Below, in pieces: positions 1 through 64,000 of a DNA stretch of 64,000 nt. The position numbers and the translations under genes were made by a program. The DNA comes from Pseudomonas aegrilactucae (GTDB lineage Bacteria > Pseudomonadota > Gammaproteobacteria > Pseudomonadales > Pseudomonadaceae): positions 1-64,000 of the forward strand of contig NZ_JAHTBI010000011.1 in NCBI RefSeq assembly GCF_019168305.1. The letters are read 5' to 3'. The notes under the pieces are model-generated. The model made no database searches. It worked only from the letters and a program-made list of their open reading frames with translations, and was not told the DNA's origin. Position 1 is the first letter of the stretch. Each line of letters opens with the position of its first letter.

Positions 1-650
1 GCAAGACCAGCCTGCTGCGCTGCGCCTACCGCTTCAATGCGCCCGAACGCGGCCATGTCACCCTCGACGGTCATGACCTCTGGCAGCAAACCCCGCGCTG
101 GTGCGCCCAGCGCATCGCGGTGGTGCTGCAGGAGTTCCCCGACGCCTTTGGCCTGAGCGTCGAGGAAGTGGTCGCCATGGGCCGCACTCCGCACAAGGGG
201 CTGTTCGACGGCGACAGCGCGCAAGACCGCCAGCGCGTGCAGCAGGCCCTCACCGCCGTGGGCCTGCAAGGCTTCGACGGGCACGCCTTCGCCACCCTCT
301 CGGGCGGTGAAAAGCAGCGCGTGATCCTGGCCCGCGCCCTGGTCCAGCAACCCCAGGTGCTGATCCTCGACGAACCCACCAACCACCTCGACCCGCGCTA
401 CCAGCTGGCCCTGCTGCACCAGGTGCGCCAGCTGCGCATCGCCACCCTGGCCAGCATCCATGACCTGAACCTGGCCGCCGCCTTCTGCGACCGCCTATAT
501 GTGCTCGACCACGGCGGCGTGATCACCAGCGGCACGCCGCACGAGGTGCTCACCGCCGAACTGCTGCGCGAGGTGTTCGGCGTCGAGGCGCTGATCGACC
601 GCCACCCGCTGGCCGACCATCCACGCATCACCTGGATAACCCCACGATGA
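1..650 (+). CDS. FecE/BtuD-type ABC transporter ATPase, 5' end cut by window
   Basis: Cytoplasmic ATPase of an iron-siderophore or corrinoid type importer. The reading frame is already open at the window edge: the first full codons give KTSLLR, the end of a Walker A loop. A Q-loop (VVLQEF) follows near base 120, the signature LSGGEKQR near 298, Walker B LILDEPTNHLD near 360 and the H-loop SIHD near 460. The order of motifs is complete apart from the missing N-terminus. The stop overlaps the next start as ATGA, so it is translationally coupled to the binding protein. The substrate cannot be told from the ATPase. Confidence 0.9.
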   Translation, partial: KTSLLRCAYRFNAPERGHVTLDGHDLWQQTPRWCAQRIAVVLQEFPDAFGLSVEEVVAMGRTPHKGLFDGDSAQDRQRVQQALTAVGLQGFDGHAFATLSGGEKQRVILARALVQQPQVLILDEPTNHLDPRYQLALLHQVRQLRIATLASIHDLNLAAAFCDRLYVLDHGGVITSGTPHEVLTAELLREVFGVEALIDRHPLADHPRITWITPR

Positions 651-1591
651 TCCGAACTGCCCTTCTGCTCGGCCTGTGCCTGCTGGCCGGCAGCGCGCTG
701 GCCGAGGCCACCCGCTACCCGCTCACGGTGACCAGTTGCAACCGCGCGGTGACCTTCGCCAAGGCCCCCGAACGGGCCCTGAGCCACGACATCAACATGA
801 CCCAGATGATGCTCGCCCTCGGCCTGCGTTCGAAGATGGTCGGCTACAGCGGGGTCAGCGGCTGGAAGGCGGTGACCCCGGCACTGCGCAAGGAACTCGA
901 TGGCCTGCCGGAACTGGCCAGCAAGTACCCGTCGGTGGAAACCCTGCTCAACGCCAACGTCGACTTCTTTTTCGCCGGCTGGGACTACGGCATGCGTGTG
1001 GGCGGCGACCTCACCCCGCAAAGCCTGGCGCCGCTGGGCATCGCGGTGTATGAGCTGACCGAGTCGTGCGCGTTCGTGATGAAGCGCCCGCCGGCCAGCC
1101 TCGACGACACCTACACCGACCTGCGCAACCTGGGCCGGATCTTCGACGTGCAGGCCCGCGCCAGCCAACTGATCGAACAGATGCAGCAGCGCGTGGCGCG
1201 CGTGCAGCAGCACCTGCCGGCACACCGCCCGCGGGTGTTCCTGTACGACAGCGGCGAGGACCGCGCCATGACCTCCGGGCGCCTGGGCATGCCCGAGGCA
1301 CTGATCAACGCCGCCGGCGGGCGCAACATTCTCGATGACGTCGAGGCCAGCTGGACCCGCGTCAACTGGGAGAGCGTGGTGGCGCGCAATCCCGAAGTGA
1401 TCGTGATCGTCGATTACGGCGAAATCAGCGCCGCACAGAAGCAGCAGTTCCTCGAACAGCACCCGGCGCTGCAGTCGGTGGATGCGGTGCGCAACAGGCG
1501 CTTCGTGGTCATCCCGTATGTCGGTGCGACGCCCAGCCTGGACAACGTCGAGGCGATCGAGGCGATCGCCCAGAGCCTGCACGGCGCATGA
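647..1591 (+). CDS. Periplasmic substrate-binding protein of FecB/BtuF-type ABC importer
   Basis: 314 residues with a clear signal peptide (about residues 1-19, cleaved after SALA). The mature protein has the class III binding-protein pattern: an N-terminal lobe with ALGLRSKMVGYSG, a long linking helix (residues about 170-195) and a C-terminal lobe with VNWESVVARNPEVIVIVDYG. This is the fold used for siderophores, heme, cobalamin and related chelates. It overlaps its ATPase upstream and its permease downstream by 4 bases each, so the three genes form one operon. Which ligand it binds is not shown; no TonB receptor or biosynthetic gene lies in the window to decide. Confidence 0.85.
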   Translation: MIRTALLLGLCLLAGSALAEATRYPLTVTSCNRAVTFAKAPERALSHDINMTQMMLALGLRSKMVGYSGVSGWKAVTPALRKELDGLPELASKYPSVETLLNANVDFFFAGWDYGMRVGGDLTPQSLAPLGIAVYELTESCAFVMKRPPASLDDTYTDLRNLGRIFDVQARASQLIEQMQQRVARVQQHLPAHRPRVFLYDSGEDRAMTSGRLGMPEALINAAGGRNILDDVEASWTRVNWESVVARNPEVIVIVDYGEISAAQKQQFLEQHPALQSVDAVRNRRFVVIPYVGATPSLDNVEAIEAIAQSLHGA

Positions 1592-2601
1592 GTGGCCGCT
1601 ATCGCCTGATGCTGCTGGCCCTGGCCGGCCTGTTGCTGGTGTCGTGCGTGCTGTCGCTGGGTTTCGGTTCCGCGCCAGTACCGGTGAACGTAGTGTGGCA
1701 GGTGCTGCTGTTCAAGGTGTTCGGCATCGCACCTGAAACCCCCGCCTGGACCGCCGGGCAGGAACACATCGTGTGGCTGATACGAGTGCCGCGCATGCTG
1801 CTGGGCGCCCTGGTGGGCGGTGGCCTGGCGCTGATCGGCGCGGTGTTGCAGGCGGTCACGCGCAACCCGCTGGCCGACCCGCACCTGCTCGGCGTGACCT
1901 CCGGTGCAACCCTGGGCGCGGTGCTGGTGGTGCTGCACGTGGGCGAATTGATCGGCGTGCTCACGCTACCGCTGGCGGCCTTCGTCGGCGCCTTGTGCAG
2001 CATGCTGCTGGTGCTGGCGATCGCCAGCCGGCACGGGCGCCTGGACAGCGACCGCCTGCTGCTGTGCGGCGTGGCGGTGGCGTTCGTGATGATGGCGCTG
2101 GCCAACCTGCTGCTGTTTCTGGGCGATCACCGTGCCAGCTCTGCAGTGATGTTCTGGATGCTCGGCGGTTTGGGCCTGGCGCGCTGGGAGCTGCTGGCGG
2201 TGCCGGCCGCCAGCGTGCTGCTGGGGCTGGTGTTGCTGCTGGGCATGGCCCGTGCGCTCAACGCCCTGATGGCCGGCGAGCAGACTGCCGTGACCCTGGG
2301 CCTGAATGCCCGCTCGGTACGCCTGATGGCGTTTCTGATCTGTTCGCTGCTGACTGGCGTACTGGTGGCCATCAGCGGCTCGATCGGTTTTGTCGGGCTG
2401 ATGGTGCCGCACATCGCGCGGCGCCTGGTGGGCGCCGAGCACCGGCGGTTGTTGCCGGTGTCGTTGCTGCTGGGCAGCCTGTTCCTGATCTGGGTGGATG
2501 TGGCGGCGCGCACGCTGATCGCGCCGGAAGACCTGCCGATCGGCATCGCCACGGCGGCCATCGGCGGGTTGTTCTTCATCGGCATGATGCGCCGGCGCTG
2601 A
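1588..2601 (+). CDS. FecCD-family ABC transporter permease
   Basis: 337-residue integral membrane protein, the usual size of FecC/FecD/BtuC permeases, with about ten hydrophobic helices. The family hallmark SGSIGFVGLMVPHIARRLVG is present near residues 258-277, and the coupling-helix region with DPHLLGVTSGATLG lies near residue 100. It starts inside the binding-protein gene (ATGA). With only one permease gene it would form a homodimer. It ends 10 bases from the stop of the convergent protease; a GC-rich hairpin without a T-run spans the junction. Confidence 0.9.
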   Translation: MSGRYRLMLLALAGLLLVSCVLSLGFGSAPVPVNVVWQVLLFKVFGIAPETPAWTAGQEHIVWLIRVPRMLLGALVGGGLALIGAVLQAVTRNPLADPHLLGVTSGATLGAVLVVLHVGELIGVLTLPLAAFVGALCSMLLVLAIASRHGRLDSDRLLLCGVAVAFVMMALANLLLFLGDHRASSAVMFWMLGGLGLARWELLAVPAASVLLGLVLLLGMARALNALMAGEQTAVTLGLNARSVRLMAFLICSLLTGVLVAISGSIGFVGLMVPHIARRLVGAEHRRLLPVSLLLGSLFLIWVDVAARTLIAPEDLPIGIATAAIGGLFFIGMMRRR

Positions 2602-2611
2602 GGCCGGGCGC

Positions 2612-4147
2612 TCAGCGCGCCTGGGCAGCCGGGGTGAAGTCCTCCTGCAACACCGGCCCGCGATTTTCGGCAAGGTCCAGGCCATAGGCACAGAAGCGCC
2701 AGGCACGGCCCTTGTCGAGCGTGTGATAGTGATTATTGAGTTGCGGCCGGTAGTCCTGCGCAGCAGCGCAATCCACGGTTTCCAGTGGGCCGTACTTGTA
2801 CATTACGCTGGACAGCTCGTTGGGCGCCGAGGTGGCCATGACACGCCAGGCTTCTTCACTGTCGCGACGCCCCAGGGCGGGTTTGGCCGTGGGCGGCGTA
2901 TCGTCGATTTCGCGTAGCGCGAACGAGGCATGCTGCTGCCAGGGTGCGCCCACCGGTTTGCCAATCACACACGCGATGTACACACCCTCTGCCGCCGGTG
3001 CCGCCCTGTTCAGCAGCGGCTGCTGGGCAATCGGCACTGCCTCGCCGTAGCCTTGCGGGCTCTCGCAGTCGGTGGCCTGTGCGCCGCCGGTCTTGAACCG
3101 CACCTGCTCGAATGCACCGCCCAGGCGCAGGTCCCAGCGCGAGGGGTGCAACGTGCCGTCCGCATCCGGCACCTGGCTGCGGGTGGTCCAGACATGCTGG
3201 AAGGGCCGCTCGAACAGCACCTTGGGTTCGGTATCCAGGCCAGCGGCATCGAACGAGCCATCGGCCTGGAAGGCAGGTACCAGGCGTTCGACCGTGGTGA
3301 AGTAGCTGCTGCCCTCGCGGGCATGGGCCTGCTGCTGAGCATCGATCTCGCACGGGCGGGCCAGGCCGCAGCCGTTGAACGTGCGCTCGAGGGTGGTATT
3401 GAGCACGCCGATGATCCGGTTCTGCAGGCGCTCCACCACCGGGCCGCCTGAGGAGCCCCCCGCTACCCCGTCACACTCATTGCCCACCGCTCGGGGCCAG
3501 AACCACGGTGCAAAGGACTCGTAGATCGCCTGGCGCGGCTGCGTGGAACATTCGGCATGGCGCAGAAACTGCTCCTGGGGAGCCACCCCGATCACGGGCA
3601 CCTGCAGCAGTTCGATCGGGCGTATGTCAGTGTCGAATGTGCGCAGTTGCAACGGTTCGATACGCCGCCTCTTCAACTCTCCGTAGGTGGTGTCCAGTTC
3701 CAGGACCGCCAGGTCGACGGCTTTCATCGTGGCATACAGGATGCGCTTGATCGGATAGGCGCGGTGCTGGGCCTGGGTGTCATGGAAGAATGCCGGCGTG
3801 AAACGCCAGTGCGCCTCGCCGGGGCGGTCTACCCACACCTCGTTCTGGTCGAAGTAGTTGACACAGTGGCCTGCGGTGAGAATCAGCGCAGGCGCATTGG
3901 CCGGCGGCGAGTCGCTCGCCGCGACCAGGGTGGCCGTGCAACTGCTGGCCGCTCGCAACTGCCCCACACCGTGAAAACGCCCCGCGTAATTGTCGGTGGA
4001 TGCCAACAGGCGTGCAGATGCTGCAGCATCGAGCGCAACCTCGCCTGGCAGTCGCCCGTCAGCGCCCGCCAACGACACCGTACCGAGCCCCGAAACCAGC
4101 AGCAGGCAGCTCATCGTATGTAGCGTGCAACCGTGGCGGCCGTCCAT
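2612..4147 (-). CDS. Secreted trypsin-like serine protease
   Basis: 511 residues. A hydrophobic N-terminal segment (about residues 12-28) is a likely signal peptide. The chymotrypsin-fold triad is visible: His94 in LTAGHC, Asp145 in DLAVLELD and Ser233 in GGSSGGP. The C-terminal 270 residues are not recognised and carry several cysteines. The start at 4147 has GAGG seven bases upstream; a second ATG at 4114 would begin nearer the hydrophobic core. It stands alone between a transporter operon and a permease, so there is no clue to its substrate. A degradative exoprotease or an envelope quality-control role are both possible. Confidence 0.8.
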   Translation of the reverse strand: MDGRHGCTLHTMSCLLLVSGLGTVSLAGADGRLPGEVALDAAASARLLASTDNYAGRFHGVGQLRAASSCTATLVAASDSPPANAPALILTAGHCVNYFDQNEVWVDRPGEAHWRFTPAFFHDTQAQHRAYPIKRILYATMKAVDLAVLELDTTYGELKRRRIEPLQLRTFDTDIRPIELLQVPVIGVAPQEQFLRHAECSTQPRQAIYESFAPWFWPRAVGNECDGVAGGSSGGPVVERLQNRIIGVLNTTLERTFNGCGLARPCEIDAQQQAHAREGSSYFTTVERLVPAFQADGSFDAAGLDTEPKVLFERPFQHVWTTRSQVPDADGTLHPSRWDLRLGGAFEQVRFKTGGAQATDCESPQGYGEAVPIAQQPLLNRAAPAAEGVYIACVIGKPVGAPWQQHASFALREIDDTPPTAKPALGRRDSEEAWRVMATSAPNELSSVMYKYGPLETVDCAAAQDYRPQLNNHYHTLDKGRAWRFCAYGLDLAENRGPVLQEDFTPAAQAR

Positions 4148-4342
4148 ACCTTCACCTCACGTGGCGTTGTCCTGTCCTGGGGGCCATGTTGGTGAGAATG
4201 CACCCATGCGTCTACTGACAGAAATGCCAGATGCCGCGGGTCAAAGGTTGAGACGTATTGTCGCGGTTCAACAGCAAAAGCCCGTGATAGCCTAACGAGC
4301 GTTTGATCCACAATAAGACTGCCCTCAATGGAATGCCAGCCA

Positions 4343-5764
4343 ATGACCGTACATCAGCCCCCCGACACCCCCTCGCACGACCTGCAACGCAACCTCACCA
4401 ACCGTCACATCCAGCTCATCGCCATTGGCGGTGCCATCGGTACTGGCCTGTTCATGGGCTCGGGCAAGACCATCAGCCTGGCCGGGCCGTCGATCATCTT
4501 CGTCTACATGATCATCGGCTTCATGCTGTTCTTCGTCATGCGCGCCATGGGCGAACTGCTGCTGTCGAACCTCAACTACAAGTCGTTCATCGATTTCGCC
4601 TCCGACCTGCTCGGCCCCTGGGCCGGCTACTTCACCGGCTGGACCTACTGGTTCTGCTGGATCATCACCGGTATCGCCGACGTGATCGCGATCGCCGCCT
4701 ATTCACAGTTCTGGTTCCCCGACCTGCCGCAGTGGGCGCCGGCACTGGCCTGCGTGGGCGTACTGCTGTCGCTCAACCTGATCACCGTGAAACTGTTCGG
4801 TGAAATCGAGTTCTGGTTCGCCCTGATCAAGATCATCGCGATCCTGGCCTTGGTGTGCACCGGCCTGTACATGGTGTTCGTCGGCTTCCAGTCGCCCGGT
4901 GGCAGCAGCGCGCAACTGAGCAACCTGTGGAACGACGCGGGCATGTTCCCGCATGGCCTGATGGGCTTTTTCGCAGGCTTTCAGATTGCCGTGTTCGCCT
5001 TTGTCGGCATCGAGCTGGTGGGCACCACCGCCGCCGAAGCCAAGAACCCCGAGCGCACGTTGCCGCGGGCGATCAACTCGATCCCGATCCGCATCATCAT
5101 GTTCTACGTGCTGGCGCTGATCGCGATCATGGCGGTGACCCCGTGGCGCGACGTGGTGCCGGGCAAGAGCCCGTTCGTCGAACTGTTCGTGCTGGCCGGG
5201 TTGCCGGCGGCGGCGAGCATCATCAACTTCGTGGTGCTGACCTCGGCGGCGTCCTCGGCCAACAGCGGCGTGTTCTCCACCAGCCGCATGCTGTTCGGCC
5301 TGGCCCAGCAGGGTGATGCGCCAAAAAGCTTCGAGACCCTGTCCAGCCGCAAGGTGCCGGCCAACGGCCTGTACTTTTCGTGCACCTGCCTGCTGCTGGG
5401 TGCGGCGCTGATGTATGTGATTCCCGACCTGATCGAAGCCTTCACCCTGGTGACCACGGTGTCGGCGATCCTGTTCATGTTCGTGTGGACGCTGATCCTG
5501 CTGTCCTACCTGACCTACCGCAAGGAGCGCCCGGCGCTGCACCAGGCCTCGAAATACAAGATGCCGGGCGGGCGCTTGATGTGCTGGGTGTGCCTGGCCT
5601 TCTTCGCCTTCATCCTGGTGCTGCTGTGCCTGGAGAGCGATACCCGCCAGGCCCTGCTGGTGACGCCACTGTGGTTCGTGCTGCTGGCCGTCACCTACCA
5701 GAGCGTGCGGCGCAAGCGTCAGGCGCGTGCACCGCTGCCCGCTGCCGCGCCGCGTCAGTCGTAG
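4343..5764 (+). CDS. cycA: CycA-type D-serine/D-alanine/glycine permease
   Basis: About 473 residues and twelve hydrophobic helices: an APC-superfamily proton symporter. The N-terminal block LTNRHIQLIAIGGAIGTGLF is the classic amino acid permease signature. The helix 3 and helix 5 regions (WCWI-type stretch, GIELVGTTAAEAKNPERTLP) match the CycA branch closely. An in-frame ATG at 4328 is also possible; 4343 is preferred because typical members begin just before the polar DLQRNLTNRH stretch. The last ten bases overlap the 3' end of the convergent gene on the minus strand. Confidence 0.85.
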   Translation: MTVHQPPDTPSHDLQRNLTNRHIQLIAIGGAIGTGLFMGSGKTISLAGPSIIFVYMIIGFMLFFVMRAMGELLLSNLNYKSFIDFASDLLGPWAGYFTGWTYWFCWIITGIADVIAIAAYSQFWFPDLPQWAPALACVGVLLSLNLITVKLFGEIEFWFALIKIIAILALVCTGLYMVFVGFQSPGGSSAQLSNLWNDAGMFPHGLMGFFAGFQIAVFAFVGIELVGTTAAEAKNPERTLPRAINSIPIRIIMFYVLALIAIMAVTPWRDVVPGKSPFVELFVLAGLPAAASIINFVVLTSAASSANSGVFSTSRMLFGLAQQGDAPKSFETLSSRKVPANGLYFSCTCLLLGAALMYVIPDLIEAFTLVTTVSAILFMFVWTLILLSYLTYRKERPALHQASKYKMPGGRLMCWVCLAFFAFILVLLCLESDTRQALLVTPLWFVLLAVTYQSVRRKRQARAPLPAAAPRQS

Positions 5765-6282
5765 TCGTATTGTTCCTGCTGGAGGGCCTCGGCAAGCCCC
5801 TCCAGCACGCCATCGGCCTCGGCCCGCTGCTCGGGCGAAGGGCCGCTGGCGAACTGGCTGCGCTGCTGGCCCAGGGTGAGGAACGCATTGTCGCCATCAC
5901 CCCAGATGTACGAATAGACCAGCAGGAAGCTGTCTGACTCCGGCTTGGCGTACTGCGCCATCTGGCGCAGAGGGGCCAGCAGCTGGATCATCTCGCCGTA
6001 ATTGTTGGTGAACTCCACCAGCGCAAACTGCCAGACCTGCGACGCCTCGTCGTACTGCATCAGGCTCCCGTACATGCAGTCGACCCAGCCCTGGAGCAAA
6101 TCGCCCAATGCCGGCGCATGTTCAGGCGCCTTCTGCTCAAGATCACGTACCCCGTGCACCTCTGCAGCGTCCAGCCATTGCTGCCAGTCATCGAACTCGC
6201 CGGCGCCCACCGCAGGTGAGGTGATCGCGGCCTTATATTGGGCAGGGGTGATGTTGCAGCGAAAGTACAGCGATGACGCTTC
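5755..6282 (-). CDS. Conserved hypothetical acidic protein, intact copy of a tandem duplicate
   Basis: 175 residues, acidic, no signal peptide or membrane segment, so probably cytosolic. Visible conserved blocks shared with its neighbour are SSLYFRC near the start, EFDDWQQWL, the central QFALVEFTNNYGEM, and SYIWGDGDNAF followed by GQQRSQFA. I do not recognise the family. The start at 6282 has AAGGA eight bases upstream. The sequence GCAAGGGTAAACCA (6320-6333) upstream is repeated at the second copy, so the duplication included the leader. Size, acidity and tandem arrangement resemble immunity-type proteins, but no toxin gene is nearby, so that is only a guess. Confidence 0.75.
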   Translation of the reverse strand, partial: EASSLYFRCNITPAQYKAAITSPAVGAGEFDDWQQWLDAAEVHGVRDLEQKAPEHAPALGDLLQGWVDCMYGSLMQYDEASQVWQFALVEFTNNYGEMIQLLAPLRQMAQYAKPESDSFLLVYSYIWGDGDNAFLTLGQQRSQFASGPSPEQRAEADGVLEGLAEALQQEQYDYD

Positions 6283-6399
6283 CATGGCGAAAATCCTTGA
6301 GCCGAGGTGAAGTGAGGGCGCAAGGGTAAACCAAAGCCATGCTCGATGGCTGCGCACAGTTCATCGACACAACCTGGCGCGCCACCCGCGCGAACGGAT

Positions 6400-6922
6400 T
6401 CAGTCGTACATCTGCTGGACGGTGTGCATCAGCCCTCCCAGCACGGCATCCGCTTCTGCGCGCTGCTGCGCCGAGGGTGCTTCGGCAAACTGGCTGCGCT
6501 GCTGATCGAGGGTGATGAAGGCATCGTCGCCATCCCCCCATAGGTACGAATAGATCAGCACGAAACTGTCGGCCTCGGGGTCGGCGTACTGCGCCGCCCT
6601 GCGCAGCGGTGCCAGCAACTGGAGCATCTCGCCATAGTTGTCGGTGAATTCCAGCAGTGCGAACTGCCAGACGCCCTGCGCCGCGTCGTACTGCAGCAGG
6701 CTGCCGGGCGTGTCCTGCGTCCACACCTCAAGCCACTCGCCCAGCGCCCCCCCGGCCGCCGCTGTCCAGGTCCTGCTCAGAGAACTCGCCCGCCCCGATG
6801 GAGCGCTCCAGCCACTGCTGCCAGTCGTCGAACTCGCGCGGCCTTGCGGCGGGTGCCGCCATCGCGGCCTGGTACTGGGTGGGGGTAAGGGTACAGCGGA
6901 AATACAGCGAAGACTGTTCCAT
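6400..6922 (-). pseudogene. Second copy of the acidic hypothetical protein, frameshifted at a G7 tract
   Basis: Paralogue of the downstream gene. From 6922 the frame encodes MEQSSLYFRC and EFDDWQQWLER, then ends early near 6728. The rest of the homologous protein (GEWLEVW, QFALLEFTDNYGEM, SYLWGDGDDAF, RSQFAEAPS) continues in another frame to the stop at 6400. The switch falls at a run of seven Gs on the coding strand (seven Cs around 6747-6753). Six Gs would join the frames into about 173 residues, matching the intact copy. This may be a real inactivation, a phase-variable switch or a base-calling error. AAGGA lies before the start as in the other copy. Confidence 0.75.
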
Positions 6923-6983
6923 GACGGGCGTCCTTGAGCCTGGGCGTGAGAGGGGGCAAGGGTAAACCATCGGTGTGAACTAT

Positions 6984-7009
6984 TGCAGTGCAGGCCTGCG
7001 CGCACTGCA
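6984..7009. promoter_or_regulatory. Inverted repeat, candidate NtrC enhancer site
   Basis: Perfect 8-base arms TGCAGTGC (6984-6991) and GCACTGCA (7002-7009) separated by ten bases. The site lies about 80-105 bases upstream of the sigma-54 promoter of urtA, the usual distance for an activator of sigma-54 RNA polymerase. The arms only partly resemble the NtrC consensus, so the regulator is inferred from position. Confidence 0.35.
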
Positions 7010-7088
7010 CCACGGCGGGCGCCATCACGGTGCGCCTGCCCTGCCCTCCAGCGTGCCCACACGCGTCTGGCAGGCCTGTACACGACAT

Positions 7089-7104
7089 CGGCACAGCCCT
7101 TGCT
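7089..7104 (+). promoter_or_regulatory. Sigma-54 (-24/-12) promoter of the urt operon
   Basis: CGGCAC-N5-TTGCT matches the -24/-12 consensus TGGCAC-N5-TTGCW with one mismatch in the first base. The invariant GG and GC have the correct ten-base separation. It would start the transcript about 50 bases before the urtA ATG at 7168, which fits control of urea uptake by nitrogen status. Confidence 0.75.
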
Positions 7105-7167
7105 AAAGCTCTGTGCAGAAGTCGCCATCGGCCCACCAGAACCATCCGATTCCATGGAGAGAGCACT

Positions 7168-8433
7168 ATGAAGCGTCGCAGTCTGATCAAGGCATTCACC
7201 CTCAGCGCGTCGATTGCCGCGATGGGCCTGAGCTGGACGATCCAGGCCGCCGAGACCATCAAGGTCGGCATCCTGCATTCGCTGTCGGGCACCATGGCGA
7301 TCTCCGAGACTTCGCTCAAGGACATGGCCCTGATGACCATCGAGCAGATCAACGCCAAGGGCGGGGTGAACGGCAAGATGCTCGAGGCGGTGGTGGTCGA
7401 CCCGGCGTCGAACTGGCCGCTGTTCGCCGAGAAGAGCCGCCAGCTGCTGACCCAGGACAAGGTGGCGGTGGTGTTCGGCTGCTGGACCTCGGTGTCGCGC
7501 AAGTCGGTGCTGCCGGTGTTCGAGGAACTCAACGGGCTGCTGTTCTACCCGGTGCAGTATGAAGGTGAGGAGATGTCGCCCAACGTGTTCTACACAGGCG
7601 CCGCGCCCAACCAGCAGGCGATCCCGGCGGTGGACTACCTGATGAGCGAGGACGGCGGCGCAGCCAAGCGCTACTTCCTGCTGGGCACCGACTACGTCTA
7701 CCCGCGCACCACCAACAAGATCCTGCGCGCGTTCCTGCACAGCAAGGGCGTGGCCGACAAGGACATCGAAGAGGTGTACACCCCGTTCGGCCACAGCGAC
7801 TACCAGACCATCGTCGCCAACATCAAGAAGTTCTCGGCCGGTGGCAAGACCGCGGTGATCTCCACCGTCAATGGCGACTCCAACGTGCCGTTCTACAAGG
7901 AGCTGGCCAACCAGGGCCTGAAGGCTACGGATGTACCGGTGGTGGCGTTCTCGGTGGGTGAAGAAGAGCTGCGCGGCATCGACACCAAGCCGCTGGTGGG
8001 GCACCTGGCGGCGTGGAACTACTTCGAGTCGGTGGACAACCCGGTCAACACGCAGTTCGTGTCCGACTGGAAGGCCTACGCCAAGGCCAGGAACCTGCCG
8101 GGCGCCGACAAGGCCGTGACCAACGACCCGATGGAGGCCACCTATGTGGGCATCCATATGTGGGCGCAGGCCGTGGAAAAGGCCAAGTCCACCGACGTGG
8201 ACAAAGTGCGCGAGGCGCTGGCGGGGCAGTCGTTCAAGGCGCCGTCGGGCTTCACCCTGACCATGGACAAGACCAACCACCACCTGCACAAGCCGGTGAT
8301 GATCGGCGAGATCCAGGATGACGGGCAGTTCAGCGTGGTGTGGCAGACCGAGCAGCCGCTGCGTGCGCAGCCGTGGAGCCCGTTCATTCCGGGCAATGAC
8401 AAGCGGCCGGATTATGCCGTGAAAGGTAACTGA
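7168..8433 (+). CDS. urtA: Urea ABC transporter substrate-binding protein
   Basis: 421-residue periplasmic urea-binding protein, first gene of urtABCDE. The N-terminus MKRRSLIK followed by a hydrophobic stretch ending in AIQAA-like cleavage looks like a twin-arginine signal. The mature protein begins TIKVGILHSLSGTMAISE, the type I periplasmic-binding fold, and contains YPVQYEGEEMSPNVFYTGA and DYVYPRTTNKI, typical of UrtA rather than LivK. The start follows AGAGAG and gives a family-normal length; upstream in-frame ATGs lie before the sigma-54 promoter and are not used. Confidence 0.95.
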   Translation: MKRRSLIKAFTLSASIAAMGLSWTIQAAETIKVGILHSLSGTMAISETSLKDMALMTIEQINAKGGVNGKMLEAVVVDPASNWPLFAEKSRQLLTQDKVAVVFGCWTSVSRKSVLPVFEELNGLLFYPVQYEGEEMSPNVFYTGAAPNQQAIPAVDYLMSEDGGAAKRYFLLGTDYVYPRTTNKILRAFLHSKGVADKDIEEVYTPFGHSDYQTIVANIKKFSAGGKTAVISTVNGDSNVPFYKELANQGLKATDVPVVAFSVGEEELRGIDTKPLVGHLAAWNYFESVDNPVNTQFVSDWKAYAKARNLPGADKAVTNDPMEATYVGIHMWAQAVEKAKSTDVDKVREALAGQSFKAPSGFTLTMDKTNHHLHKPVMIGEIQDDGQFSVVWQTEQPLRAQPWSPFIPGNDKRPDYAVKGN

Positions 8434-8456
8434 GGCTGGGGGCCGCCTTGCGGCCC

Positions 8457-8531
8457 CTTCGCTGGCAAGCCTGCTCCCACAGGGATCCAAGGCGCTCACA
8501 CAACCTGTGGGAGCTGGCTTGCCAGCGAAGA
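8457..8531. repeat. REP pair (REPIN) between urtA and urtB
   Basis: Two inverted copies of a palindrome with core GCTGGCAAGCC(A/T)GCTCCCAC face each other across a short spacer. Sits inside the operon, after the binding-protein gene. Confidence 0.9.
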
Positions 8532-8567
8532 GGCCTGACAGTCACCTCACTTCTCAAGGAAGCCGCC

Positions 8568-10070
8568 ATGCCCAAGGCACTCCACACTCTGCTGCTCGCC
8601 CTGCTCCTGCTGCTGCCCCTGGCCGCGCAGGCCGCCGGCGACGCCGACTTCTTCATCGCCGCCAAGCCCAACGAGCAGGCCAGCCTGCTGCAAGGCTGGG
8701 CGGCGCAACCCGACCCCGCGCGCCTCGAGCTGCTGACGTCCCTTCAGCAAGGCCGCCTGGGCCCCGACGACAGCCGCAAGCTGCGCCTGAACAACCGCCT
8801 GCGCGGGCTGGTCGACAATGCGCTGGCCAGCCATCAACTGCTCAGCAGTGACGTCAAGGTGCGCCTGAGTGCTGCCCAGCAACTGCAAAAAAGTGCACAA
8901 CCCGCCCAGGTCGCCTTCCTCGACCGGCGCTTCGCCAGCGAGACCGACGCCGCCGTGCACGCCGCACTCGGCCTGGCCCTGGCCAACCTGCAACTGGTCG
9001 CCACCGACCCGGCGGTACGTCTGGCCGCCGTGCGCCTGCTGGGCGAAACCGGCGACCCGATGGCCCGCACCCGCCTCGAAAGCCTGCTCGAGCCCGGCGT
9101 CGAAACCGACCCCACGGTGCGCACCGCCGCCGAAACCAGCCTGGCCCAGGTCAAGCGCAAGCTGCTGATCGGCGAATTGCTGGGCCAGGCCTTCAGCGGC
9201 CTGTCGCTGGGCTCGATCCTGCTGCTGGCCGCGCTGGGCCTGGCGATCACCTTCGGCTTGCTGGGAGTGATCAACATGGCCCACGGCGAAATGCTGATGC
9301 TCGGTGCCTACAGCACCTATGTCGTGCAACTGCTGGTACAGCGCTATGCGCCCGGTGCCCTGGAGTTCTACCCGCTGCTGGCACTGCCGGTGGCCTTCGG
9401 CGTCAGCGCCGGGGTCGGCATGCTGCTGGAGCGCACCGTCATCCGTCATCTCTACGGCCGCCCGCTGGAAACCCTGCTGGCCACCTGGGGCATCAGCCTG
9501 ATCCTGATCCAGGCCATCCGCCTGCTGTTCGGCGCCCAGAACGTCGAGGTGGCCAACCCGGCCTGGCTGTCCGGCGGCCTGCAGGTGCTGCCCAACCTGG
9601 TACTGCCCTACAGCCGTATCGTGATCATCGGTTTTGCCCTGTTCGTGGTGCTGCTGACCTGGCTGCTGCTGAACAAGACACGACTGGGCCTGAACGTGCG
9701 CGCCGTCACCCAGAACCGCAACATGGCCGCCTGCTGCGGCGTGCCCACCGGTCGCGTGGACATGCTCGCCTTTGGCCTGGGCTCGGGTATCGCCGGCCTG
9801 GGCGGCGTGGCCCTGAGCCAGATCGGCAACGTCGGCCCGGACCTGGGCCAGAGCTACATCATCGACTCGTTCCTGGTGGTGGTGCTCGGCGGTGTCGGGC
9901 AGCTGGCCGGCACCCTCTGGGCCGCCTTCGGCCTAGGGATCGCCAACAAATTGCTGGAGCCGCAGATCGGTGCGGTGCTCGGCAAGATCCTCATCCTTGC
10001 GCTGATCATTCTGTTCATCCAGAAGCGCCCGCAAGGTCTGTTCGCCCTCAAGGGACGGGTAATCGACTGA
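8568..10070 (+). CDS. urtB: Urea ABC transporter permease UrtB
   Basis: 500 residues. A signal-like hydrophobic start (residues 1-21) precedes an extra-membrane region of about 190 residues with repeated short helices (SLAQVK, LGLALANLQL). This N-terminal extension is characteristic of UrtB and absent from LivH. The membrane half (from about residue 205) has the LivH-type core, including INMAHGEMLMLGAYSTY and GSGIAGLGGVALSQIGNVGPD. It heterodimerises with UrtC to form the urea channel. The stop overlaps the urtC start by one base. Confidence 0.95.
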   Translation: MPKALHTLLLALLLLLPLAAQAAGDADFFIAAKPNEQASLLQGWAAQPDPARLELLTSLQQGRLGPDDSRKLRLNNRLRGLVDNALASHQLLSSDVKVRLSAAQQLQKSAQPAQVAFLDRRFASETDAAVHAALGLALANLQLVATDPAVRLAAVRLLGETGDPMARTRLESLLEPGVETDPTVRTAAETSLAQVKRKLLIGELLGQAFSGLSLGSILLLAALGLAITFGLLGVINMAHGEMLMLGAYSTYVVQLLVQRYAPGALEFYPLLALPVAFGVSAGVGMLLERTVIRHLYGRPLETLLATWGISLILIQAIRLLFGAQNVEVANPAWLSGGLQVLPNLVLPYSRIVIIGFALFVVLLTWLLLNKTRLGLNVRAVTQNRNMAACCGVPTGRVDMLAFGLGSGIAGLGGVALSQIGNVGPDLGQSYIIDSFLVVVLGGVGQLAGTLWAAFGLGIANKLLEPQIGAVLGKILILALIILFIQKRPQGLFALKGRVID

Positions 10071-11149
10071 TGAACCAGCCACTGCTTGTCACTGCCACGC
10101 AAAAAGCCGGCCCGCGCCTGACCCTGGCCATCGGTGCCCTGGTACTGCTGGTGCTGATCGCCCTGCCGCTGCTGTCGCTGCTGCCGGCCGGGCACAGCCT
10201 GCAGGTGTCGGCCTACACCCTGACCCTGGTGGGCAAGATCCTCTGCTATGCCGTCGTTGCCCTGGCGCTTGACCTGGTGTGGGGCTACGCCGGGCTGCTG
10301 TCGCTGGGCCATGGCCTGTTCTTCGCCCTGGGCGGCTATGCCATGGGCATGTACCTGATGCGCGAAGCGGCCGGTGACGGCCTGCCGGCGTTCATGACCT
10401 TCCTCTCGTGGACCGAGCTGCCGTGGTACTGGGCCGGCACCCAGCATTTTGCCTGGGCGCTGTGCCTGGTGGTGCTGGCGCCGGGGCTGCTGGCGCTGGT
10501 GTTCGGCTACTTCGCGTTCCGCTCGCGGATCAAGGGCGTGTATTTCTCGATCATGACCCAGGCCCTGACCTTCGCCGGCATGCTGCTGTTCTTTCGCAAC
10601 GAGACCGGCTTTGGCGGCAACAACGGCTTCACCAACTTTCGCCGCATCCTGGGCTTCGAGATCACCGCCCAGGGCACCCGCGCGGTGCTGTTCCTGCTCA
10701 CCGTGGCGCTGCTGGTGGGCAGCCTGTACCTGGGCTGGCGGCTGGCGCGCAGCAAGTTCGGGCGGGTGCTCACGGCGCTGCGCGACGCCGAGAACCGCCT
10801 GATGTTCTGCGGCTACGACCCACGCGGCTTCAAGCTCTTCGTGTGGGTGCTCAGCGCCGTGCTGTGCGGCCTGGCCGGGGCGCTGTACGTGCCGCAGGTG
10901 GGCATCATCAACCCCAGCGAAATGTCCCCGACCAACTCCATCGAGGCCGCCGTGTGGGTCGCGCTCGGCGGGCGCGGCACCCTGATCGGGCCGCTGCTGG
11001 GCGCAGGCCTGGTCAATGGCATGAAGAGCTGGTTCACCGTGGCGTTCCCCGAGTTCTGGCTGTTCTTCCTCGGCGCGCTGTTCATCCTCGTGACCCTGTA
11101 CCTGCCCAAGGGCGTGGTCGGCCTGCTGAAGAAAAGGGGCGAACAATGA
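10070..11149 (+). CDS. urtC: Urea ABC transporter permease UrtC
   Basis: 359-residue inner-membrane permease of the LivM type with about ten helices. Recognisable stretches are DLVWGYAGLLSLGHGLFFALG near residue 65 and LGGRGTLIGPLLGAGLVNG near residue 305, the coupling region that docks on the ATPase. It overlaps urtB by one base (TGATG) and urtD by four (ATGA), so the genes are coupled in translation. Confidence 0.95.
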   Translation: MNQPLLVTATQKAGPRLTLAIGALVLLVLIALPLLSLLPAGHSLQVSAYTLTLVGKILCYAVVALALDLVWGYAGLLSLGHGLFFALGGYAMGMYLMREAAGDGLPAFMTFLSWTELPWYWAGTQHFAWALCLVVLAPGLLALVFGYFAFRSRIKGVYFSIMTQALTFAGMLLFFRNETGFGGNNGFTNFRRILGFEITAQGTRAVLFLLTVALLVGSLYLGWRLARSKFGRVLTALRDAENRLMFCGYDPRGFKLFVWVLSAVLCGLAGALYVPQVGIINPSEMSPTNSIEAAVWVALGGRGTLIGPLLGAGLVNGMKSWFTVAFPEFWLFFLGALFILVTLYLPKGVVGLLKKRGEQ

Positions 11150-12006
11150 GAAGCGTACCGCTGCCCGCCGTGCACCCCGAATTCATGCTCGAACCGATCC
11201 TCGACGCCGGTAGCGGGCGCGACGCCATTGGCCTGGGGCAAAGCCGACAGCCGGGCCTGGACGTACGCCACGGCACCGTGCTGACCCTGGAAGACATCAG
11301 CGTCAGCTTCGACGGTTTCAAGGCCCTGAACGACCTGAACCTGTACATCGGCGTGGGTGAACTGCGCTGCATCATCGGCCCCAACGGCGCGGGCAAGACC
11401 ACGCTGATGGACGTGATCACCGGCAAGACCCGGCCCAGCGCCGGCAAGGCCTGGTTTGGCGAGACCCTGGACCTGACGCGTATGAGCGAGGTACAGATTG
11501 CCCAGGCCGGGATCGGGCGCAAGTTCCAGAAGCCCACGGTGTTCGAGGCCTTGAGCGTGTACGAGAACCTGGAACTGGCGCAGAAGGCCGACAAGTCGGT
11601 GTGGGCCAGCCTGTGCGCGACGTTGAGTGGCGAGCAGAAGGATCGCATCGGCGAGGTGCTGCAGACCATTCGCCTGACGAGCTCGGCGCAGCGCCCGGCG
11701 GGGTTGCTCTCGCATGGGCAGAAGCAGTTCCTGGAGATCGGCATGTTGCTGATGCAGGACCCGCAGTTGCTGCTGCTGGATGAACCGGTGGCGGGCATGA
11801 CCGATGCCGAGACCGAATTCACCGCCGAGCTGTTCAAAAGCCTGGCCGGCAAGCATTCGCTGATGGTGGTGGAGCACGACATGGGCTTTGTCGGCAGCAT
11901 TGCCGACCATGTGACGGTGCTGCACCAGGGCAGCGTGCTGGCCGAGGGTTCGCTGGAGCAGGTGCAGGCCGATGATCGGGTGATCGAGGTGTATCTGGGC
12001 CGCTAA
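11146..12006 (+). CDS. urtD: Urea ABC transporter ATPase UrtD
   Basis: 286 residues, LivG type. It has Walker A GPNGAGKTTLMD near residue 80, signature LLSHGQKQFLEIG and Walker B LLLLDEPVAGMT. The signature has SHGQ in place of SGGQ, which is usual in UrtD. About 35 N-terminal residues precede the ABC domain, starting MRSVPLP; the ATG is fixed by the ATGA overlap with urtC. A REP pair separates it from urtE. Confidence 0.95.
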   Translation: MRSVPLPAVHPEFMLEPILDAGSGRDAIGLGQSRQPGLDVRHGTVLTLEDISVSFDGFKALNDLNLYIGVGELRCIIGPNGAGKTTLMDVITGKTRPSAGKAWFGETLDLTRMSEVQIAQAGIGRKFQKPTVFEALSVYENLELAQKADKSVWASLCATLSGEQKDRIGEVLQTIRLTSSAQRPAGLLSHGQKQFLEIGMLLMQDPQLLLLDEPVAGMTDAETEFTAELFKSLAGKHSLMVVEHDMGFVGSIADHVTVLHQGSVLAEGSLEQVQADDRVIEVYLGR

Positions 12007-12010
12007 AAAG

Positions 12011-12086
12011 CTTCGCTGGCAAGCCAGCTCCCACAGGGATTTGCGGCGCTCACAAAACCCTGTGGGAGCCGGCTTGCCAGCGAAGG
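12011..12086. repeat. REP pair between urtD and urtE
   Basis: Inverted pair of the same REP palindrome; the second arm carries GGGAGCCGGC instead of GGGAGCTGGC. A second REPIN inside the urt operon, immediately after the urtD stop. Confidence 0.9.
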
Positions 12087-12117
12087 CGTCGCAACCGTCA
12101 GCACAGGATCAACACGC

Positions 12118-12816
12118 ATGTTAAAAATCGACACCCTGCACCAATACTACGGCGGCAGCCACATCCTGCGTGGCCTGTCGTTCGAGGCCAAGGTGGGCGA
12201 AGTCACCTGCCTGCTGGGCCGCAACGGCGTGGGCAAGACCACCCTGCTGCGTTGCCTGATGGGCCTGCTGCCCGCCCGTGAAGGTCAGGTGCACTGGGAA
12301 GGCCAGCCGATCACCACGCTCAAGCCGCACCAGCGCGTGCAGGCCGGCATCGCCTACGTGCCCCAGGGCCGCGAGATCTTCCCGCGCCTGACCGTGGAGG
12401 AGAACCTGCTGATGGGCCTGTCACGCTTCGGCGCGAAGGAGGCACGGGAAGTGCCGGCCTTCATCTACGAACTGTTCCCGGTACTGCTGCAGATGAAGCA
12501 CCGCCGTGGCGGCGACCTGTCCGGCGGTCAGCAACAGCAACTGGCCATCGGCCGTGCGCTGGCCAGCCGCCCGCGCCTGCTGATCCTGGACGAGCCCACC
12601 GAGGGCATCCAGCCGTCGGTGATCAAGGAAATCGGCGCGGTCATCAGCACGCTCGCTGCCCGTGGCGACATGGCGATCCTGCTGGTGGAACAGTTCTACG
12701 ACTTTGCCGCCGAACTTGCCGACCAGTACCTGGTGATGTCGCGCGGCGAGATCGTGCAGCAGGGGCGTGGGGAAAATATGGAGGCCGAGGGTGTACGCGG
12801 CCTGGTAACGATTTAA
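12118..12816 (+). CDS. urtE: Urea ABC transporter ATPase UrtE
   Basis: 232 residues, LivF type. Walker A GRNGVGKTTLLR near residue 36, signature LSGGQQQQLAIGRAL near residue 137 and Walker B LLILDEPTEGIQP are all intact. It pairs with UrtD to power urea import. It is the last urt gene, separated from urtD by a REP pair and followed after 32 bases by an acetyltransferase that could be co-transcribed. Confidence 0.95.
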   Translation: MLKIDTLHQYYGGSHILRGLSFEAKVGEVTCLLGRNGVGKTTLLRCLMGLLPAREGQVHWEGQPITTLKPHQRVQAGIAYVPQGREIFPRLTVEENLLMGLSRFGAKEAREVPAFIYELFPVLLQMKHRRGGDLSGGQQQQLAIGRALASRPRLLILDEPTEGIQPSVIKEIGAVISTLAARGDMAILLVEQFYDFAAELADQYLVMSRGEIVQQGRGENMEAEGVRGLVTI

Positions 12817-12848
12817 TCTGTTGGCCTGTCCAGTTTCGAGAGCCTTTC

Positions 12849-13373
12849 ATGACTCACCTGATCCGCGACGCCGTACACGCCGACCTGCCGGCCATCCGTG
12901 ACATCTACAACGACGCGGTACTCAACACCCTGGCGATCTGGAACGAACAGACGGTCGACCTGGGCAATCGCCAGGCGTGGTTCGCGGCGCGTCAGGGGCA
13001 GCATTATCCGATTCTGGTGGCTCGCAATGACGCAGGTGACGTGCTGGGCTATGCCTCGTTTGGCGACTGGCGGCCGTTCGAGGGCTTTCGCCATACCGTG
13101 GAGCACTCGGTGTACATCCGCAGCGATCAGCGTGGCCAGGGGCTGGGGCCGTTGCTGATGCAGGCGCTGATCGAGCGCGCCAAGGGCTGTGGCAAGCATG
13201 TGATGGTGGCCGCGATCGAGAGCGGCAACACCGCCTCGATCCGCTTGCATGAACGGCTGGGGTTCAGGGTGACCGGGCAGATGCCGCAGGTGGGGGTGAA
13301 GTTCGGCAAGTGGCTGGATTTGACCTTCATGCAACTGATGCTGGCGCCGGAGGCTGAACCTCCACAGGTTTGA
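12849..13373 (+). CDS. GNAT N-acetyltransferase, phosphinothricin/methionine sulfoximine type
   Basis: 174 residues, a single GNAT domain. The N-terminal IRDAVHADLPAIRDIYNDAV, the substrate loop with GYASFGDWRPFEGFRHTVEHSVY and the acetyl-CoA loop RSDQRGQGLG (near residue 96) place it with the Pat/MnaT group, which acetylates glutamine-synthetase inhibitors or related amino acids. The final block LGFRVTGQMPQVGVKFGKWLD is also typical. It follows urtE closely, so it may be read with the urea genes; a nitrogen-metabolism link is only suggested by position. Confidence 0.85.
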   Translation: MTHLIRDAVHADLPAIRDIYNDAVLNTLAIWNEQTVDLGNRQAWFAARQGQHYPILVARNDAGDVLGYASFGDWRPFEGFRHTVEHSVYIRSDQRGQGLGPLLMQALIERAKGCGKHVMVAAIESGNTASIRLHERLGFRVTGQMPQVGVKFGKWLDLTFMQLMLAPEAEPPQV

Positions 13374-13378
13374 GGCCG

Positions 13379-13464
13379 CCTTCGCTGGCAAGCCAGCTCC
13401 CACGGGGTTGGCGTTGCTCTCAAGCGCCCTGCAGTACCTGTGGGAGCTGGCTTGCCAGCGAAGA
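13379..13464. repeat. REP pair between GNAT gene and cbpM
   Basis: Inverted REP pair between converging genes. A longer than usual spacer separates the two palindromes. Likely acts as a transcript-end hairpin for both sides. Confidence 0.9.
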
Positions 13465-13470
13465 GGCCAG

Positions 13471-13776
13471 TCAGCCTTGCACGAACCTGCCCAGGCGCTG
13501 CTTCAACATCGAATTCTCGCTGCGCAACTGCTGCACTTGCTCCAGCAACTCCAGCGCCAGCGCCACCCCTTCCCACTCCAGTTCCAGCTCCTGGTGCAGC
13601 TTGACTGCGCGCTTGGCCAGCACCGGCGCACGGTCGTCGAACACCCAGTCCTCCGGCGTTCGCCCCGACGGTTCAACGATGCCATGTTCGACGATCTCGA
13701 TCACATAGTCGGCCGGTACACCGGCCTCCTGACACAGGGTACGCATGTCCAGTTGAACGATCAGGGTGCTGCTCAT
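13471..13776 (-). CDS. cbpM: Chaperone modulator CbpM
   Basis: 101 residues. The N-terminal half resembles a MerR-like fold (LCQEAGVPADYVIEIVEHGIVEP) and the C-terminal half is a coiled coil (LELLEQVQQLRSENSMLKQRL). CbpM binds the J domain of CbpA and blocks both its DNA binding and its co-chaperone action. The gene starts two bases after the cbpA stop, so the pair is one transcript. The ATG at 13776 is preferred over an in-frame GTG at 13782 that overlaps the cbpA stop. Confidence 0.92.
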   Translation of the reverse strand: MSSTLIVQLDMRTLCQEAGVPADYVIEIVEHGIVEPSGRTPEDWVFDDRAPVLAKRAVKLHQELELEWEGVALALELLEQVQQLRSENSMLKQRLGRFVQG

Positions 13777-13778
13777 GG

Positions 13779-14738
13779 TCACTTACTCCATTGATTTCGC
13801 GGGTTGAACCCGGCCTTCTCCGACAGTTTTGTCCACAATTCACGGGTCGCGGCATCCGACTGCGCCGGCATCACCACCTTCAGTTGCGCGTACAGGTCAC
13901 CACGCTGGCCCTGCTTGTTGCTCAGGCCCATGCCCTTGATGCGCAGGCGCTGGCCACTCTGGCTGTCCGGGCGAATGGTCAGGTTGAGCTTGCCGGTCAG
14001 GGTCGGCATCTCGACCTTGGTGCCCAGCGCGGCCTCCCACGGTGCCAGCGGCACGGTGATGATCAGGTCATGACCTTCGACATCGAACAGCGGGTGAGGT
14101 GCCAGGCGAATGATCAGGTACAGGTCGCCATTGGCCCCGCCGCCCACGCCCGGAGCGCCCTGGCCCTTGAGGCGGATACGCTCGCCGTCGGTCACCCCGG
14201 CCGGAATCTTCACGTTAAGGGTCTTGGTGGTGTCACCGGTACGCTGCCCGGCCGCGTTGTACTGCGGCACCTGGAAGCTGATCTGCTTCGACTCGTTGGC
14301 CAGGGTTTCCTCGAGGAAAACCGCCAGTTCCATTTCCACGTCCTGCCCTCGCCGACCGGCACTGCGTTGCTGGCCGCGGCCAAAAGGGTTGCCGTTGCCA
14401 CGCCCGGCCGAGCCGAAGATGGAACTGAAGAAGTCCGAAAAATCACCGCCGCCGCCAAAATCGGCACCGCCACCGCCACGGCTTTCCCAACCTGGCGGGC
14501 CCTGGAACGGCCGGCCGTGCTGGCCGTACTTGCGCAGTTCGTCGTATTCGGCGCGTTTCTCCGGGCTGCTCAGGGCCTCGTAGGCCTCGTTCACCTCTTT
14601 GAACTGGTTTTCGGCGTCACGCTCTTTGCTGACGTCCGGGTGATACTTGCGCGCGAGCTTGCGGTAGGCGGCCTTGATCGCCTTGTCATCCGCCGTCGGC
14701 TCAACGCCAAGGATCTTGTAATAGTCTTTGAAGTCCAT
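13779..14738 (-). CDS. cbpA: DnaJ-class curved DNA-binding protein CbpA
   Basis: 319 residues. The J domain occupies about residues 1-70 with the HPD tripeptide ([11 protein letters not shown]) that stimulates DnaK. It is followed by a glycine/phenylalanine-rich linker (about 75-130) and two C-terminal substrate domains with [19 protein letters not shown] and LRIKGMGL. There is no zinc-finger, which separates it from DnaJ. It lies head to head with a YegD-type Hsp70 gene 166 bases away, and cbpM follows directly. Confidence 0.95.
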
Positions 14739-14904
14739 CTTTACGATTCACCATCGGTTATCGAATGCATCACTGCTGTGAAGATTGGGGTCAAGCATAG
14801 CCTTTCAAGTCGGACAAAGGATTGCTGCCAAGCAGATATTCGGTCTTGATTCTGCTGATGGCTGGCATAAACTGCGCGGCCGTTTTTCCCCCGGAAGCAC
14901 ACCC

Positions 14905-16170
14905 ATGAGTCTCACAGCACCGGCCCGCGCCTGCGGTATCGACTTCGGCACCTCCAACTCCACCGTCGGCTGGCACCGCCCCGGCGTGGATTCGCTGATT
15001 GCCCTGGAAGACGGCAAGATCACCTTGCCTTCGGTGGTGTTCTTCAATATCGAGGAGCGGCGCCCGGTGTACGGCCGCCTGGCCCTGCACGAGTACCTGG
15101 AAGGCTACGAAGGCCGCCTGATGCGCTCGCTCAAGAGCCTGCTGGGCTCCAAGCTGATCAAGCACGACACCAGCGTGCTGGGTACCGCGCTGCCCTTCAA
15201 GGACCTGCTGGGGATGTTCATCGGCGAGCTGAAAAAGCGCGCCGAAGCCAATGCCGAGCGTGCCTTCGATGAAGTGGTGCTGGGCCGTCCGGTGCATTTC
15301 GTCGACGACGACCAGGCCGCCGACCAGGAAGCCGAAGACACCCTGGCCGAGGTGGCGAAGAAGATCGGCTTCAAGGACGTGTCTTTCCAGTACGAACCGA
15401 TCGCCGCGGCCTTCGACTACGAGTCGAACATCCAGGGCGAAGAGCTGGTGCTGATCGTCGACATCGGCGGGGGTACCTCGGACTTCTCGCTGGTGCGTCT
15501 GGCGCCCGAGCGGCACATGCTCGATGACCGTCACAGCGACATCCTGGCCACGGGCGGCGTGCACATCGGCGGTACCGACTTCGACAAGCAGCTCAGCCTG
15601 CAGGGCGTGATGCCGCTGTTCGGCTACGGCAGCCGCATGAAAAGCGGTGCGTTCATGCCCACCAGCCACCACATGAACCTGGCCACCTGGCACACCATCA
15701 ACTCGGTGTACTCGCAGAAATCACAGCTGGCGCTGGGCAGCATGCGCTACGACATCGAGGACACCGACGGCATCGACCGCCTGTTCAAGCTGATCGAACA
15801 GCGCGCCGGTCACTGGCTGGCGATGGAAGTGGAAGCCACCAAGATCGAACTGACCCACAGCGACAGCCGCCTGGTCGACCTCAAGCGGGTGCAGCCCGAG
15901 CTCAGTGTCGAGTTGACCCGCGCCCTGTTCGAAGCGGCCATCGACAACCAGCTCGAACGCGTACGTGGCAGTGTCAGCGAACTGCTGAACAAGGCCGGCG
16001 TAGGTGTAGCGCAGGTCGATACGGTATTCTTCACCGGCGGTTCCAGCGGCATTCCGGCGCTGCGCCAGAGCGTGGCGGCAATGCTGCCCAATGCACGGCA
16101 CGTCGAAGGCAACATCTTCGGCAGCATCGGCAGCGGCCTGGCGATCGAAGCCCGCAAACGCTACGGCTAG
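14905..16170 (+). CDS. yegD: Hsp70-family chaperone of the YegD type, nucleotide-binding domain only
   Basis: 421 residues. The actin-like ATPase motifs are all visible: phosphate-1 GIDFGTSNSTVGW near residue 10, phosphate-2 IVDIGGGTSDFSLV near residue 190 and the adenosine loop VFFTGGSSGIPALR near residue 375. The protein stops where the nucleotide-binding domain ends, so there is no DnaK-like peptide-binding domain or lid. The ATG at 14905 gives the normal length; upstream in-frame sequence runs into the divergent promoter region. YegD has no settled function. Its position next to cbpA/cbpM and a lipoprotein pair is worth noting. Confidence 0.88.
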   Translation: MSLTAPARACGIDFGTSNSTVGWHRPGVDSLIALEDGKITLPSVVFFNIEERRPVYGRLALHEYLEGYEGRLMRSLKSLLGSKLIKHDTSVLGTALPFKDLLGMFIGELKKRAEANAERAFDEVVLGRPVHFVDDDQAADQEAEDTLAEVAKKIGFKDVSFQYEPIAAAFDYESNIQGEELVLIVDIGGGTSDFSLVRLAPERHMLDDRHSDILATGGVHIGGTDFDKQLSLQGVMPLFGYGSRMKSGAFMPTSHHMNLATWHTINSVYSQKSQLALGSMRYDIEDTDGIDRLFKLIEQRAGHWLAMEVEATKIELTHSDSRLVDLKRVQPELSVELTRALFEAAIDNQLERVRGSVSELLNKAGVGVAQVDTVFFTGGSSGIPALRQSVAAMLPNARHVEGNIFGSIGSGLAIEARKRYG

Positions 16171-16197
16171 CCCGCCTTCCCACAAGGATGTGAACAG

Positions 16198-17112
16198 ATG
16201 AGTTTCAAACCCCTGGCGCTGCTCGGCGCCCTGCTGCTGGCCGGCTGCAACGATGACCTGATGACCCTGCGCTTTCAGGATTCGGCAGGCTCGGCGGCCG
16301 CCGGCCTGGGCACGCTCAAGCAGGCGCAGATCGACGCGCTGCTCACGGCGCGCCAGATCGATCCGCAAAGCCTGCGCTGGCGGGTCGATCTGGAAGACAA
16401 GCACCTGGTGTACGTGAGTGAGCTCAAACCGCTCAGCGATGCACAGCACGACGCACTGCGCACGCTGTTCGACCCCCTCATGCAGGCGCGGGCAGCGAGC
16501 ACGATGGACATCGAGGTGACCCTGGACATCCCGGCGCAGCAGCGCCAGGAGCTCAGCCCCGTGCAGCGCGAGCAGATCGATGGGCTGCCCCAGCCACTGA
16601 TCATAAAGCTGGCGCTCGACCCCGACATACTGACCATGGCGCAGATGCCCAGAGGCAACGACGACGTGCCGGGGGACCTGATGGAACAGGTCAACTCCAA
16701 GGTCAATTGCCAGTTGCAGGCACGCCCGGTGGAGCCCTTGCCGGCCGGCGTGACGGCACTGTGGACGGTGACGCTGGACACGGCGGGCCAGGTCAGCGTG
16801 GAGATGGGTGAGTGGAGCTACCCGGCCCGCTACCGCTTCAAGGATGCCGACCTGCAGCGTCGGGTGCAGAGCGGTGAACTGTGGCTGCTGCCGGCCACGT
16901 ACATGACGGTCAGCTCGCTGACCGTGGAACTGGGCTTCGCTGAGCTGGGGCAGCACCGCCTGTACAGTCATTTCCCGTTGCAGCAGAACGCCTCGGCGCT
17001 GATCCGCGAGTGTGAGGTGGCCGCCAATGCATTGCCGCGGCCACTGAGCTTTCATGTGGGCGAAGGCCTGGATCGGCTCGAAACCGTTACCTACAAGGAT
17101 GCCTCGCAATGA
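16198..17112 (+). CDS. Lipoprotein of unknown function, member 1 of a local three-gene family
   Basis: 304 residues with a lipoprotein signal: LLLAGC places the lipidated cysteine at residue 17. Asp residues directly after the cysteine (CNDD) can act as an inner-membrane retention signal in enterics; the rule is less certain in Pseudomonas. The mature start LMTLRFQD, the middle MQARAASTMDIEVTL and the C-terminal PRPLSFHVGEGLDRLETVTY recur in the genes at 17109 and 19881. No enzyme motif is visible. It begins 27 bases after the Hsp70 gene and overlaps the next gene by four bases. Confidence 0.8.
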   Translation: MSFKPLALLGALLLAGCNDDLMTLRFQDSAGSAAAGLGTLKQAQIDALLTARQIDPQSLRWRVDLEDKHLVYVSELKPLSDAQHDALRTLFDPLMQARAASTMDIEVTLDIPAQQRQELSPVQREQIDGLPQPLIIKLALDPDILTMAQMPRGNDDVPGDLMEQVNSKVNCQLQARPVEPLPAGVTALWTVTLDTAGQVSVEMGEWSYPARYRFKDADLQRRVQSGELWLLPATYMTVSSLTVELGFAELGQHRLYSHFPLQQNASALIRECEVAANALPRPLSFHVGEGLDRLETVTYKDASQ

Positions 17113-18050
17113 ACCTGTGCAAAGCCCTCGCACTCTCCAGCGTGCTGCTGCTTGGCGGCTGCGGTGATGACGCCTTCATGACAGTGCGTTTTCAGGACAA
17201 GATCGGCACGGCGCGCTGGGGTCTGGACCCGCAACAGATCGAGCGGCTGAACAAGGCCCTCGAACAGCGTCATATCGACCCCAAAAGCCTGCGCTTCGAT
17301 GTCGACCGCGAGGACGAGCAACGGGTCCACGTGATCCTCGTACAGCCGCTGGACGAGCAACAGCAAGGCGCCTTGCGCGGGTTGTTCGAGGACATCGTGC
17401 AGGCGCGCAATGCCGTCACGTTCGATATCGAAGTGACCCTGCTGCCCACCGCGGCCGAGCGCCAGCGCCTCACGCCCCGGCAGTTGCAGGCGCTGGAGGC
17501 AATGCCCGCCTCGTTCACCCTGCCGGCCGGGCTGGGCGACGAAGTGAGCACGGTGGCCGGCATGCCGCAGCAATGGCCTGGCACCACGATGGACGTCAAC
17601 GAAAGGGTCCTGGCCGAGGTCAGTTGCCTGCTGTACGTCAGCCCTCGCCAGTACTACCCGGGCATGACCGACCTGTATGCGGCCAAGGGCGATGACCCGC
17701 AGCGCGTGGTGCTGGAGTTTGGCGAGACAGATGAGGCGCACGAGTTCAGCCTGTGGACGGTGAGTGCGCAGTACCGCTTCAAGCAGGCCAGCCTGCAACA
17801 GCAGGTGGACAAGGGCGAGCTCACGCTGTTGCCGGCTGACGAGCAGAACCGCAAGAGCCTGAGCATCGCGTTCAAGCTGGCGGACCTGGGTGAGCACGAG
17901 CTGATGCGCGCTTACCAGATCGACTATCGGGTCAAGGATTTGAACAGCCAGTGCTATGCCGAGCAGGAAAAGCTCGGGCGGCCGTATACCTTCTTCCTGG
18001 GCTCTGGGCTGGACCGGGTGGAAGCGGTCACCTACCCGCCCAAACGCTGA
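17109..18050 (+). CDS. Lipoprotein of unknown function, member 2 of the local family
   Basis: 313 residues. The lipobox LLGGC puts the lipid anchor at residue 18, followed by GDD. It shares with its upstream neighbour FMTVRFQD at the mature start, HIDPKSLRFDVD, the block VQARNAVTFDIEVTL and the C-terminal signature LGRPYTFFLGSGLDRVEAVTY. A single cysteine near residue 283 lies before the signature, at the same place in all three members. ATGA overlap with member 1 means coupled translation. A REP pair follows. Function unknown. Confidence 0.8.
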   Translation: MNLCKALALSSVLLLGGCGDDAFMTVRFQDKIGTARWGLDPQQIERLNKALEQRHIDPKSLRFDVDREDEQRVHVILVQPLDEQQQGALRGLFEDIVQARNAVTFDIEVTLLPTAAERQRLTPRQLQALEAMPASFTLPAGLGDEVSTVAGMPQQWPGTTMDVNERVLAEVSCLLYVSPRQYYPGMTDLYAAKGDDPQRVVLEFGETDEAHEFSLWTVSAQYRFKQASLQQQVDKGELTLLPADEQNRKSLSIAFKLADLGEHELMRAYQIDYRVKDLNSQCYAEQEKLGRPYTFFLGSGLDRVEAVTYPPKR

Positions 18051-18067
18051 GCCAGGCTGTACCGGCC

Positions 18068-18152
18068 CTTTCGCTGGCAAGCCAGCTCCCACAGGTATAT
18101 CACCATGCTTGAGCGCAGTGATTACCTTGTGGGAGCTGGCTTGCCAGCGAAG
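18068..18152. repeat. REP pair between converging lipoprotein and AI-2E genes
   Basis: Inverted REP pair with intact GCTGGCAAGCCAGCTCCCAC arms, between two converging genes. Confidence 0.9.
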
Positions 18153-18174
18153 GCGGCACCGGAGCTCTCGCGCC

Positions 18175-19182
18175 CTACACCAGCTCGGCCCGGCGCAACT
18201 CGCTCTTGAGGTACGCATAGTAGATCGGCCCCGCCACCACCCCCGGCAAGCCGAACGCCGCCTCGAACACCAGCATCGCCAGCAGCAGCTCCCACGACTT
18301 GGCCCGGATCTGCCCACCGACAATGCGCGCGTTCAGGAAGTACTCGACCTTGTGGATGACGATCAGGTAGCCCAGCGCCGCCATCGCCACCCAGATCGAC
18401 AGCGACAGCCCCACGATGGTGATCAGCGTGTTGGACATCAGGTTGCCGATCACCGGCAGCAGGCCCAGCAGGAAAGTCAGCACGATCAGGGTCTTGGTCA
18501 GCGGCAGGTGCACGCCGAACAGCGGCAGCACCACCGCCAGGAACACCCCGGTGAACGCGGTGTTGAGCAGCGAGATCTTGATCTGCGCGAACACGATGTT
18601 GCGAAACGCCTGCACCAGCAGCGACAGGCGCTCGAACAGCGCCCCCGCCAGCGGCTTGCGCTGGGTCAGGTCGGGGATGCGCTGCAACGCCACGATGGCG
18701 CCCAGGATCATGCCGATCAGCAAGGTCACGAACATGTGCGCCGCGCCCTTGCCCACCAGTTGCAGGTCCGCCAGGTGGGTCCTGAGCCATTCGCCGATGG
18801 CGACCTTGAACTCCGCCGCACTGGCCGGCAGGTAGGCGTCGATGAACGGCGGCAACTGCCCGCGTGCCTGGTCCACCAGCAGCATGAACTTGTCCAGCGA
18901 CGCGCCGGGGTTCTCCGCCTCGTGCAGCAGGAAACTGATCGCCCCGGCGAACAGCAGGGTCAGGGTGCTCACGATCAGCGTGCCCAGCAGCGCCACCGCC
19001 AGCCAGCGCGCGCGCTGCCCGGCGATCAGGTGCTGCAGCTTGGGGGTCAGCATGTTGACCAGCTCGAACACCAGCAGGCCGGCCAGCAGGCTCGGCAACA
19101 GCTTGAGCGGCAACACCAGCAACAGCCCGGCGAACACGATGATCCAACTGGCCAGGACGACTTGGCGCTGGGTAAAAGTCAT
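18175..19182 (-). CDS. AI-2E family transporter (TqsA/YdiK type)
   Basis: 335 residues, hydrophobic, with two N-terminal helices, a long extra-membrane segment (about 60-150) and a C-terminal membrane domain of several helices. The conserved GLLPVIGNLMSNTLITIVGLS stretch near residue 230 and GQIRAKSWELLLAMLVFEAAFGLPGVVAGPIYYAY near the end are diagnostic of the AI-2E (UPF0118) family, which includes exporters of autoinducer-2 and Na+/H+ antiporters. The substrate here is not known. Confidence 0.88.
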   Translation of the reverse strand: MTFTQRQVVLASWIIVFAGLLLVLPLKLLPSLLAGLLVFELVNMLTPKLQHLIAGQRARWLAVALLGTLIVSTLTLLFAGAISFLLHEAENPGASLDKFMLLVDQARGQLPPFIDAYLPASAAEFKVAIGEWLRTHLADLQLVGKGAAHMFVTLLIGMILGAIVALQRIPDLTQRKPLAGALFERLSLLVQAFRNIVFAQIKISLLNTAFTGVFLAVVLPLFGVHLPLTKTLIVLTFLLGLLPVIGNLMSNTLITIVGLSLSIWVAMAALGYLIVIHKVEYFLNARIVGGQIRAKSWELLLAMLVFEAAFGLPGVVAGPIYYAYLKSELRRAELV

Positions 19183-19348
19183 ACAACCTCGACAGGATGA
19201 CGAACAGCAAAGAGGGCAGTCTGCCAGCCTTCACCGGGCAGGCATAGGGGCAGGCAAGGCGCAGTGCGCTGGTATTGGCGGGGCAATCTTTCTATGATGC
19301 CCGCCCCCAAGGAATGGTGCGCCCCGGGCGCAGATCGCAGGAGCGCGA

Positions 19349-19888
19349 ATGCGAGCAAAGGATATCCTCGAAATACTGGTACCGATCTTCTGTGTGCTGG
19401 TGGCGTGGCGCGTCACGCCGATCTTCTGGCGCTTCTTCAAGGCCTGGTACAACGGGATCAGGTACCGCTACAGCGCCACGCCGACACGCCAGCTCAACGA
19501 GCAGGAGCGCAAGGCGCTGGCGTTTCTCGGCGGCCCGGCCTACCACTTTCGCGCGCTGGTTGGGGTCACCGACCTGCCCTGGAAGAAGCTCGCCCACGTC
19601 ACCGGCAAGCGCGCCAACGTCTACCCACTGCAAGGCCCGCTGGTAACCTGGGGCTACACGATGCATCACTTCGGCGAAGTCCACCGCTGCATCCAGGGGG
19701 TGCAGGTGCACATGCCGCTGGAAAACATCGACGAGAAGACCGACCCGCACAACGTGGTCGAAGTGCTGTTCAGCAAAGGCGTGGGGATCATTCTCACCTG
19801 CAACGGGCGCCCGACCCTGATCCAAACCCACCAGCACTGGCAGTCCCTGCTGGTGCCCGACGATCAAGCCGATACACCCCATGCGTAG
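19349..19888 (+). CDS. Membrane-anchored hypothetical protein upstream of lipoprotein 3
   Basis: 179 residues. A single hydrophobic helix at residues 7-22 followed by basic residues suggests an inner-membrane anchor with the bulk of the protein in the cytoplasm or periplasm. The soluble part (residues 50-175) has no motif I know; it includes GGPAYHFRALVGVTDLPWKKL and HNVVEVLFSKGVGIILTCNGRPTLI. GGAG lies eight bases before the ATG. It overlaps the next lipoprotein gene by eight bases, so the two are expressed together and probably work together. Confidence 0.7.
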   Translation: MRAKDILEILVPIFCVLVAWRVTPIFWRFFKAWYNGIRYRYSATPTRQLNEQERKALAFLGGPAYHFRALVGVTDLPWKKLAHVTGKRANVYPLQGPLVTWGYTMHHFGEVHRCIQGVQVHMPLENIDEKTDPHNVVEVLFSKGVGIILTCNGRPTLIQTHQHWQSLLVPDDQADTPHA

Positions 19889-20816
19889 GGTACTGCTGTG
19901 CGCCCTCGCACTGCTGCTGGCAGGCTGCGAAAAAGAGTTTCTGGTGCTGCATTTCCAGGCTCCGGTGGGCGATCTGTATGCCAGCCAGGACGTGCACTAC
20001 AGCTTTCGTGACTCGATCCGGGAGGTACTGCACGCACGCAACATCCCCACCGACAGCCTGGTGATGGAAATGGACGCGCACAACGACAAGGTAGTGCACC
20101 TGCGCCTGGCCGACGATTCGCTCAGCCCCCGGCAACTGGACGAGATCCGCGAGGTGTTCGAAAGCATCCTGCCGGCGCGCAACGCGGTCACCCTCAAGCT
20201 GCGCATGAGCTTCGACACCGAGCGGTTGCAGGGGCTGGACATCAACCGCCGCGCCACCGGCCAGCCGCCGCGCGACTTCGACAAGGCCGTGCTGAGCCCG
20301 CTGGACCTGAGCATCGTGCTGGGCCGCGACTACAGCACACCACCGTTCCGCAACACCTTCCTGCACGTGCAGCCAGGCAGCGGCGACGACATGCTCTGCA
20401 CCCTGGAGACCGTCATCGCGCCGGCCCTGCCGTTCAACCTGATCGGGTTCACACCCGCCACCGCCGGCACGGCTGAGCACGGCCTGTTGCGCGTGGTCAG
20501 CCGCAACTTCCAGGCCGCCCAGGTACCGGTCCACCTGAGCTTCATCGACGCGGCACTGCGCCGCCAGATCGACGACGCCAGCCTGCGGGTGACGCTCGGC
20601 GCCAAGGACTGGACCGACTTCAAGAGCCCGGACAAGGACCGCCTGTACTTCGTGCTCGGTGCGCCGCTCGAATCGACCGGTTCACCCAGGGCAGATGCCG
20701 CCCGGATGTACAGCGAGTGCCATCGGCGCCTGCGTGCACTGGGGCGTCCCTTCTCGTTCTTCCTGGGGGCCGGCGTGGACCGGCTGACCTACGTGGGCCT
20801 GCCGGCGACCGACTGA
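19881..20816 (+). CDS. Lipoprotein of unknown function, member 3 of the local family
   Basis: 311 residues. Lipobox LLLAGC with lipidation at residue 16, followed by EKE rather than DD, so its membrane sorting could differ from the other two. It keeps the family pattern: FLVLHFQA, ILPARNAVTLKLRMSF, an isolated cysteine in YSECHRRL and the C-terminal LGRPFSFFLGAGVDRLTYVGLP. It is more diverged than members 1 and 2 are from each other. It ends two bases from the stop of the convergent gene. Confidence 0.8.
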   Translation: MRRVLLCALALLLAGCEKEFLVLHFQAPVGDLYASQDVHYSFRDSIREVLHARNIPTDSLVMEMDAHNDKVVHLRLADDSLSPRQLDEIREVFESILPARNAVTLKLRMSFDTERLQGLDINRRATGQPPRDFDKAVLSPLDLSIVLGRDYSTPPFRNTFLHVQPGSGDDMLCTLETVIAPALPFNLIGFTPATAGTAEHGLLRVVSRNFQAAQVPVHLSFIDAALRRQIDDASLRVTLGAKDWTDFKSPDKDRLYFVLGAPLESTGSPRADAARMYSECHRRLRALGRPFSFFLGAGVDRLTYVGLPATD

Positions 20817-20818
20817 CC

Positions 20819-21247
20819 TCACGCCACGACGATGTCGCCGGCCTTGGCCTGCATCAGGTAGTCGCCAAACGCCTCGGCGTTCTCGATATTGAAGCGCGCC
20901 AGCCGGCGCGAGCCGGTGAAGTCGACGATCAGGCGGTTGCACAGCAGCAGGTTCTGTACCTTCACGCCGGTGACCTCGGCCACCGGTACCGACACACGGT
21001 ACTGCTTGCCGTCGAAGTAGCACACCTGGTCACCCTCGACGCTGAGCGTGGTGGCCACGTCCGCGCTGCAAAGGATGTTGAACAGGCCACTGATGCCCAG
21101 CAGGCCCATCAGGCCGAAGAACAGCACGTCGTTGACGCTGGTCCAGTAGTTGAAGATGGCGATGCTGTAGAGGCCGAAAAGGCCGGCGCAGGTGGCCGAC
21201 ACATAGAACAGCGTGCGCTGGCGCTTGAAATTCAAGTCCGTTTTCAT
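20819..21247 (-). CDS. Small two-helix membrane protein with a PH-like C-terminal part
   Basis: 142 residues from the ATG at 21247. Two membrane helices (about residues 13-30 and 40-58) are followed by an 80-residue soluble domain: LSVEGDQVCYFDGKQYRVSVPVAEVTGVKVQNLLLCNRLIVDFTGSRR, split here only for description. The strand-rich pattern of that part resembles bacterial PH-type domains, but this is a weak call. Upstream in-frame codons exist but lack a ribosome site. It converges with lipoprotein 3 at a two-base gap. Confidence 0.65.
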   Translation of the reverse strand: MKTDLNFKRQRTLFYVSATCAGLFGLYSIAIFNYWTSVNDVLFFGLMGLLGISGLFNILCSADVATTLSVEGDQVCYFDGKQYRVSVPVAEVTGVKVQNLLLCNRLIVDFTGSRRLARFNIENAEAFGDYLMQAKAGDIVVA

Positions 21248-21359
21248 GGATATCCCGTGTATGAAACCCCGAGGGCGCTCGGGGCACGGGATGATGGGAG
21301 CAATTGCCCGGTGATTCAAGCGCCACCGGCAATTGCTCGCACTGGCGTTCAACCTCGGG

Positions 21360-21653
21360 TCATTTTTTCTTCAGGCACGTACTCATGAATGCCTTGCGCT
21401 CGTCGCCCTTGAGCGCCTGGGTGGTGGCGTCCTTGTTGCAGAAGGTCATCTTCTCCTGCTGGGTCATTGGCTTGGCCGGTTCGGCCTTCTTCAGGCAGGT
21501 GCTCATGAATGCCTTGCGTTCGTCGCCCTTGAGCGCCTGGGTGGTGGCGTCGGCGTTGCAGGTCTTCATCTTTTCCTGCTGGGCAGTGGCGGCAAAGCCT
21601 TGTGAACACATCAGCACACCCAGCAGCAACAGCGGCACACGCAACATTTTCAT
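21360..21653 (-). CDS. PsiF-like periplasmic protein with two repeats
   Basis: 97 residues: signal peptide (cleavage near residue 22, GFAA) and two nearly identical PsiF repeats of about 37 residues. Each repeat reads QQEKM..CN.DATTQALKGDERKAFMSTCLKK with two cysteines that could pair. PsiF is known as a phosphate-starvation-inducible protein of unknown action. AGGAG stands nine bases before the ATG. The repeats are also very similar in DNA (near 21366 and 21487), so repeat number could change by slippage or recombination. Confidence 0.88.
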   Translation of the reverse strand: MKMLRVPLLLLGVLMCSQGFAATAQQEKMKTCNADATTQALKGDERKAFMSTCLKKAEPAKPMTQQEKMTFCNKDATTQALKGDERKAFMSTCLKKK

Positions 21654-21715
21654 GGCGTTTTCTCCTGGTCGCCACGCCGTTCGCGCAGCCTCGACACCAG
21701 TGTAGACAAGAATCT

Positions 21716-22609
21716 TTACAGCCCCGCCGCCTTCAGCCGCGCCGCATGCTCAGTGAACAACCTCACCGGCTGTGCGCCTTTGCCTACCGCCCCGAGCGAC
21801 TGGTTGACGATGTCCAGGTGGTCGAGCGGGTAGTCGTCACCGATCACCTGGCCCAGGTGCGAGCTGAAACGCCCGACCATGCCGTCGCACTGGCCAGGCT
21901 CACGCACGAAGGTGCGGGCGAACAACCGGCAGAAGCGGTTGCTGCCATCGAAGCGGTTGCGCCCGCTGTCGGTGATGCCCGGCTGCAAGGTGCCGGACCA
22001 GGAGTAATAGCGCACACCGTTGACCTCGGCCGGGCCCTCGCCGCCCCAGGTCAGTGGCAGGCCCTGTGGATAACGCTGGTTGAAGCGCGCCACGCCCTCG
22101 AAGGTCAGCGCCTGGTGCGAAGCGTGCACATCGATCGGCAGGCCAGCGCCGCGCCAGCCGGTCTCCAGCCAGCCCATCAGCCGCGCCAGGCCATGCAGCA
22201 GCACCTTGAGCAGACGCCCGCGAACAGAGTGACCAGGCGCGTGCTTTTCCAGGTAGTCGGCCAGTTCCGAGCCGTGGTTGGGGCCGGCGATGGAGGTGAC
22301 CGAGGCCACCCATTCCGGGCGTTTGGCCGCCGCATAGCGGGCGGTCAGTGCGCCCTGGCTGTGGCCGATCAGGTTGACCTTGTCGGCGCCGGTGGTGCGC
22401 CGCAGGTGTTCGATGATGCGCAGCAACTGCTCGCCGCGTACCTCGTCGCCGTGAAGGGGCGATACCTGCACCGGGAACACCGTGGCGCCGCCACGGCGCA
22501 GGGCCCCGACGATGCCGAACCAGTAGGGGTACAGCAGCAGGCGCACGAAACCGAGCATGCCCGGCACCAGTACCAGTGGATAACGCGTTGCAAGCGCTTG
22601 CGACGACAT
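21716..22609 (-). CDS. Triacylglycerol lipase/esterase, family I type, no signal peptide
   Basis: 297-residue alpha/beta hydrolase. The oxyanion block VLVPGMLGF (residues 13-21), nucleophile Ser84 in IGHSQGA, probable acid Asp242 in CDGMV and His264 in YPLDHLD match Pseudomonas family I lipases. Two cysteines around the RLFARTFVREPGQC stretch are placed like the disulfide of those lipases. Secreted relatives have a signal peptide and need a foldase; here the protein starts MSSQALATRYPLV with neither, and no foldase gene is adjacent. It may therefore be intracellular. Confidence 0.85.
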   Translation of the reverse strand: MSSQALATRYPLVLVPGMLGFVRLLLYPYWFGIVGALRRGGATVFPVQVSPLHGDEVRGEQLLRIIEHLRRTTGADKVNLIGHSQGALTARYAAAKRPEWVASVTSIAGPNHGSELADYLEKHAPGHSVRGRLLKVLLHGLARLMGWLETGWRGAGLPIDVHASHQALTFEGVARFNQRYPQGLPLTWGGEGPAEVNGVRYYSWSGTLQPGITDSGRNRFDGSNRFCRLFARTFVREPGQCDGMVGRFSSHLGQVIGDDYPLDHLDIVNQSLGAVGKGAQPVRLFTEHAARLKAAGL

Positions 22610-22744
22610 GGCGGCACTCCCCCGATCCGTGGAACGAAGCCCACCCTACAGGCATAGCAATGGCAACTGCAATCGAACTCCCGGCACGCGCTGCGGTTCC
22701 AATCCAGTATCGGGCCACGAGGGCCTCAACGAGGGAGCGAGACC

Positions 22745-23086
22745 ATGTACAAGCACGCCCTGGCAGCACTGCTGGCAAGCGCCACCCTGGTCGGTTGCGG
22801 CAGCCGTCCGGAAAACCCGGTGGACTACGTGACCTATCGCGATGAGCCGCTGGTCAAGCAGGTCGAGAACGGCATGACCATGCAGCGCGTGATCGCCATT
22901 GGCGGCAGCCCCTCGACGGTGATCGACCTGCCCCATGGCGGCACCTGCAACAACTACGTGCTCAACCGCGAAGGCCACCAGCAGCCCTATTACGTGCGCT
23001 TCGATGCCACCGGGCACGTGGACAGCAAGGGCTTCAAGACCTGCGAGCAGCGCGAGAAGGATGAGAAAGCCATCTCTGGCGCGTAA
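22745..23086 (+). CDS. osmE: Osmotically inducible lipoprotein OsmE
   Basis: 113 residues with lipobox TLVGC (Cys at residue 18) and a SmpA/OmlA-type fold: VKQVENGMTMQRVIAIGGSPSTV is the characteristic helix followed by the glycine turn. OsmE is an outer-membrane associated small lipoprotein induced by osmotic stress and stationary phase. GGGAG lies before the ATG. It is a single-gene unit divergent from the lipase. Confidence 0.85.
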   Translation: MYKHALAALLASATLVGCGSRPENPVDYVTYRDEPLVKQVENGMTMQRVIAIGGSPSTVIDLPHGGTCNNYVLNREGHQQPYYVRFDATGHVDSKGFKTCEQREKDEKAISGA

Positions 23087-23173
23087 AACTTTTTGTCGCG
23101 CCCGCCACTCACACCCTGGTGCACCCGACGCGCCGTCAGAGCGTGAAACCCCGTATTGAGCTTGGAGAACATG

Positions 23174-23704
23174 ATGAGCAACGTTGAACTGACCGATGTA
23201 CAGACCTTGCGCCAGCGCGCCCGCCAGAACGTCGAAGACGGCGCGGTCACCCAGGGCTACAGCGCAGACCGTGAAGAGATCCTGCGCTTGCTGAACGAGT
23301 CGCTGGCCACTGAATGGGTGTGCGTGCTGCGCTACAAGCGCCACTACTTCATGGCCGAGGGGATCAAGGCGAACGTCGCCGCCGAGGAGTTCCTGGAGCA
23401 TGCCAACCAGGAGATGCAGCATGCCGACAAGCTGGCCGAGCGCATCGTGCAGCTGGGCGGCGAGCCGGACTTCAACCCCGACAACCTGAGCAAGAACTCC
23501 CACGCGCAGTACGTGGCGGGCAAGAACCTCAAGGAGATGGTGCTCGAAGACCTGGTCGCCGAGCGGATCGCCATCGACAGCTACCGCGAGATCATCCAGT
23601 ACATTGGCGAGAGCGATCCGACCACGCGGCGCATCTTCGAAGACATCCTGGCCCAGGAAGAAGAGCACGCCGACGATATGGCCGACTTGCTCAAAGGGCT
23701 GTAA
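23174..23704 (+). CDS. Ferritin-like / bacterioferritin-family iron-binding protein
   Basis: 176 residues forming a four-helix ferritin-like bundle. Candidate di-iron ligands are visible: E in LNESLATEW, ExxH in EEFLEHANQEMQHADK and ExxH in LAQEEEHADD, with a further E in LEDLVAERIAIDSYREI. No heme-ligating Met is evident in the bacterioferritin position. The second of two adjacent ATGs (23174) is chosen because GGAG is six bases away; 23171 would leave only three. It could act in iron storage or oxidative-stress protection. A REP pair follows. Confidence 0.85.
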   Translation: MSNVELTDVQTLRQRARQNVEDGAVTQGYSADREEILRLLNESLATEWVCVLRYKRHYFMAEGIKANVAAEEFLEHANQEMQHADKLAERIVQLGGEPDFNPDNLSKNSHAQYVAGKNLKEMVLEDLVAERIAIDSYREIIQYIGESDPTTRRIFEDILAQEEEHADDMADLLKGL

Positions 23705-23716
23705 ACCGCGCGCCCC

Positions 23717-23800
23717 CTTCGCTGGCAAGCCAGCTCCCACAGGGTAACCACTGATCTTGATGGCAGTGCGGTACCCGTGGGAGCTGGCTTGCCAGCGAAG
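23717..23800. repeat. REP pair between ferritin-like and asmA genes
   Basis: Inverted REP pair between converging genes, arms intact. Confidence 0.9.
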
Positions 23801-23805
23801 CTCTT

Positions 23806-25878
23806 TCAGCGGGCCTTCACGGTCTTGGGCGCCTTGCCTGCCTTCATCTGCTCCAGCAACGGCGTGCACTGGTTCGGCTCACCCCCACTGGGCGCCACCA
23901 ATGCCAGCAACCCGGCCGCCGGTGCCACCGCAACGGCCAACGCAACCATCCCCGCCCCACGCAATGCCAGCGGAATCGCCTGCACCCCGGCATCGGGCCT
24001 GGCGAACGGCCCGCGCACATACAGGGGCGAGCGCAGCGAGAACAGGCGCAGGCCCTTGGACTCGGGGTTGATCTTCAGATCCAACTGCTCGGTGGCGAAA
24101 TTGGCCGTGCCATCGATGTAGATGATCGCGTTCTCGGTGTCGAACACGAACAGGCGGGTACTGGCCAGGCCATCCTTGATGCCGAAGTCCGCCGCCGCGC
24201 AGTTGATCTTCACCTCATTGTCGCCAAACAGCTTGCCGACCACGTAGTTGCCCACGTTGAGCCCGGCAATCTCCATCAGCCCGCGGCTGATCGCACCGTC
24301 GTTGATCAACAGCTTCAGTTCGCCGTTGGAACTGCCCAGCAAGGCCGCCACCGAGTTGCCACGGCCACTGATGTCGGCATCGCCGTTGAGCGCGCCGAAG
24401 CTGGTCTTCATCGGCTCGAAGGTAGGGAACAACTGCTTGAGCTTGAAGTTGCGCGCCGTCAGCCGGGCGCGGCCCTGCATCGGCACCGCGCGGCCATCGA
24501 GGCGGATCTGCGCATCGAGCTTGCCGCCGGCCACGCCGAAGCTCAGCGGCTCCAGGCGCAACACGCCATCGTCGAGCACGACATGCGCGTTCAGGTCCTT
24601 GAACGGCAGCTCCTCGCTGTGCACGATGCGCTTGCCGCTGAAGGTGACGTCTGCATCCATGGCCCGCCAGCGTTCGGTACGGAACGCTTCCACCGGCAGC
24701 ACCTTGCCCGTGGGCTGTTTGCTGGCGCCGCCGCGGGCTTTCTGTTCGGCATTCGAGTCGGCACCGATCAACGGCCCGAGGTCCTTGAACAGCAACTGGT
24801 TGGACACCAGCTTGCCCGTGAGCCTGGGCCGCGGCTGGCTGGCGACGAAGGCCAGGTCGCCATGGATATCGCTGTCGCCGATCTTGCCGTTGAAGCCGTC
24901 ATAACGGAACAGCGCGCCACCGGGCTCATGCAGCTTGGCGATCAGGTGACCATCGGTGGCGTAGGCCGGCGAGTCGGGCAGGGTCACGCCGGTCAAGGGG
25001 TACAGGTTGCCTAGGCTGGCGCCCGACAGACGCAGGCGCAGGTCCAGCGCACCGAGGTTGCGCGGGTCGGTCAGGGTACCGGCCACGGCGATGCGTGTAT
25101 CGGCGATGCGCACGTCGGCCTGCAACGGAAACGGCAGGCTCGCGTCCTGCAGCGCCAGCAGGCCGCCGATCTTGCCGGTACCGCTGAGCGGCTGGCCCTT
25201 GTAGCGGCCGTCGACCTTGAGTGCAAACGCATAATCCTGCGGCGCTGTGCCCGCACTGGCGGCCTTGTCGGCCGACGCCTTGCCGACGATGTCGCTGTAG
25301 GCGATGGGCTTGCCCAACGGGTCGATCTGTACCTTCAGCGCAGTCTTGAGGGTTTGGTCATCCAGGCTCACCTGGCCCTTGTCGAAGCCGATGGCGCCGA
25401 TGTCCAGCATCCACTTCGAGGGCTCTGCGTTCTCGTCCTTGGCCCCGAAGTCGAAGGTCCAGTTGGCACGCCCGTCGGCCAGGCGCTTGAGGCTGGCACT
25501 GGGCAGGGTCAGGTCGATACGCGGGATCACGATGCGCTGGGCCAGCAACGGCAGCGGCGACAGGCGAAACTCGACGCGCTGCAGGGTGACCATCTGCGGC
25601 GCCTTGAGCCACTCGGGATTGCCCAGGGTAAGGTCGTCGGCAATGAACCGCGGCCACGGCAGCCAGGCGCGCCAGCCCCCCTCCTCGGGCTCGCGCTGCC
25701 AGCGCACGGCGAGGTTGCCATTGATCGCGAAGGGACGGTGCAGGGCCTCGGAGACCTTTGCGTTGAGGGTCGGCTTGATGCGGTTCCAGTCAAAGGTGGC
25801 GATGACGATGACCAGGACCGCCAGCACCAGCAGCAGGCTGGCGAGGGTCCAGGAAATGATTTTGGCGGGGCGCGTCAT
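23806..25878 (-). CDS. AsmA-family envelope protein
   Basis: 690 residues. One N-terminal membrane helix (residues 8-27) precedes a long periplasmic part with the AsmA pattern: FDWNRIKPTLNAKVSEALHRPFAINGNLAV at the start and INCAAADFGIKDGLASTRLFVFDTENAIIYIDGTANF near the end. The family forms bridge-like repeating-groove proteins thought to move phospholipids between the membranes. The ATG at 25878 starts just before the helix; codons further upstream lack a ribosome site. It is a single gene. Confidence 0.88.
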   Translation of the reverse strand: MTRPAKIISWTLASLLLVLAVLVIVIATFDWNRIKPTLNAKVSEALHRPFAINGNLAVRWQREPEEGGWRAWLPWPRFIADDLTLGNPEWLKAPQMVTLQRVEFRLSPLPLLAQRIVIPRIDLTLPSASLKRLADGRANWTFDFGAKDENAEPSKWMLDIGAIGFDKGQVSLDDQTLKTALKVQIDPLGKPIAYSDIVGKASADKAASAGTAPQDYAFALKVDGRYKGQPLSGTGKIGGLLALQDASLPFPLQADVRIADTRIAVAGTLTDPRNLGALDLRLRLSGASLGNLYPLTGVTLPDSPAYATDGHLIAKLHEPGGALFRYDGFNGKIGDSDIHGDLAFVASQPRPRLTGKLVSNQLLFKDLGPLIGADSNAEQKARGGASKQPTGKVLPVEAFRTERWRAMDADVTFSGKRIVHSEELPFKDLNAHVVLDDGVLRLEPLSFGVAGGKLDAQIRLDGRAVPMQGRARLTARNFKLKQLFPTFEPMKTSFGALNGDADISGRGNSVAALLGSSNGELKLLINDGAISRGLMEIAGLNVGNYVVGKLFGDNEVKINCAAADFGIKDGLASTRLFVFDTENAIIYIDGTANFATEQLDLKINPESKGLRLFSLRSPLYVRGPFARPDAGVQAIPLALRGAGMVALAVAVAPAAGLLALVAPSGGEPNQCTPLLEQMKAGKAPKTVKAR

Positions 25879-26033
25879 TGCACGAATCTCCTGATGACAG
25901 CAGTGGCACTTAACAGCTGGGACTATCAACGCCGTCGATTGTTACCATTATGTTTATGAACTTTTCTATCTGACGCCCAAGCGTAGCATTGGCCCCGTAC
26001 CCACTTTCCAGCCCTCCCAAGGAGCGCCAGACC

Positions 26034-26267
26034 ATGAAACGCCAATTGCTGCTCAGCCTTACCCTGTCCCTGCTGGCCGCCAACGCCTTCGCCGTACCGG
26101 CAACCGAACAGAACCTGTCTGCCGAGGCCCGCGACAGCGCCACGGTCATTTCCCAGCCGCTCGGCAGCCTGGCCGAAGGCGGTTCTGACCGCCTGATCGA
26201 ACGCAGCAAACGCGTTGCCGAAGGTGGCTCGGATCGCCTGCGTGAACGCAACAGCCGGTCGAGCTGA
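26034..26267 (+). CDS. Small exported protein with GGSDRL repeats
   Basis: 77 residues: signal peptide (residues 1-19, cleaved after NAFA) and a short hydrophilic mature chain. The sequence (L/V)AEGGSDRL occurs twice about 20 residues apart, each followed by a run of charged residues (IERSKR, RERNSR). I do not know the family. AAGGAG precedes the ATG with good spacing and a strong terminator follows at 26295, so it is a real single-gene unit. Some such genes carry the label phage infection protein in Pseudomonas; nothing here supports a specific role. Confidence 0.7.
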   Translation: MKRQLLLSLTLSLLAANAFAVPATEQNLSAEARDSATVISQPLGSLAEGGSDRLIERSKRVAEGGSDRLRERNSRSS

Positions 26268-26294
26268 GCCTGTGCGCCAGCGTGGCGGCACCAC

Positions 26295-26323
26295 GCCCGG
26301 TCCATTGACCGGGCTTTGTTTTT
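26295..26323 (+). terminator. Rho-independent terminator
   Basis: Stem GCCCGGTC / GACCGGGC with a CATT loop, followed by TTTGTTTTT. It ends the 77-residue exported protein gene. Confidence 0.85.
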
Positions 26324-26376
26324 ACCTGCCGACACAATAAAGTGCAGGGCTGTTTGACTGTGAACCGATACTCGCC

Positions 26377-27009
26377 ATGCTGCCGCGCGCTGAACAAAAG
26401 CAACAGACCCGACAGGCCCTGCTGGATGCCGCCCGCCACCTGATGGAAAGCGGCCGAGGCTTCGGCAGCATCAGCCTGCGCGAAGTGGCCAGGAGCGCCG
26501 GTATCGTGCCGACCGGGTTCTACCGTCACTTCACCGACCTGGATCAACTGGGCCTGGCCCTGGTCAACGAGGTCGACGACACCTTCCGCCAGACCATCCG
26601 CCTGGTGCGCCACAACGAGTTCGAGCTGGGGGGGATCACCGATGCGTCGGTGCGCATCTTTCTCGACGTGGTGGCGGCCAATCGGGCGCAATTCCTGTTC
26701 CTGGCCCGCGAGCAGTACGGCGGTTCGCAGCCGGTGCGCCAGGCGATTGCCAGCTTGCGTGAAGCGATCAGCTCGGACCTGGCCGCCGACCTTGGGCGCA
26801 TGCCGCGCTGGCAGCACCTGGACGAGGCGGCACTGGAAGTGATGGCAGACCTGGTGGTCAAGACCGTGTTTGCCACCTTGCCCGAACTGATCGATGCGCC
26901 GGTCGAGCCTGAGCCGGGGCAGTTGAGTGCGCAGGCGAAGATTACCCAGCAGCTGCGGTTTATCTTTGTCGGGGCCAAGTACTGGCAGGGACTCGGGGAC
27001 CGGCGGTGA
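26377..27009 (+). CDS. TetR-family regulator of the FabR/DesT type
   Basis: 210 residues. The N-terminal helix-turn-helix reads SISLREVARSAGIVPTGFYRHFTDLDQLGLALV (about residues 30-62), very close to FabR, and the C-terminal ligand domain ends AKITQQLRFIFVGAKYW as in FabR. FabR and DesT control unsaturated fatty acid synthesis (fabAB or desaturase genes) in response to the acyl-CoA/ACP pool. No fatty acid gene is adjacent, so the target is distant. A REP pair follows. Confidence 0.85.
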   Translation: MLPRAEQKQQTRQALLDAARHLMESGRGFGSISLREVARSAGIVPTGFYRHFTDLDQLGLALVNEVDDTFRQTIRLVRHNEFELGGITDASVRIFLDVVAANRAQFLFLAREQYGGSQPVRQAIASLREAISSDLAADLGRMPRWQHLDEAALEVMADLVVKTVFATLPELIDAPVEPEPGQLSAQAKITQQLRFIFVGAKYWQGLGDRR

Positions 27010-27011
27010 GC

Positions 27012-27089
27012 CCTTCGCTGGCAAGCCAGCTCCCACAGGGTTCTGCGCTGCTCACAATACCCTGTGGGAGCTGGCTTGCCAGCGAAGGG
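27012..27089. repeat. REP pair between fabR-like and isomerase genes
   Basis: Inverted REP pair. The first arm begins three bases after the regulator stop. The second arm lies close upstream of the isomerase start. Confidence 0.9.
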
Positions 27090-27156
27090 GCCCTCAAGCC
27101 GAACCGCAATTCCTGCTACCATGCGCCACAAACGCCCACCGCGACGACGCCTTTCC

Positions 27157-28266
27157 ATGCCAGACCTTCGTACCGCACAGCCTGAACTCCCTGCCCTGCT
27201 CGACAGTGCCCAGCAGCACTTCGCCCAGCGCATCGTGCCGCTCTGGCAAGGCCCGGGCTGGAACGCAGACATGGCGCTGCCGTTCGAAGCCCTCGACGCA
27301 CAGCACCAGCCCCTGCCGGTGCAGCGCTACCGCGCGATGGCCTGCGCGCGCCAGCTGTACCTGTTCAGCAGCCGCATCGAGCAGCCCGGCGCCGCCGAGC
27401 GCGCTGGCGCCCTGCTGCGCACCCTGCAACGTCACTTCCACGATGCCGAGCACGGTGGCTGGTTCTACAGCATCGACGCCCAGGGCAAGCCGCTGGACCG
27501 TACCAAGGATCTGTATACCCACGCCTTCATCGTGTTCGCCTGCGCGCATTACTGGGGCAAGGTGAACGAGCCGATGGTCGAGTCGACCTTGAATGCCGCC
27601 CTCGAAGTGGTACTGGAACGCTTTGCCACTGACGATGGGCTGTACCAGGCCAGCCTGGCCGAAGACTGGTCTAGCCTGGGTAGCGGGCCGTTGCAGAATC
27701 CGCTGATGCACCTGGCCGAAGCCTTCCTCGCAACCCTGGCGGTACGTCACGACACGCAAGTGCAGCAAGCGCTGCTGAACCTCACCGAGGCCCTGCAGGC
27801 ACGCTTCATCGACCCCACGCACGGGGTCATGCTGGAAAAACCGCGCGAGGCTGTGGATAACTGGTTCGAACCGGGGCACCAGTTCGAGTGGTTCTACCTG
27901 CTGGAGTCTTCACCGCTGCTGCGTGGCAGCGCGCTGCACGGCTCGCTGAGCCGGGCGTTCGGCTATGCCGAGCAGTGCGGTGTAAAAGACGGCGCGGTAC
28001 TGGCGATGCTCAATGTCGATGGCAGCGTGCGCGATGCCACCCAGCGCATCTGGGCCCAGGCCGAATACCTGCGTGCACTGGCCTTGCGGTCCGACAGCGC
28101 GGGCAAGGTGCTGGCGCAGTTGCAGGCCTTGCAGCAGAACTTTTTGCATGCCGGTGGCTGGCATGAATGCCGCGACGCCAGCGGCGCGGTGAGCCGGCAC
28201 GATATGCCGTCGACCACGCCGTATCATCTGGCGACGTGCCTGGAAGGGTTGCAGCGCGCCCTCTGA
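27157..28266 (+). CDS. AGE-family sugar isomerase/epimerase (YihS/mannose isomerase-like)
   Basis: 369 residues with the (alpha/alpha)6 barrel pattern of N-acylglucosamine 2-epimerase relatives. Recognisable are GWFYSIDAQGKPLDRTKDLYTHAF (the catalytic H-x-F region near residue 120), HLAEAFLAT, FEPGHQFEWFYLL (His near residue 235) and RIWAQAEYLRA. These enzymes isomerise mannose, fructose, glucose or sulfoquinovose. The start 27157 (MPDL) gives the usual length; 27121 is also in frame and would overlap the REP flank. No sugar gene is adjacent to fix the substrate. Confidence 0.8.
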   Translation: MPDLRTAQPELPALLDSAQQHFAQRIVPLWQGPGWNADMALPFEALDAQHQPLPVQRYRAMACARQLYLFSSRIEQPGAAERAGALLRTLQRHFHDAEHGGWFYSIDAQGKPLDRTKDLYTHAFIVFACAHYWGKVNEPMVESTLNAALEVVLERFATDDGLYQASLAEDWSSLGSGPLQNPLMHLAEAFLATLAVRHDTQVQQALLNLTEALQARFIDPTHGVMLEKPREAVDNWFEPGHQFEWFYLLESSPLLRGSALHGSLSRAFGYAEQCGVKDGAVLAMLNVDGSVRDATQRIWAQAEYLRALALRSDSAGKVLAQLQALQQNFLHAGGWHECRDASGAVSRHDMPSTTPYHLATCLEGLQRAL

Positions 28267-28373
28267 CGCCTTGCTGGCGAAGGGGCCACTCGCCCCACCT
28301 GTCATTTATGCCAGTATCAGCCAAAGCAGCAGTTTGCTAGGTTCGGCTCTCCTGTCACGCAAGGAGCGCCATC

Positions 28374-28613
28374 ATGGACCTGAGCAAACTGATCGCAGAC
28401 ACCGCCGACTACCAAAGCATCACCAAACCCGACAAGCAGGCCTTTACCAAGGCCAAGCACGACTTCTATCTAAGCCTGCAGCGCATTCTGGAGAAGAAAG
28501 CCGACCATGCCGACGCCGGGCTGCACGATGCCATCAATGACCTGCTCAAAGATCAGGGGCTGCTCAAGACCAAGTACTACTACGATGGTCTGAAATCGGC
28601 CCCTGCGCAGTAG
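28374..28613 (+). CDS. Small hypothetical helical protein
   Basis: 79 residues, highly charged and predicted helical throughout, no signal or membrane segment. AAGGAG sits eight bases before the ATG, which supports real translation. Its sequence (MDLSKLIADTADYQS at the start, KTKYYYDGLKSAP at the end) does not match a family I can name. It converges with the SDR gene 11 bases beyond its stop. Confidence 0.6.
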   Translation: MDLSKLIADTADYQSITKPDKQAFTKAKHDFYLSLQRILEKKADHADAGLHDAINDLLKDQGLLKTKYYYDGLKSAPAQ

Positions 28614-28624
28614 GCCACCTGGCC

Positions 28625-29389
28625 TCACGCCTTCGAGCGATCGATCGAGAACCCCGCCCACGCCTGGCTCACCGGCATCAGCTCGAGGCTGTTGATGTTG
28701 ATGTGGGCCGGCTGGTTGAGAATCCAGAAGATGGTCTCGGCGATATCCTGCGGCTGGATCGGCTCGGCGCCAGCATAGGTGGCGTCGTAACGCGCCTTGT
28801 CGCCCGCGAAGCGCACCAGCGAGAACTCGCTTTCGCACAGCCCCGGCTCGATATTGCTCACCCGCACGCCAGTGCCCTGCAAGTCGCAGCGCAGGCTCAG
28901 CGAGAACTGCCCGACGAATGCCTTGGTGCCGCCATACACGTGGCTGCCCGGGTACGGGTAGTTGCCCGCCACCGAACCGACGTTGAGGATGGTCGCACCA
29001 CGCCCGTGGGCGATCAGGCGCGGCAGCAACAGGCGGGTGCTGTACATCAGGCCCTTGATGTTGGTATCGACCATGGTGTCCCAGTCGTCCAGGTCGCACG
29101 TGGGCGCAGGGTCCGCGCCCAGGGCCAGGCCGGCGTTGTTGATCAGCCCGCGCAGCGTGGCAAAGGTGGGCGGCAAACCTTCGATGGCCGCTTCCATGGC
29201 CTTGCGGTCACGCACATCGAGCACCAGGCCGTGCACTTCGGTCTGTTGCGACAGCTCCGCACACAGCGCCTCCAGGCGCTCCTGGCGCCGACCGGTCAGC
29301 ACCAGCGACCAGCCGGCCTGGGCGAAGCGACGCGCACAGGCTTCGCCGAAACCGGACGTGGCGCCGGTGATGAATACGGTGGAAGTCAT
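28625..29389 (-). CDS. Short-chain dehydrogenase of the YdfG (3-hydroxy acid) type
   Basis: 254 residues. The nucleotide-binding loop TGATSGFG (residues 8-15), NNAG near residue 85, and the catalytic Ser, Tyr and Lys in GSVAGNYPYPGSHVYGGTK are all present. The C-terminal EPGLCESEFSLVRF and IAETIFWILNQPAHININSLELMP fit YdfG-like enzymes, which oxidise serine, allo-threonine and 3-hydroxy acids with NADP. ATG 29389 is fixed by the start of the Rossmann fold and an AGGAG; the frame stays open far upstream without meaning. Confidence 0.88.
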   Translation of the reverse strand: MTSTVFITGATSGFGEACARRFAQAGWSLVLTGRRQERLEALCAELSQQTEVHGLVLDVRDRKAMEAAIEGLPPTFATLRGLINNAGLALGADPAPTCDLDDWDTMVDTNIKGLMYSTRLLLPRLIAHGRGATILNVGSVAGNYPYPGSHVYGGTKAFVGQFSLSLRCDLQGTGVRVSNIEPGLCESEFSLVRFAGDKARYDATYAGAEPIQPQDIAETIFWILNQPAHININSLELMPVSQAWAGFSIDRSKA

Positions 29390-30049
29390 CGAAATCTCCT
29401 TGGGAAACAGTGGAACGACAAGGTTTGCAGCATGCCCCGCCGGCCATCTGGGCAGCAAGCCGAATATCAACTGTACAAAAAACGAACAAACCTTGGAAAC
29501 CCTTGCTGCACAAGGCCCCGCACAAGCTGTGCGCATCTTATCCACAGGCCTTTGCACACAGACTGGGGGCAACTGTACAACGCTGGAAGCCACGACTTTC
29601 GTGGGTCGCAGCCGGCTTTTGCAAGTATTTAGCTTGACCTGGGACGGGTCACTTGAGCAACGGCGCCGGACAGGTCGATAAAGGATAACTTCGGTGATGG
29701 CCAGAGGCCTTGAACTACGGCCCCTGCGCCACTCTTTCCAAGGCTTGCCCACAGACTTATCCACAGGCCTTGATGCGCCTTGACCAGGGAAATGACGCCC
29801 CGATAAAAGCCTTGACAAATAACCTTGCAGGCGTCAGAAAAACCACTGATCAAAAAACGAACAACAGCCTGGAAGCCTTATGATACGTGGCCTGCAGCGA
29901 GGTACTACCAAGTTACCCACAGTCACCTCCACACGAAACGGGGACAACTCCAAACCCCGTGAAAACAAGCGCTTGGAGCGACGTTGTGTCGCGCCACTTG
30001 CACAGGTTCAAATAACTTTTCCACAATGTCCAAGCGGCCTGCACGCACA
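29390..30049. promoter_or_regulatory. DnaA-box-rich intergenic region with direct repeats
   Basis: A 705-base gap without a supported gene. It holds perfect DnaA boxes TTATCCACA at 29538-29546 and 29757-29765, TTTTCCACA at 30017-30025, and one-mismatch sites TTACCCACA (29913-29921) and CTTTGCACA (29550-29558), all in the same orientation. The first two lie in an identical 16-base repeat (29537-29552, 29756-29771). A second 14-base repeat CAAAAAACGAACAA occurs at 29476 and 29851. The SDR promoter must also be here. A DnaA-titrating or DnaA-reactivating site is a possible role. Confidence 0.6.
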
Positions 30050-30078
30050 CAAAGAAAGACCCCGGCAAGCCGAGGTCC
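30050..30078 (-). terminator. Terminator of the liv operon
   Basis: On the minus strand, stem GACCTCGGC / GCCGGGGTC with a TT loop is followed by TTTCTTT. It lies about 17 bases after the livF stop. Confidence 0.75.
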
Positions 30079-30094
30079 CTTTTACCAGCCGCTG

Positions 30095-30811
30095 TCAGTG
30101 CCCGCCCAGATACGCGTTGCGCACCTCTTCGTTCACCAGCAGCTCCTGCCCCGTACCGGTCATGCGGATCTGCCCGTTGACCATCACATAGGCACGGTCC
30201 GACAGCTTGAGCGCATGGTTGGCGTTCTGCTCCACCAGAAAGATGGTCATGCCGGTCTTGGCCAGCTCGCGCAGCGTCGAGAAGATCTGCTTGACCACGA
30301 TCGGCGCCAGCCCCAGCGACGGCTCGTCCAGCAGCAACAGCTTGGGCCGGCTCATCAGCGCACGGGCGATCGCGAGCATCTGCTGCTCGCCACCGGACAT
30401 GGTCATCGCCCGCTGGTTGCGCCGCTCCTTGAGCCGCGGGAACAGCTCGAACATGCGCTGCATGTCCTCACCGGCGAACGTGTCGCCGATCGGGATGGTG
30501 CCCATCATCAGGTTCTCTTCCACCGACATGTCCGGGAACACCCGGCGCCCCTCCGGCGACTGCGCAATGCCGTTGGAGGCAATGTAGTGCGAGGACTTGT
30601 GGGTAATGTCGGTGCCGCGGTAGATGATCTGCCCCGACGCCGCACGCGGCTGGCCAAAGATCGACATCAGCAGCGTCGACTTGCCCGCGCCGTTGGAGCC
30701 GATCAGGCTCACCGTCTCGCCTTCGTCGATGTGCATCGAAACCTGCTTCAGGGCCTGGATCGGCCCGTAGAACACGTCCAGCGCCTTGAGCTCGAGGATC
30801 GGTCCGCTCAT
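30095..30811 (-). CDS. livF: Branched-chain amino acid ABC transporter ATPase LivF (BraG)
   Basis: 238 residues. Walker A GSNGAGKSTLLM (near residue 38), signature MSGGEQQMLAIARAL (near 139), Walker B LLLLDEPSLGLAP and the H-loop VEQNAN are intact. It works with LivG to power import of Leu, Ile, Val (and Thr or Ala) from the periplasm. The start overlaps the livG stop (ATGA). It is the last gene of livHMGF and is followed by a terminator. Confidence 0.95.
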   Translation of the reverse strand: MSGPILELKALDVFYGPIQALKQVSMHIDEGETVSLIGSNGAGKSTLLMSIFGQPRAASGQIIYRGTDITHKSSHYIASNGIAQSPEGRRVFPDMSVEENLMMGTIPIGDTFAGEDMQRMFELFPRLKERRNQRAMTMSGGEQQMLAIARALMSRPKLLLLDEPSLGLAPIVVKQIFSTLRELAKTGMTIFLVEQNANHALKLSDRAYVMVNGQIRMTGTGQELLVNEEVRNAYLGGH

Positions 30812-31683
30812 GCCAGCTCCTCTTCGTCAGCACCCAGGTAGGCCGCGATCACCGTCGGGTTGTTGCGGATGTCCTGCGGCGCGCCCTCGGCAATCACGTT
30901 GCCGTGGTCCAGCACCACGATATGGTCGGAAATGCTCATTACCATGCCCATGTCATGTTCGATCAGTACCACCGTCAGGTCATGCTCGTCGCGCAGCACC
31001 CGGATCATCTTGCTCAACGCCTCGGTCTCCTGCGGGTTGAGGCCCGCTGCCGGTTCGTCCAGGCAGATGATCTGCGGCCGCGTGCACATGGCCCGGGCGA
31101 TCTCCAGGCGCCGCTGCTGGCCGTACGACAGCTCGCCGGCCAGGCGGTTGGCGCAGTCGACCAGGTCGACCACCTCCAGCCAGTAGAAGGCATGGTCCAG
31201 CGCATCGCTCTCGGCCTTGCGGTAGGCCTTGGTGTTGAGCACCCCGGCCAGCAGGTTGCGGTTGACCCACATGTGCTGGGCCACCAGCAGGTTCTCCACC
31301 ACCGACATTTCCTTGAACAGGCGAATGTTCTGGAAGGTGCGCGCCAGGCCGGCACGGTTGACCAGATGGGTGCCGCCGAACATCTTGTAGTACAGCCGGC
31401 TGGCGAAGCGAGCGGGCGACACGAAGTCGGTCGCCCGGAAACGCTCGCCCAGCAGCTGGATCACGTTGGTGCGGCTACCGCGCAGGTTCAGCTCGATCCT
31501 GCCACCACTGGCCTTGTAGAAGCCGGTAAGGCAGTTGAACACGGTGGTCTTGCCCGCGCCGTTGGGGCCGATCAAGGCGAAGATGGCGTTGCGCCTGACC
31601 TTCAGGCTCACGTCGCTGAGCGCCTTGATGCCGCCGAACTGCATCATCAGGTTGTCGACCGAAAGAATCACTTCGTCGCTCAT
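30808..31683 (-). CDS. livG: Branched-chain amino acid ABC transporter ATPase LivG (BraF)
   Basis: 291 residues, longer than LivF because of an insert between Walker A (GPNGAGKTTVFNCLTGFY) and the Q-loop (about residues 55-105), which is normal for LivG. Signature ELSYGQQRRLEIARA has the LivG-typical SYGQ form, and Walker B is IICLDEPAAGLNP. Overlaps livM and livF by ATGA junctions. Confidence 0.95.
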   Translation of the reverse strand: MSDEVILSVDNLMMQFGGIKALSDVSLKVRRNAIFALIGPNGAGKTTVFNCLTGFYKASGGRIELNLRGSRTNVIQLLGERFRATDFVSPARFASRLYYKMFGGTHLVNRAGLARTFQNIRLFKEMSVVENLLVAQHMWVNRNLLAGVLNTKAYRKAESDALDHAFYWLEVVDLVDCANRLAGELSYGQQRRLEIARAMCTRPQIICLDEPAAGLNPQETEALSKMIRVLRDEHDLTVVLIEHDMGMVMSISDHIVVLDHGNVIAEGAPQDIRNNPTVIAAYLGADEEELA

Positions 31684-32963
31684 GGCGCCACTCCTTTACG
31701 CGGGACCACACCGGCACGACTGATGCGGATCAGCCCACGCGGTCGCCAGATCATCATCAGCACCATCAGCACGCCGAACAGCAGCACGCGGTACTCGGAG
31801 AAACTGCGCAGCAGCTCTGGCGCCACGGTCAGCACGAAGGCGGCGATCACCACCCCGACCGTCGAGCCCATGCCGCCGAGCACCACGATGGCCAGGATCA
31901 GCGCCGACTCGAAGAAGGTGAACGAGGACGGGTTGACGAAGCCCTGGTAGCTGGCGAAAAACACCCCGGCAAGGCCCGCGGTAGAGGCCCCGATGGTGAA
32001 CGCCGAGAGCTTGACCAGCACGTGGTTCAGGCCCATCGAGCGGCACGCGATCTCGTCTTCGCGCAGCGCTTCCCAGGCGCGTCCTACCGGCATGCGGGTG
32101 AGCCGATGTTTGATGTAGAGCACCGCCAGCACCACCAGGAACAAGACGATGTAGATGAACAGGAATTTGAGGTTGGGGTTGTAGTCCACCCCGAAGAACT
32201 CGTGGAACGGCACCCCGCCGTCCTTGGCCCGGCGCCCGAACTCAAGGCCGAAGAAGGTCGGCGACGGCACCGGCATGCCGTTGGGCCCACCGGTGAACGA
32301 CAGCCAGTTGTTGAGCACCAGGCGGATGATCTCGCCAAAACCCAGGGTCACGATGGCCAGGTAGTCACCGTGCATCCTGAGCACCGGGAAGCCCAGGATG
32401 CACCCGGCCAGCGCCGCGGCAATCGCCGACAGCGGCAGTACCGTCCAGAAGCCCAGGCCCAGGTACTGGTAGCCCAGCGCCAGGCCATAGGCACCGATGG
32501 CATAGAACGCCACGTAACCCAGGTCGAGCAACCCGGCCAGGCCCACCACGATGTTCAGGCCAAGGCCCAGCAACACGTAGATCAGCCCCAGGATCACCAC
32601 GGTAAGCAGGTACTTGTTGGCGAAAAAGGGGAACACGATGGCGATCACGATCAGCGCCGGGATGATCCAGCGCAACCGCGACTTGTAGTCCGGCGCCAGC
32701 ACATGCACGCCGGAGCCGCTGCTCTCGAAGCCCTGCAGGATGGCCTGGCCCTTGGGGGTCTGCAGGAACAGGCTCAGCGCGAAGCGCCCCAGCATGACCC
32801 CGGCCACCAGCCAGGCGACGCGGGTGGGTTGCAGGTTGAAGCTGTAGCCGTCGAGCACCACGCCGACGATGGGGCCGAACACGATGAGGGAAATCAGCCC
32901 GGCAAGAACCGCATCGACCAGGCTGCGCTTGATGTCGATGGAAGCGTTATTGGCAGCAGACAT
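31680..32963 (-). CDS. livM: Branched-chain amino acid permease LivM (BraE)
   Basis: 427 residues. Two N-terminal helices and a linker precede the core of about eight helices, with GLNIVVGLAGLLDLGYVAFYAIGAYG and GMGSTVGVVIAAFVLTVAPELLR as landmarks. The extended N-terminus (MSAANNASIDIKRS...) is usual in pseudomonads. The frame is open much further upstream on this strand, but that part is only a shadow of livH. It starts three bases after the livH stop. Confidence 0.93.
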   Translation of the reverse strand: MSAANNASIDIKRSLVDAVLAGLISLIVFGPIVGVVLDGYSFNLQPTRVAWLVAGVMLGRFALSLFLQTPKGQAILQGFESSGSGVHVLAPDYKSRLRWIIPALIVIAIVFPFFANKYLLTVVILGLIYVLLGLGLNIVVGLAGLLDLGYVAFYAIGAYGLALGYQYLGLGFWTVLPLSAIAAALAGCILGFPVLRMHGDYLAIVTLGFGEIIRLVLNNWLSFTGGPNGMPVPSPTFFGLEFGRRAKDGGVPFHEFFGVDYNPNLKFLFIYIVLFLVVLAVLYIKHRLTRMPVGRAWEALREDEIACRSMGLNHVLVKLSAFTIGASTAGLAGVFFASYQGFVNPSSFTFFESALILAIVVLGGMGSTVGVVIAAFVLTVAPELLRSFSEYRVLLFGVLMVLMMIWRPRGLIRISRAGVVPRKGVAP

Positions 32964-32965
32964 AC

Positions 32966-33880
32966 TTACACCTTCGCCACGAGTGGGCGACCCAGCAGGC
33001 CTTGGGGACGGAAGATCAGGATCAGCACCAGCAGCGAGAAACTGAACACGTCTTTGTAGTCGGAGTTGATCATGCCGGCGAACAGCGACTCGGAAATACC
33101 GAGGATGATGCCGCCCAGCATCGCACCGGGCAGCGAGCCGATGCCGCCCAGCACCGCCGCGGTAAACGCCTTGATGCCGATGATGAAGCCGGCGTAGAAG
33201 TCGAACGTGCCGTAGTTCATGGTGATCAGCACACCGGCCAGGGCGGCCATCACCGCACCGATGATGAACACGTAGGAGATCACCCGGTCGGTATTGATGC
33301 CCAGGATCGAGGCCATCTTGCGATCCTGCTGGGTGGCCCGGCACATGCGCCCCAGCTTGGTGAACTTGATGATGTAGGTGAGCGCCGCCATGCCGACGAA
33401 GGCCGCCACCAGAATGAAGATCTTGGTGTAGGTCAGTTGCACGAAGCCGGTGCCCACGTCGAGGCGCCAGGCGCCTTCGAGCAAGGTCGGTACACCCTGT
33501 TGGCGGGCGCCCTGGCTGATCTGTGCATAGTTCTGCAGGATCAGCGAAATGCCGATGGCACTGATCAGCGGTGCCAGCCGGGTGGAGTTGCGCAGGGGTT
33601 TGTAGGCGATGCGTTCGATGGTCCAGCCGTATACACCGGTGACCACCACCGTGAAGATCAGCGTCCCGAGCATCAGCAGCGGGAAGGATTCGATACCGAA
33701 ATACGCCAGCAATGCCAGGCTGATTGCCGCCAGGTACGCGGAAATCATGTACACCTCGCCGTGCGCGAAGTTGATCATGCCGATGATGCCATAGACCATT
33801 GTGTAGCCGATGGCGATCAGACCATAGACCGACCCCAGGGTCAGCCCATTGATCAGTTGCTGCAGGAAAATACCATCCAT
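32966..33880 (-). CDS. livH: Branched-chain amino acid permease LivH (BraD)
   Basis: 304 residues, about eight helices. The N-terminal LINGLTLGSVYGLIAIGYTMVYGIIGMINFAHGEVYM is the LivH hallmark; IMTMNYGTF-type and LGGIGSLPGAMLGGIILGISE stretches follow. It forms a heterodimeric channel with LivM. A hairpin lies in the 163-base gap to livK, so the permease/ATPase genes are probably expressed less than the binding protein. Confidence 0.95.
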   Translation of the reverse strand: MDGIFLQQLINGLTLGSVYGLIAIGYTMVYGIIGMINFAHGEVYMISAYLAAISLALLAYFGIESFPLLMLGTLIFTVVVTGVYGWTIERIAYKPLRNSTRLAPLISAIGISLILQNYAQISQGARQQGVPTLLEGAWRLDVGTGFVQLTYTKIFILVAAFVGMAALTYIIKFTKLGRMCRATQQDRKMASILGINTDRVISYVFIIGAVMAALAGVLITMNYGTFDFYAGFIIGIKAFTAAVLGGIGSLPGAMLGGIILGISESLFAGMINSDYKDVFSFSLLVLILIFRPQGLLGRPLVAKV

Positions 33881-33992
33881 AACGCGATCTCACGTATTTG
33901 AGAGTGCACACCCGCCGACCCCGTCGTACCGCGGATGAAGCGGCCCAGACGGCGCCGGGTTGTGCAGCTCCACGAGAAAAGACAGGTACGGC

Positions 33993-34014
33993 AGAAAACC
34001 GGGGCGCGCCCCGG
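33993..34014 (-). terminator. Hairpin after livK, probable attenuating terminator
   Basis: Palindrome CCGGGGCGCGCCCCGG (33999-34014) followed on the minus strand by TTTTC. It lies between the binding-protein gene and livH. A partial terminator here would give excess LivK over the membrane parts. Confidence 0.6.
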
Positions 34015-34043
34015 GCAGCGAAGGCCCGAGGCGCCGGCCGTTG

Positions 34044-35180
34044 TTATTTTTGTTTTTCCAGTTGGTGGTACTTGCCGTCCTTGTCCCACTGGTAGACCAC
34101 GTAGTCGGACACGGTCAGGTCGCCCTTGGCGTCCCACTTCTTCTCGCCCATCACGGTTTTCACCGGGTTGGCCTTGAGCCATTTGGCGGCGTCTTCGCCC
34201 TTGGTCGACTTGGCGCCGTTGAAGGCGGCGGCCAGGGCCTGGACCGAGGCGTAGGCATACAGGGTGTAGCCCTCGGGTTCGGTACCGGCCTTGCGGAACT
34301 CGTCCACCACTGCCTTGCTGTCGGGCAGCAGGCGCGGGTCGGCGCCGAAGGTCATGTACACCCCATCGACGAACTTGGCGCCGCCGGCGGTGGCCACCAG
34401 CTCGTCGGTCACGATGCCGTCGTCGGACATGAACTTGACGTCGTTCAGCCCCGCCTCACGCAGTTGCCGCACCAGCGGGCCGGCTTCCGGGTGCAGGCCA
34501 CCGAAGTAGACCACGTCGGCACCGGCGCCGCGGATCTTGGTGACCACGGCGCTGAAATCCTTCTCGCCACGGGTCAGGCCTTCGTACAGCACCGGCTTGA
34601 CGCCGCGTTTTTCCAGCTGGGCCTTGGTCGCATCCGCCAGGCCCTGGCCATAGGTGTCCTTGTCGTGCAGCACCACGACCTTCTTGCCCTTGAGCACATC
34701 GACGATGTAGTCGCCGGCCACGATGCCCTGCTGGTCGTCACGCCCGCACATGCGGAACATGGCGCTCAGGCCGCGTTCGGTGACCTGCGGGTTGGTCGAG
34801 CCCGGGGTGATCGCGATGATGCCGGCCTCGTCATACACCTCGGAGGCCGGGATGGTGTTGGAGGAGCAGAAGTGCCCGACCACGCCCACGACCTTTTCCT
34901 GGTCGACCAGGCGGTTGGCCACGGCCACGGCCTGCTTGGGCTCGCAGGCATCGTCACCGGCCACCAGCTTGATCTGCTCGCCATTGACCCCGCCCGCCTT
35001 GTTGATGGCATCGGCCGCGGCCTGGGCACCTTTCATGTATTGCTCGCCAAACGCTGCGTTGGCACCGGTCATCGGGCCCGCTACGCCGATCTTGATGTCG
35101 GCCTGTACATACGAAGACACGCCCAGCGCCGTTGCCACGGCGAGGGCCAGAAAGCCTTTCTTGTAAAACGTCTGCGACAT
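34044..35180 (-). CDS. livK: Branched-chain amino acid-binding protein LivK (BraC)
   Basis: 378 residues. Signal peptide about residues 1-26 (FLALAVATALGVSSYVQA), then the type I binding fold starting DIKIGVAGPMTGANAAFGEQYM. Landmarks include LVAGDDACEPKQAVAVANRLV, GHFCSSNTIPAS with the ligand-site serines and threonines, and KDTYGQGLAD. Two cysteines in CMFRMCGRD-like and DDACEPK positions can form the conserved disulfide. First gene of the liv cluster, 57 bases downstream of a perfect sigma-54 promoter. Confidence 0.95.
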   Translation of the reverse strand: MSQTFYKKGFLALAVATALGVSSYVQADIKIGVAGPMTGANAAFGEQYMKGAQAAADAINKAGGVNGEQIKLVAGDDACEPKQAVAVANRLVDQEKVVGVVGHFCSSNTIPASEVYDEAGIIAITPGSTNPQVTERGLSAMFRMCGRDDQQGIVAGDYIVDVLKGKKVVVLHDKDTYGQGLADATKAQLEKRGVKPVLYEGLTRGEKDFSAVVTKIRGAGADVVYFGGLHPEAGPLVRQLREAGLNDVKFMSDDGIVTDELVATAGGAKFVDGVYMTFGADPRLLPDSKAVVDEFRKAGTEPEGYTLYAYASVQALAAAFNGAKSTKGEDAAKWLKANPVKTVMGEKKWDAKGDLTVSDYVVYQWDKDGKYHQLEKQK

Positions 35181-35236
35181 GAGGTGGTGCTCCTGAGTTT
35201 TTTTGGTTGGCACTACAACGTTCAGCAATTGCGATG

Positions 35237-35252
35237 AGCAAGGGCCGTGCCA
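35237..35252 (-). promoter_or_regulatory. Sigma-54 (-24/-12) promoter of livK
   Basis: Read on the minus strand, TGGCACGGCCCTTGCT is an exact match to the consensus TGGCACG-N4-TTGCW. The transcript would begin about 45 bases before the livK ATG at 35180. This predicts RpoN-dependent, nitrogen-linked expression of branched-chain amino acid uptake. Confidence 0.8.
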
Positions 35253-35637
35253 TTGGATTTTTATTCTGGAAAAACTCGCGATCAGGTTCCGATACGTCGG
35301 CTTGCACGCCTTCTTTACAGGTCGTGAAACCGTCTGCGGTGCACATGGCGCCACCGACGAAGCAGATAAAGCGCAACCTTGCCGTGCCATCATTGCAACC
35401 CTGACCTGTGTTTACGTGCAACCAGCCTGTAACAGGATGCGTAACCGAACTGCACATCCTTGGTGCGCCTCTGCAACAGCGGGCACCATTAGAGGCTAGC
35501 TGGCCAACGCGAAACGTGCCGCTACCCATAGCCTGCTACCGAATTACCCTGCGCCGGCCGGCAACACCGGCGAAAAGACTGGCACAATGGGCGCCATTGG
35601 CGGCCTGGATGGCGGCACGCCCGACCTGGAGTGTTTT
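35253..35637. other. Intergenic region between divergent livK and pncB
   Basis: Divergent spacer carrying upstream control sequence for livK and the promoter of pncB. No open frame with a ribosome site is convincing. Activator sites for the sigma-54 promoter are expected within it, but I could not pick a clear dyad. A GC-rich inverted repeat GCCGGCCGGC lies near 35554, shortly before pncB. Confidence 0.5.
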
Positions 35638-36840
35638 ATGAGCGAAAGCGCATTTGCCGACCGCATCGTGCAGAGCCTGCTCGATACCGATTTCTACAAG
35701 CTGACGATGATGCAGGCGGTGCTGCACAACTACCCCAACGTCGATGTGGAATGGGAGTTCCGATGCCGTAACGGCGAAGACCTGCGCCCTTATCTGGCGC
35801 AGATCCGTACCCAGATCGAGCACCTGTGCGACCTGAGCATCAGCCCTGAGCAATTGGATTTCCTGGAACAGATCAGCTTCATGAAGCCGGACTTCCTGCG
35901 CTTTCTGGGCTTGTTCCGCTTCAACCTGCGCTACCTGCACCTGGCCATCGAGCACGATGAGCTGGTGCTGCGCCTGCATGGCCCGTGGCTGCATGTGATC
36001 CTGTTCGAAGTGCCACTGCTGGCAATCATCAGCGAGGTGCGCAACCAGCATCGTTATCCCCTGGTGAAGGTCAGCGACGCACGCGACCAGTTGCACCGCA
36101 AGTTCGACTGGCTGCGCGCCAACGCCAGCAGCGAAGAGCTGAGCGAGTTGCAGGTGGCCGATTTCGGCACCCGCCGGCGCTTCTCCTACAAGGTCCAGGA
36201 AGAGGTGGTGCAGGTGCTGGCGGCCGACTTCCCGGCACGCTTCGTGGGTACCAGCAACGTGCACCTGGCACGCAAACTGGATATCAAACCGCTCGGCACC
36301 ATGGCCCACGAATGGATCATGGCGCACCAGCAACTGGGGCCACGGCTGATCGACAGCCAGATCGCCGCCCTCGACTGCTGGGTGCGCGAGTACCGTGGGC
36401 TGCTGGGGATCGCCCTGACCGACTGCATCACCATGGACGCGTTCCTGGGCGATTTCGACCTGTACTTCGCCAAGCTGTTCGACGGCCTGCGCCATGACTC
36501 CGGCGACCCGGTGCAGTGGGCCGAGAAGGCCATCGCGCACTACCGCAAGCTGGGGATCGACCCGATGACCAAGACCCTGGTGTTCTCCGACGGGCTGAAC
36601 CTGACCAAGACCCTGGAGATCTTCCGGGCGTTGCGCGGGCGCATCAACGTCAGCTTCGGCATCGGCACCAACCTGACCTGTGACATTCCCGGGGTGGCGC
36701 CGATGAGCATCGTGCTTAAAATGACCGACTGCAACGGCCAGCCGGTGGCGAAGATTTCCGACGAGGCGGCCAAGACCCAATGCCGCGACGCCAACTTTGT
36801 CGCCTACCTGCGCCACGTATTCAAAGTGCCCAAGGAGTAA
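35638..36840 (+). CDS. pncB: Nicotinate phosphoribosyltransferase
   Basis: 400 residues. PncB converts nicotinate, PRPP and ATP to nicotinate mononucleotide in NAD salvage. Landmarks are the N-terminal [28 protein letters not shown], the autophosphorylation-site region [11 protein letters not shown] with the catalytic His, DCITMDAFL and VFSDGLNL. The ATG at 35638 gives MSESAF and the normal length. It is followed three bases later by nadE, so both NAD-salvage steps are on one transcript. Confidence 0.95.
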
Positions 36841-36843
36841 CCC

Positions 36844-37671
36844 ATGCAAGCCGTCCAGCGAGAGATTGCGCAGCAGCTCAAGGTTCAGCCGCCGTTCGCC
36901 GACGCGGCCGCGCTCGAGGCCGAGAAGGCCCGGCGTGTGGCCTTTATCCAGCAGTGCCTGAAAAATGCCGGGCTCAAGACCCTGGTGCTGGGCATCAGCG
37001 GCGGGGTCGACTCGCTGACCGGCGCCCTGCTGGCCCAGCGTGCGGTGGCGCAGCTGCGCGAGCAGACGGGTGATGCGCAGTACCGTTTCATTGCCGTGCG
37101 CCTGCCGTACCAGGTGCAGCATGACGAGCATGATGCCCAGGCGTGCATCGACTTCATCCAGCCGGACGAATGCCACACCGTGAACATCGCCCCGGCCGTG
37201 CAGGCGCTGGCGGCCGAGGTCGAGGCGCTCAAGGACGGCAAGCCGGCGATGGTCGATTTCGTGGTGGGCAACACCAAGGCACGCATGCGCATGGTGGCGC
37301 AGTACACCATTGCCGGTGCGCGCGGCGGGCTGGTGATCGGTACCGACCATGCGGCCGAGGCGGTAATGGGGTTCTTTACCAAGTTCGGTGATGGCGCGTG
37401 CGACCTGGCGCCGTTGAGCGGGCTGGTGAAAAACCAGGTACGCGCGATTGCACGCAGCTTTGGCGCGCCCGAATCACTGGTGGAGAAGGTGCCGACGGCC
37501 GACCTGGAAGACCTGGCGCCGGGCAAGCCGGACGAGGCGTCGCATGGGGTGAGCTATGCGCAGATCGATGCGTTCCTGCAGGGCGAGGCGGTGAGCGAGG
37601 AAGCGTTCGAGATCATCAAACGTACGTACGAGAAGACCCATCACAAGCGCGAGATGCCCTTCGCCCCTTGA
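36844..37671 (+). CDS. nadE: Ammonia-dependent NAD+ synthetase
   Basis: 275 residues, the short NH3-dependent form without a glutaminase domain. The PP-loop SGGVDS (residues 51-56), [26 protein letters not shown] and [17 protein letters not shown] are characteristic. It amidates deamido-NAD+ with ATP, the last step of the pathway entered by PncB. A REP pair follows before the convergent azurin gene. Confidence 0.95.
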
Positions 37672-37677
37672 GCTCCA

Positions 37678-37742
37678 TTCGCTGGCAAGCCAGCTCCCAC
37701 AAGGACAGTGCAGTACCTGTGGGAGCTGGCTTGCCAGCGAAG
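37678..37742. repeat. REP pair between nadE and azurin gene
   Basis: Compact inverted REP pair (spacer about 10 bases) between converging genes. Confidence 0.9.
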
Positions 37743-37779
37743 AGGCCAGGTCAGGCAACCCTGAACTGGCACTTGAAGC

Positions 37780-38226
37780 TTACTTCAGCGTAACAGTGCC
37801 TTTCATCATCGAGATGTGCCCCGGGAACGAGCAGAAGAAACCATACTTCTCGTTGGCATCGAGCTTGGACACGTCGAAGGTCACCGCGTCGGTTTCCTTG
37901 GCGCCAATCACCTTGGTGTGGGCGATGATGCGTGCGTCGCCTTCCTTCAGGTAATCCTTGTCGATACCGGCGCTCAGGCCGTCGGTGGCGATCGGCTGCA
38001 TGTCAGCTTCTTTGCTGATCACCAGGTTGTGGCCCATGACGTTCTTCGGCAGGTTGCCGGAGTGGGTCAGCTCGACGGTGAAGGTCTTGCAGCTCTTGTC
38101 GATTTCAATGGCCTTGGTGTTGAAGGACATCTGGTCGGTGGAGTCGACCGTGACCTTGCACTCGGCGGCGAACACCTGGGCGCTGGCGAGGGTCAGCAGG
38201 GATACCGCTACAGCTTTGGCAAACAT
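37780..38226 (-). CDS. azu: Azurin, blue copper protein
   Basis: 148 residues including a 20-residue signal peptide (cleaved at VFAA/E). The type I copper ligands are visible: His in MGHNLV, Cys and His in FFCSFPGH and Met in ISMM. Two further cysteines (AECKV and KSC) form the conserved disulfide. Azurin carries electrons in the periplasm. Position after nadE is as in other pseudomonads. An Anr-type box lies upstream. Confidence 0.95.
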
Positions 38227-38291
38227 CGTGAATCTCCTTGGCAGGGGTTTTTTATCTGTTTCGATACTGCCCCAAACGTCTGCACGGGCGC

Positions 38292-38305
38292 CTGATATGA
38301 GTCAA
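38292..38305 (-). promoter_or_regulatory. Anr/Dnr-type (FNR) box upstream of azurin
   Basis: Minus-strand TTGACTCATATCAG matches TTGAT-N4-ATCAA at 8 of 10 defined bases, keeping the TTGA and ATCA cores. It lies 66-79 bases before the azurin ATG, a position that could be -41.5 from a start in the AT-rich stretch near 38255. Control of azurin by Anr is known in P. aeruginosa. Confidence 0.55.
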
Positions 38306-38346
38306 AGGCGGGTCGAGGCGTTTGGTAGTAAATTTTCGCTATGGAT

Positions 38347-38354
38347 TGTATACA
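38347..38354. promoter_or_regulatory. TGTATACA dyad, possible GntR-type operator
   Basis: Perfect 8-base palindrome within ATTGTATACACAAA, typical of GntR-family half-sites around TTGTATACAA. It lies between azurin and a small candidate open frame at 38424. Which gene it would serve is unclear. Confidence 0.3.
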
Positions 38355-38423
38355 CAAAATCCGCACGACCATCATGCTCCAATCAGGGACGATGAGACAA
38401 CCTCTCATTTAGGAGTATCGAAC

Positions 38424-38513
38424 ATGTCCCTTGGTAGCTTGATGCGCGGCCTGCTGGCCGCTTATGCCTGTGGTGCCACTGGCAGCCATGTGGAATTTGC
38501 GCGGCCGGAGTGA
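38424..38513 (+). CDS. Candidate small protein of 29 residues
   Basis: ATG preceded by AGGAG with nine-base spacing, a better site than many real genes here. The product MSLGSLMRGLLAAYACGATG... is short, with a weakly hydrophobic middle (residues 7-20). It is followed directly by a REP pair. It could be a small membrane peptide, or the leftover start of a decayed gene. No homologue is known to me. Confidence 0.35.
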   Translation: MSLGSLMRGLLAAYACGATGSHVEFARPE

Positions 38514-38531
38514 TGCGCCAGCAGGTCTGGC

Positions 38532-38607
38532 CCCTTCGCTGGCAAGCCAGCTCCCACAAGGTCAGCGGTGCTCACAAAACCTGTGGGAGCTGGCTTGCCA
38601 GCGAAGG
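38532..38607. repeat. REP pair downstream of transglutaminase gene
   Basis: Inverted REP pair in the gap between the small open frame and the converging transglutaminase-like gene. Confidence 0.9.
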
Positions 38608-38620
38608 GACCGGTGCGGTA

Positions 38621-39523
38621 TCAGACCTGGCCTTCATCCAGCGGCAACACCGTCACCTGCACCTGCGGGTCATGGCTGCCGCCGCCCAGGATCACCCCGC
38701 GCAGCGGCGACACATCGGAAAAGTCCCGGCCCCACGCCAAAGTGATGTGCTCAAGTGCCGGCAGCATGTTGTTGGTAGGGTCGAAATCCACCCAGCCCTG
38801 CACCGGGCAATACACCGATACCCACGCGTGCGAGGCATCCGCACCGATCAGCCGCGCCTGCCCCGGCGGGGGGCGGGTCAGCAGGTAGCCACTGACGTAA
38901 CGCGCCGCCAGGCCACGCGAGCGCAGGCAGGCGAGCATCAGGTGGGCGAAGTCCTGGCACACCCCGCGACGGCGCTCCAGCACCTCCACCAGCGGCGTGG
39001 CGACCTGGGTGGCCCCCGCGTCGAAGGTGAACTCGCTGAAGATCTTCTGCATCAAGGCCTGCACGCCCAGCAGCAACGGCCGGCCAGGCGGGAAGCACGG
39101 CTCGGCGAACGCCACGAAGCGCTGCTTGAGGCGCACGTAGGGCGACTCGAAACGAAAGCGGCAGGCATCCAGCATGGCCACCGACAGCGCCTGGCCCGAG
39201 TAGGTCAGCGCCTGGCACGCCTGCTCCCAGGGCAGCGACGCGTCCAGCTCGGGTAGCGGCCGTGTCAGCACCTCGACCTGTACCCGGGTCACCACGCGCA
39301 ACTGATCATGCGGACGCTCCAGCGCCAGGCGCGTCAGCGGGTTGCCGAAGCCGTCGAACTCGTCGCGCCGCCGCGTAGGCAGCGGGTCGACCTGCAACTG
39401 CTGGTCTTCGCACTGCTGCCAGGCGCACGCCCGCGGCCACAGGTGCACCAGTTGCTGGGCCAGCGACACCGGGCTGTCGTAGCGGTAATGGGTATCGTGC
39501 AGAACCTGGTAGCGTGCACTCAT
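38621..39523 (-). CDS. Transglutaminase-like cysteine protease-fold protein
   Basis: 300 residues. An N-terminal beta region with YQVLHDTHYRYDSPVSLAQQLVHLWPR (about residues 4-30) is the bacterial transglutaminase N-domain. The catalytic Cys is in RRGVCQDFAHLML (near residue 195), His in DASHAWVSVY and Asp in WVDFDPTNN. Such proteins are thought to be peptidases or amidases rather than cross-linkers. It overlaps by one base the ATP-grasp/alpha-E gene upstream, a pairing found in many bacteria. Confidence 0.85.
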   Translation of the reverse strand: MSARYQVLHDTHYRYDSPVSLAQQLVHLWPRACAWQQCEDQQLQVDPLPTRRRDEFDGFGNPLTRLALERPHDQLRVVTRVQVEVLTRPLPELDASLPWEQACQALTYSGQALSVAMLDACRFRFESPYVRLKQRFVAFAEPCFPPGRPLLLGVQALMQKIFSEFTFDAGATQVATPLVEVLERRRGVCQDFAHLMLACLRSRGLAARYVSGYLLTRPPPGQARLIGADASHAWVSVYCPVQGWVDFDPTNNMLPALEHITLAWGRDFSDVSPLRGVILGGGSHDPQVQVTVLPLDEGQV

Positions 39524-41994
39524 CAGGCAGACACCGTCTGTTGGCTTACATCGTCGACATGCACGAAGTGGCGCAGCGCCAGGCGCTCGGAGGCCTGCAC
39601 ACTGGCCTGCACGACGTCTTCAAGCAAGCCGGCCAGGCCATCGAGCACCGCCCGCACGCTGGCATTGCCGAACAGCGGGTGCTCCAGGCTGGCGAGCTCG
39701 AAATGCTGCAGCCGCTCGGCCAGCACGCCCAATGCAGGGTCACGCGGGCTGCCGAACTCCTTGCTGCAGCGCTCCAGCGAGCGCACCAGCAACTTGAGCT
39801 GGAACAGCACCGCATGCGGGTTCTGCGGGTCGAGCAGGAGCAGGTCGAGCACCGGGATCAACTGTGCCACCGCCAGGTAGCGCGAGCGGTAGGTGATGCT
39901 GCTGTTACCCAGCTCCAGCAGCCATTCCAGGCCGGCCTGATCGAACACGCCAGGGCCACGCAGAAAGCTCGCCAGGCTCAGGCTCAGCGATTGCAGGCGC
40001 TCGATGCGGCGTCCGATCATCAAAAAACGCCAGCCTTCATCGCGGGTCATGTCGTCCAGGGCAAAGCCCGACAGCGCCGCCAGCGACATCACCAGGCGGT
40101 TGAGAAAGTCCAGCAGCTCGCCCAGATCCGCCGTGTCACCGTCCAGGGTCTGGGCTTCACGCTGCAGCTCCACCAGGGCCTGCCAGTTCTCGCGCGAGAG
40201 CTTGCCGCGCACCTGCGCGGCGGTCCACTGCAGGCGCTGCAGGTTGGCGCGCAGGCTGAACACCCAGTCGGGGGCCAGCAAGGCGGCACGCAGGCGTTCG
40301 GCCAGGGACCCCTGGGGCGGCAGCAGTTCCAGCTCTTCGGCCAGCGCCACCGCCGCCTGCCAGGTCGAGGGATGGTCGCCGTCCAGGTAGCGGCTGAGCA
40401 GCACCCGCAGCAACCGCGCACTGCTGTCGCAGCGCTCGCAGTAGCGGCCGAACCAGAACAGGTTTTCCACCACCCGCGAGGGCAGGTACGGGTCCTGGCG
40501 CACCAGGTCGGCGACCCCGAGGCTGCGGCTGGCCTGCCATTGCTCGCCGACCGGCGCGGCATCACCCAGCACCCAGGTGTCCTTGCTGGCACCGCCGCGC
40601 TGCATCGACACCACTTCGGCATCGGCCTGCGCGGCCACTCGGCTCAGGCCACCGGGCAGCACCCGGTAACCGTCAGCAGTGGCCACTGCATACACGCGCA
40701 TGCCGATGGGGCGGGCCTGCAACTGGCCCTGCCAGACCGGTGCCTGGGACAACTGCGCCAGTTGCTGTGCAACATAGGCGTACGGGCGTGCGCGCAGGCG
40801 TTCGGCCAGGGCTTCGCGCGCCACACTGTCCAGGTCGCGCCCCAGCAGCGGGGCGAAACTCTGCGACGGGAACGCCGGCTTGATCAGCAGTTCAGGCAGT
40901 TTCTCCAGGGCCTGGGCCAGGGCCGCAGGCTCGCCGCACCACCAGGTGGCAATCGACGGCAGGCTCAGCTCTTCGCCAAACAGGCGCTGATTGATCGCCG
41001 GCAGAAAGCCCAGCAGGCCGGGCGACTCCAGCACGCCACTGCCCAGCGCATTGGCCACCAGCACCCGGCCCTGGCGTACCGCATCGAGCAGGCCCGGCAC
41101 GCCGAGCGCCGAGTCGGTGCGCAGCTCCAGCGGATCGCAGAAGTCGTCGTCCAGGCGCCGCATGATCGCGTGCACCCGGCGCAGCCCGCCAAGGGTCTTG
41201 AGGTACACCGTGGCATCGCGCACGGTCAGGTCGCTGCCTTCGACCAGCGGGTAGCCCAGCTGGCGGGCAAGGAACAGGTGTTCGAAATAGCTCTCGTTGA
41301 ACCGCCCGGGCGTCAGCAGTACCACCAGCGGCGGTTCCTGGTCGCTGGGCGCCAGGCGCAGCAGGCTTTGCTGCAGGCTGCGAAAGAAGCCGGCCAGGTG
41401 CTGCACGTGCAGGTCGCGGTACAGGTCGGGCAGCGTGCGGGTCACCAGGGTGCGGTTTTCCAGCGCGTAGCCGGCCCCGGAGGGCGCCTGGGTACGGTCG
41501 GCAGTGACCCACCAGCGCCCGTCGGGGCCGCGTGCCAGGTCAACCGCGTACAGGTGCAGAAAGGTCCCGCCGGGCGGGCTGATGCCCTGGCAGGGCCACA
41601 GGAAGTTGTTGTGCCCATACACCAGTTCGGCGGGCAGCAGGCCTTCGCCGATCAGCTGTTGCGGGCCGTAGATGTCGGCCAGCACCGCGTTGAGCAACTG
41701 CGCACGCTGGGCGATGCCGGCGGCCAGCGCTTGCCATTCCTGCGCCGGGATCAGCTGCGGCAGCAGGTCCAGCTCCCAGGGGCGATCGGTACCCTCGGGG
41801 TCGGCGTAGATGTTGTAGGTAACGCCGTTTTCCTGCAGGTGGCGCGTCAGCAGGGCCTGGCGCTGGGCCAGCTGGGCCGGGCCGCTGCGCTGCAAGGCGT
41901 CATGCAGGCGCTGCCAGTGCGGGCGCACGCTGCCGTCTGCCGCGAACATTTCGTGGTAGGTAGCGGGGCTTGGTGAGGCCAGCGGGTCAGCCAT
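39523..41994 (-). CDS. Circularly permuted ATP-grasp / alpha-E domain fusion protein
   Basis: 823 residues. The N-terminal two thirds (to about residue 480) is the circularly permuted ATP-grasp type (DUF404/DUF407), with LIPAQEWQAL, GHNNFLWPCQG, VVLLTPGRFNESYFEH and VLVANALGSGVLES. The last 310 residues are an alpha-E domain starting VVENLFWFGRYCER. In many genomes these are two separate genes; here they are fused. ATP-grasp folds make amide bonds, so a small peptide may be built and then cut by the overlapping transglutaminase-like protein. Start at 41994 (MADPLASP) avoids REP-derived sequence upstream. Confidence 0.85.
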   Translation of the reverse strand: MADPLASPSPATYHEMFAADGSVRPHWQRLHDALQRSGPAQLAQRQALLTRHLQENGVTYNIYADPEGTDRPWELDLLPQLIPAQEWQALAAGIAQRAQLLNAVLADIYGPQQLIGEGLLPAELVYGHNNFLWPCQGISPPGGTFLHLYAVDLARGPDGRWWVTADRTQAPSGAGYALENRTLVTRTLPDLYRDLHVQHLAGFFRSLQQSLLRLAPSDQEPPLVVLLTPGRFNESYFEHLFLARQLGYPLVEGSDLTVRDATVYLKTLGGLRRVHAIMRRLDDDFCDPLELRTDSALGVPGLLDAVRQGRVLVANALGSGVLESPGLLGFLPAINQRLFGEELSLPSIATWWCGEPAALAQALEKLPELLIKPAFPSQSFAPLLGRDLDSVAREALAERLRARPYAYVAQQLAQLSQAPVWQGQLQARPIGMRVYAVATADGYRVLPGGLSRVAAQADAEVVSMQRGGASKDTWVLGDAAPVGEQWQASRSLGVADLVRQDPYLPSRVVENLFWFGRYCERCDSSARLLRVLLSRYLDGDHPSTWQAAVALAEELELLPPQGSLAERLRAALLAPDWVFSLRANLQRLQWTAAQVRGKLSRENWQALVELQREAQTLDGDTADLGELLDFLNRLVMSLAALSGFALDDMTRDEGWRFLMIGRRIERLQSLSLSLASFLRGPGVFDQAGLEWLLELGNSSITYRSRYLAVAQLIPVLDLLLLDPQNPHAVLFQLKLLVRSLERCSKEFGSPRDPALGVLAERLQHFELASLEHPLFGNASVRAVLDGLAGLLEDVVQASVQASERLALRHFVHVDDVSQQTVSA

Positions 41995-42076
41995 GGGCGT
42001 GCTCGGGAATGGCGGGTGATGCAGGGTAGCGTGTAGCGAGGGCCGGGTGAAGGATAGATGTGGCCTTGCGGGCCTC

Positions 42077-42160
42077 TTCGCTGGCAAGCCAGCTCCCACA
42101 GGGTAATCAGTGGCCTATGGATCTGCACTGTACCTGTGGGAGCTGGCTTGCCAGCGAAGG
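42077..42160. repeat. REP pair between ygiQ and ATP-grasp gene
   Basis: Inverted REP pair just downstream of the ygiQ stop (minus strand) and upstream of the ATP-grasp gene start. Confidence 0.9.
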
Positions 42161-42173
42161 CCGCGACGCGGTA

Positions 42174-44477
<2,304 letters not shown>

Positions 44478-44540
44478 GTCAGTGACCGGTTCTTGGTATC
44501 AGGGAAATCGCGGGCGCGGAATATAGCACAAATTTTGACC

Positions 44541-44565
44541 AATTCCGACGTCAGGAGTCGGAATT
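44541..44565 (-). terminator. Hairpin after dnaB
   Basis: Stem AATTCCGAC / GTCGGAATT with a 7-base loop, 13 bases after the dnaB stop. The downstream minus strand reads GGTCAAAATTTG, so the T-run is weak. It may terminate dnaB or sit in the ygiQ leader. Confidence 0.5.
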
Positions 44566-44577
44566 GATCATCTGTGC

Positions 44578-45975
44578 TTATTCGTCGTCGTCGAAGTTGT
44601 AGCTGCCCGGTGCCAGGTTCTCGAAGCGTGTGTACTTGCCGATGAACGCCAGGCGGATAAAGCCGATCGGGCCGTTACGCTGCTTGCCGATGATGATCTC
44701 GGCAATGCCCTTGTGCTCGGTCTCGGGGTGATACACCTCGTCGCGGTAGACGAACATGATCACGTCGGCGTCCTGCTCGATTGCACCCGATTCACGCAAG
44801 TCGGAGTTCACCGGGCGCTTGTTGGGGCGTTGCTCCAGGGAGCGGTTGAGCTGCGACAGGGCGATGACCGGGCAGTTGAATTCCTTGGCCAGGGCCTTGA
44901 GCGAGCGCGAGATCTCGGAAATCTCGTTGGTACGGTTGTCGCCGCTGGAGCCCGGGATCTGCATCAACTGCAGGTAGTCGATCATGATCATCGCGATATC
45001 GCCATGTTCACGCACCAGGCGTCGGGTACGCGCACGCATCTCCGAGGGGCTGATGCCAGCGGTGTCGTCGATGAACAGCTTGCGGTCGTTGAGCAGGTTG
45101 ACCGCCGAGGTCAGGCGTGGCCAGTCATCGTCGTCCAGTTGGCCGGAACGTACCTTGGTCTGGTCGATACGCCCCAGCGAGGAAAGCATACGCATGATCA
45201 GCGATTCGCCTGGCATCTCCAGCGAGTACACCAGCACGGCCTTGTCGCTGCGCAGTACGGCGTTCTCCACCAGGTTCATGGCGAAGGTGGTCTTGCCCAT
45301 CGATGGACGGCCGGCAACGATGATCAGGTCGGCCGGCTGCAGGCCGCTGGTCTTCTCGTCCAGGTCGGTGTAGCCGGTGGAAATACCGGTGATCGCGCTG
45401 TCGGAGTTGAACAGCGTGTCGATGCGGTCGATGGCCTTGGTCAACAGCTCGTTGACCCCTACCGGGCCGCCGGTCTTGGGCCGCGCCTCGGCGATCTGGA
45501 AGATCTGGCGCTCGGCCTCGTCGAGGATCTCGGCGGCGTTGCGCCCTTGCGGGTTGAACGCGCTGTCGGCGATCTCGCTGCTGATGCTGATCAGCTGGCG
45601 CAGCGTGGCGCGCTCGCGAATGATCTGCGCATAGGCCTTGATGTTGGCCACCGACGGGGTGTTCTTGGCCAGCTCGCCCAGGTAGCCCAGGCCGCCGATC
45701 TGCGAGCTCTGGCCTTCCTTGTCGAGCTGCTCGTGCAGCGTCACCACGTCGAACGGGGTATTGAGGTCGGCGAGCTTGTGGATCGCGCGGAAGATCAGAC
45801 GGTGGTCATGCCGGTAGAAGTCGCCATCGGAGACTTGATCGAGCACGCGCTCCCAGGCGCTGTTGTCCAGCATCAGGCCACCGAGCACGGCCTGTTCGGC
45901 CTCGATGGAATGCGGCGGCACCTTCAGGGCAGCGGTTTGCAGATCATATTGCTCGGGGGCGGTTATCTCGTTCAT
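44578..45975 (-). CDS. dnaB: Replicative DNA helicase DnaB
   Basis: 465 residues. The N-terminal helical domain begins VPPHSIEAEQAVLGGLMLD. The RecA-like helicase domain has Walker A GRPSMGKTTFAMN, LVYSLEMPGESLIMRM, IMIDYLQLM and the arginine-finger region RSLEQRPNKRP. It unwinds DNA at the replication fork as a hexamer. ATG 45975 (MNEIT) is chosen over an in-frame GTG six bases upstream. It lies downstream of rplI, separated by a terminator-like hairpin. Confidence 0.97.
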   Translation of the reverse strand: MNEITAPEQYDLQTAALKVPPHSIEAEQAVLGGLMLDNSAWERVLDQVSDGDFYRHDHRLIFRAIHKLADLNTPFDVVTLHEQLDKEGQSSQIGGLGYLGELAKNTPSVANIKAYAQIIRERATLRQLISISSEIADSAFNPQGRNAAEILDEAERQIFQIAEARPKTGGPVGVNELLTKAIDRIDTLFNSDSAITGISTGYTDLDEKTSGLQPADLIIVAGRPSMGKTTFAMNLVENAVLRSDKAVLVYSLEMPGESLIMRMLSSLGRIDQTKVRSGQLDDDDWPRLTSAVNLLNDRKLFIDDTAGISPSEMRARTRRLVREHGDIAMIMIDYLQLMQIPGSSGDNRTNEISEISRSLKALAKEFNCPVIALSQLNRSLEQRPNKRPVNSDLRESGAIEQDADVIMFVYRDEVYHPETEHKGIAEIIIGKQRNGPIGFIRLAFIGKYTRFENLAPGSYNFDDDE

Positions 45976-45999
45976 GGCCACTTGGAAATCAGGGTGTTG

Positions 46000-46040
46000 A
46001 AAAAGACAAAGGGCACGACCTGCAAAGCAGGATCGTGCCC
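46000..46040 (-). terminator. Terminator after rplI
   Basis: Minus-strand stem GGGCACGA.CCTGC / GCAGG.TCGTGCCC with a TTT loop, followed by TTTGTCTTTTT. It ends the rpsF-rpsR-rplI transcript before dnaB. Confidence 0.8.
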
Positions 46041-46085
46041 GATGTTAACCGGCCGGCACCTGGGGTGCCAGTCGATTAGTCCAGC

Positions 46086-46532
46086 TTAGGCTGCGACAAC
46101 AACCACACGTACGGTGGCTTCTACGTCGCTGTGCAGGTGCACGGCTACGTCGAATTCGCCAACGTTACGGATGGTGCCGTTCGGCAGACGCACTTCAGAC
46201 TTGGCCACTTCAACGCCGGAGGCGGTCAGGGCGTCAGCGATGTCGTGGGTGCCGATCGAACCGAACAGCTTGCCTTCGTCACCGGCGGTGGCAGTGATGG
46301 TCACTTCCAGCTCGGCCAGTTGGGCAGCGCGGGTTTCAGCCGAAGCTTTCTTGTCTGCAGCCAGTTTTTCCAGCTCGGCACGACGCTCTTCGAACGCAGC
46401 CAGGTTGGCAGCGGTCGCAGCGGTAGCTTTGCCGAATGGCAGCAGGTAGTTACGGCCGTAACCGGCCTTAACGTTTACCTTGTCGCCCAGGTTGCCCAGG
46501 TTGGCGACTTTTTCCAGCAGGATCAGTTCCAT
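46086..46532 (-). CDS. rplI: Large-subunit ribosomal protein L9
   Basis: 148 residues. N-terminal domain [32 protein letters not shown], a central long helix (about 40-75) and a C-terminal domain ending in valines and alanines. It binds 23S rRNA and helps keep frame. It lies 21 bases after the DUF2232 gene in the conserved S6 operon. Confidence 0.97.
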
Positions 46533-46553
46533 TAGGTATAAACCTCTTAACTT

Positions 46554-47444
46554 TTAACCTTCACCGTTCGCGTCATCTGCACCCTTGGATGCAGAACGAC
46601 CGCGAAAATCAATCAGGCTGTCGACAATGGCCAGAACCACGAGCAACGGATAAATCAGCTGCATGAACAGCACCAGCGTTACGTACATCCCCACCAGCCA
46701 GAACCTGGCCAGTCGCTTTTGCGCCACCAGCCCATGCATCAGGGCCAGCCCGGCGAACACCAGCGGTACGCTGCACAACGGTGTCAGCATGGCCAGTTCG
46801 GTACCGAAATTCGGCGCCACCAGCATGCACACCAGCAACAGCAACGCCGGCATCAGCGGCAGTCTTGTGGCGCGAAACTCGCTGCCAAAGCCTCCCGGGT
46901 TATACAACGCGGCCTGCCAGTAGCGACCCAGCATCAGGGCCAGCAGACTGACAGCTTGCAGCAACGACGCAATCAGGCCGGTAAGCACCGGTGCAATGAC
47001 GCTGCCGAGGCGGGCCCGCTCTTCTACCGACATCTGCTGGTAGAGCCCGTCGAGCATCTGCGGCAGGGCTTTTTCAAGCGCCTGCGCCAATGCATCGATC
47101 GGTTCGCGGAACACCGAACCCAGAACAACCCCGTACACCAGGCCCCAGGCGATGCTGAACAACAGCACCCGGTTCCAGGACTGCCCGGCGCGTAGCAACG
47201 CAGCCAGACCAAAGGTACCCAGCAACACCATCAAGGTGCGCGGCTCACCGAAGAACCACCAGACCAGCGCCGGCAGCAATGCCAGGGCGAGGATCCCGGA
47301 GGCGTCCTTGAAACCGCGCCGCAGCAGCACAAGGCTCCCGGCGGCGGCACTCAACCAGAACAACAGCGGCATTGCCGCACAACCGACCACTACCAGCGTG
47401 GCCTGCACGCGACCGCGCATGATGAAATCAGCTAACGCTCGCAT
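46554..47444 (-). CDS. DUF2232 (YybS-like) integral membrane protein
   Basis: 296 residues with about eight hydrophobic helices and short polar loops. The C-terminal tail is hydrophilic and charged (FRGRSASKGADDANGEG). Membrane proteins of this family lie between rpsR and rplI in pseudomonads and some other bacteria. Function unknown. The conserved place inside a ribosomal protein operon implies growth-linked expression. Confidence 0.85.
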   Translation of the reverse strand: MRALADFIMRGRVQATLVVVGCAAMPLLFWLSAAAGSLVLLRRGFKDASGILALALLPALVWWFFGEPRTLMVLLGTFGLAALLRAGQSWNRVLLFSIAWGLVYGVVLGSVFREPIDALAQALEKALPQMLDGLYQQMSVEERARLGSVIAPVLTGLIASLLQAVSLLALMLGRYWQAALYNPGGFGSEFRATRLPLMPALLLLVCMLVAPNFGTELAMLTPLCSVPLVFAGLALMHGLVAQKRLARFWLVGMYVTLVLFMQLIYPLLVVLAIVDSLIDFRGRSASKGADDANGEG

Positions 47445-47480
47445 GCACTTTATCCCTTGCTACCTGTCGACGACCCGGTC

Positions 47481-47711
47481 TCAGCGGCCGTGGCTGTCGG
47501 TGTAGGCCAGCAGGGCCAGGAAGCGGGCGCGCTTGATAGCGGTAGCCAGCTGACGCTGATAACGAGCTTTGGTACCGGTGATACGGCTTGGAACGATCTT
47601 GCCGGTTTCGGATACATAAGCTTTCAGGGTGTTGAGATCTTTGTAATCGATCTCTTTCACTTCTTCAGCAGTGAAGCGGCAGAATTTACGACGACGGAAG
47701 AAACGTGCCAT
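47481..47711 (-). CDS. rpsR: Small-subunit ribosomal protein S18
   Basis: 76 residues, basic, with [25 protein letters not shown] and [20 protein letters not shown] as in all S18 proteins. It pairs with S6 on the platform of the 30S subunit. It follows rpsF by 28 bases. Confidence 0.97.
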
Positions 47712-47739
47712 GTAATAGGCTCCTCAAAAGGTCCGTGGA

Positions 47740-48165
47740 TTACTCGTCAGCGTTATCGCTGTTGTCGCTGTCATTGCTGTCGTCGCCATCGGCGCTGTCA
47801 GCATGCTCAGGACGGTCGCGACGCTCACGGCGCTCACTGCGGTTTTCTTCAGCCTTGAGCATCTCGGACTGGCCGGTAACGGCTTCGTCGCGACGGATGA
47901 CCAGGTTACGGATCACGGCATCGTTGTAGCGGAAGTTGTCTTCCAGCTCGGCCAGGGCCTTGCCGGTGCACTCAACGTTCAGCATCACGTAGTGAGCCTT
48001 GTGAACATTGTTGATTGCGTAGGCCAGTTGACGACGGCCCCAATCTTCCAGACGGTGGATTTTGCCGCCGTCTTCTTCGATCAGCTTGGTGTAACGCTCA
48101 ACCATGCCGCCGACTTGCTCGCTCTGGTCAGGGTGGACCAGAAAGATGATTTCGTAATGACGCAT
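47740..48165 (-). CDS. rpsF: Small-subunit ribosomal protein S6
   Basis: 141 residues. The ferredoxin-like fold [18 protein letters not shown]...[17 protein letters not shown] is followed by an acidic C-terminal tail of about 40 residues rich in Asp, Glu and Ser. Such tails are extended by the RimK ligase in E. coli, so post-translational glutamylation is possible. First gene of the S6-S18-L9 operon. Confidence 0.97.
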
Positions 48166-48349
48166 GAATGCTCCTTACGGGTTGTAGTCTGCCACCAGGG
48201 TGGTCAGACAAGGAGTGAATGACACTGTTTGTCTTGCCTTGGGCGGTGGGCACTTGCGCGCCCGCCAGCGTGGCAAGGGGCGCAATTGTAGAGAAGCGCC
48301 GATGCACACGCAAGGTAATTGGTGATTATTTGAACAGATCCTGAGGCCC

Positions 48350-48424
48350 CTTCGCTGGCAAGCCAGCCCCCACAGGGTTTCGCGGCGCACGCAAAAACTG
48401 TGGGGGCTGGCTTGCCAGCGAAGG
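48350..48424. repeat. REP pair downstream of rlmB
   Basis: Inverted REP pair whose arms read CCCCCAC / GTGGGGG, a matched double change from the common CTCCCAC / GTGGGAG. The compensating change keeps the stem paired. Confidence 0.9.
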
Positions 48425-48438
48425 ACACAACGCCACTA

Positions 48439-49191
48439 TCAGGCCTTGCGCTTGGCCTGACGCTGACGCACCGCCTCGAACAGGCACACGCCCGTCGCTA
48501 CCGACACGTTCAGGCTGCTGACGCTGCCTGCCATCGGCAGCTTCACCAGGAAATCACAGTGCTCGCGGGTCAAGCGGCGCATGCCCTTGCCCTCGGCGCC
48601 CATGATCAGGATGGTCGGGCCGGTCAGGTCCTGCTGATACAGCTCCTGCTCGGCCTCCCCTGCCGTGCCCACAACCCACAGGCCGCGCTGCTGGAGTTTC
48701 TCCAGGGTCCGCGCCAGGTTGGTCACCGCCACCAGCGGAATCACTTCGGCCGCGCCACACGCTACCTTGCGCACCGCAGGGGTCAGGGTCGCCGACTTGT
48801 CCTTGGGCACCACCACCGCCAGTGCACCCGCCGCATCGGCGGTACGCAGGCAGGCGCCCAGGTTGTGCGGGTCGGTCACACCGTCCAGCACCAGGATCAG
48901 CGGCGCGCCTTCGGTACGGTCCAGCAGCTCTTCGAGCATCGCCTCGCCCCACACCTGGCTCGGGCTCACCTCGGCGACCACGCCCTGGTGCACGCCCTCG
49001 ACCCAGGCATCCATCTCGCGTCGCTCGGCCTGGCCGACCGAAACGCGGTTCTGCGCTGCCAGCTCCAGCAGCGCCTGCACCCGCGGCTCGCTACGGCTGT
49101 CGGACAACCACACCTGCTTGACCCGCTTGGGGTGGTGACGCAACAGCGCTTCCACGGCATGCACGCCGTAGATCTTTTCCAGCTGACTCAT
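48439..49191 (-). CDS. rlmB: 23S rRNA (guanosine-2'-O-)-methyltransferase RlmB
   Basis: 250 residues, SPOUT class. N-terminal substrate domain (KIYGVHAVEALLRHHPKRVKQVWL) and C-terminal knotted domain with the three motifs LVLDGVTDPHNLGACLRTADAAG, IMGAEGKGMRRLTREHCD and IPMAGSVSSLNVSVA-type LPMAGSVSSLNVSVATGV. It methylates G2251 of 23S rRNA. It overlaps rnr by an ATGA junction. Confidence 0.95.
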   Translation of the reverse strand: MSQLEKIYGVHAVEALLRHHPKRVKQVWLSDSRSEPRVQALLELAAQNRVSVGQAERREMDAWVEGVHQGVVAEVSPSQVWGEAMLEELLDRTEGAPLILVLDGVTDPHNLGACLRTADAAGALAVVVPKDKSATLTPAVRKVACGAAEVIPLVAVTNLARTLEKLQQRGLWVVGTAGEAEQELYQQDLTGPTILIMGAEGKGMRRLTREHCDFLVKLPMAGSVSSLNVSVATGVCLFEAVRQRQAKRKA

Positions 49192-51836
49192 GACTTGGCC
49201 TTGGGTTTACGTGGGGCGCCACCCGCCTTGGGTGGCCCCTTGCGGTGCTTGCTCGGCTTGTCCGACGATGCCTTGGAACCCTTGGCCGCAGGCTTGCCGC
49301 CGGCGTTCTTGGCATCGGACAACAAGGCCTTTTTCATTTCCCGGCTCTTGCGCACTTCGGCGTTCTTGGCCGCGGCATCGGCCGGGAAGTAGGCGTCGGA
49401 GGCTTCGTTCTTGCGGCTGCGACGCGGCGGCTCGGCGGCAGTGACCGGTGCGGTTTCAGCCTTGGCCGCCTTGGCAGGCGAGGTGTACGGCTTGGCAGCA
49501 CCATTGGACTTGACCGGGGCGGCGCCCGACTTGCCCTTGGCAGCAGGCTCGGCACCCCGCGGCTTGCGACCGATCGGCGCATTCAGGGTGTTTTCGGCCA
49601 TCTCGAAGTCGATCTTGCGCTGTTCCAGGTCGACGCGCATCACGCGCACCTCGACCGTGTCGCCCAGGCGGAAGCTGCGCCCGGTGCGCTCGCCCGCCAG
49701 GCGGTGGTGTACCGGGTCGAAGTGGTAGTAGTCACCTGGCAAGGCACTGACGTGCACCATGCCTTCGACGTAGATGTCGGTCAGCTCGATGAACAGGCCG
49801 AAACCGGTCACCGCGGTGATCACGCCCGGGAAGCTCTCACCCACGCGGTCCTTCATGTACTCGCACTTGAGCCAGTTGGTCACGTCGCGAGTGGCTTCGT
49901 CGGCGCGTCGCTCGCTCATCGAGCACTGCTCGCCCAACTGTTCCAGCGCCGCCTCGTCGTACGGGTAGATACGTGCCTTGGGAATGCTCATCGCGCCGGC
50001 CCGCTTGACGTGCGGGGTTTCCTGACGCGAGCGGATCACGCTGCGGATCGCACGGTGGGTGAGCAGGTCCGGGTAGCGCCGGATCGGCGAGGTGAAGTGG
50101 GTGTACGCCTCGTAGTTCAGGCCGAAGTGGCCGTTGTTGTCGGCGCTGTACACCGCCTGGCTCAGCGAGCGCAGCATCACGGTCTGGATCAGGTGGAAGT
50201 CCGGGCGACCGGCGATCTGCGACAGCAGTGCCTGGTAATCCTTGGGCGACGGACCGTCCTTGCCCTTGTGCAGCGACAGGCCCAGCTCGCCGAGGAAGGC
50301 GCGCAGTTTTTCCAGGCGCTCTGGCGGCGGGCCATCGTGCACCCGGTACAGCGCGGGGATTTCATGCTTCTTGAGGAACTCGGCGGTGGCCACGTTGGCC
50401 GCCAGCATGCACTCTTCGATCAACTTGTGCGCATCGTTGCGCACGGTCGGGCGAATTTCCGCAATCTTGCGCTCGGAGCCGAAGATGATACGGGTTTCCT
50501 GGGTCTCGAAGTCGATCGCGCCACGGGTGTGACGGGCCGCCAGCAGCACCTTGTACAGCGCATACAGTTGCTTGAGGTCCGGCACCACATCGCTGTACTG
50601 CTCGCGCAGGGCCTTGCCCTCACGGGTGCGCGAGTGCTCCAGCATGCTGCTGACCTTGTTGTAGGTCAGCCGTGCGTGGGAGTGGATCACCGCTTCGTAG
50701 AACTGGTAGTCGACCATCTGGCCAGACTTGTTGATGGTCATTTCACAGACCATCGCCAGCCGGTCGACGTTCGGGTTCAGCGAGCACAGGCCGTTGGACA
50801 GCTCCTCGGGCAGCATCGGGATCACGCGCTCGGGGAAGTACACCGAGTTGCCGCGCACCTGGGCTTCGTTGTCCAGGGCAGAGCCCAGGCGCACGTAGCT
50901 GGACACGTCGGCAATCGCCACGAACAGGCGCCAGCCGCCGGAGAACAGGCGCAACTTGCCCAGGCTCTCGCAGTACACGGCATCATCGAAGTCGCGTGCG
51001 TCTTCGCCGTCGATGGTGACGAACGGCAGGTGACGCAGGTCGATGCGGTTCTCCTTGTCCTTCTCCTCGACTTCAGGCTTGAGCTTGCGCGCCTCCTTGA
51101 TGACCGCTTCGGGCCATACGTGCGGAATGTCGTAGCTGCGCAGCGCCACGTCGATTTCCATGCCCGGCGCCATGTAGTTGCCGATCACTTCGACGACATC
51201 GCCCTGCGGCTGGAAGCGTGCAGTCGGCCAGTGGGTGATCTTCACCTCGACGAACTGGCCGACCTTGGCGTTGGCGTTGCGGCCCGGGGTGACCAGCACT
51301 TCCTGCTGGACCTTGGGGTTGTCGGGGGTCACGAACCCCACGCCGCCTTCTTCGAAGTAGCGGCCCACGATGCTTTCGTGGGCACGCGAGATCACTTCGA
51401 CGATCACGCCTTCGCGCCGGCCGCGCCGGTCCAGGCCCGACACACGTGCCAGTGCGCGGTCGCCATCGAACACCAGACGCATCTGCGCCGGGCTCAGGAA
51501 CAGGTCGTCGCTGCCATCATCAGGGATGAGAAAACCGAAACCGTCGCGGTGGCCACTGATGCGACCCAGGATCAGGTCCAGCTTGTCTACCGGGGCATAG
51601 GTGCCGCGCCGGGTATAGATCAGCTGACCATCACGCTCCATGGCACGCAGACGGCGGCGCAGGGCTTCGATCTGGTCCTCGGTGTGCAGGCCGAACTCCT
51701 CGGCCAGCTCCTCGCGCGCAGCGGGAGAGCCACGCTCGTCGAGGCGCTGGAGGATCAGCTCACGGCTAGGAATAGGGTTTTCGTATTTTTCCGCTTCACG
51801 AGCGGCCTCGGGATCGAGGGTCTGCCAATCGGCCAT
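49188..51836 (-). CDS. rnr: Ribonuclease R
   Basis: 882 residues. A winged-helix N-terminus, two cold-shock domains, the RNB catalytic domain with DFDDAVYCE (metal-binding aspartates near residue 280) and a C-terminal S1 domain (VGESFPGVITAVTGFGLFIEL). It ends in a lysine-rich tail of about 120 residues (TAPVTAAEPPRRSRKNEA and onward), typical of RNase R and needed for structured RNA and trans-translation. Coupled to rlmB by a 4-base overlap. Confidence 0.96.
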   Translation of the reverse strand: MADWQTLDPEAAREAEKYENPIPSRELILQRLDERGSPAAREELAEEFGLHTEDQIEALRRRLRAMERDGQLIYTRRGTYAPVDKLDLILGRISGHRDGFGFLIPDDGSDDLFLSPAQMRLVFDGDRALARVSGLDRRGRREGVIVEVISRAHESIVGRYFEEGGVGFVTPDNPKVQQEVLVTPGRNANAKVGQFVEVKITHWPTARFQPQGDVVEVIGNYMAPGMEIDVALRSYDIPHVWPEAVIKEARKLKPEVEEKDKENRIDLRHLPFVTIDGEDARDFDDAVYCESLGKLRLFSGGWRLFVAIADVSSYVRLGSALDNEAQVRGNSVYFPERVIPMLPEELSNGLCSLNPNVDRLAMVCEMTINKSGQMVDYQFYEAVIHSHARLTYNKVSSMLEHSRTREGKALREQYSDVVPDLKQLYALYKVLLAARHTRGAIDFETQETRIIFGSERKIAEIRPTVRNDAHKLIEECMLAANVATAEFLKKHEIPALYRVHDGPPPERLEKLRAFLGELGLSLHKGKDGPSPKDYQALLSQIAGRPDFHLIQTVMLRSLSQAVYSADNNGHFGLNYEAYTHFTSPIRRYPDLLTHRAIRSVIRSRQETPHVKRAGAMSIPKARIYPYDEAALEQLGEQCSMSERRADEATRDVTNWLKCEYMKDRVGESFPGVITAVTGFGLFIELTDIYVEGMVHVSALPGDYYHFDPVHHRLAGERTGRSFRLGDTVEVRVMRVDLEQRKIDFEMAENTLNAPIGRKPRGAEPAAKGKSGAAPVKSNGAAKPYTSPAKAAKAETAPVTAAEPPRRSRKNEASDAYFPADAAAKNAEVRKSREMKKALLSDAKNAGGKPAAKGSKASSDKPSKHRKGPPKAGGAPRKPKAKS

Positions 51837-51994
51837 TAGTAGGGGTTCACCTTGTCTATATAGGGTTAGTTTGGCATAGGCGTATTGAAACCGGAAATTT
51901 CAGGCTTGGACAGCCCTGTCAGAGCCCTCGAACGATGCCAAAACAGCCCAAGGAACAACGACTTGAATTTTTTGAGATTTTTTCCAAACGGGGC

Positions 51995-52023
51995 TTTACA
52001 GCCCTTTGGAGCATCCGTATAGT
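51995..52023 (+). promoter_or_regulatory. Sigma-70 promoter of the tRNA-Leu pair
   Basis: TTTACA (51995-52000) and TATAGT (52018-52023) with a 17-base spacer, about 70 bases before the first tRNA. An AT-rich stretch (TTGAATTTTTTGAGATTTTTT) just upstream could act as an UP element. GTGCGC after the -10 may be a stringent discriminator. Confidence 0.75.
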
Positions 52024-52100
52024 GCGCACCACAACGACGAACACCGTCGTTATAGTTGAGAAGCGCCGTGATGTGAAGCATCATGAAGCCTCAGCGAAAT

Positions 52101-52187
52101 GCCCAGATGGTGAAATTGGTAGACACGCCAGCTTCAGGTGCTGGTGACCTTACGGTCGTGGAAGTTCGAGTCTTCTTCTGGGCACCA
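52101..52187 (+). tRNA. tRNA-Leu (anticodon CAG), copy 1
   Basis: 87 bases with encoded CCA. Acceptor GCCCAGA pairs with TCTGGGC, the anticodon loop TTCAGGT carries CAG on a CCAGC/GCTGG stem, and the long variable arm expected for leucine is present (TGACCTTACGGTCG). Reads the frequent CUG codon. Confidence 0.95.
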
Positions 52188-52274
52188 ATTTCAAATTTCA
52201 GATGCATTTTCAAGTCTGGAATTTACGCGACACGCTACACCGTTTTCTGTTTCAATGCTTCAACTGCTTTACTT

Positions 52275-52361
52275 GCCCAGATGGTGAAATTGGTAGACAC
52301 GCCAGCTTCAGGTGCTGGTGACCTTACGGTCGTGGAAGTTCGAGTCTTCTTCTGGGCACCA
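52275..52361 (+). tRNA. tRNA-Leu (anticodon CAG), copy 2
   Basis: Identical in all 87 bases to the first copy, 87 bases further on. Both are probably on one transcript ending at the terminator at 52373. Confidence 0.95.
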
Positions 52362-52372
52362 TATTCTAGAGA

Positions 52373-52396
52373 AACCCGCGAAAGCGGGTTTTTTTA
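52373..52396 (+). terminator. Terminator of the tRNA-Leu pair
   Basis: AACCCGC / GCGGGTT stem with GAAA loop followed by TTTTT, 12 bases after the second tRNA. Confidence 0.9.
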
Positions 52397-52614
52397 TGCC
52401 TGGGATTTGCCCCCATGCGCCCGGGCAGCCCCTCCCCTACTCGCCCATCGGTTGCATCCCTTGCATCGTGTTTCTCCATTGACCTGCAAAAACAGCCGCT
52501 TCGCCCGCGTGACCGGTAGGCGGCTCATGAATTTTTCCTCACGGGCGTACTTGAGAACCTATATCGTTTATTATTGTTTCAAGATTTGTAGCCCGCAAGC
52601 GAGGAAATACCCGC

Positions 52615-53628
52615 ATGACGATCCGCTCTAACCCGATTCTGCGCGGCCTGGCCGTTTCCGTTTTCAGCCTGGTACTGGGCGCACCCGCCGCCATGGCGGC
52701 CGACCCGGTGGCGCTGACCTTGTACAACGGCCAGCACAAGGAAATCGGCGAAGCCATCGCCAAGGCCTACGAGGCCAAGACCGGTATCCACATCAATATC
52801 CGCAAGGGCAGCAGCAACCAGCTGGCCAGCCAGATCATCGAAGAAGGCGAGCGTTCGCCCGCCGACGTCATCTACACCGAAGAATCCCCGCCGCTGAACA
52901 ACCTCGGTCAACTGGGCCTGCTGGCCAAGATCGACGATACCACCCTGCAGGTGCTGCCCAAGGAATACGTGGCCAGTAATGGCACCTGGATGGGCGTGAC
53001 AGCGCGCACCCGTGTGGTCGCCTTCAACCCCAAGGTGATCGACGAGAAAGACCTGCCCGCCTCGGTCATGGACTTCGCCGACCCCGAGTGGGACGGCAAG
53101 GTCGGCTTCGTGCCCACCAGTGGCGCGTTCCAGGAACAGGCCGTGGCCATCCTCAAGTTGCACGGGCGTGAAGCCGCCGAAGAATGGCTGACCGGCCTCA
53201 AGGCGTTCGGCAAGACCTACACCAACAACATGGTCGCCCTCAAAGCGGTGGAGAACGGTGAAGTCGCGGCCGTACTGGTGAACAACTACTACTGGTACGC
53301 CCTGAAAAAAGAGCGCGGCCAACTCGATTCCAAACTGTATTACCTGGCCGACGGCGACGTCGGTGGCCTGGTGACCATCTCCAGCGCCGCCGCCGTCAAG
53401 GCCAGCAAACACCCCAAGGAAGCCCAGGCTTTGCTCGCGTGGATGGCCAGCGAAGAAGGCCAGCGCGTGATCACCCAGACCACCGCCGAGTACCCGCTGC
53501 ACAAGGGCATGGTCTCCGACCAGGGCCTGAAGCCGTTCGAAGACCTGCGCCCGCCGAAAATCACCCCGGCAGACCTGGGTAACGCCGAAGAAGCCCTGGA
53601 ACTCGAGCGTGAGGTCGGCCTGCTCTGA
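52615..53628 (+). CDS. Ferric iron ABC transporter substrate-binding protein (FbpA/AfuA type)
   Basis: 337 residues. Signal peptide about 1-28 (cleaved after AMAA), then VALTLYNGQHKEIGEAIAKAYEAKTGI, the start of the FbpA-like fold. The two tyrosines expected to hold Fe3+ are in VNNYYWYAL, and YTEESPPL contributes the other lobe. It delivers ferric iron to the permease that begins in its stop codon (one-base overlap). No clear Fur box is seen upstream in 52400-52614. Confidence 0.88.
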   Translation: MTIRSNPILRGLAVSVFSLVLGAPAAMAADPVALTLYNGQHKEIGEAIAKAYEAKTGIHINIRKGSSNQLASQIIEEGERSPADVIYTEESPPLNNLGQLGLLAKIDDTTLQVLPKEYVASNGTWMGVTARTRVVAFNPKVIDEKDLPASVMDFADPEWDGKVGFVPTSGAFQEQAVAILKLHGREAAEEWLTGLKAFGKTYTNNMVALKAVENGEVAAVLVNNYYWYALKKERGQLDSKLYYLADGDVGGLVTISSAAAVKASKHPKEAQALLAWMASEEGQRVITQTTAEYPLHKGMVSDQGLKPFEDLRPPKITPADLGNAEEALELEREVGLL

Positions 53629-55193
53629 TGGACGCCGTACTGCCTGCGCCGGCCCTGCCGCGCTTTGTACCCCGGCGCAAGCGCCCCTCGATCTGGGTGG
53701 TGCTGCCGGTGCTGTTGCTGGTGGGGCTGAGCCTGCTGCCGCTGCTGTATGTCGGGCTCAAGGCCTGGCAGGCCGGCTGGCGCGAAGCGCTGTACCTGCT
53801 GTGGCGGCCCTTCGTCTGGGGCCTGATGAAGAACACCCTGCTGCTGATGGCCGGGGTCACTGTGGCGTGCGCGGTGGTCGGCCTGGCCCTGGCCTGGCTG
53901 CTGGAGCGCAGCGACCTGCGCGGGCGCCGCCTGTGGGGCGTGATCCTGTGCCTGCCGTTCGCCGTGCCGGCGTTCGTCAGCGGCTTTACCTGGGTCTCGC
54001 TGAGCCCGCGCTTCGAAGGCCTGGGCGGAGCGATCCTGGTGATGGCACTGTCCAAGTACCCGCTGGTGTTCCTGCCGGTGGCCGCCACCCTGCGCAACCT
54101 CGACACCTCGCTGGAGGAGTCGGCGCGCACCCTGGGCTACAACCGCTGGGGCGTGTTCCGCCGGGTCACCCTGCCGCTGCTGTGGCCGTCGATTCTGGGC
54201 GGCAGCCTGCTGATCGCCCTGCACATGCTGGTGGAGTTCGGCGCGCTGTCGATTCTGGGCCTGCAGACCTTCACCACCGCGATCTACCAGCAGTTCGAAC
54301 TGGAGTTCAGCAACGCCAATGCGGCGATGCTGTCGGCAGTGCTGCTGTTCATGTGCCTGCTGATGCTGTGGCTGGAACTGCGGGTGCGCGGCAAGGCCCG
54401 CCACGTGCGCATCGGCCAGGGTGTGGCGCGCCGTGCCAAGCCGATCCGCCTCGGCGGCTGGAGCCTGCTGGGCCAGCTCAGTTGCCTGCTGCTGGCGGTG
54501 CTGGGCAGCGGCATCCCGCTGGGCATGCTGGGGTACTGGCTGAGCGTGGGTTCGTCGGCGGCGTTCCCGGTGGCCGACATCAGCCGGGCGCTGTTCTCGT
54601 CGCTGTCGCTGGCACTGGGCGGTGCCGGGGTGAGCCTGCTGCTGGCGTTGCCGGTGAGCTTCCTGGTGGTGCGCTACAAGGGCCGCCTGGCGATCTGGGC
54701 CGAACGCCTGCCGTACCTGTTGCATGCGCTGCCGGGGCTGGTGATTGCGCTGACCCTGGTGTACTTCGCGCTGCACTATGTGCCGGCGATGTACCAGACC
54801 ACCGGCCTGTTGCTGCTGGCGTATGCGCTGCTGTTCCTGCCGTTGGCGCAGGCACCGGTGCGCACGGCACTGACCAAGGCGGCGCCGCAGCTCGAAGAGG
54901 CGGCGCGAACCCTGGGGGCGACACCGTTCAAGGCGTTCTGCCGGGTAACCCTGCCGATTATCTTCCCGGCACTGGCCGCGGCGTTTGCGCTGGTGTTCCT
55001 GGATGCGATGAAGGAGCTGACGGCGACCCTGCTGCTCAGCCCGACCGGGATGACCACGCTGGCGACCGAGGTGTGGGCGCATACCGCCAACGTCGAGTTC
55101 GCGGCAGCGGCGCCCTATGCGGCGCTGCTGATTCTGGTGTCGGGGTTGCCGGTGTATCTGCTGACGACGCGGATGTACCTGAACCGGGCCTAG
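53628..55193 (+). CDS. Ferric iron ABC transporter permease (FbpB type)
   Basis: 521 residues: a fused double permease, with two copies of the six-helix binding-protein-dependent unit. Each half carries an EAA loop (LEESARTLGYNRWGVFRRVTLPLL near residue 165; LEEAARTLGATPFKAFCRVTLPII near residue 425). It is paired with the iron-binding protein just upstream. The matching ATPase is missing from this locus; a REP pair follows immediately. Confidence 0.9.
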   Translation: MDAVLPAPALPRFVPRRKRPSIWVVLPVLLLVGLSLLPLLYVGLKAWQAGWREALYLLWRPFVWGLMKNTLLLMAGVTVACAVVGLALAWLLERSDLRGRRLWGVILCLPFAVPAFVSGFTWVSLSPRFEGLGGAILVMALSKYPLVFLPVAATLRNLDTSLEESARTLGYNRWGVFRRVTLPLLWPSILGGSLLIALHMLVEFGALSILGLQTFTTAIYQQFELEFSNANAAMLSAVLLFMCLLMLWLELRVRGKARHVRIGQGVARRAKPIRLGGWSLLGQLSCLLLAVLGSGIPLGMLGYWLSVGSSAAFPVADISRALFSSLSLALGGAGVSLLLALPVSFLVVRYKGRLAIWAERLPYLLHALPGLVIALTLVYFALHYVPAMYQTTGLLLLAYALLFLPLAQAPVRTALTKAAPQLEEAARTLGATPFKAFCRVTLPIIFPALAAAFALVFLDAMKELTATLLLSPTGMTTLATEVWAHTANVEFAAAAPYAALLILVSGLPVYLLTTRMYLNRA

Positions 55194-55206
55194 ACCGCGT
55201 CGCGCC

Positions 55207-55290
55207 CTTCGCTGGCAAGCCAGCTCCCACAGGAACCCACTGTATTCAAGGGCAGTGGAGAACCTGTGGGAGCTGGCTTGCCAGCGAAGG
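55207..55290. repeat. REP pair between iron permease and chemoreceptor genes
   Basis: Inverted REP pair between converging genes, starting 14 bases after the permease stop. Confidence 0.9.
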
Positions 55291-55307
55291 GGCCGGTACA
55301 GCTGACC

Positions 55308-57242
55308 TCAGGCCCGGAACTGCCCCAGGCTGGCCTTCAACTGCGCCGCCAGGTCGTCCAGCACCTTGCTGCTGGCCGTGGTCTGCATCACCACCTGCGC
55401 CGCGCGCTCGGCCTGCGCATGAATCGTCTCGACCCGACCGCGTACCGCCTGCGCCCCTTGCGCCTGCTGCTCGGCCGCGCGCGTGGCCAGGCCAATCGCC
55501 GCATGCACCTGCTCCACCGACACCTGCACCGACTGCTGCAGCCGCGCATTGTCCTTGAGCACCGTCAGCCCTTCGCTGGCCTGGCGCCCGGCCTGGCTGA
55601 TCGCCGCCACCGCTTCGCGCGCGCCCTGCTGCAAGGCACCGATATGCGCCTGGATATCGCCCGTGGAGCTTTGGGTCTTGCTCGCCAGTGCACGCACCTC
55701 GTCGGCCACCACGGCAAACCCGCGCCCGGTCTCACCGGCTCGCGCCGCCTCGATCGCCGCATTGAGCGCCAACAGGTTGGTCTGCTCGGCAATCCCGTGA
55801 ATCACCTCCAGCACCACTTCGATCTGCTGGCTCTGCTCGGCCAGCCGCTCGATCACCTTGGCCCCGGCGCCCACCTGCCCGGCCAGCGCCTCGATCAGCT
55901 TGGCGACCTGAGCAGAAGTACGGCTGTTCTCATCGGTGGCCTGGCGAATGTCGACCACCTGCTGCAACGCCGCCTGCATGGCATGGCTTTCAGCCTGGGC
56001 CTCATCGGCCATGCTCGACAGCGCACGCAGGCTCTCGGCCACTTCATCGCGCTGGGAGGCCGCGGCCGCATCGGCGCCGGCATTGTGCTGCGCCATGGTG
56101 CCGATCTCGACCCCGGTGCGCTGCGCCACTTCTCCGGCTTCGCGCACGATCGGTTGCAACTTGTCGACGAACTGGTTGACCGCCGCCGCCATGTCGCCGA
56201 TCTCGTCGCGGCTGTCGATCTGGACACGCTTGGTCAGGTCGCTTTCACCGGCCGCCAGGTCATTGAGTGCGGCAATCAGCAAGCGCAACTTGCTCAACAC
56301 CCGGCGCCCGAGCACCACGGCCACGACCAGCAGCACACCCAGGCCCACCAGTGCCAGGCCCAGGCCGATGTTCCAGCGCAGGGTTGCCGCCGCTTGCTGC
56401 ACGGTCTGCGAGGTGTTGGCCTGCATGCCCGCCGCACTCGCCTGGGCCGCCTGCAAGCGGGCTCCCAGGGCCTTGTTGCTGTCTGCCGCGGCGCCCACCA
56501 GGCTATCGCCCACCAATTGCCCGGCGCTGGCGATCAGCGTCGAGAAACGTCCGTCCAGGGCCTTGAGTTCAGTCTCCACTGCGGCGGTCGAGACGCCCAT
56601 CACCACCTTGCCGATCTCGGCGCCGTTGGGGTTGATCGGTGCCTCGATGATGTACACCCCCGGGTCGTTGCGCGCCGCGTCCAGCACCCGGTCCAGCGCA
56701 CGCTCGCCCTGGCCTTTTTCCAGCAGGGCCTGGTTGATCGGGTTCTGCCGGTTCAGGTAGCGGGTAAGGTGCTGGCCCTGGGCGTCGTCGTAGACCACGA
56801 ACAGCACGTTGGGATTGCGCTGGGCGCGCCGGGAGAACTCCGACAGCGCCGGCACATCGTTATCCCACATGGCGCGCGGGGCAACGGAGGCCAGCAGCTC
56901 GGCCATGTCGTTGGCCGACTCCTTGAGGTTTTTCTGCAGGCTGGCGCGCAACTGCGCCTGCTCCTCTTCGAGACGCGCCGACAGCCCGGCGCTCAAACGC
57001 TCGCGCGTACTCGCCGAAAGGCTGTCCAGACCCGAGCTGAGCTCGCGCCCGGCCTGCTCCAGTTCGGCTGACAGTTTTTGGCTGTCGGCGCCCAGACGCT
57101 CACCCAAATCGGCTTCCAGTGCAGTCACCGTGCTCCGGGTCAGCGCGACCGCGACCAGCACCTGCACCAAAAGAGCGATACCCAAGGCAACAAACACAGG
57201 CCGCAACAGGCGGCTTCGTAACAATGAGAGTACGGCCGACAC
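55308..57242 (-). CDS. Methyl-accepting chemotaxis protein
   Basis: 644 residues. Helix 1 at about residues 13-32, a periplasmic sensor of about 250 residues rich in helices, helix 2 near 287-308, a HAMP domain, then the coiled-coil signalling domain with the conserved tip [19 protein letters not shown] near residue 480. The sensor is not of the Tar four-helix type by length. The start is GTG at 57242, with GGAGG eight bases upstream; an in-frame GTG at 57257 lacks a site. Ligand unknown. No CheW-binding pentapeptide tail is visible. Confidence 0.9.
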
Positions 57243-57369
57243 AAAAGAACCCTCCACATCGCGGGGCCATTATAGTGATGGCACCTATAAGGGGATTCTT
57301 ACAGCAAAGGTCGTGCCGAACAGCAGGCATACTGGTCAAATACATCGCCAGGAGTGACCGTTATGGCCC

Positions 57370-57455
57370 TTTCGCTGGCAAGCCAGCTCCCACAGGTGCT
57401 CCACCGACCTCAAGATCAGTGCTATCCCTGTGGGAGCTGGCTTGCCAGCGAAGGG
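57370..57455. repeat. REP pair downstream of purA
   Basis: Inverted REP pair just beyond the purA terminator, upstream of the chemoreceptor start. Confidence 0.9.
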
Positions 57456-57458
57456 GCC

Positions 57459-57497
57459 AAAAAAAAACGCCGCTGCCCCAAAGGGGCAACGGCGTTT
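57459..57497 (-). terminator. Terminator of purA
   Basis: Minus-strand stem AACGCCGTTGCCCC / GGGGCAGCGGCGTT with TTT loop, followed by a run of nine Ts. It lies 19 bases after the purA stop. Confidence 0.92.
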
Positions 57498-57515
57498 TCG
57501 ACTGCCTACAGCGAA

Positions 57516-58841
<1,326 letters not shown>

Positions 58842-58859
58842 TCATACCGGCGGGGAATC

Positions 58860-60047
58860 TCAAATGGCCAGCGGCAGAACCTGCCAAAGCCCGTTTTGCT
58901 GAATCAATTGCCGATCGCAATCCGCCTCGACGGCGGCGGCCTGCGGCTGCCCAGGCAAGGCCTGTACCACCCGCTGACCCTCGCTGCGCAATTGGCAGAC
59001 CAACTGCCAAAGTGCTGCGTCGGTGCTGTCGGGCATCCAGATCCCGCCAGACGGCAACACCACCTCGGCTCGCCCCAGTGTGACCAGGGTCTTCAAATCC
59101 GTGGAGAAACCGGTGGCCGGGCGCGCCCGGCCAAAGTCCGCGCCGATGTCGTCATAGCGACCGCCCTGGGCGATCGACTGGCCGACACCCGGGACGAACG
59201 CGGCAAACACCACACCGGTGTGGTAGTGGTAACCACGCAGTTCGCCCAGGTCGAAGTACAACGGCAGCTCGGGGTAACGCGCCGACAGCCGCTCGGCAAT
59301 CGACAGCAGGTCATCCAGCGCTGCCAGCACCGCCGCCGGCGCTCGGCCCAGGCGTACGCGTGCCGCCTCCAGTACTTCACGCCCGCCACACAGCTCGGTG
59401 AGCGCGCGCAGCATGCCGGCAAGGTCGGCCGGCAGGTCGGCGGTGAGCGCAATCACTTCGTCGATGGCCTTGCGCTGCAGGGCATCGAACAGCTGCTGCT
59501 CGACCGAACCGGACAACCCGGCGGCACGCGCCAGGCCGCGGTAGATCCCCACATGCCCCAGGTCCATGTGCACATCCGGCACATCGGCCAGTTGCAGCAT
59601 GCCGAGCATCAGGCTGATGACCTCGACGTCGCTGACCGGGCTGGCATCGCCGTACAGCTCGGCGCCCAGCTGGATCGGGCTGCGCGAGGTCGACAGGGCA
59701 CGCGGCTGGGCGTGCAGCACGCTGCCGGCGTAGCACAGGCGGCTCGGCCCTTCACGGCGCAGGGTGTGCGCATCGATGCGCGCAACCTGTGGCGTGATGT
59801 CGGCACGAAAGCCCATCTGCCGGCCCGACTGCGGGTCGATCACCTTGAAGGTACGCAGGTCCAGGTCCTGGCCGGCACCGGTGAGCAGCGATTCCAGGTA
59901 CTCGATATGCGGGGTCACGACGAACTCGTAACCCCAGCTCTGGAACAGGTCCAACACCTGACGACGCGCGATTTCGATACGCGCCGCCTCAGGTGGCAGT
60001 ACTTCTTCGATGCCATCTGGCAGCAGCCAGCGGTCTACCGTTGCCAT
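58860..60047 (-). CDS. hisZ: ATP phosphoribosyltransferase regulatory subunit HisZ
   Basis: 395 residues with a class II aminoacyl-tRNA synthetase-like fold (related to HisRS): [49 protein letters not shown] and [28 protein letters not shown]. It lacks the anticodon-binding domain of HisRS. HisZ activates the short HisG in histidine synthesis; hisG is not in the window. Confidence 0.95.
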
Positions 60048-60223
60048 TACGCCATTTCCCCTATGGTCCGGGCGGCCTGCCCACGGGCGAGCCTTGAGTG
60101 AAGCAGGTATCGGCAGACAATGACGGGCAGCGCTGATTCCAGCGAAACCGCCGTGCCAATACCCTCTTAGATCCTGGGTCGCGCCACAAGCCTGCGGCCC
60201 TTGCGGGCCAATCGATCTTGCAG

Positions 60224-60251
60224 ACGCAAAAAAGCCGGGAATTTCCCGGCT
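60224..60251 (-). terminator. Terminator of the hfq-hflXKC transcript
   Basis: Minus-strand AGCCGGGAAATTCCCGGCT followed by TTTTTTG. It lies about 75 bases after the hflC stop and before hisZ. Confidence 0.85.
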
Positions 60252-60282
60252 GCCGCATCATACACCCGTTTTCTCGCGGGGG

Positions 60283-60317
60283 CACCCCGCCCGACGTTTT
60301 AGCCGCCGGGCGGGGTG
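60283..60317. terminator. Strong GC hairpin directly after hflC
   Basis: 11-base perfect stem CACCCCGCCCG / CGGGCGGGGTG around a 13-base loop, eight bases beyond the hflC stop. It has no T-run, so it may protect the mRNA end, with the true terminator at 60224-60251. Confidence 0.5.
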
Positions 60318-60324
60318 TGCATGC

Positions 60325-61194
60325 TTACGGTTTGGTCTTGCCCATGAAGCGGAAGAACTCGCTGCTCGGGTCCAGTACCAGTACGTCGCTCTTGTCGGCG
60401 AAGCTTTCGCGGTAGGCCTTCAGGCTGCGGTAGAACGCATAGAAGTCCTGGTCCTGGCCGTAGGCCTTGGCGTAGATGGACGCTGCCTGGGCATCGCCAT
60501 CACCACGGGTTTCTTCCGACTCGCGATAGGCTTCGGCCAGCAACACGCGGCGTTGACGATCGGCGTCGGCACGGATGCCTTCGGCCAGCTCGTTACCCTT
60601 GGCGCGGTGCTCGCGAGCTTCACGCTCACGCTCGGTGCTCATACGTTCGAACACGCTGCGGTTGACTTCCTTGGGCAGGTCGATGGCCTTGACGCGAACG
60701 TCGACCACTTCGATACCCAGCTCCTTGCTGGCCATGCGGTTCAGCGAGGCAGTGATATCAGCCATCAGCGCGTCACGCTCACCCGACACGACTTCGTGCA
60801 GGGTGCGCTTGCCGAACTGGTCGCGCAGGCCGCTTTCCAGACGACGCGACAGGCGCTCGTCGGCGATCTGCTTCATACCCGAGGTAGCGGTATAGAAGCG
60901 CTCGGCGTCCTGCACGCGCCATTTGGCGTAGGCATCGACCATCACCGCTTTCTTCTCCAGGGTCAGGAACCGCTGGGTCGGGGCGTCGAGGGTCATCAGC
61001 CGCGCGTCGAACTTGCGCACCTGGTTCACGTACGGCACTTTCACATGCAGGCCAGGCTGGACATCGGCCTGTACCACACGGCCGAATTGCAGCAGCACGG
61101 CACGTTCGGTCTGGGCCACGATGTAGAAGCTGTTCCAGGCGACGATCGCCAGCACCACGGCGACGATCACGGCGATCAGGGATTTATTGCTCAT
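60325..61194 (-). CDS. hflC: Membrane protease modulator HflC
   Basis: 289 residues. One N-terminal helix (residues 7-25) and a large SPFH/prohibitin domain in the periplasm, with QTERAVLLQFGRVV, VDVRVKAIDLPKEV and YRESEETRGDGDAQAASIYAKAY. With HflK it forms a large ring around FtsH and limits its proteolysis. It overlaps hflK by one base (TGATG-like junction). Confidence 0.96.
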   Translation of the reverse strand: MSNKSLIAVIVAVVLAIVAWNSFYIVAQTERAVLLQFGRVVQADVQPGLHVKVPYVNQVRKFDARLMTLDAPTQRFLTLEKKAVMVDAYAKWRVQDAERFYTATSGMKQIADERLSRRLESGLRDQFGKRTLHEVVSGERDALMADITASLNRMASKELGIEVVDVRVKAIDLPKEVNRSVFERMSTEREREAREHRAKGNELAEGIRADADRQRRVLLAEAYRESEETRGDGDAQAASIYAKAYGQDQDFYAFYRSLKAYRESFADKSDVLVLDPSSEFFRFMGKTKP

Positions 61195-62360
61195 CAGCGG
61201 CTCTCCCTGGAGCGCGTCTCGCGCTGTTGCTGTTGCAGGTCTGCGGCGGCACGGTTGGCGGCGTCATTGGCCGACGGCGTTGCGCTGGTGACCGGCGCGC
61301 TGCCACTGCGGCGGCTGTCGATCATCTTGTCCAGCGGCAGGTAGAGCAGGTTGCTCTGACCGTCCTTGCCCGATACCAGCACCTTGCTGGTGTTGCTGTA
61401 GACTTCCTGCATGGTGTCCAGGTACAGACGCTGACGGGTCACCTCAGGGGCCTTGCGGTACTCGGTGACCAGCTTGGTGAAGCGGTCAGCCTCACCCTTG
61501 GCACGCGAGACCACTTCATCGCGGTAGCCATTGGCATCCTCGATGATGCGCTGCGCCTGACCACGGGCCTCTGGCACCACGCCATTGGCGTAGGACTCGG
61601 CCTGGTTGCGCGCACGCTGCTCGTCTTCACGGGCACGGATCACGTCGTCGAAGGCTTCCTGCACTTCACGCGGGGCTGCCGCGCTCTGCACGTTGACCTG
61701 GGTCACGGTGATACCGGTGCGGTAGGTATCGAGGAAGCGTTGCAGGCGCTCCTTGATTTCCACGGCCATCTGCTCACGGCCTTCGGTCAGCACCTTGTCC
61801 ATCGCGGTGGAACCCACCACATGGCGCAGGGCACTGTCGGTGGCGTGCTGCAGGCTGACTTCAGGCTGATCGACGTTCAGCACGAAATCCTGCAGGTTGG
61901 TGATCTTGTACTGCACGGTCAGCGGCACCTCGACGATGTTCTCGTCTTCGGTCAGCATCTGCCCCTGCTTGGTATAGGCACGCTCACGGGTGACGTTTTC
62001 CATGTACTTGCGATCGATCGGCGGGAAGTAGATGTTCAGGCCCGGCCCTACCGTCTCGTAGTACTTGCCGAAGCGCAGCACCACGGCCTGCTCCTGCTCG
62101 TCGACCACATACACGGCACTGTACAGCCAGATAGCCGCCAGCACGGCCAGGCCGATACCCAGCAGACCCAAGCCGGCACCCTTGCCCGAGCCGCTGTCGC
62201 CGCCCCGTTTCTTGCCACTGCCGAACATGCCGTTCAGGCTATCCTGCAGCTTGCGGAAGGCCTCGTCGAGATCCGGTGGACCCTTCTTGTCGCCGCCACC
62301 ACGGCGCCCACCCCAAGGATCCTGATTGTTCGAGTTGCCACCCGGCTCATTCCAAGCCAT
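61194..62360 (-). CDS. hflK: Membrane protease modulator HflK
   Basis: 388 residues from MAWNEPG. A glycine-rich cytosolic start, one helix at about residues 62-82 (LLGIGLAVLAAIWLYSAVYVV), and an SPFH domain with EQEQAVVLRFGKYYETVGPGLN. The C-terminus is low-complexity (QQQQRETRSRESR). Partner of HflC in the FtsH complex. An upstream in-frame ATG at 62396 is not needed for the family start. Confidence 0.96.
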   Translation of the reverse strand: MAWNEPGGNSNNQDPWGGRRGGGDKKGPPDLDEAFRKLQDSLNGMFGSGKKRGGDSGSGKGAGLGLLGIGLAVLAAIWLYSAVYVVDEQEQAVVLRFGKYYETVGPGLNIYFPPIDRKYMENVTRERAYTKQGQMLTEDENIVEVPLTVQYKITNLQDFVLNVDQPEVSLQHATDSALRHVVGSTAMDKVLTEGREQMAVEIKERLQRFLDTYRTGITVTQVNVQSAAAPREVQEAFDDVIRAREDEQRARNQAESYANGVVPEARGQAQRIIEDANGYRDEVVSRAKGEADRFTKLVTEYRKAPEVTRQRLYLDTMQEVYSNTSKVLVSGKDGQSNLLYLPLDKMIDSRRSGSAPVTSATPSANDAANRAAADLQQQQRETRSRESR

Positions 62361-62426
62361 AGCGCTCTCCATCTGATAAAGCAAAGACGCGCCCACGGCG
62401 CGCCGTCCAATGCTACAGAATGCCTG

Positions 62427-63758
62427 TCACGGCTGCCCGACCGCGAGGTCAGGCTTGTATTGCAAAGTGTGTTGCTCGATGAACTCCAGCGGCTTCATCC
62501 CCTCGCGGCTCACCAGGCGATTGAACTCGACCCGGGACAAGCGCACCGCCAGCAAGGTGTTGCCGTCTTCGTCATGTGCTTCGCTCTGCACCGCACCGAG
62601 GTCGAAGAACAGCGCGCGCAACCGCGCGAAACGCTGCTCCAGGCGCAAGGTGCCGATGAAAAGATCATCCCCCAGCAGTTCGGCGACGGCCTGCCCCACC
62701 AGCTCCAGGCCACGCCCGTCACGGGCCGAGACCCAGACCCGCTGCGGCTTGCCGTCGGCATCGCGCTGAATCTGCGGCTCGACCCCTTCGAGCAGGTCGA
62801 GTTTGTTATACACCTCGAGGATCGGCAAGCCTTCGGCACCGATCTCGCCCAGTACCGCCATGACCTGTTCGATCTGCTCCATGCGGTCCGGCTCGTGGGC
62901 ATCGATCACGTGCAGCAGCAGGTCGGAGTTGCTCGACTCTTCGAGCGTAGCCCGAAATGCCTCGACCAGCTTGTGCGGCAGGTGACGAATGAAGCCCACG
63001 GTGTCGGCCAGCACGATCGGCCCGACGTCATCCAGCTCGAGCCGGCGCAAGGTCGGGTCGAGGGTGGCGAACAGCTGGTCGGCCGCGTAGACCTCGGACT
63101 GGGTCAGGGCATTGAACAGGGTGGACTTGCCGGCGTTGGTGTAGCCCACCAGCGATACCGAGGGGATATCTGCGCGCTTGCGCCCGCGGCGTGCCTGCTC
63201 GCGCTGGCTGCGCACCTTCTCCAGGCGCCCCTTGATCTGGCGCAGGCGAACCCGCAGCAGGCGCCGGTCGGTTTCGAGCTGGGTTTCACCCGGCCCACGC
63301 AGGCCGATACCGCCCTTCTGCCGCTCCAGGTGAGTCCAGCCGCGCACCAGGCGCGTGCTCATGTGCTCGAGCTGGGCCAGTTCGACCTGCAGCTTGCCTT
63401 CATGGGTACGGGCGCGCTGGGCGAAGATATCGAGAATCAGACCCGTGCGGTCAAGCACGCGACACTCGAAAACGCGTTCGAGGTTACGTTCCTGACTGGG
63501 CGTGAGGGTGTGATTGAAAATGACCAAATCGGCCTGTTCGGCTTTGACCAGGTCGCGAAACTCCTCGACCTTGCCGCTGCCAATCAGGAACTTGGCGGTA
63601 GGCTGGTGTCGCGCCACATTGGCGAACGCGACAATGTCGGCACCGGCCGACAAGGCCAGCTCACGGAACTCCTGCGGGTCTTCGCGCGCCTCAGGGCTCT
63701 GACCTTCCAAGTGAACGAGGATCGCCCGTTCACCACCACCGTGGCGCTCAAAGAACAA
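62427..63758 (-). CDS. hflX: Ribosome-associated GTPase HflX
   Basis: 443 residues. The N-terminal HflX domain is followed by a helical linker and the G domain: G1 GYTNAGKST, G3 DTVGFI, G4 NKLD. HflX splits stalled 70S ribosomes under stress. The family-normal start MFFERHGGGERA is encoded by TTG at 63758, with AGGAG six bases away; no ATG is suitably placed. The rare start could hold expression low relative to hfq, which ends 12 bases upstream. Confidence 0.94.
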   Translation of the reverse strand: MFFERHGGGERAILVHLEGQSPEAREDPQEFRELALSAGADIVAFANVARHQPTAKFLIGSGKVEEFRDLVKAEQADLVIFNHTLTPSQERNLERVFECRVLDRTGLILDIFAQRARTHEGKLQVELAQLEHMSTRLVRGWTHLERQKGGIGLRGPGETQLETDRRLLRVRLRQIKGRLEKVRSQREQARRGRKRADIPSVSLVGYTNAGKSTLFNALTQSEVYAADQLFATLDPTLRRLELDDVGPIVLADTVGFIRHLPHKLVEAFRATLEESSNSDLLLHVIDAHEPDRMEQIEQVMAVLGEIGAEGLPILEVYNKLDLLEGVEPQIQRDADGKPQRVWVSARDGRGLELVGQAVAELLGDDLFIGTLRLEQRFARLRALFFDLGAVQSEAHDEDGNTLLAVRLSRVEFNRLVSREGMKPLEFIEQHTLQYKPDLAVGQP

Positions 63759-63770
63759 AGCAGACTCCTA

Positions 63771-64000
63771 TCAGGCGTTACCTGGCTCAGCGTCGCCCTG
63801 TTCGGCATCGGCTGCGCTTGGCAGACGGATCGGACGAACCGGCACCACTGTCGAGATCGCGTGCTTGTAGACCATCTGGCTGACGGTGTTCTTCAGCAGG
63901 ATCACGAACTGGTCGAACGATTCGATCGTGCCTTGCAGCTTGATGCCGTTGACCAGATAGATCGAAACACCGACCTTCTCTTTTCTCAAAGTATTCAAGT
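63771..64000 (-). CDS. hfq: RNA chaperone Hfq, 5' end cut by window
   Basis: C-terminal 76 residues of Hfq. The Sm1 motif [21 protein letters not shown] and Sm2 motif [10 protein letters not shown] are complete; the tail is short, as usual in Pseudomonas. The frame stays open to the window edge. The apparent start NTLRKEK is internal (about residue 14 of the normal protein), since Hfq begins a dozen residues earlier. First visible gene of hfq-hflX-hflK-hflC. Confidence 0.95.

Follow-up and report, generated by a model that had tools for sequence, protein, structure and literature searches.

The non-coding region between an SDR gene and livF in the window, a 64,000-nucleotide stretch of Pseudomonas aegrilactucae DNA, contains a series of DnaA boxes and Fis-like sites that, judged from its sequence, is called here a DARS-related, Fis-coupled DnaA-regulating array. 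It is very probably a DnaA-regulating site of some kind. The more specific reading, that this is a cis-acting array of DARS-type modules whose main activity would be the reactivation of DnaA, is preferred tentatively and held at a little under even confidence. The binding of DnaA, the binding of Fis and the direction of any effect are predicted. The conserved boxes and their spacing, the DARS geometry, the module family, the Fis offset in outgroups and the nearness to dnaA all count for the array, the loci in related genomes not being independent of one another. Counting against it are a box I with three mismatches, Fis sites in the window that are one base off the published consensus and the lack of a good IHF site.

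Control of DnaA outside the origin has been described in detail in E. coli, and clusters of DnaA boxes are reported from B. subtilis and S. coelicolor (PMC5742627). No description of a DARS or datA site in Pseudomonas was found in the open-access literature, most subscription journals lying outside that search.

Boxes and modules between the SDR gene and livF

The intergenic region is 705 bp long and non-coding. Both flanking genes are on the minus strand, with the SDR start codon at 29389-29387 and the livF stop codon at 30097-30095. The first-pass annotation had described three exact and two one-mismatch copies of the DnaA box TTWTNCACA in non-coding DNA, all in one orientation and two of them within a 16-base repeat. 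All five boxes were found at the positions it gave, on the plus strand and between the two genes (Table 1), and the repeat proved to be exact (29537-29552 = 29756-29771). A second repeat of 28 bases, with 82% identity (29462/29837), marks the two modules.

The annotation had also argued that such a cluster was improbable by chance. An excess is indeed seen on shuffling: TTWTNCACA occurs 5 times in the window against 1.3 expected, a number reached in 1 of 100 shuffles, and TTATCCACA with at most one mismatch occurs 12 times against 3.8 expected, with none of 100 shuffles containing as many. The assumed frequency of one box per 130 kb was too low, however, as TTWTNCACA is present 210 times in the 5.70 Mb genome compared with 67 times for the reversed pattern, many of the copies being on the dnaA contig. 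Because the motif is commoner genome-wide than assumed, the argument from chance is weaker than it first appeared. On the sequence evidence the boxes are nevertheless real, since it is the recurrence of the boxes and their spacing across the genus that decides the matter, and chance boxes, which were considered, are ruled out by that conservation and spacing.

A module spans about 110 bp and consists of a Fis-consensus site, 50 bp, box III, 12 bp, box II, 14 bp and an inverted box I. Module A was found by a scan for the E. coli DARS arrangement with looser limits. Module B was read directly from the sequence because its box II exceeds the limit of that scan. The published Fis consensus is GnnYAnnnnnTRnnC (PMC4245941), and other places in the region also fit the loose Fis consensuses.

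Table 1. Parts of the liv array in window coordinates. Scores are those of the module model R2; R2 and the element model R1 were built from sequences including the window or near-identical copies, so that both match the window by construction.
Feature	Positions	Strand	Remarks
Module A: Fis-like site, spacer and box triplet of DARS geometry	29469..29577	+	R2 65.5 bits
Module A candidate Fis-consensus site GTACAAAAAACGAAC	29473..29487	.	Fits relaxed consensus GNNYRNNNNNYRNNC; one mismatch to published consensus
Module A DnaA box III TTATCCACA (first box of the annotation)	29538..29546	+	Exact
Module A DnaA box II CTTTGCACA	29550..29558	+	1 mismatch; 12 bp after III
Module A inverted box I position TTGCCCCCA	29564..29572	-	3 mismatches; 14 bp after II
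Possible degenerate middle module lacking a Fis site and box I	29704..29772	+	R2 15.5 bits (model positions 30-98), within background (best 16.4 bits), so that the evidence for it is the box pair and where that pair lies
Weak box TTGCCCACA	29745..29753	+	2 mismatches; 12 bp before box 2
DnaA box 2 TTATCCACA	29757..29765	+	Exact; invariant in 28-sequence alignment (sequences chosen on box 2)
Weak IHF-like site AAAAGCCTTGACA	29805..29817	+	2 mismatches to TAAnnnnTTGATW; 108 bp before module B box III
Module B	29845..29952	+	R2 73.4 bits
Module B candidate Fis-consensus site GATCAAAAAACGAAC	29848..29862	.	Fits relaxed consensus; one mismatch to published consensus
Module B DnaA box III TTACCCACA	29913..29921	+	1 mismatch
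Module B box II position ACCTCCACA	29925..29933	+	3 mismatches; core TCCACA conserved
Module B inverted box I position TTGTCCCCG	29939..29947	-	3 mismatches
Conserved inverted repeat GCGACGTTGTGTCGC	29978..29992	.	Between module B and box 4
DnaA box 4 TTTTCCACA	30017..30025	+	Exact; invariant in 28-sequence alignment (sequences chosen on box 4)

The best IHF site between boxes 2 and 3 (29766-29912) has two mismatches. Beyond box 3, AAACAAGCGCTTG at 29963 differs by one base from the looser IHF consensus WATCAANNNNTTR and by two from WATCAANNNNTTA. Additionally, a TTGACAA block at 29812-29818 is conserved. It resembles a -35 box, but a promoter reading was rejected, as inspection by eye showed no -10 box conserved at the usual spacing.

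Two further exact copies of TTATCCACA lie on the minus strand at 27852-27860 and 22065-22073, in apparent coding DNA. The second of these coincides with an R2 match at background level (16.6 bits) in probable coding DNA. A box on the opposite strand, about 1.3-1.7 kb from box 1, is also present in several relatives.

Conservation and the module family

The intergenic DNA matches 20 of the 38 genomes searched (its own included), all from one genus, with the boxes in register. A DNA match is absent in 5 of 24 relatives of the same genus, and the liv array is therefore not universal. The pattern formed by boxes 2 and 4, TTATCCACA-N240-262-TTTTCCACA, occurs in 246 of 398 genomes of the genus and is missing in its exact form from the other 152; the reversed control gave four matching rows (G112, G156, G222 and G309). 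Thirty loci with this pattern were fetched, and 29 are flanked by the SDR gene and livF. The exception, L032, is flanked by neither and is an unrelated pattern match. It was left out of the profile together with L018 (42 of 44 sequences used) and out of alignment A1 together with L051 (28 of 30 loci used), and the L034 row was excluded from one alignment at the module stage. Boxes 2 and 4 do not vary in the 28 sequences aligned, which were chosen on these boxes; between the two lie conserved blocks, while other stretches drift. The annotation had proposed such an alignment as a check, and its expectation is borne out across the genus, where boxes and spacing are kept while other parts drift.

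Searching named genomes with another pattern gave at least 120 stretches and, among the matches listed, 80 loci, of which 75 bear Pseudomonas in their titles. In 67 of the 80 listed loci, box 4 begins 258-260 bp downstream of the start of box 2. The distance from box 1 to box 2 falls into two classes, 217-220 bp (42 loci) and 206-209 bp (23 loci), which account for 65 of these 67 loci and differ by about 10 bp, or about one helical turn. Both the SDR gene and livF are present on 67 of the 80 listed loci, and in 64 of those 67 box 2 lies between them with a gap of less than 3 kb. The element persists despite a larger gap in the other three, which separates it from livF in L231 and L279 and from the SDR gene in L252. 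The intervening ORFs were read in L231 and L252, where they are long and occupy the gap; L279 was assessed by distances. Loci with genes in between disfavour a further candidate, that the element is part of an SDR promoter or of a livF terminator.

The candidate Fis sites are also maintained. In the named-genome scan, the relaxed Fis consensus is found at III-65 in 74 of 74 distinct module A sequences and 72 of 75 module B sequences. The published consensus is present there in 21 of 74 and 16 of 75, respectively, and with at most one mismatch in 72 of 74 and 72 of 75. Box I of module A is strongly conserved (GGGGGCAA in 42 profile sequences), its main variants being TTGCCCCCA in 42 and TTGCCCCCG in 21 of 74 distinct sequences. 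For module B, box I is TTGTCCCCG in 38, TTGTCCCCA in 20 and something else in 17 of 75 distinct sequences, and box III is TTACCCACA in 43 and TTATTCACA in 29 of 75 relatives. Box I in the relatives has 3-4 mismatches in 71 of 74 cases for module A and 2-3 mismatches in 75 of 75 for module B. In module B, the sequences of box III and box I differ jointly from one sub-clade to another (A1 columns 185-187 and 210-212), possibly through one shared event.

The annotation had presented the locus as a cluster outside oriC. The array is indeed present, but rather than being one isolated cluster it is a member of a multi-copy module family. R1 matches 179 of 198 genomes of the bacterial family, and its module part matches several times in many of them. 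With R2, each of 11 Pseudomonas genomes has between 6 and 14 module copies, the window's own having 11. Strong module matches reach 78.7 bits, and the best score in 300 kb of control Pseudomonas DNA, partly very rich in TTATCCACA, is 16.4 bits, which indicates that strong R2 matches are not made by single boxes. Selection for at most six box mismatches in total and a Fis site gave 42 distinct Pseudomonas modules. Box I has 0-2 mismatches in 36 of these and 3-4 in the five liv modules among them; counted among non-liv modules, it lies within 0-2 mismatches in 36 of 37. The anchors of one set of modules were likewise chosen partly by the presence of a Fis site. Such sets are excluded as evidence for Fis because the selection used it, the other sets having been anchored without it. 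No strong peak of IHF sites at a fixed offset was seen among the other Pseudomonas modules.

A head-to-head core, TTATCCACA-N6-GTGGATAA, is present in 59 of 59 genomes of the genus, at one listed place per genome except in G055, which has two, and the reversed control gave none. The canonical core lies between genes for an FKBP-type isomerase and a DUF1232 protein in the two loci whose genes were read (with Pfam for L066), and a Fis site precedes it by 51 bp (L063; other loci by eye). Its module layout is that of the liv modules, but boxes II and I are exact in most copies. Canonical-core loci are L063-L074, and L140 (G000:C108:10753) is that of the window's own genome. The largest R2 group in this genome comprises four modules in tandem (G000:C63:4033-4643, L368), near an ORF that by eye resembles a glycine betaine demethylase subunit.

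Beyond Pseudomonas, R2 has matches at an E-value of 1e-4 in 128 of 274 gammaproteobacterial genomes (a count that includes the window's own), and the listed matches exceed the 16.4-bit background. In 115 of the 274 the exact DARS core pattern is present, the reversed control giving none among the matches listed. Outgroup loci were chosen by the core alone; 30 were fetched, and the core was usable in 29. In 12 of these 29 loci the relaxed Fis consensus is placed exactly at III-66, compared with 2 at the next best offset; the published consensus is found there in 9 of 29, and in 22 of 29 when one mismatch is allowed. With a fixed distance between Fis site and core seen across the Gammaproteobacteria, Fis control of DnaA reactivation would seem to predate E. 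coli DARS2. No description of such a fixed distance outside DARS2, or of multi-copy arrays, was found in the open-access literature. According to a passage in a review, DARS-like sequences are conserved in many proteobacteria (PMC10380432). In a sample of the phylum, R2 matches 30 of 150 genomes, 17 of them within the class or nearer and 13 outside it, several of the 13 by the core only. Several of the ten outgroup loci with flanking ORFs listed adjoin priA, metG, clpB or aroE (by eye), not oriC. An IHF consensus with at most one mismatch is found at III-98, beyond the Fis site, in 11 of the 29 outgroup loci (L201-L230), and the order of IHF and Fis is swapped relative to E. coli DARS2.

Comparison with E. 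coli sites and chromosomal position

The DARS sites of E. coli were reportedly discovered by Fujimitsu in 2009. In both DARS1 (bioD-uvrB) and DARS2, taken here from MG1655, boxes III, II and inverted I are spaced at 12 and 14 bp, which is identical to the arrangement in the window. R2 aligns with DARS1 in register from the spacer on (model positions 23-109) at 16.3 bits, a background-level score that falls below those of control DNA (16.4 bits) and of probable coding DNA in the window (16.6 bits), so that it is not evidence of homology and the link to the E. coli DARS rests on geometry. DARS1 differs in that the alignment begins only after the Fis part, in that its box strengths are reversed, box III usually being strong and box II weak in the Pseudomonas modules, and in that box I of the liv array is off consensus. 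DARS2 (near mutH) resembles the array in its core geometry, its use of Fis, its several further boxes and its length of a few hundred bp. However, DARS2 has IHF-like sites nearer the core and the Fis consensus beyond them, whereas at liv the Fis site is 50 bp from the core and there is no good IHF site. R2 matches neither DARS2 nor datA. The head-to-head boxes I and II are reported to be essential in the E. coli DARS (PMC10380432).

In 8 of 8 complete genomes used, dnaA and the liv element are separated by 0.58-0.74 Mb, or 9.3-15.5% of the genome. Two complete genomes, G012 and G014, were left out because they are among the five relatives with no match to the intergenic DNA; both hold module arrays according to R2. 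In the window's own assembly, dnaA is on contig C1 and the element on C11. An identification of the element as oriC was rejected, as it is not next to dnaA, being on another contig here and 0.58-0.74 Mb away in the eight complete genomes. Among the non-canonical module loci of the eight genomes, 38 of 43 are no more than 1 Mb from dnaA, where a uniform distribution would give 14.4; the binomial figure for this comparison is too strong, the genomes being related by descent. Module loci near dnaA are mostly 0.3-1.0 Mb away and are found on both arms in each of the eight genomes. The canonical core is 24-31% of the genome from dnaA in the same number of genomes.

Copies of TTATCCACA are very dense around dnaA on contig C1 of the window's own genome (L351-L358), with 38 copies in 0-100 kb and none in 100-160 kb. 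The dnaA gene is at 28.8-30.3 kb of this contig, and one copy lies inside it. In G015, 23 copies are found in the 60 kb adjoining dnaA (0-40 kb and 5800-5820 kb). A region with a high density of such motifs near oriC has been reported in E. coli (PMC12371093). An apparent strand polarity of the boxes in G015 was discarded as a listing artefact, since 355-365 kb holds two copies on the plus strand and five on the minus strand.

The likeness to datA gives rise to the principal alternative, in which ATP-DnaA would be loaded head to tail onto boxes of one direction and the pool of free ATP-DnaA would fall shortly after duplication of the locus, box I having been given up. This reading has an appreciable probability but is doubtful. 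The three exact and two one-mismatch boxes share one direction, as do the boxes of datA, and box I is off consensus. Specifically, box 2 is preceded at 12 bp by a weak box, as box 2 of datA is by a weak TTGTAAACA, presumably the box 7 of that site, and another box stands at +156, compared with +162 in datA. The position of the array relative to dnaA also encompasses that of datA, which is 10.1% of the chromosome from the origin (oriC annotated at 3925744). Against these likenesses, datA needs an IHF site and has a perfect consensus between boxes 2 and 3, whereas the best IHF-like site of the liv array in that interval has two mismatches; the two candidate Fis sites have no counterpart in the description of datA used here; and the layout is common to modules with a DARS core.

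The annotation's comparison with DARS and datA thus holds for the core geometry, the Fis-consensus sites and the datA-like run and position of the boxes, but neither definition is found in full. The sequence has the III-II-inverted I spacing of DARS and a Fis consensus at a fixed distance, as in DARS2; it does not have a box I near consensus, both modules in the window having three mismatches. From datA it has boxes in the same direction, with a weak box beside box 2, and nearness to oriC, and not the IHF site between boxes 2 and 3. Box I, for all its strong conservation, departs from the consensus, so that the locus is not filed as DARS, and with one defining feature of DARS (box I) and one of datA (IHF) missing, it is filed under neither.

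Proposed function and remaining alternatives

The kinship with the module family and the Fis sites favour a reactivating role of the DARS type, which is the reading preferred here, while the changed box I, the direction of the boxes and the position favour titration or inactivation. If the array is reactivating, DnaA would assemble on the strong boxes III and 2 and reach their weak neighbours cooperatively. Fis, which in E. coli is abundant during fast growth, would bend the DNA 50 bp away and thereby gate the assembly of DnaA. Contact at boxes II and I would then promote the release of ADP from DnaA, as at the E. coli DARS sites. In this manner the array would raise ATP-DnaA according to growth phase and gene dosage and, jointly with its 4 or 5 sister loci on the two arms, would help to set the timing of initiation.

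In a broader proposal, some ten DARS-type modules gated by Fis would form a two-armed constellation that controls initiation in Pseudomonas. They would occupy 5 or 6 loci, for the most part 0.3-1.0 Mb from oriC, and their copy number relative to oriC would report the progress of the forks. The liv locus would be a member turned from reactivating to titrating by the change in box I, and a Fis site 50 bp from the core would be the ancestral gammaproteobacterial form, Fis having been lost in E. coli DARS1. Taken jointly, these claims are speculative, and somewhat more apt to fail than to hold. A set of DARS-like modules that is conserved, multi-copy, Fis-coupled and of fixed layout near the origin would in itself amount to a second, more elaborate system of DnaA control.

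Control of transcription, in which the SDR gene or the liv genes would be regulated through the DnaA and Fis sites, is improbable. The element lies upstream of the SDR start codon, and DnaA is reported to act as a transcription factor (PMC8203912). However, the modules and boxes extend over about 560 bp, the module adjoins unrelated genes at other loci, and the element is kept when genes intervene on either side.

A structured or small RNA, or a functionless repeat, is highly improbable: despite a conserved inverted repeat, a partly palindromic spacer and a hairpin sequence at 30058-30077, there is no Rfam match at gathering thresholds, RNAalifold predicts 17 pairs of which 2 have any compensatory change (-8.0 kcal/mol over 302 columns), the spacer palindrome pairs at 52.1% compared with 54.4% for shuffles, though better than slid versions, and the copies diverge yet keep their motif spacing, unlike a recently mobile repeat. 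In the alignment, none of the five predicted pairs of the inverted repeat GCGACGTTGTGTCGC changes on both sides. This repeat may be a site for another dimeric protein.
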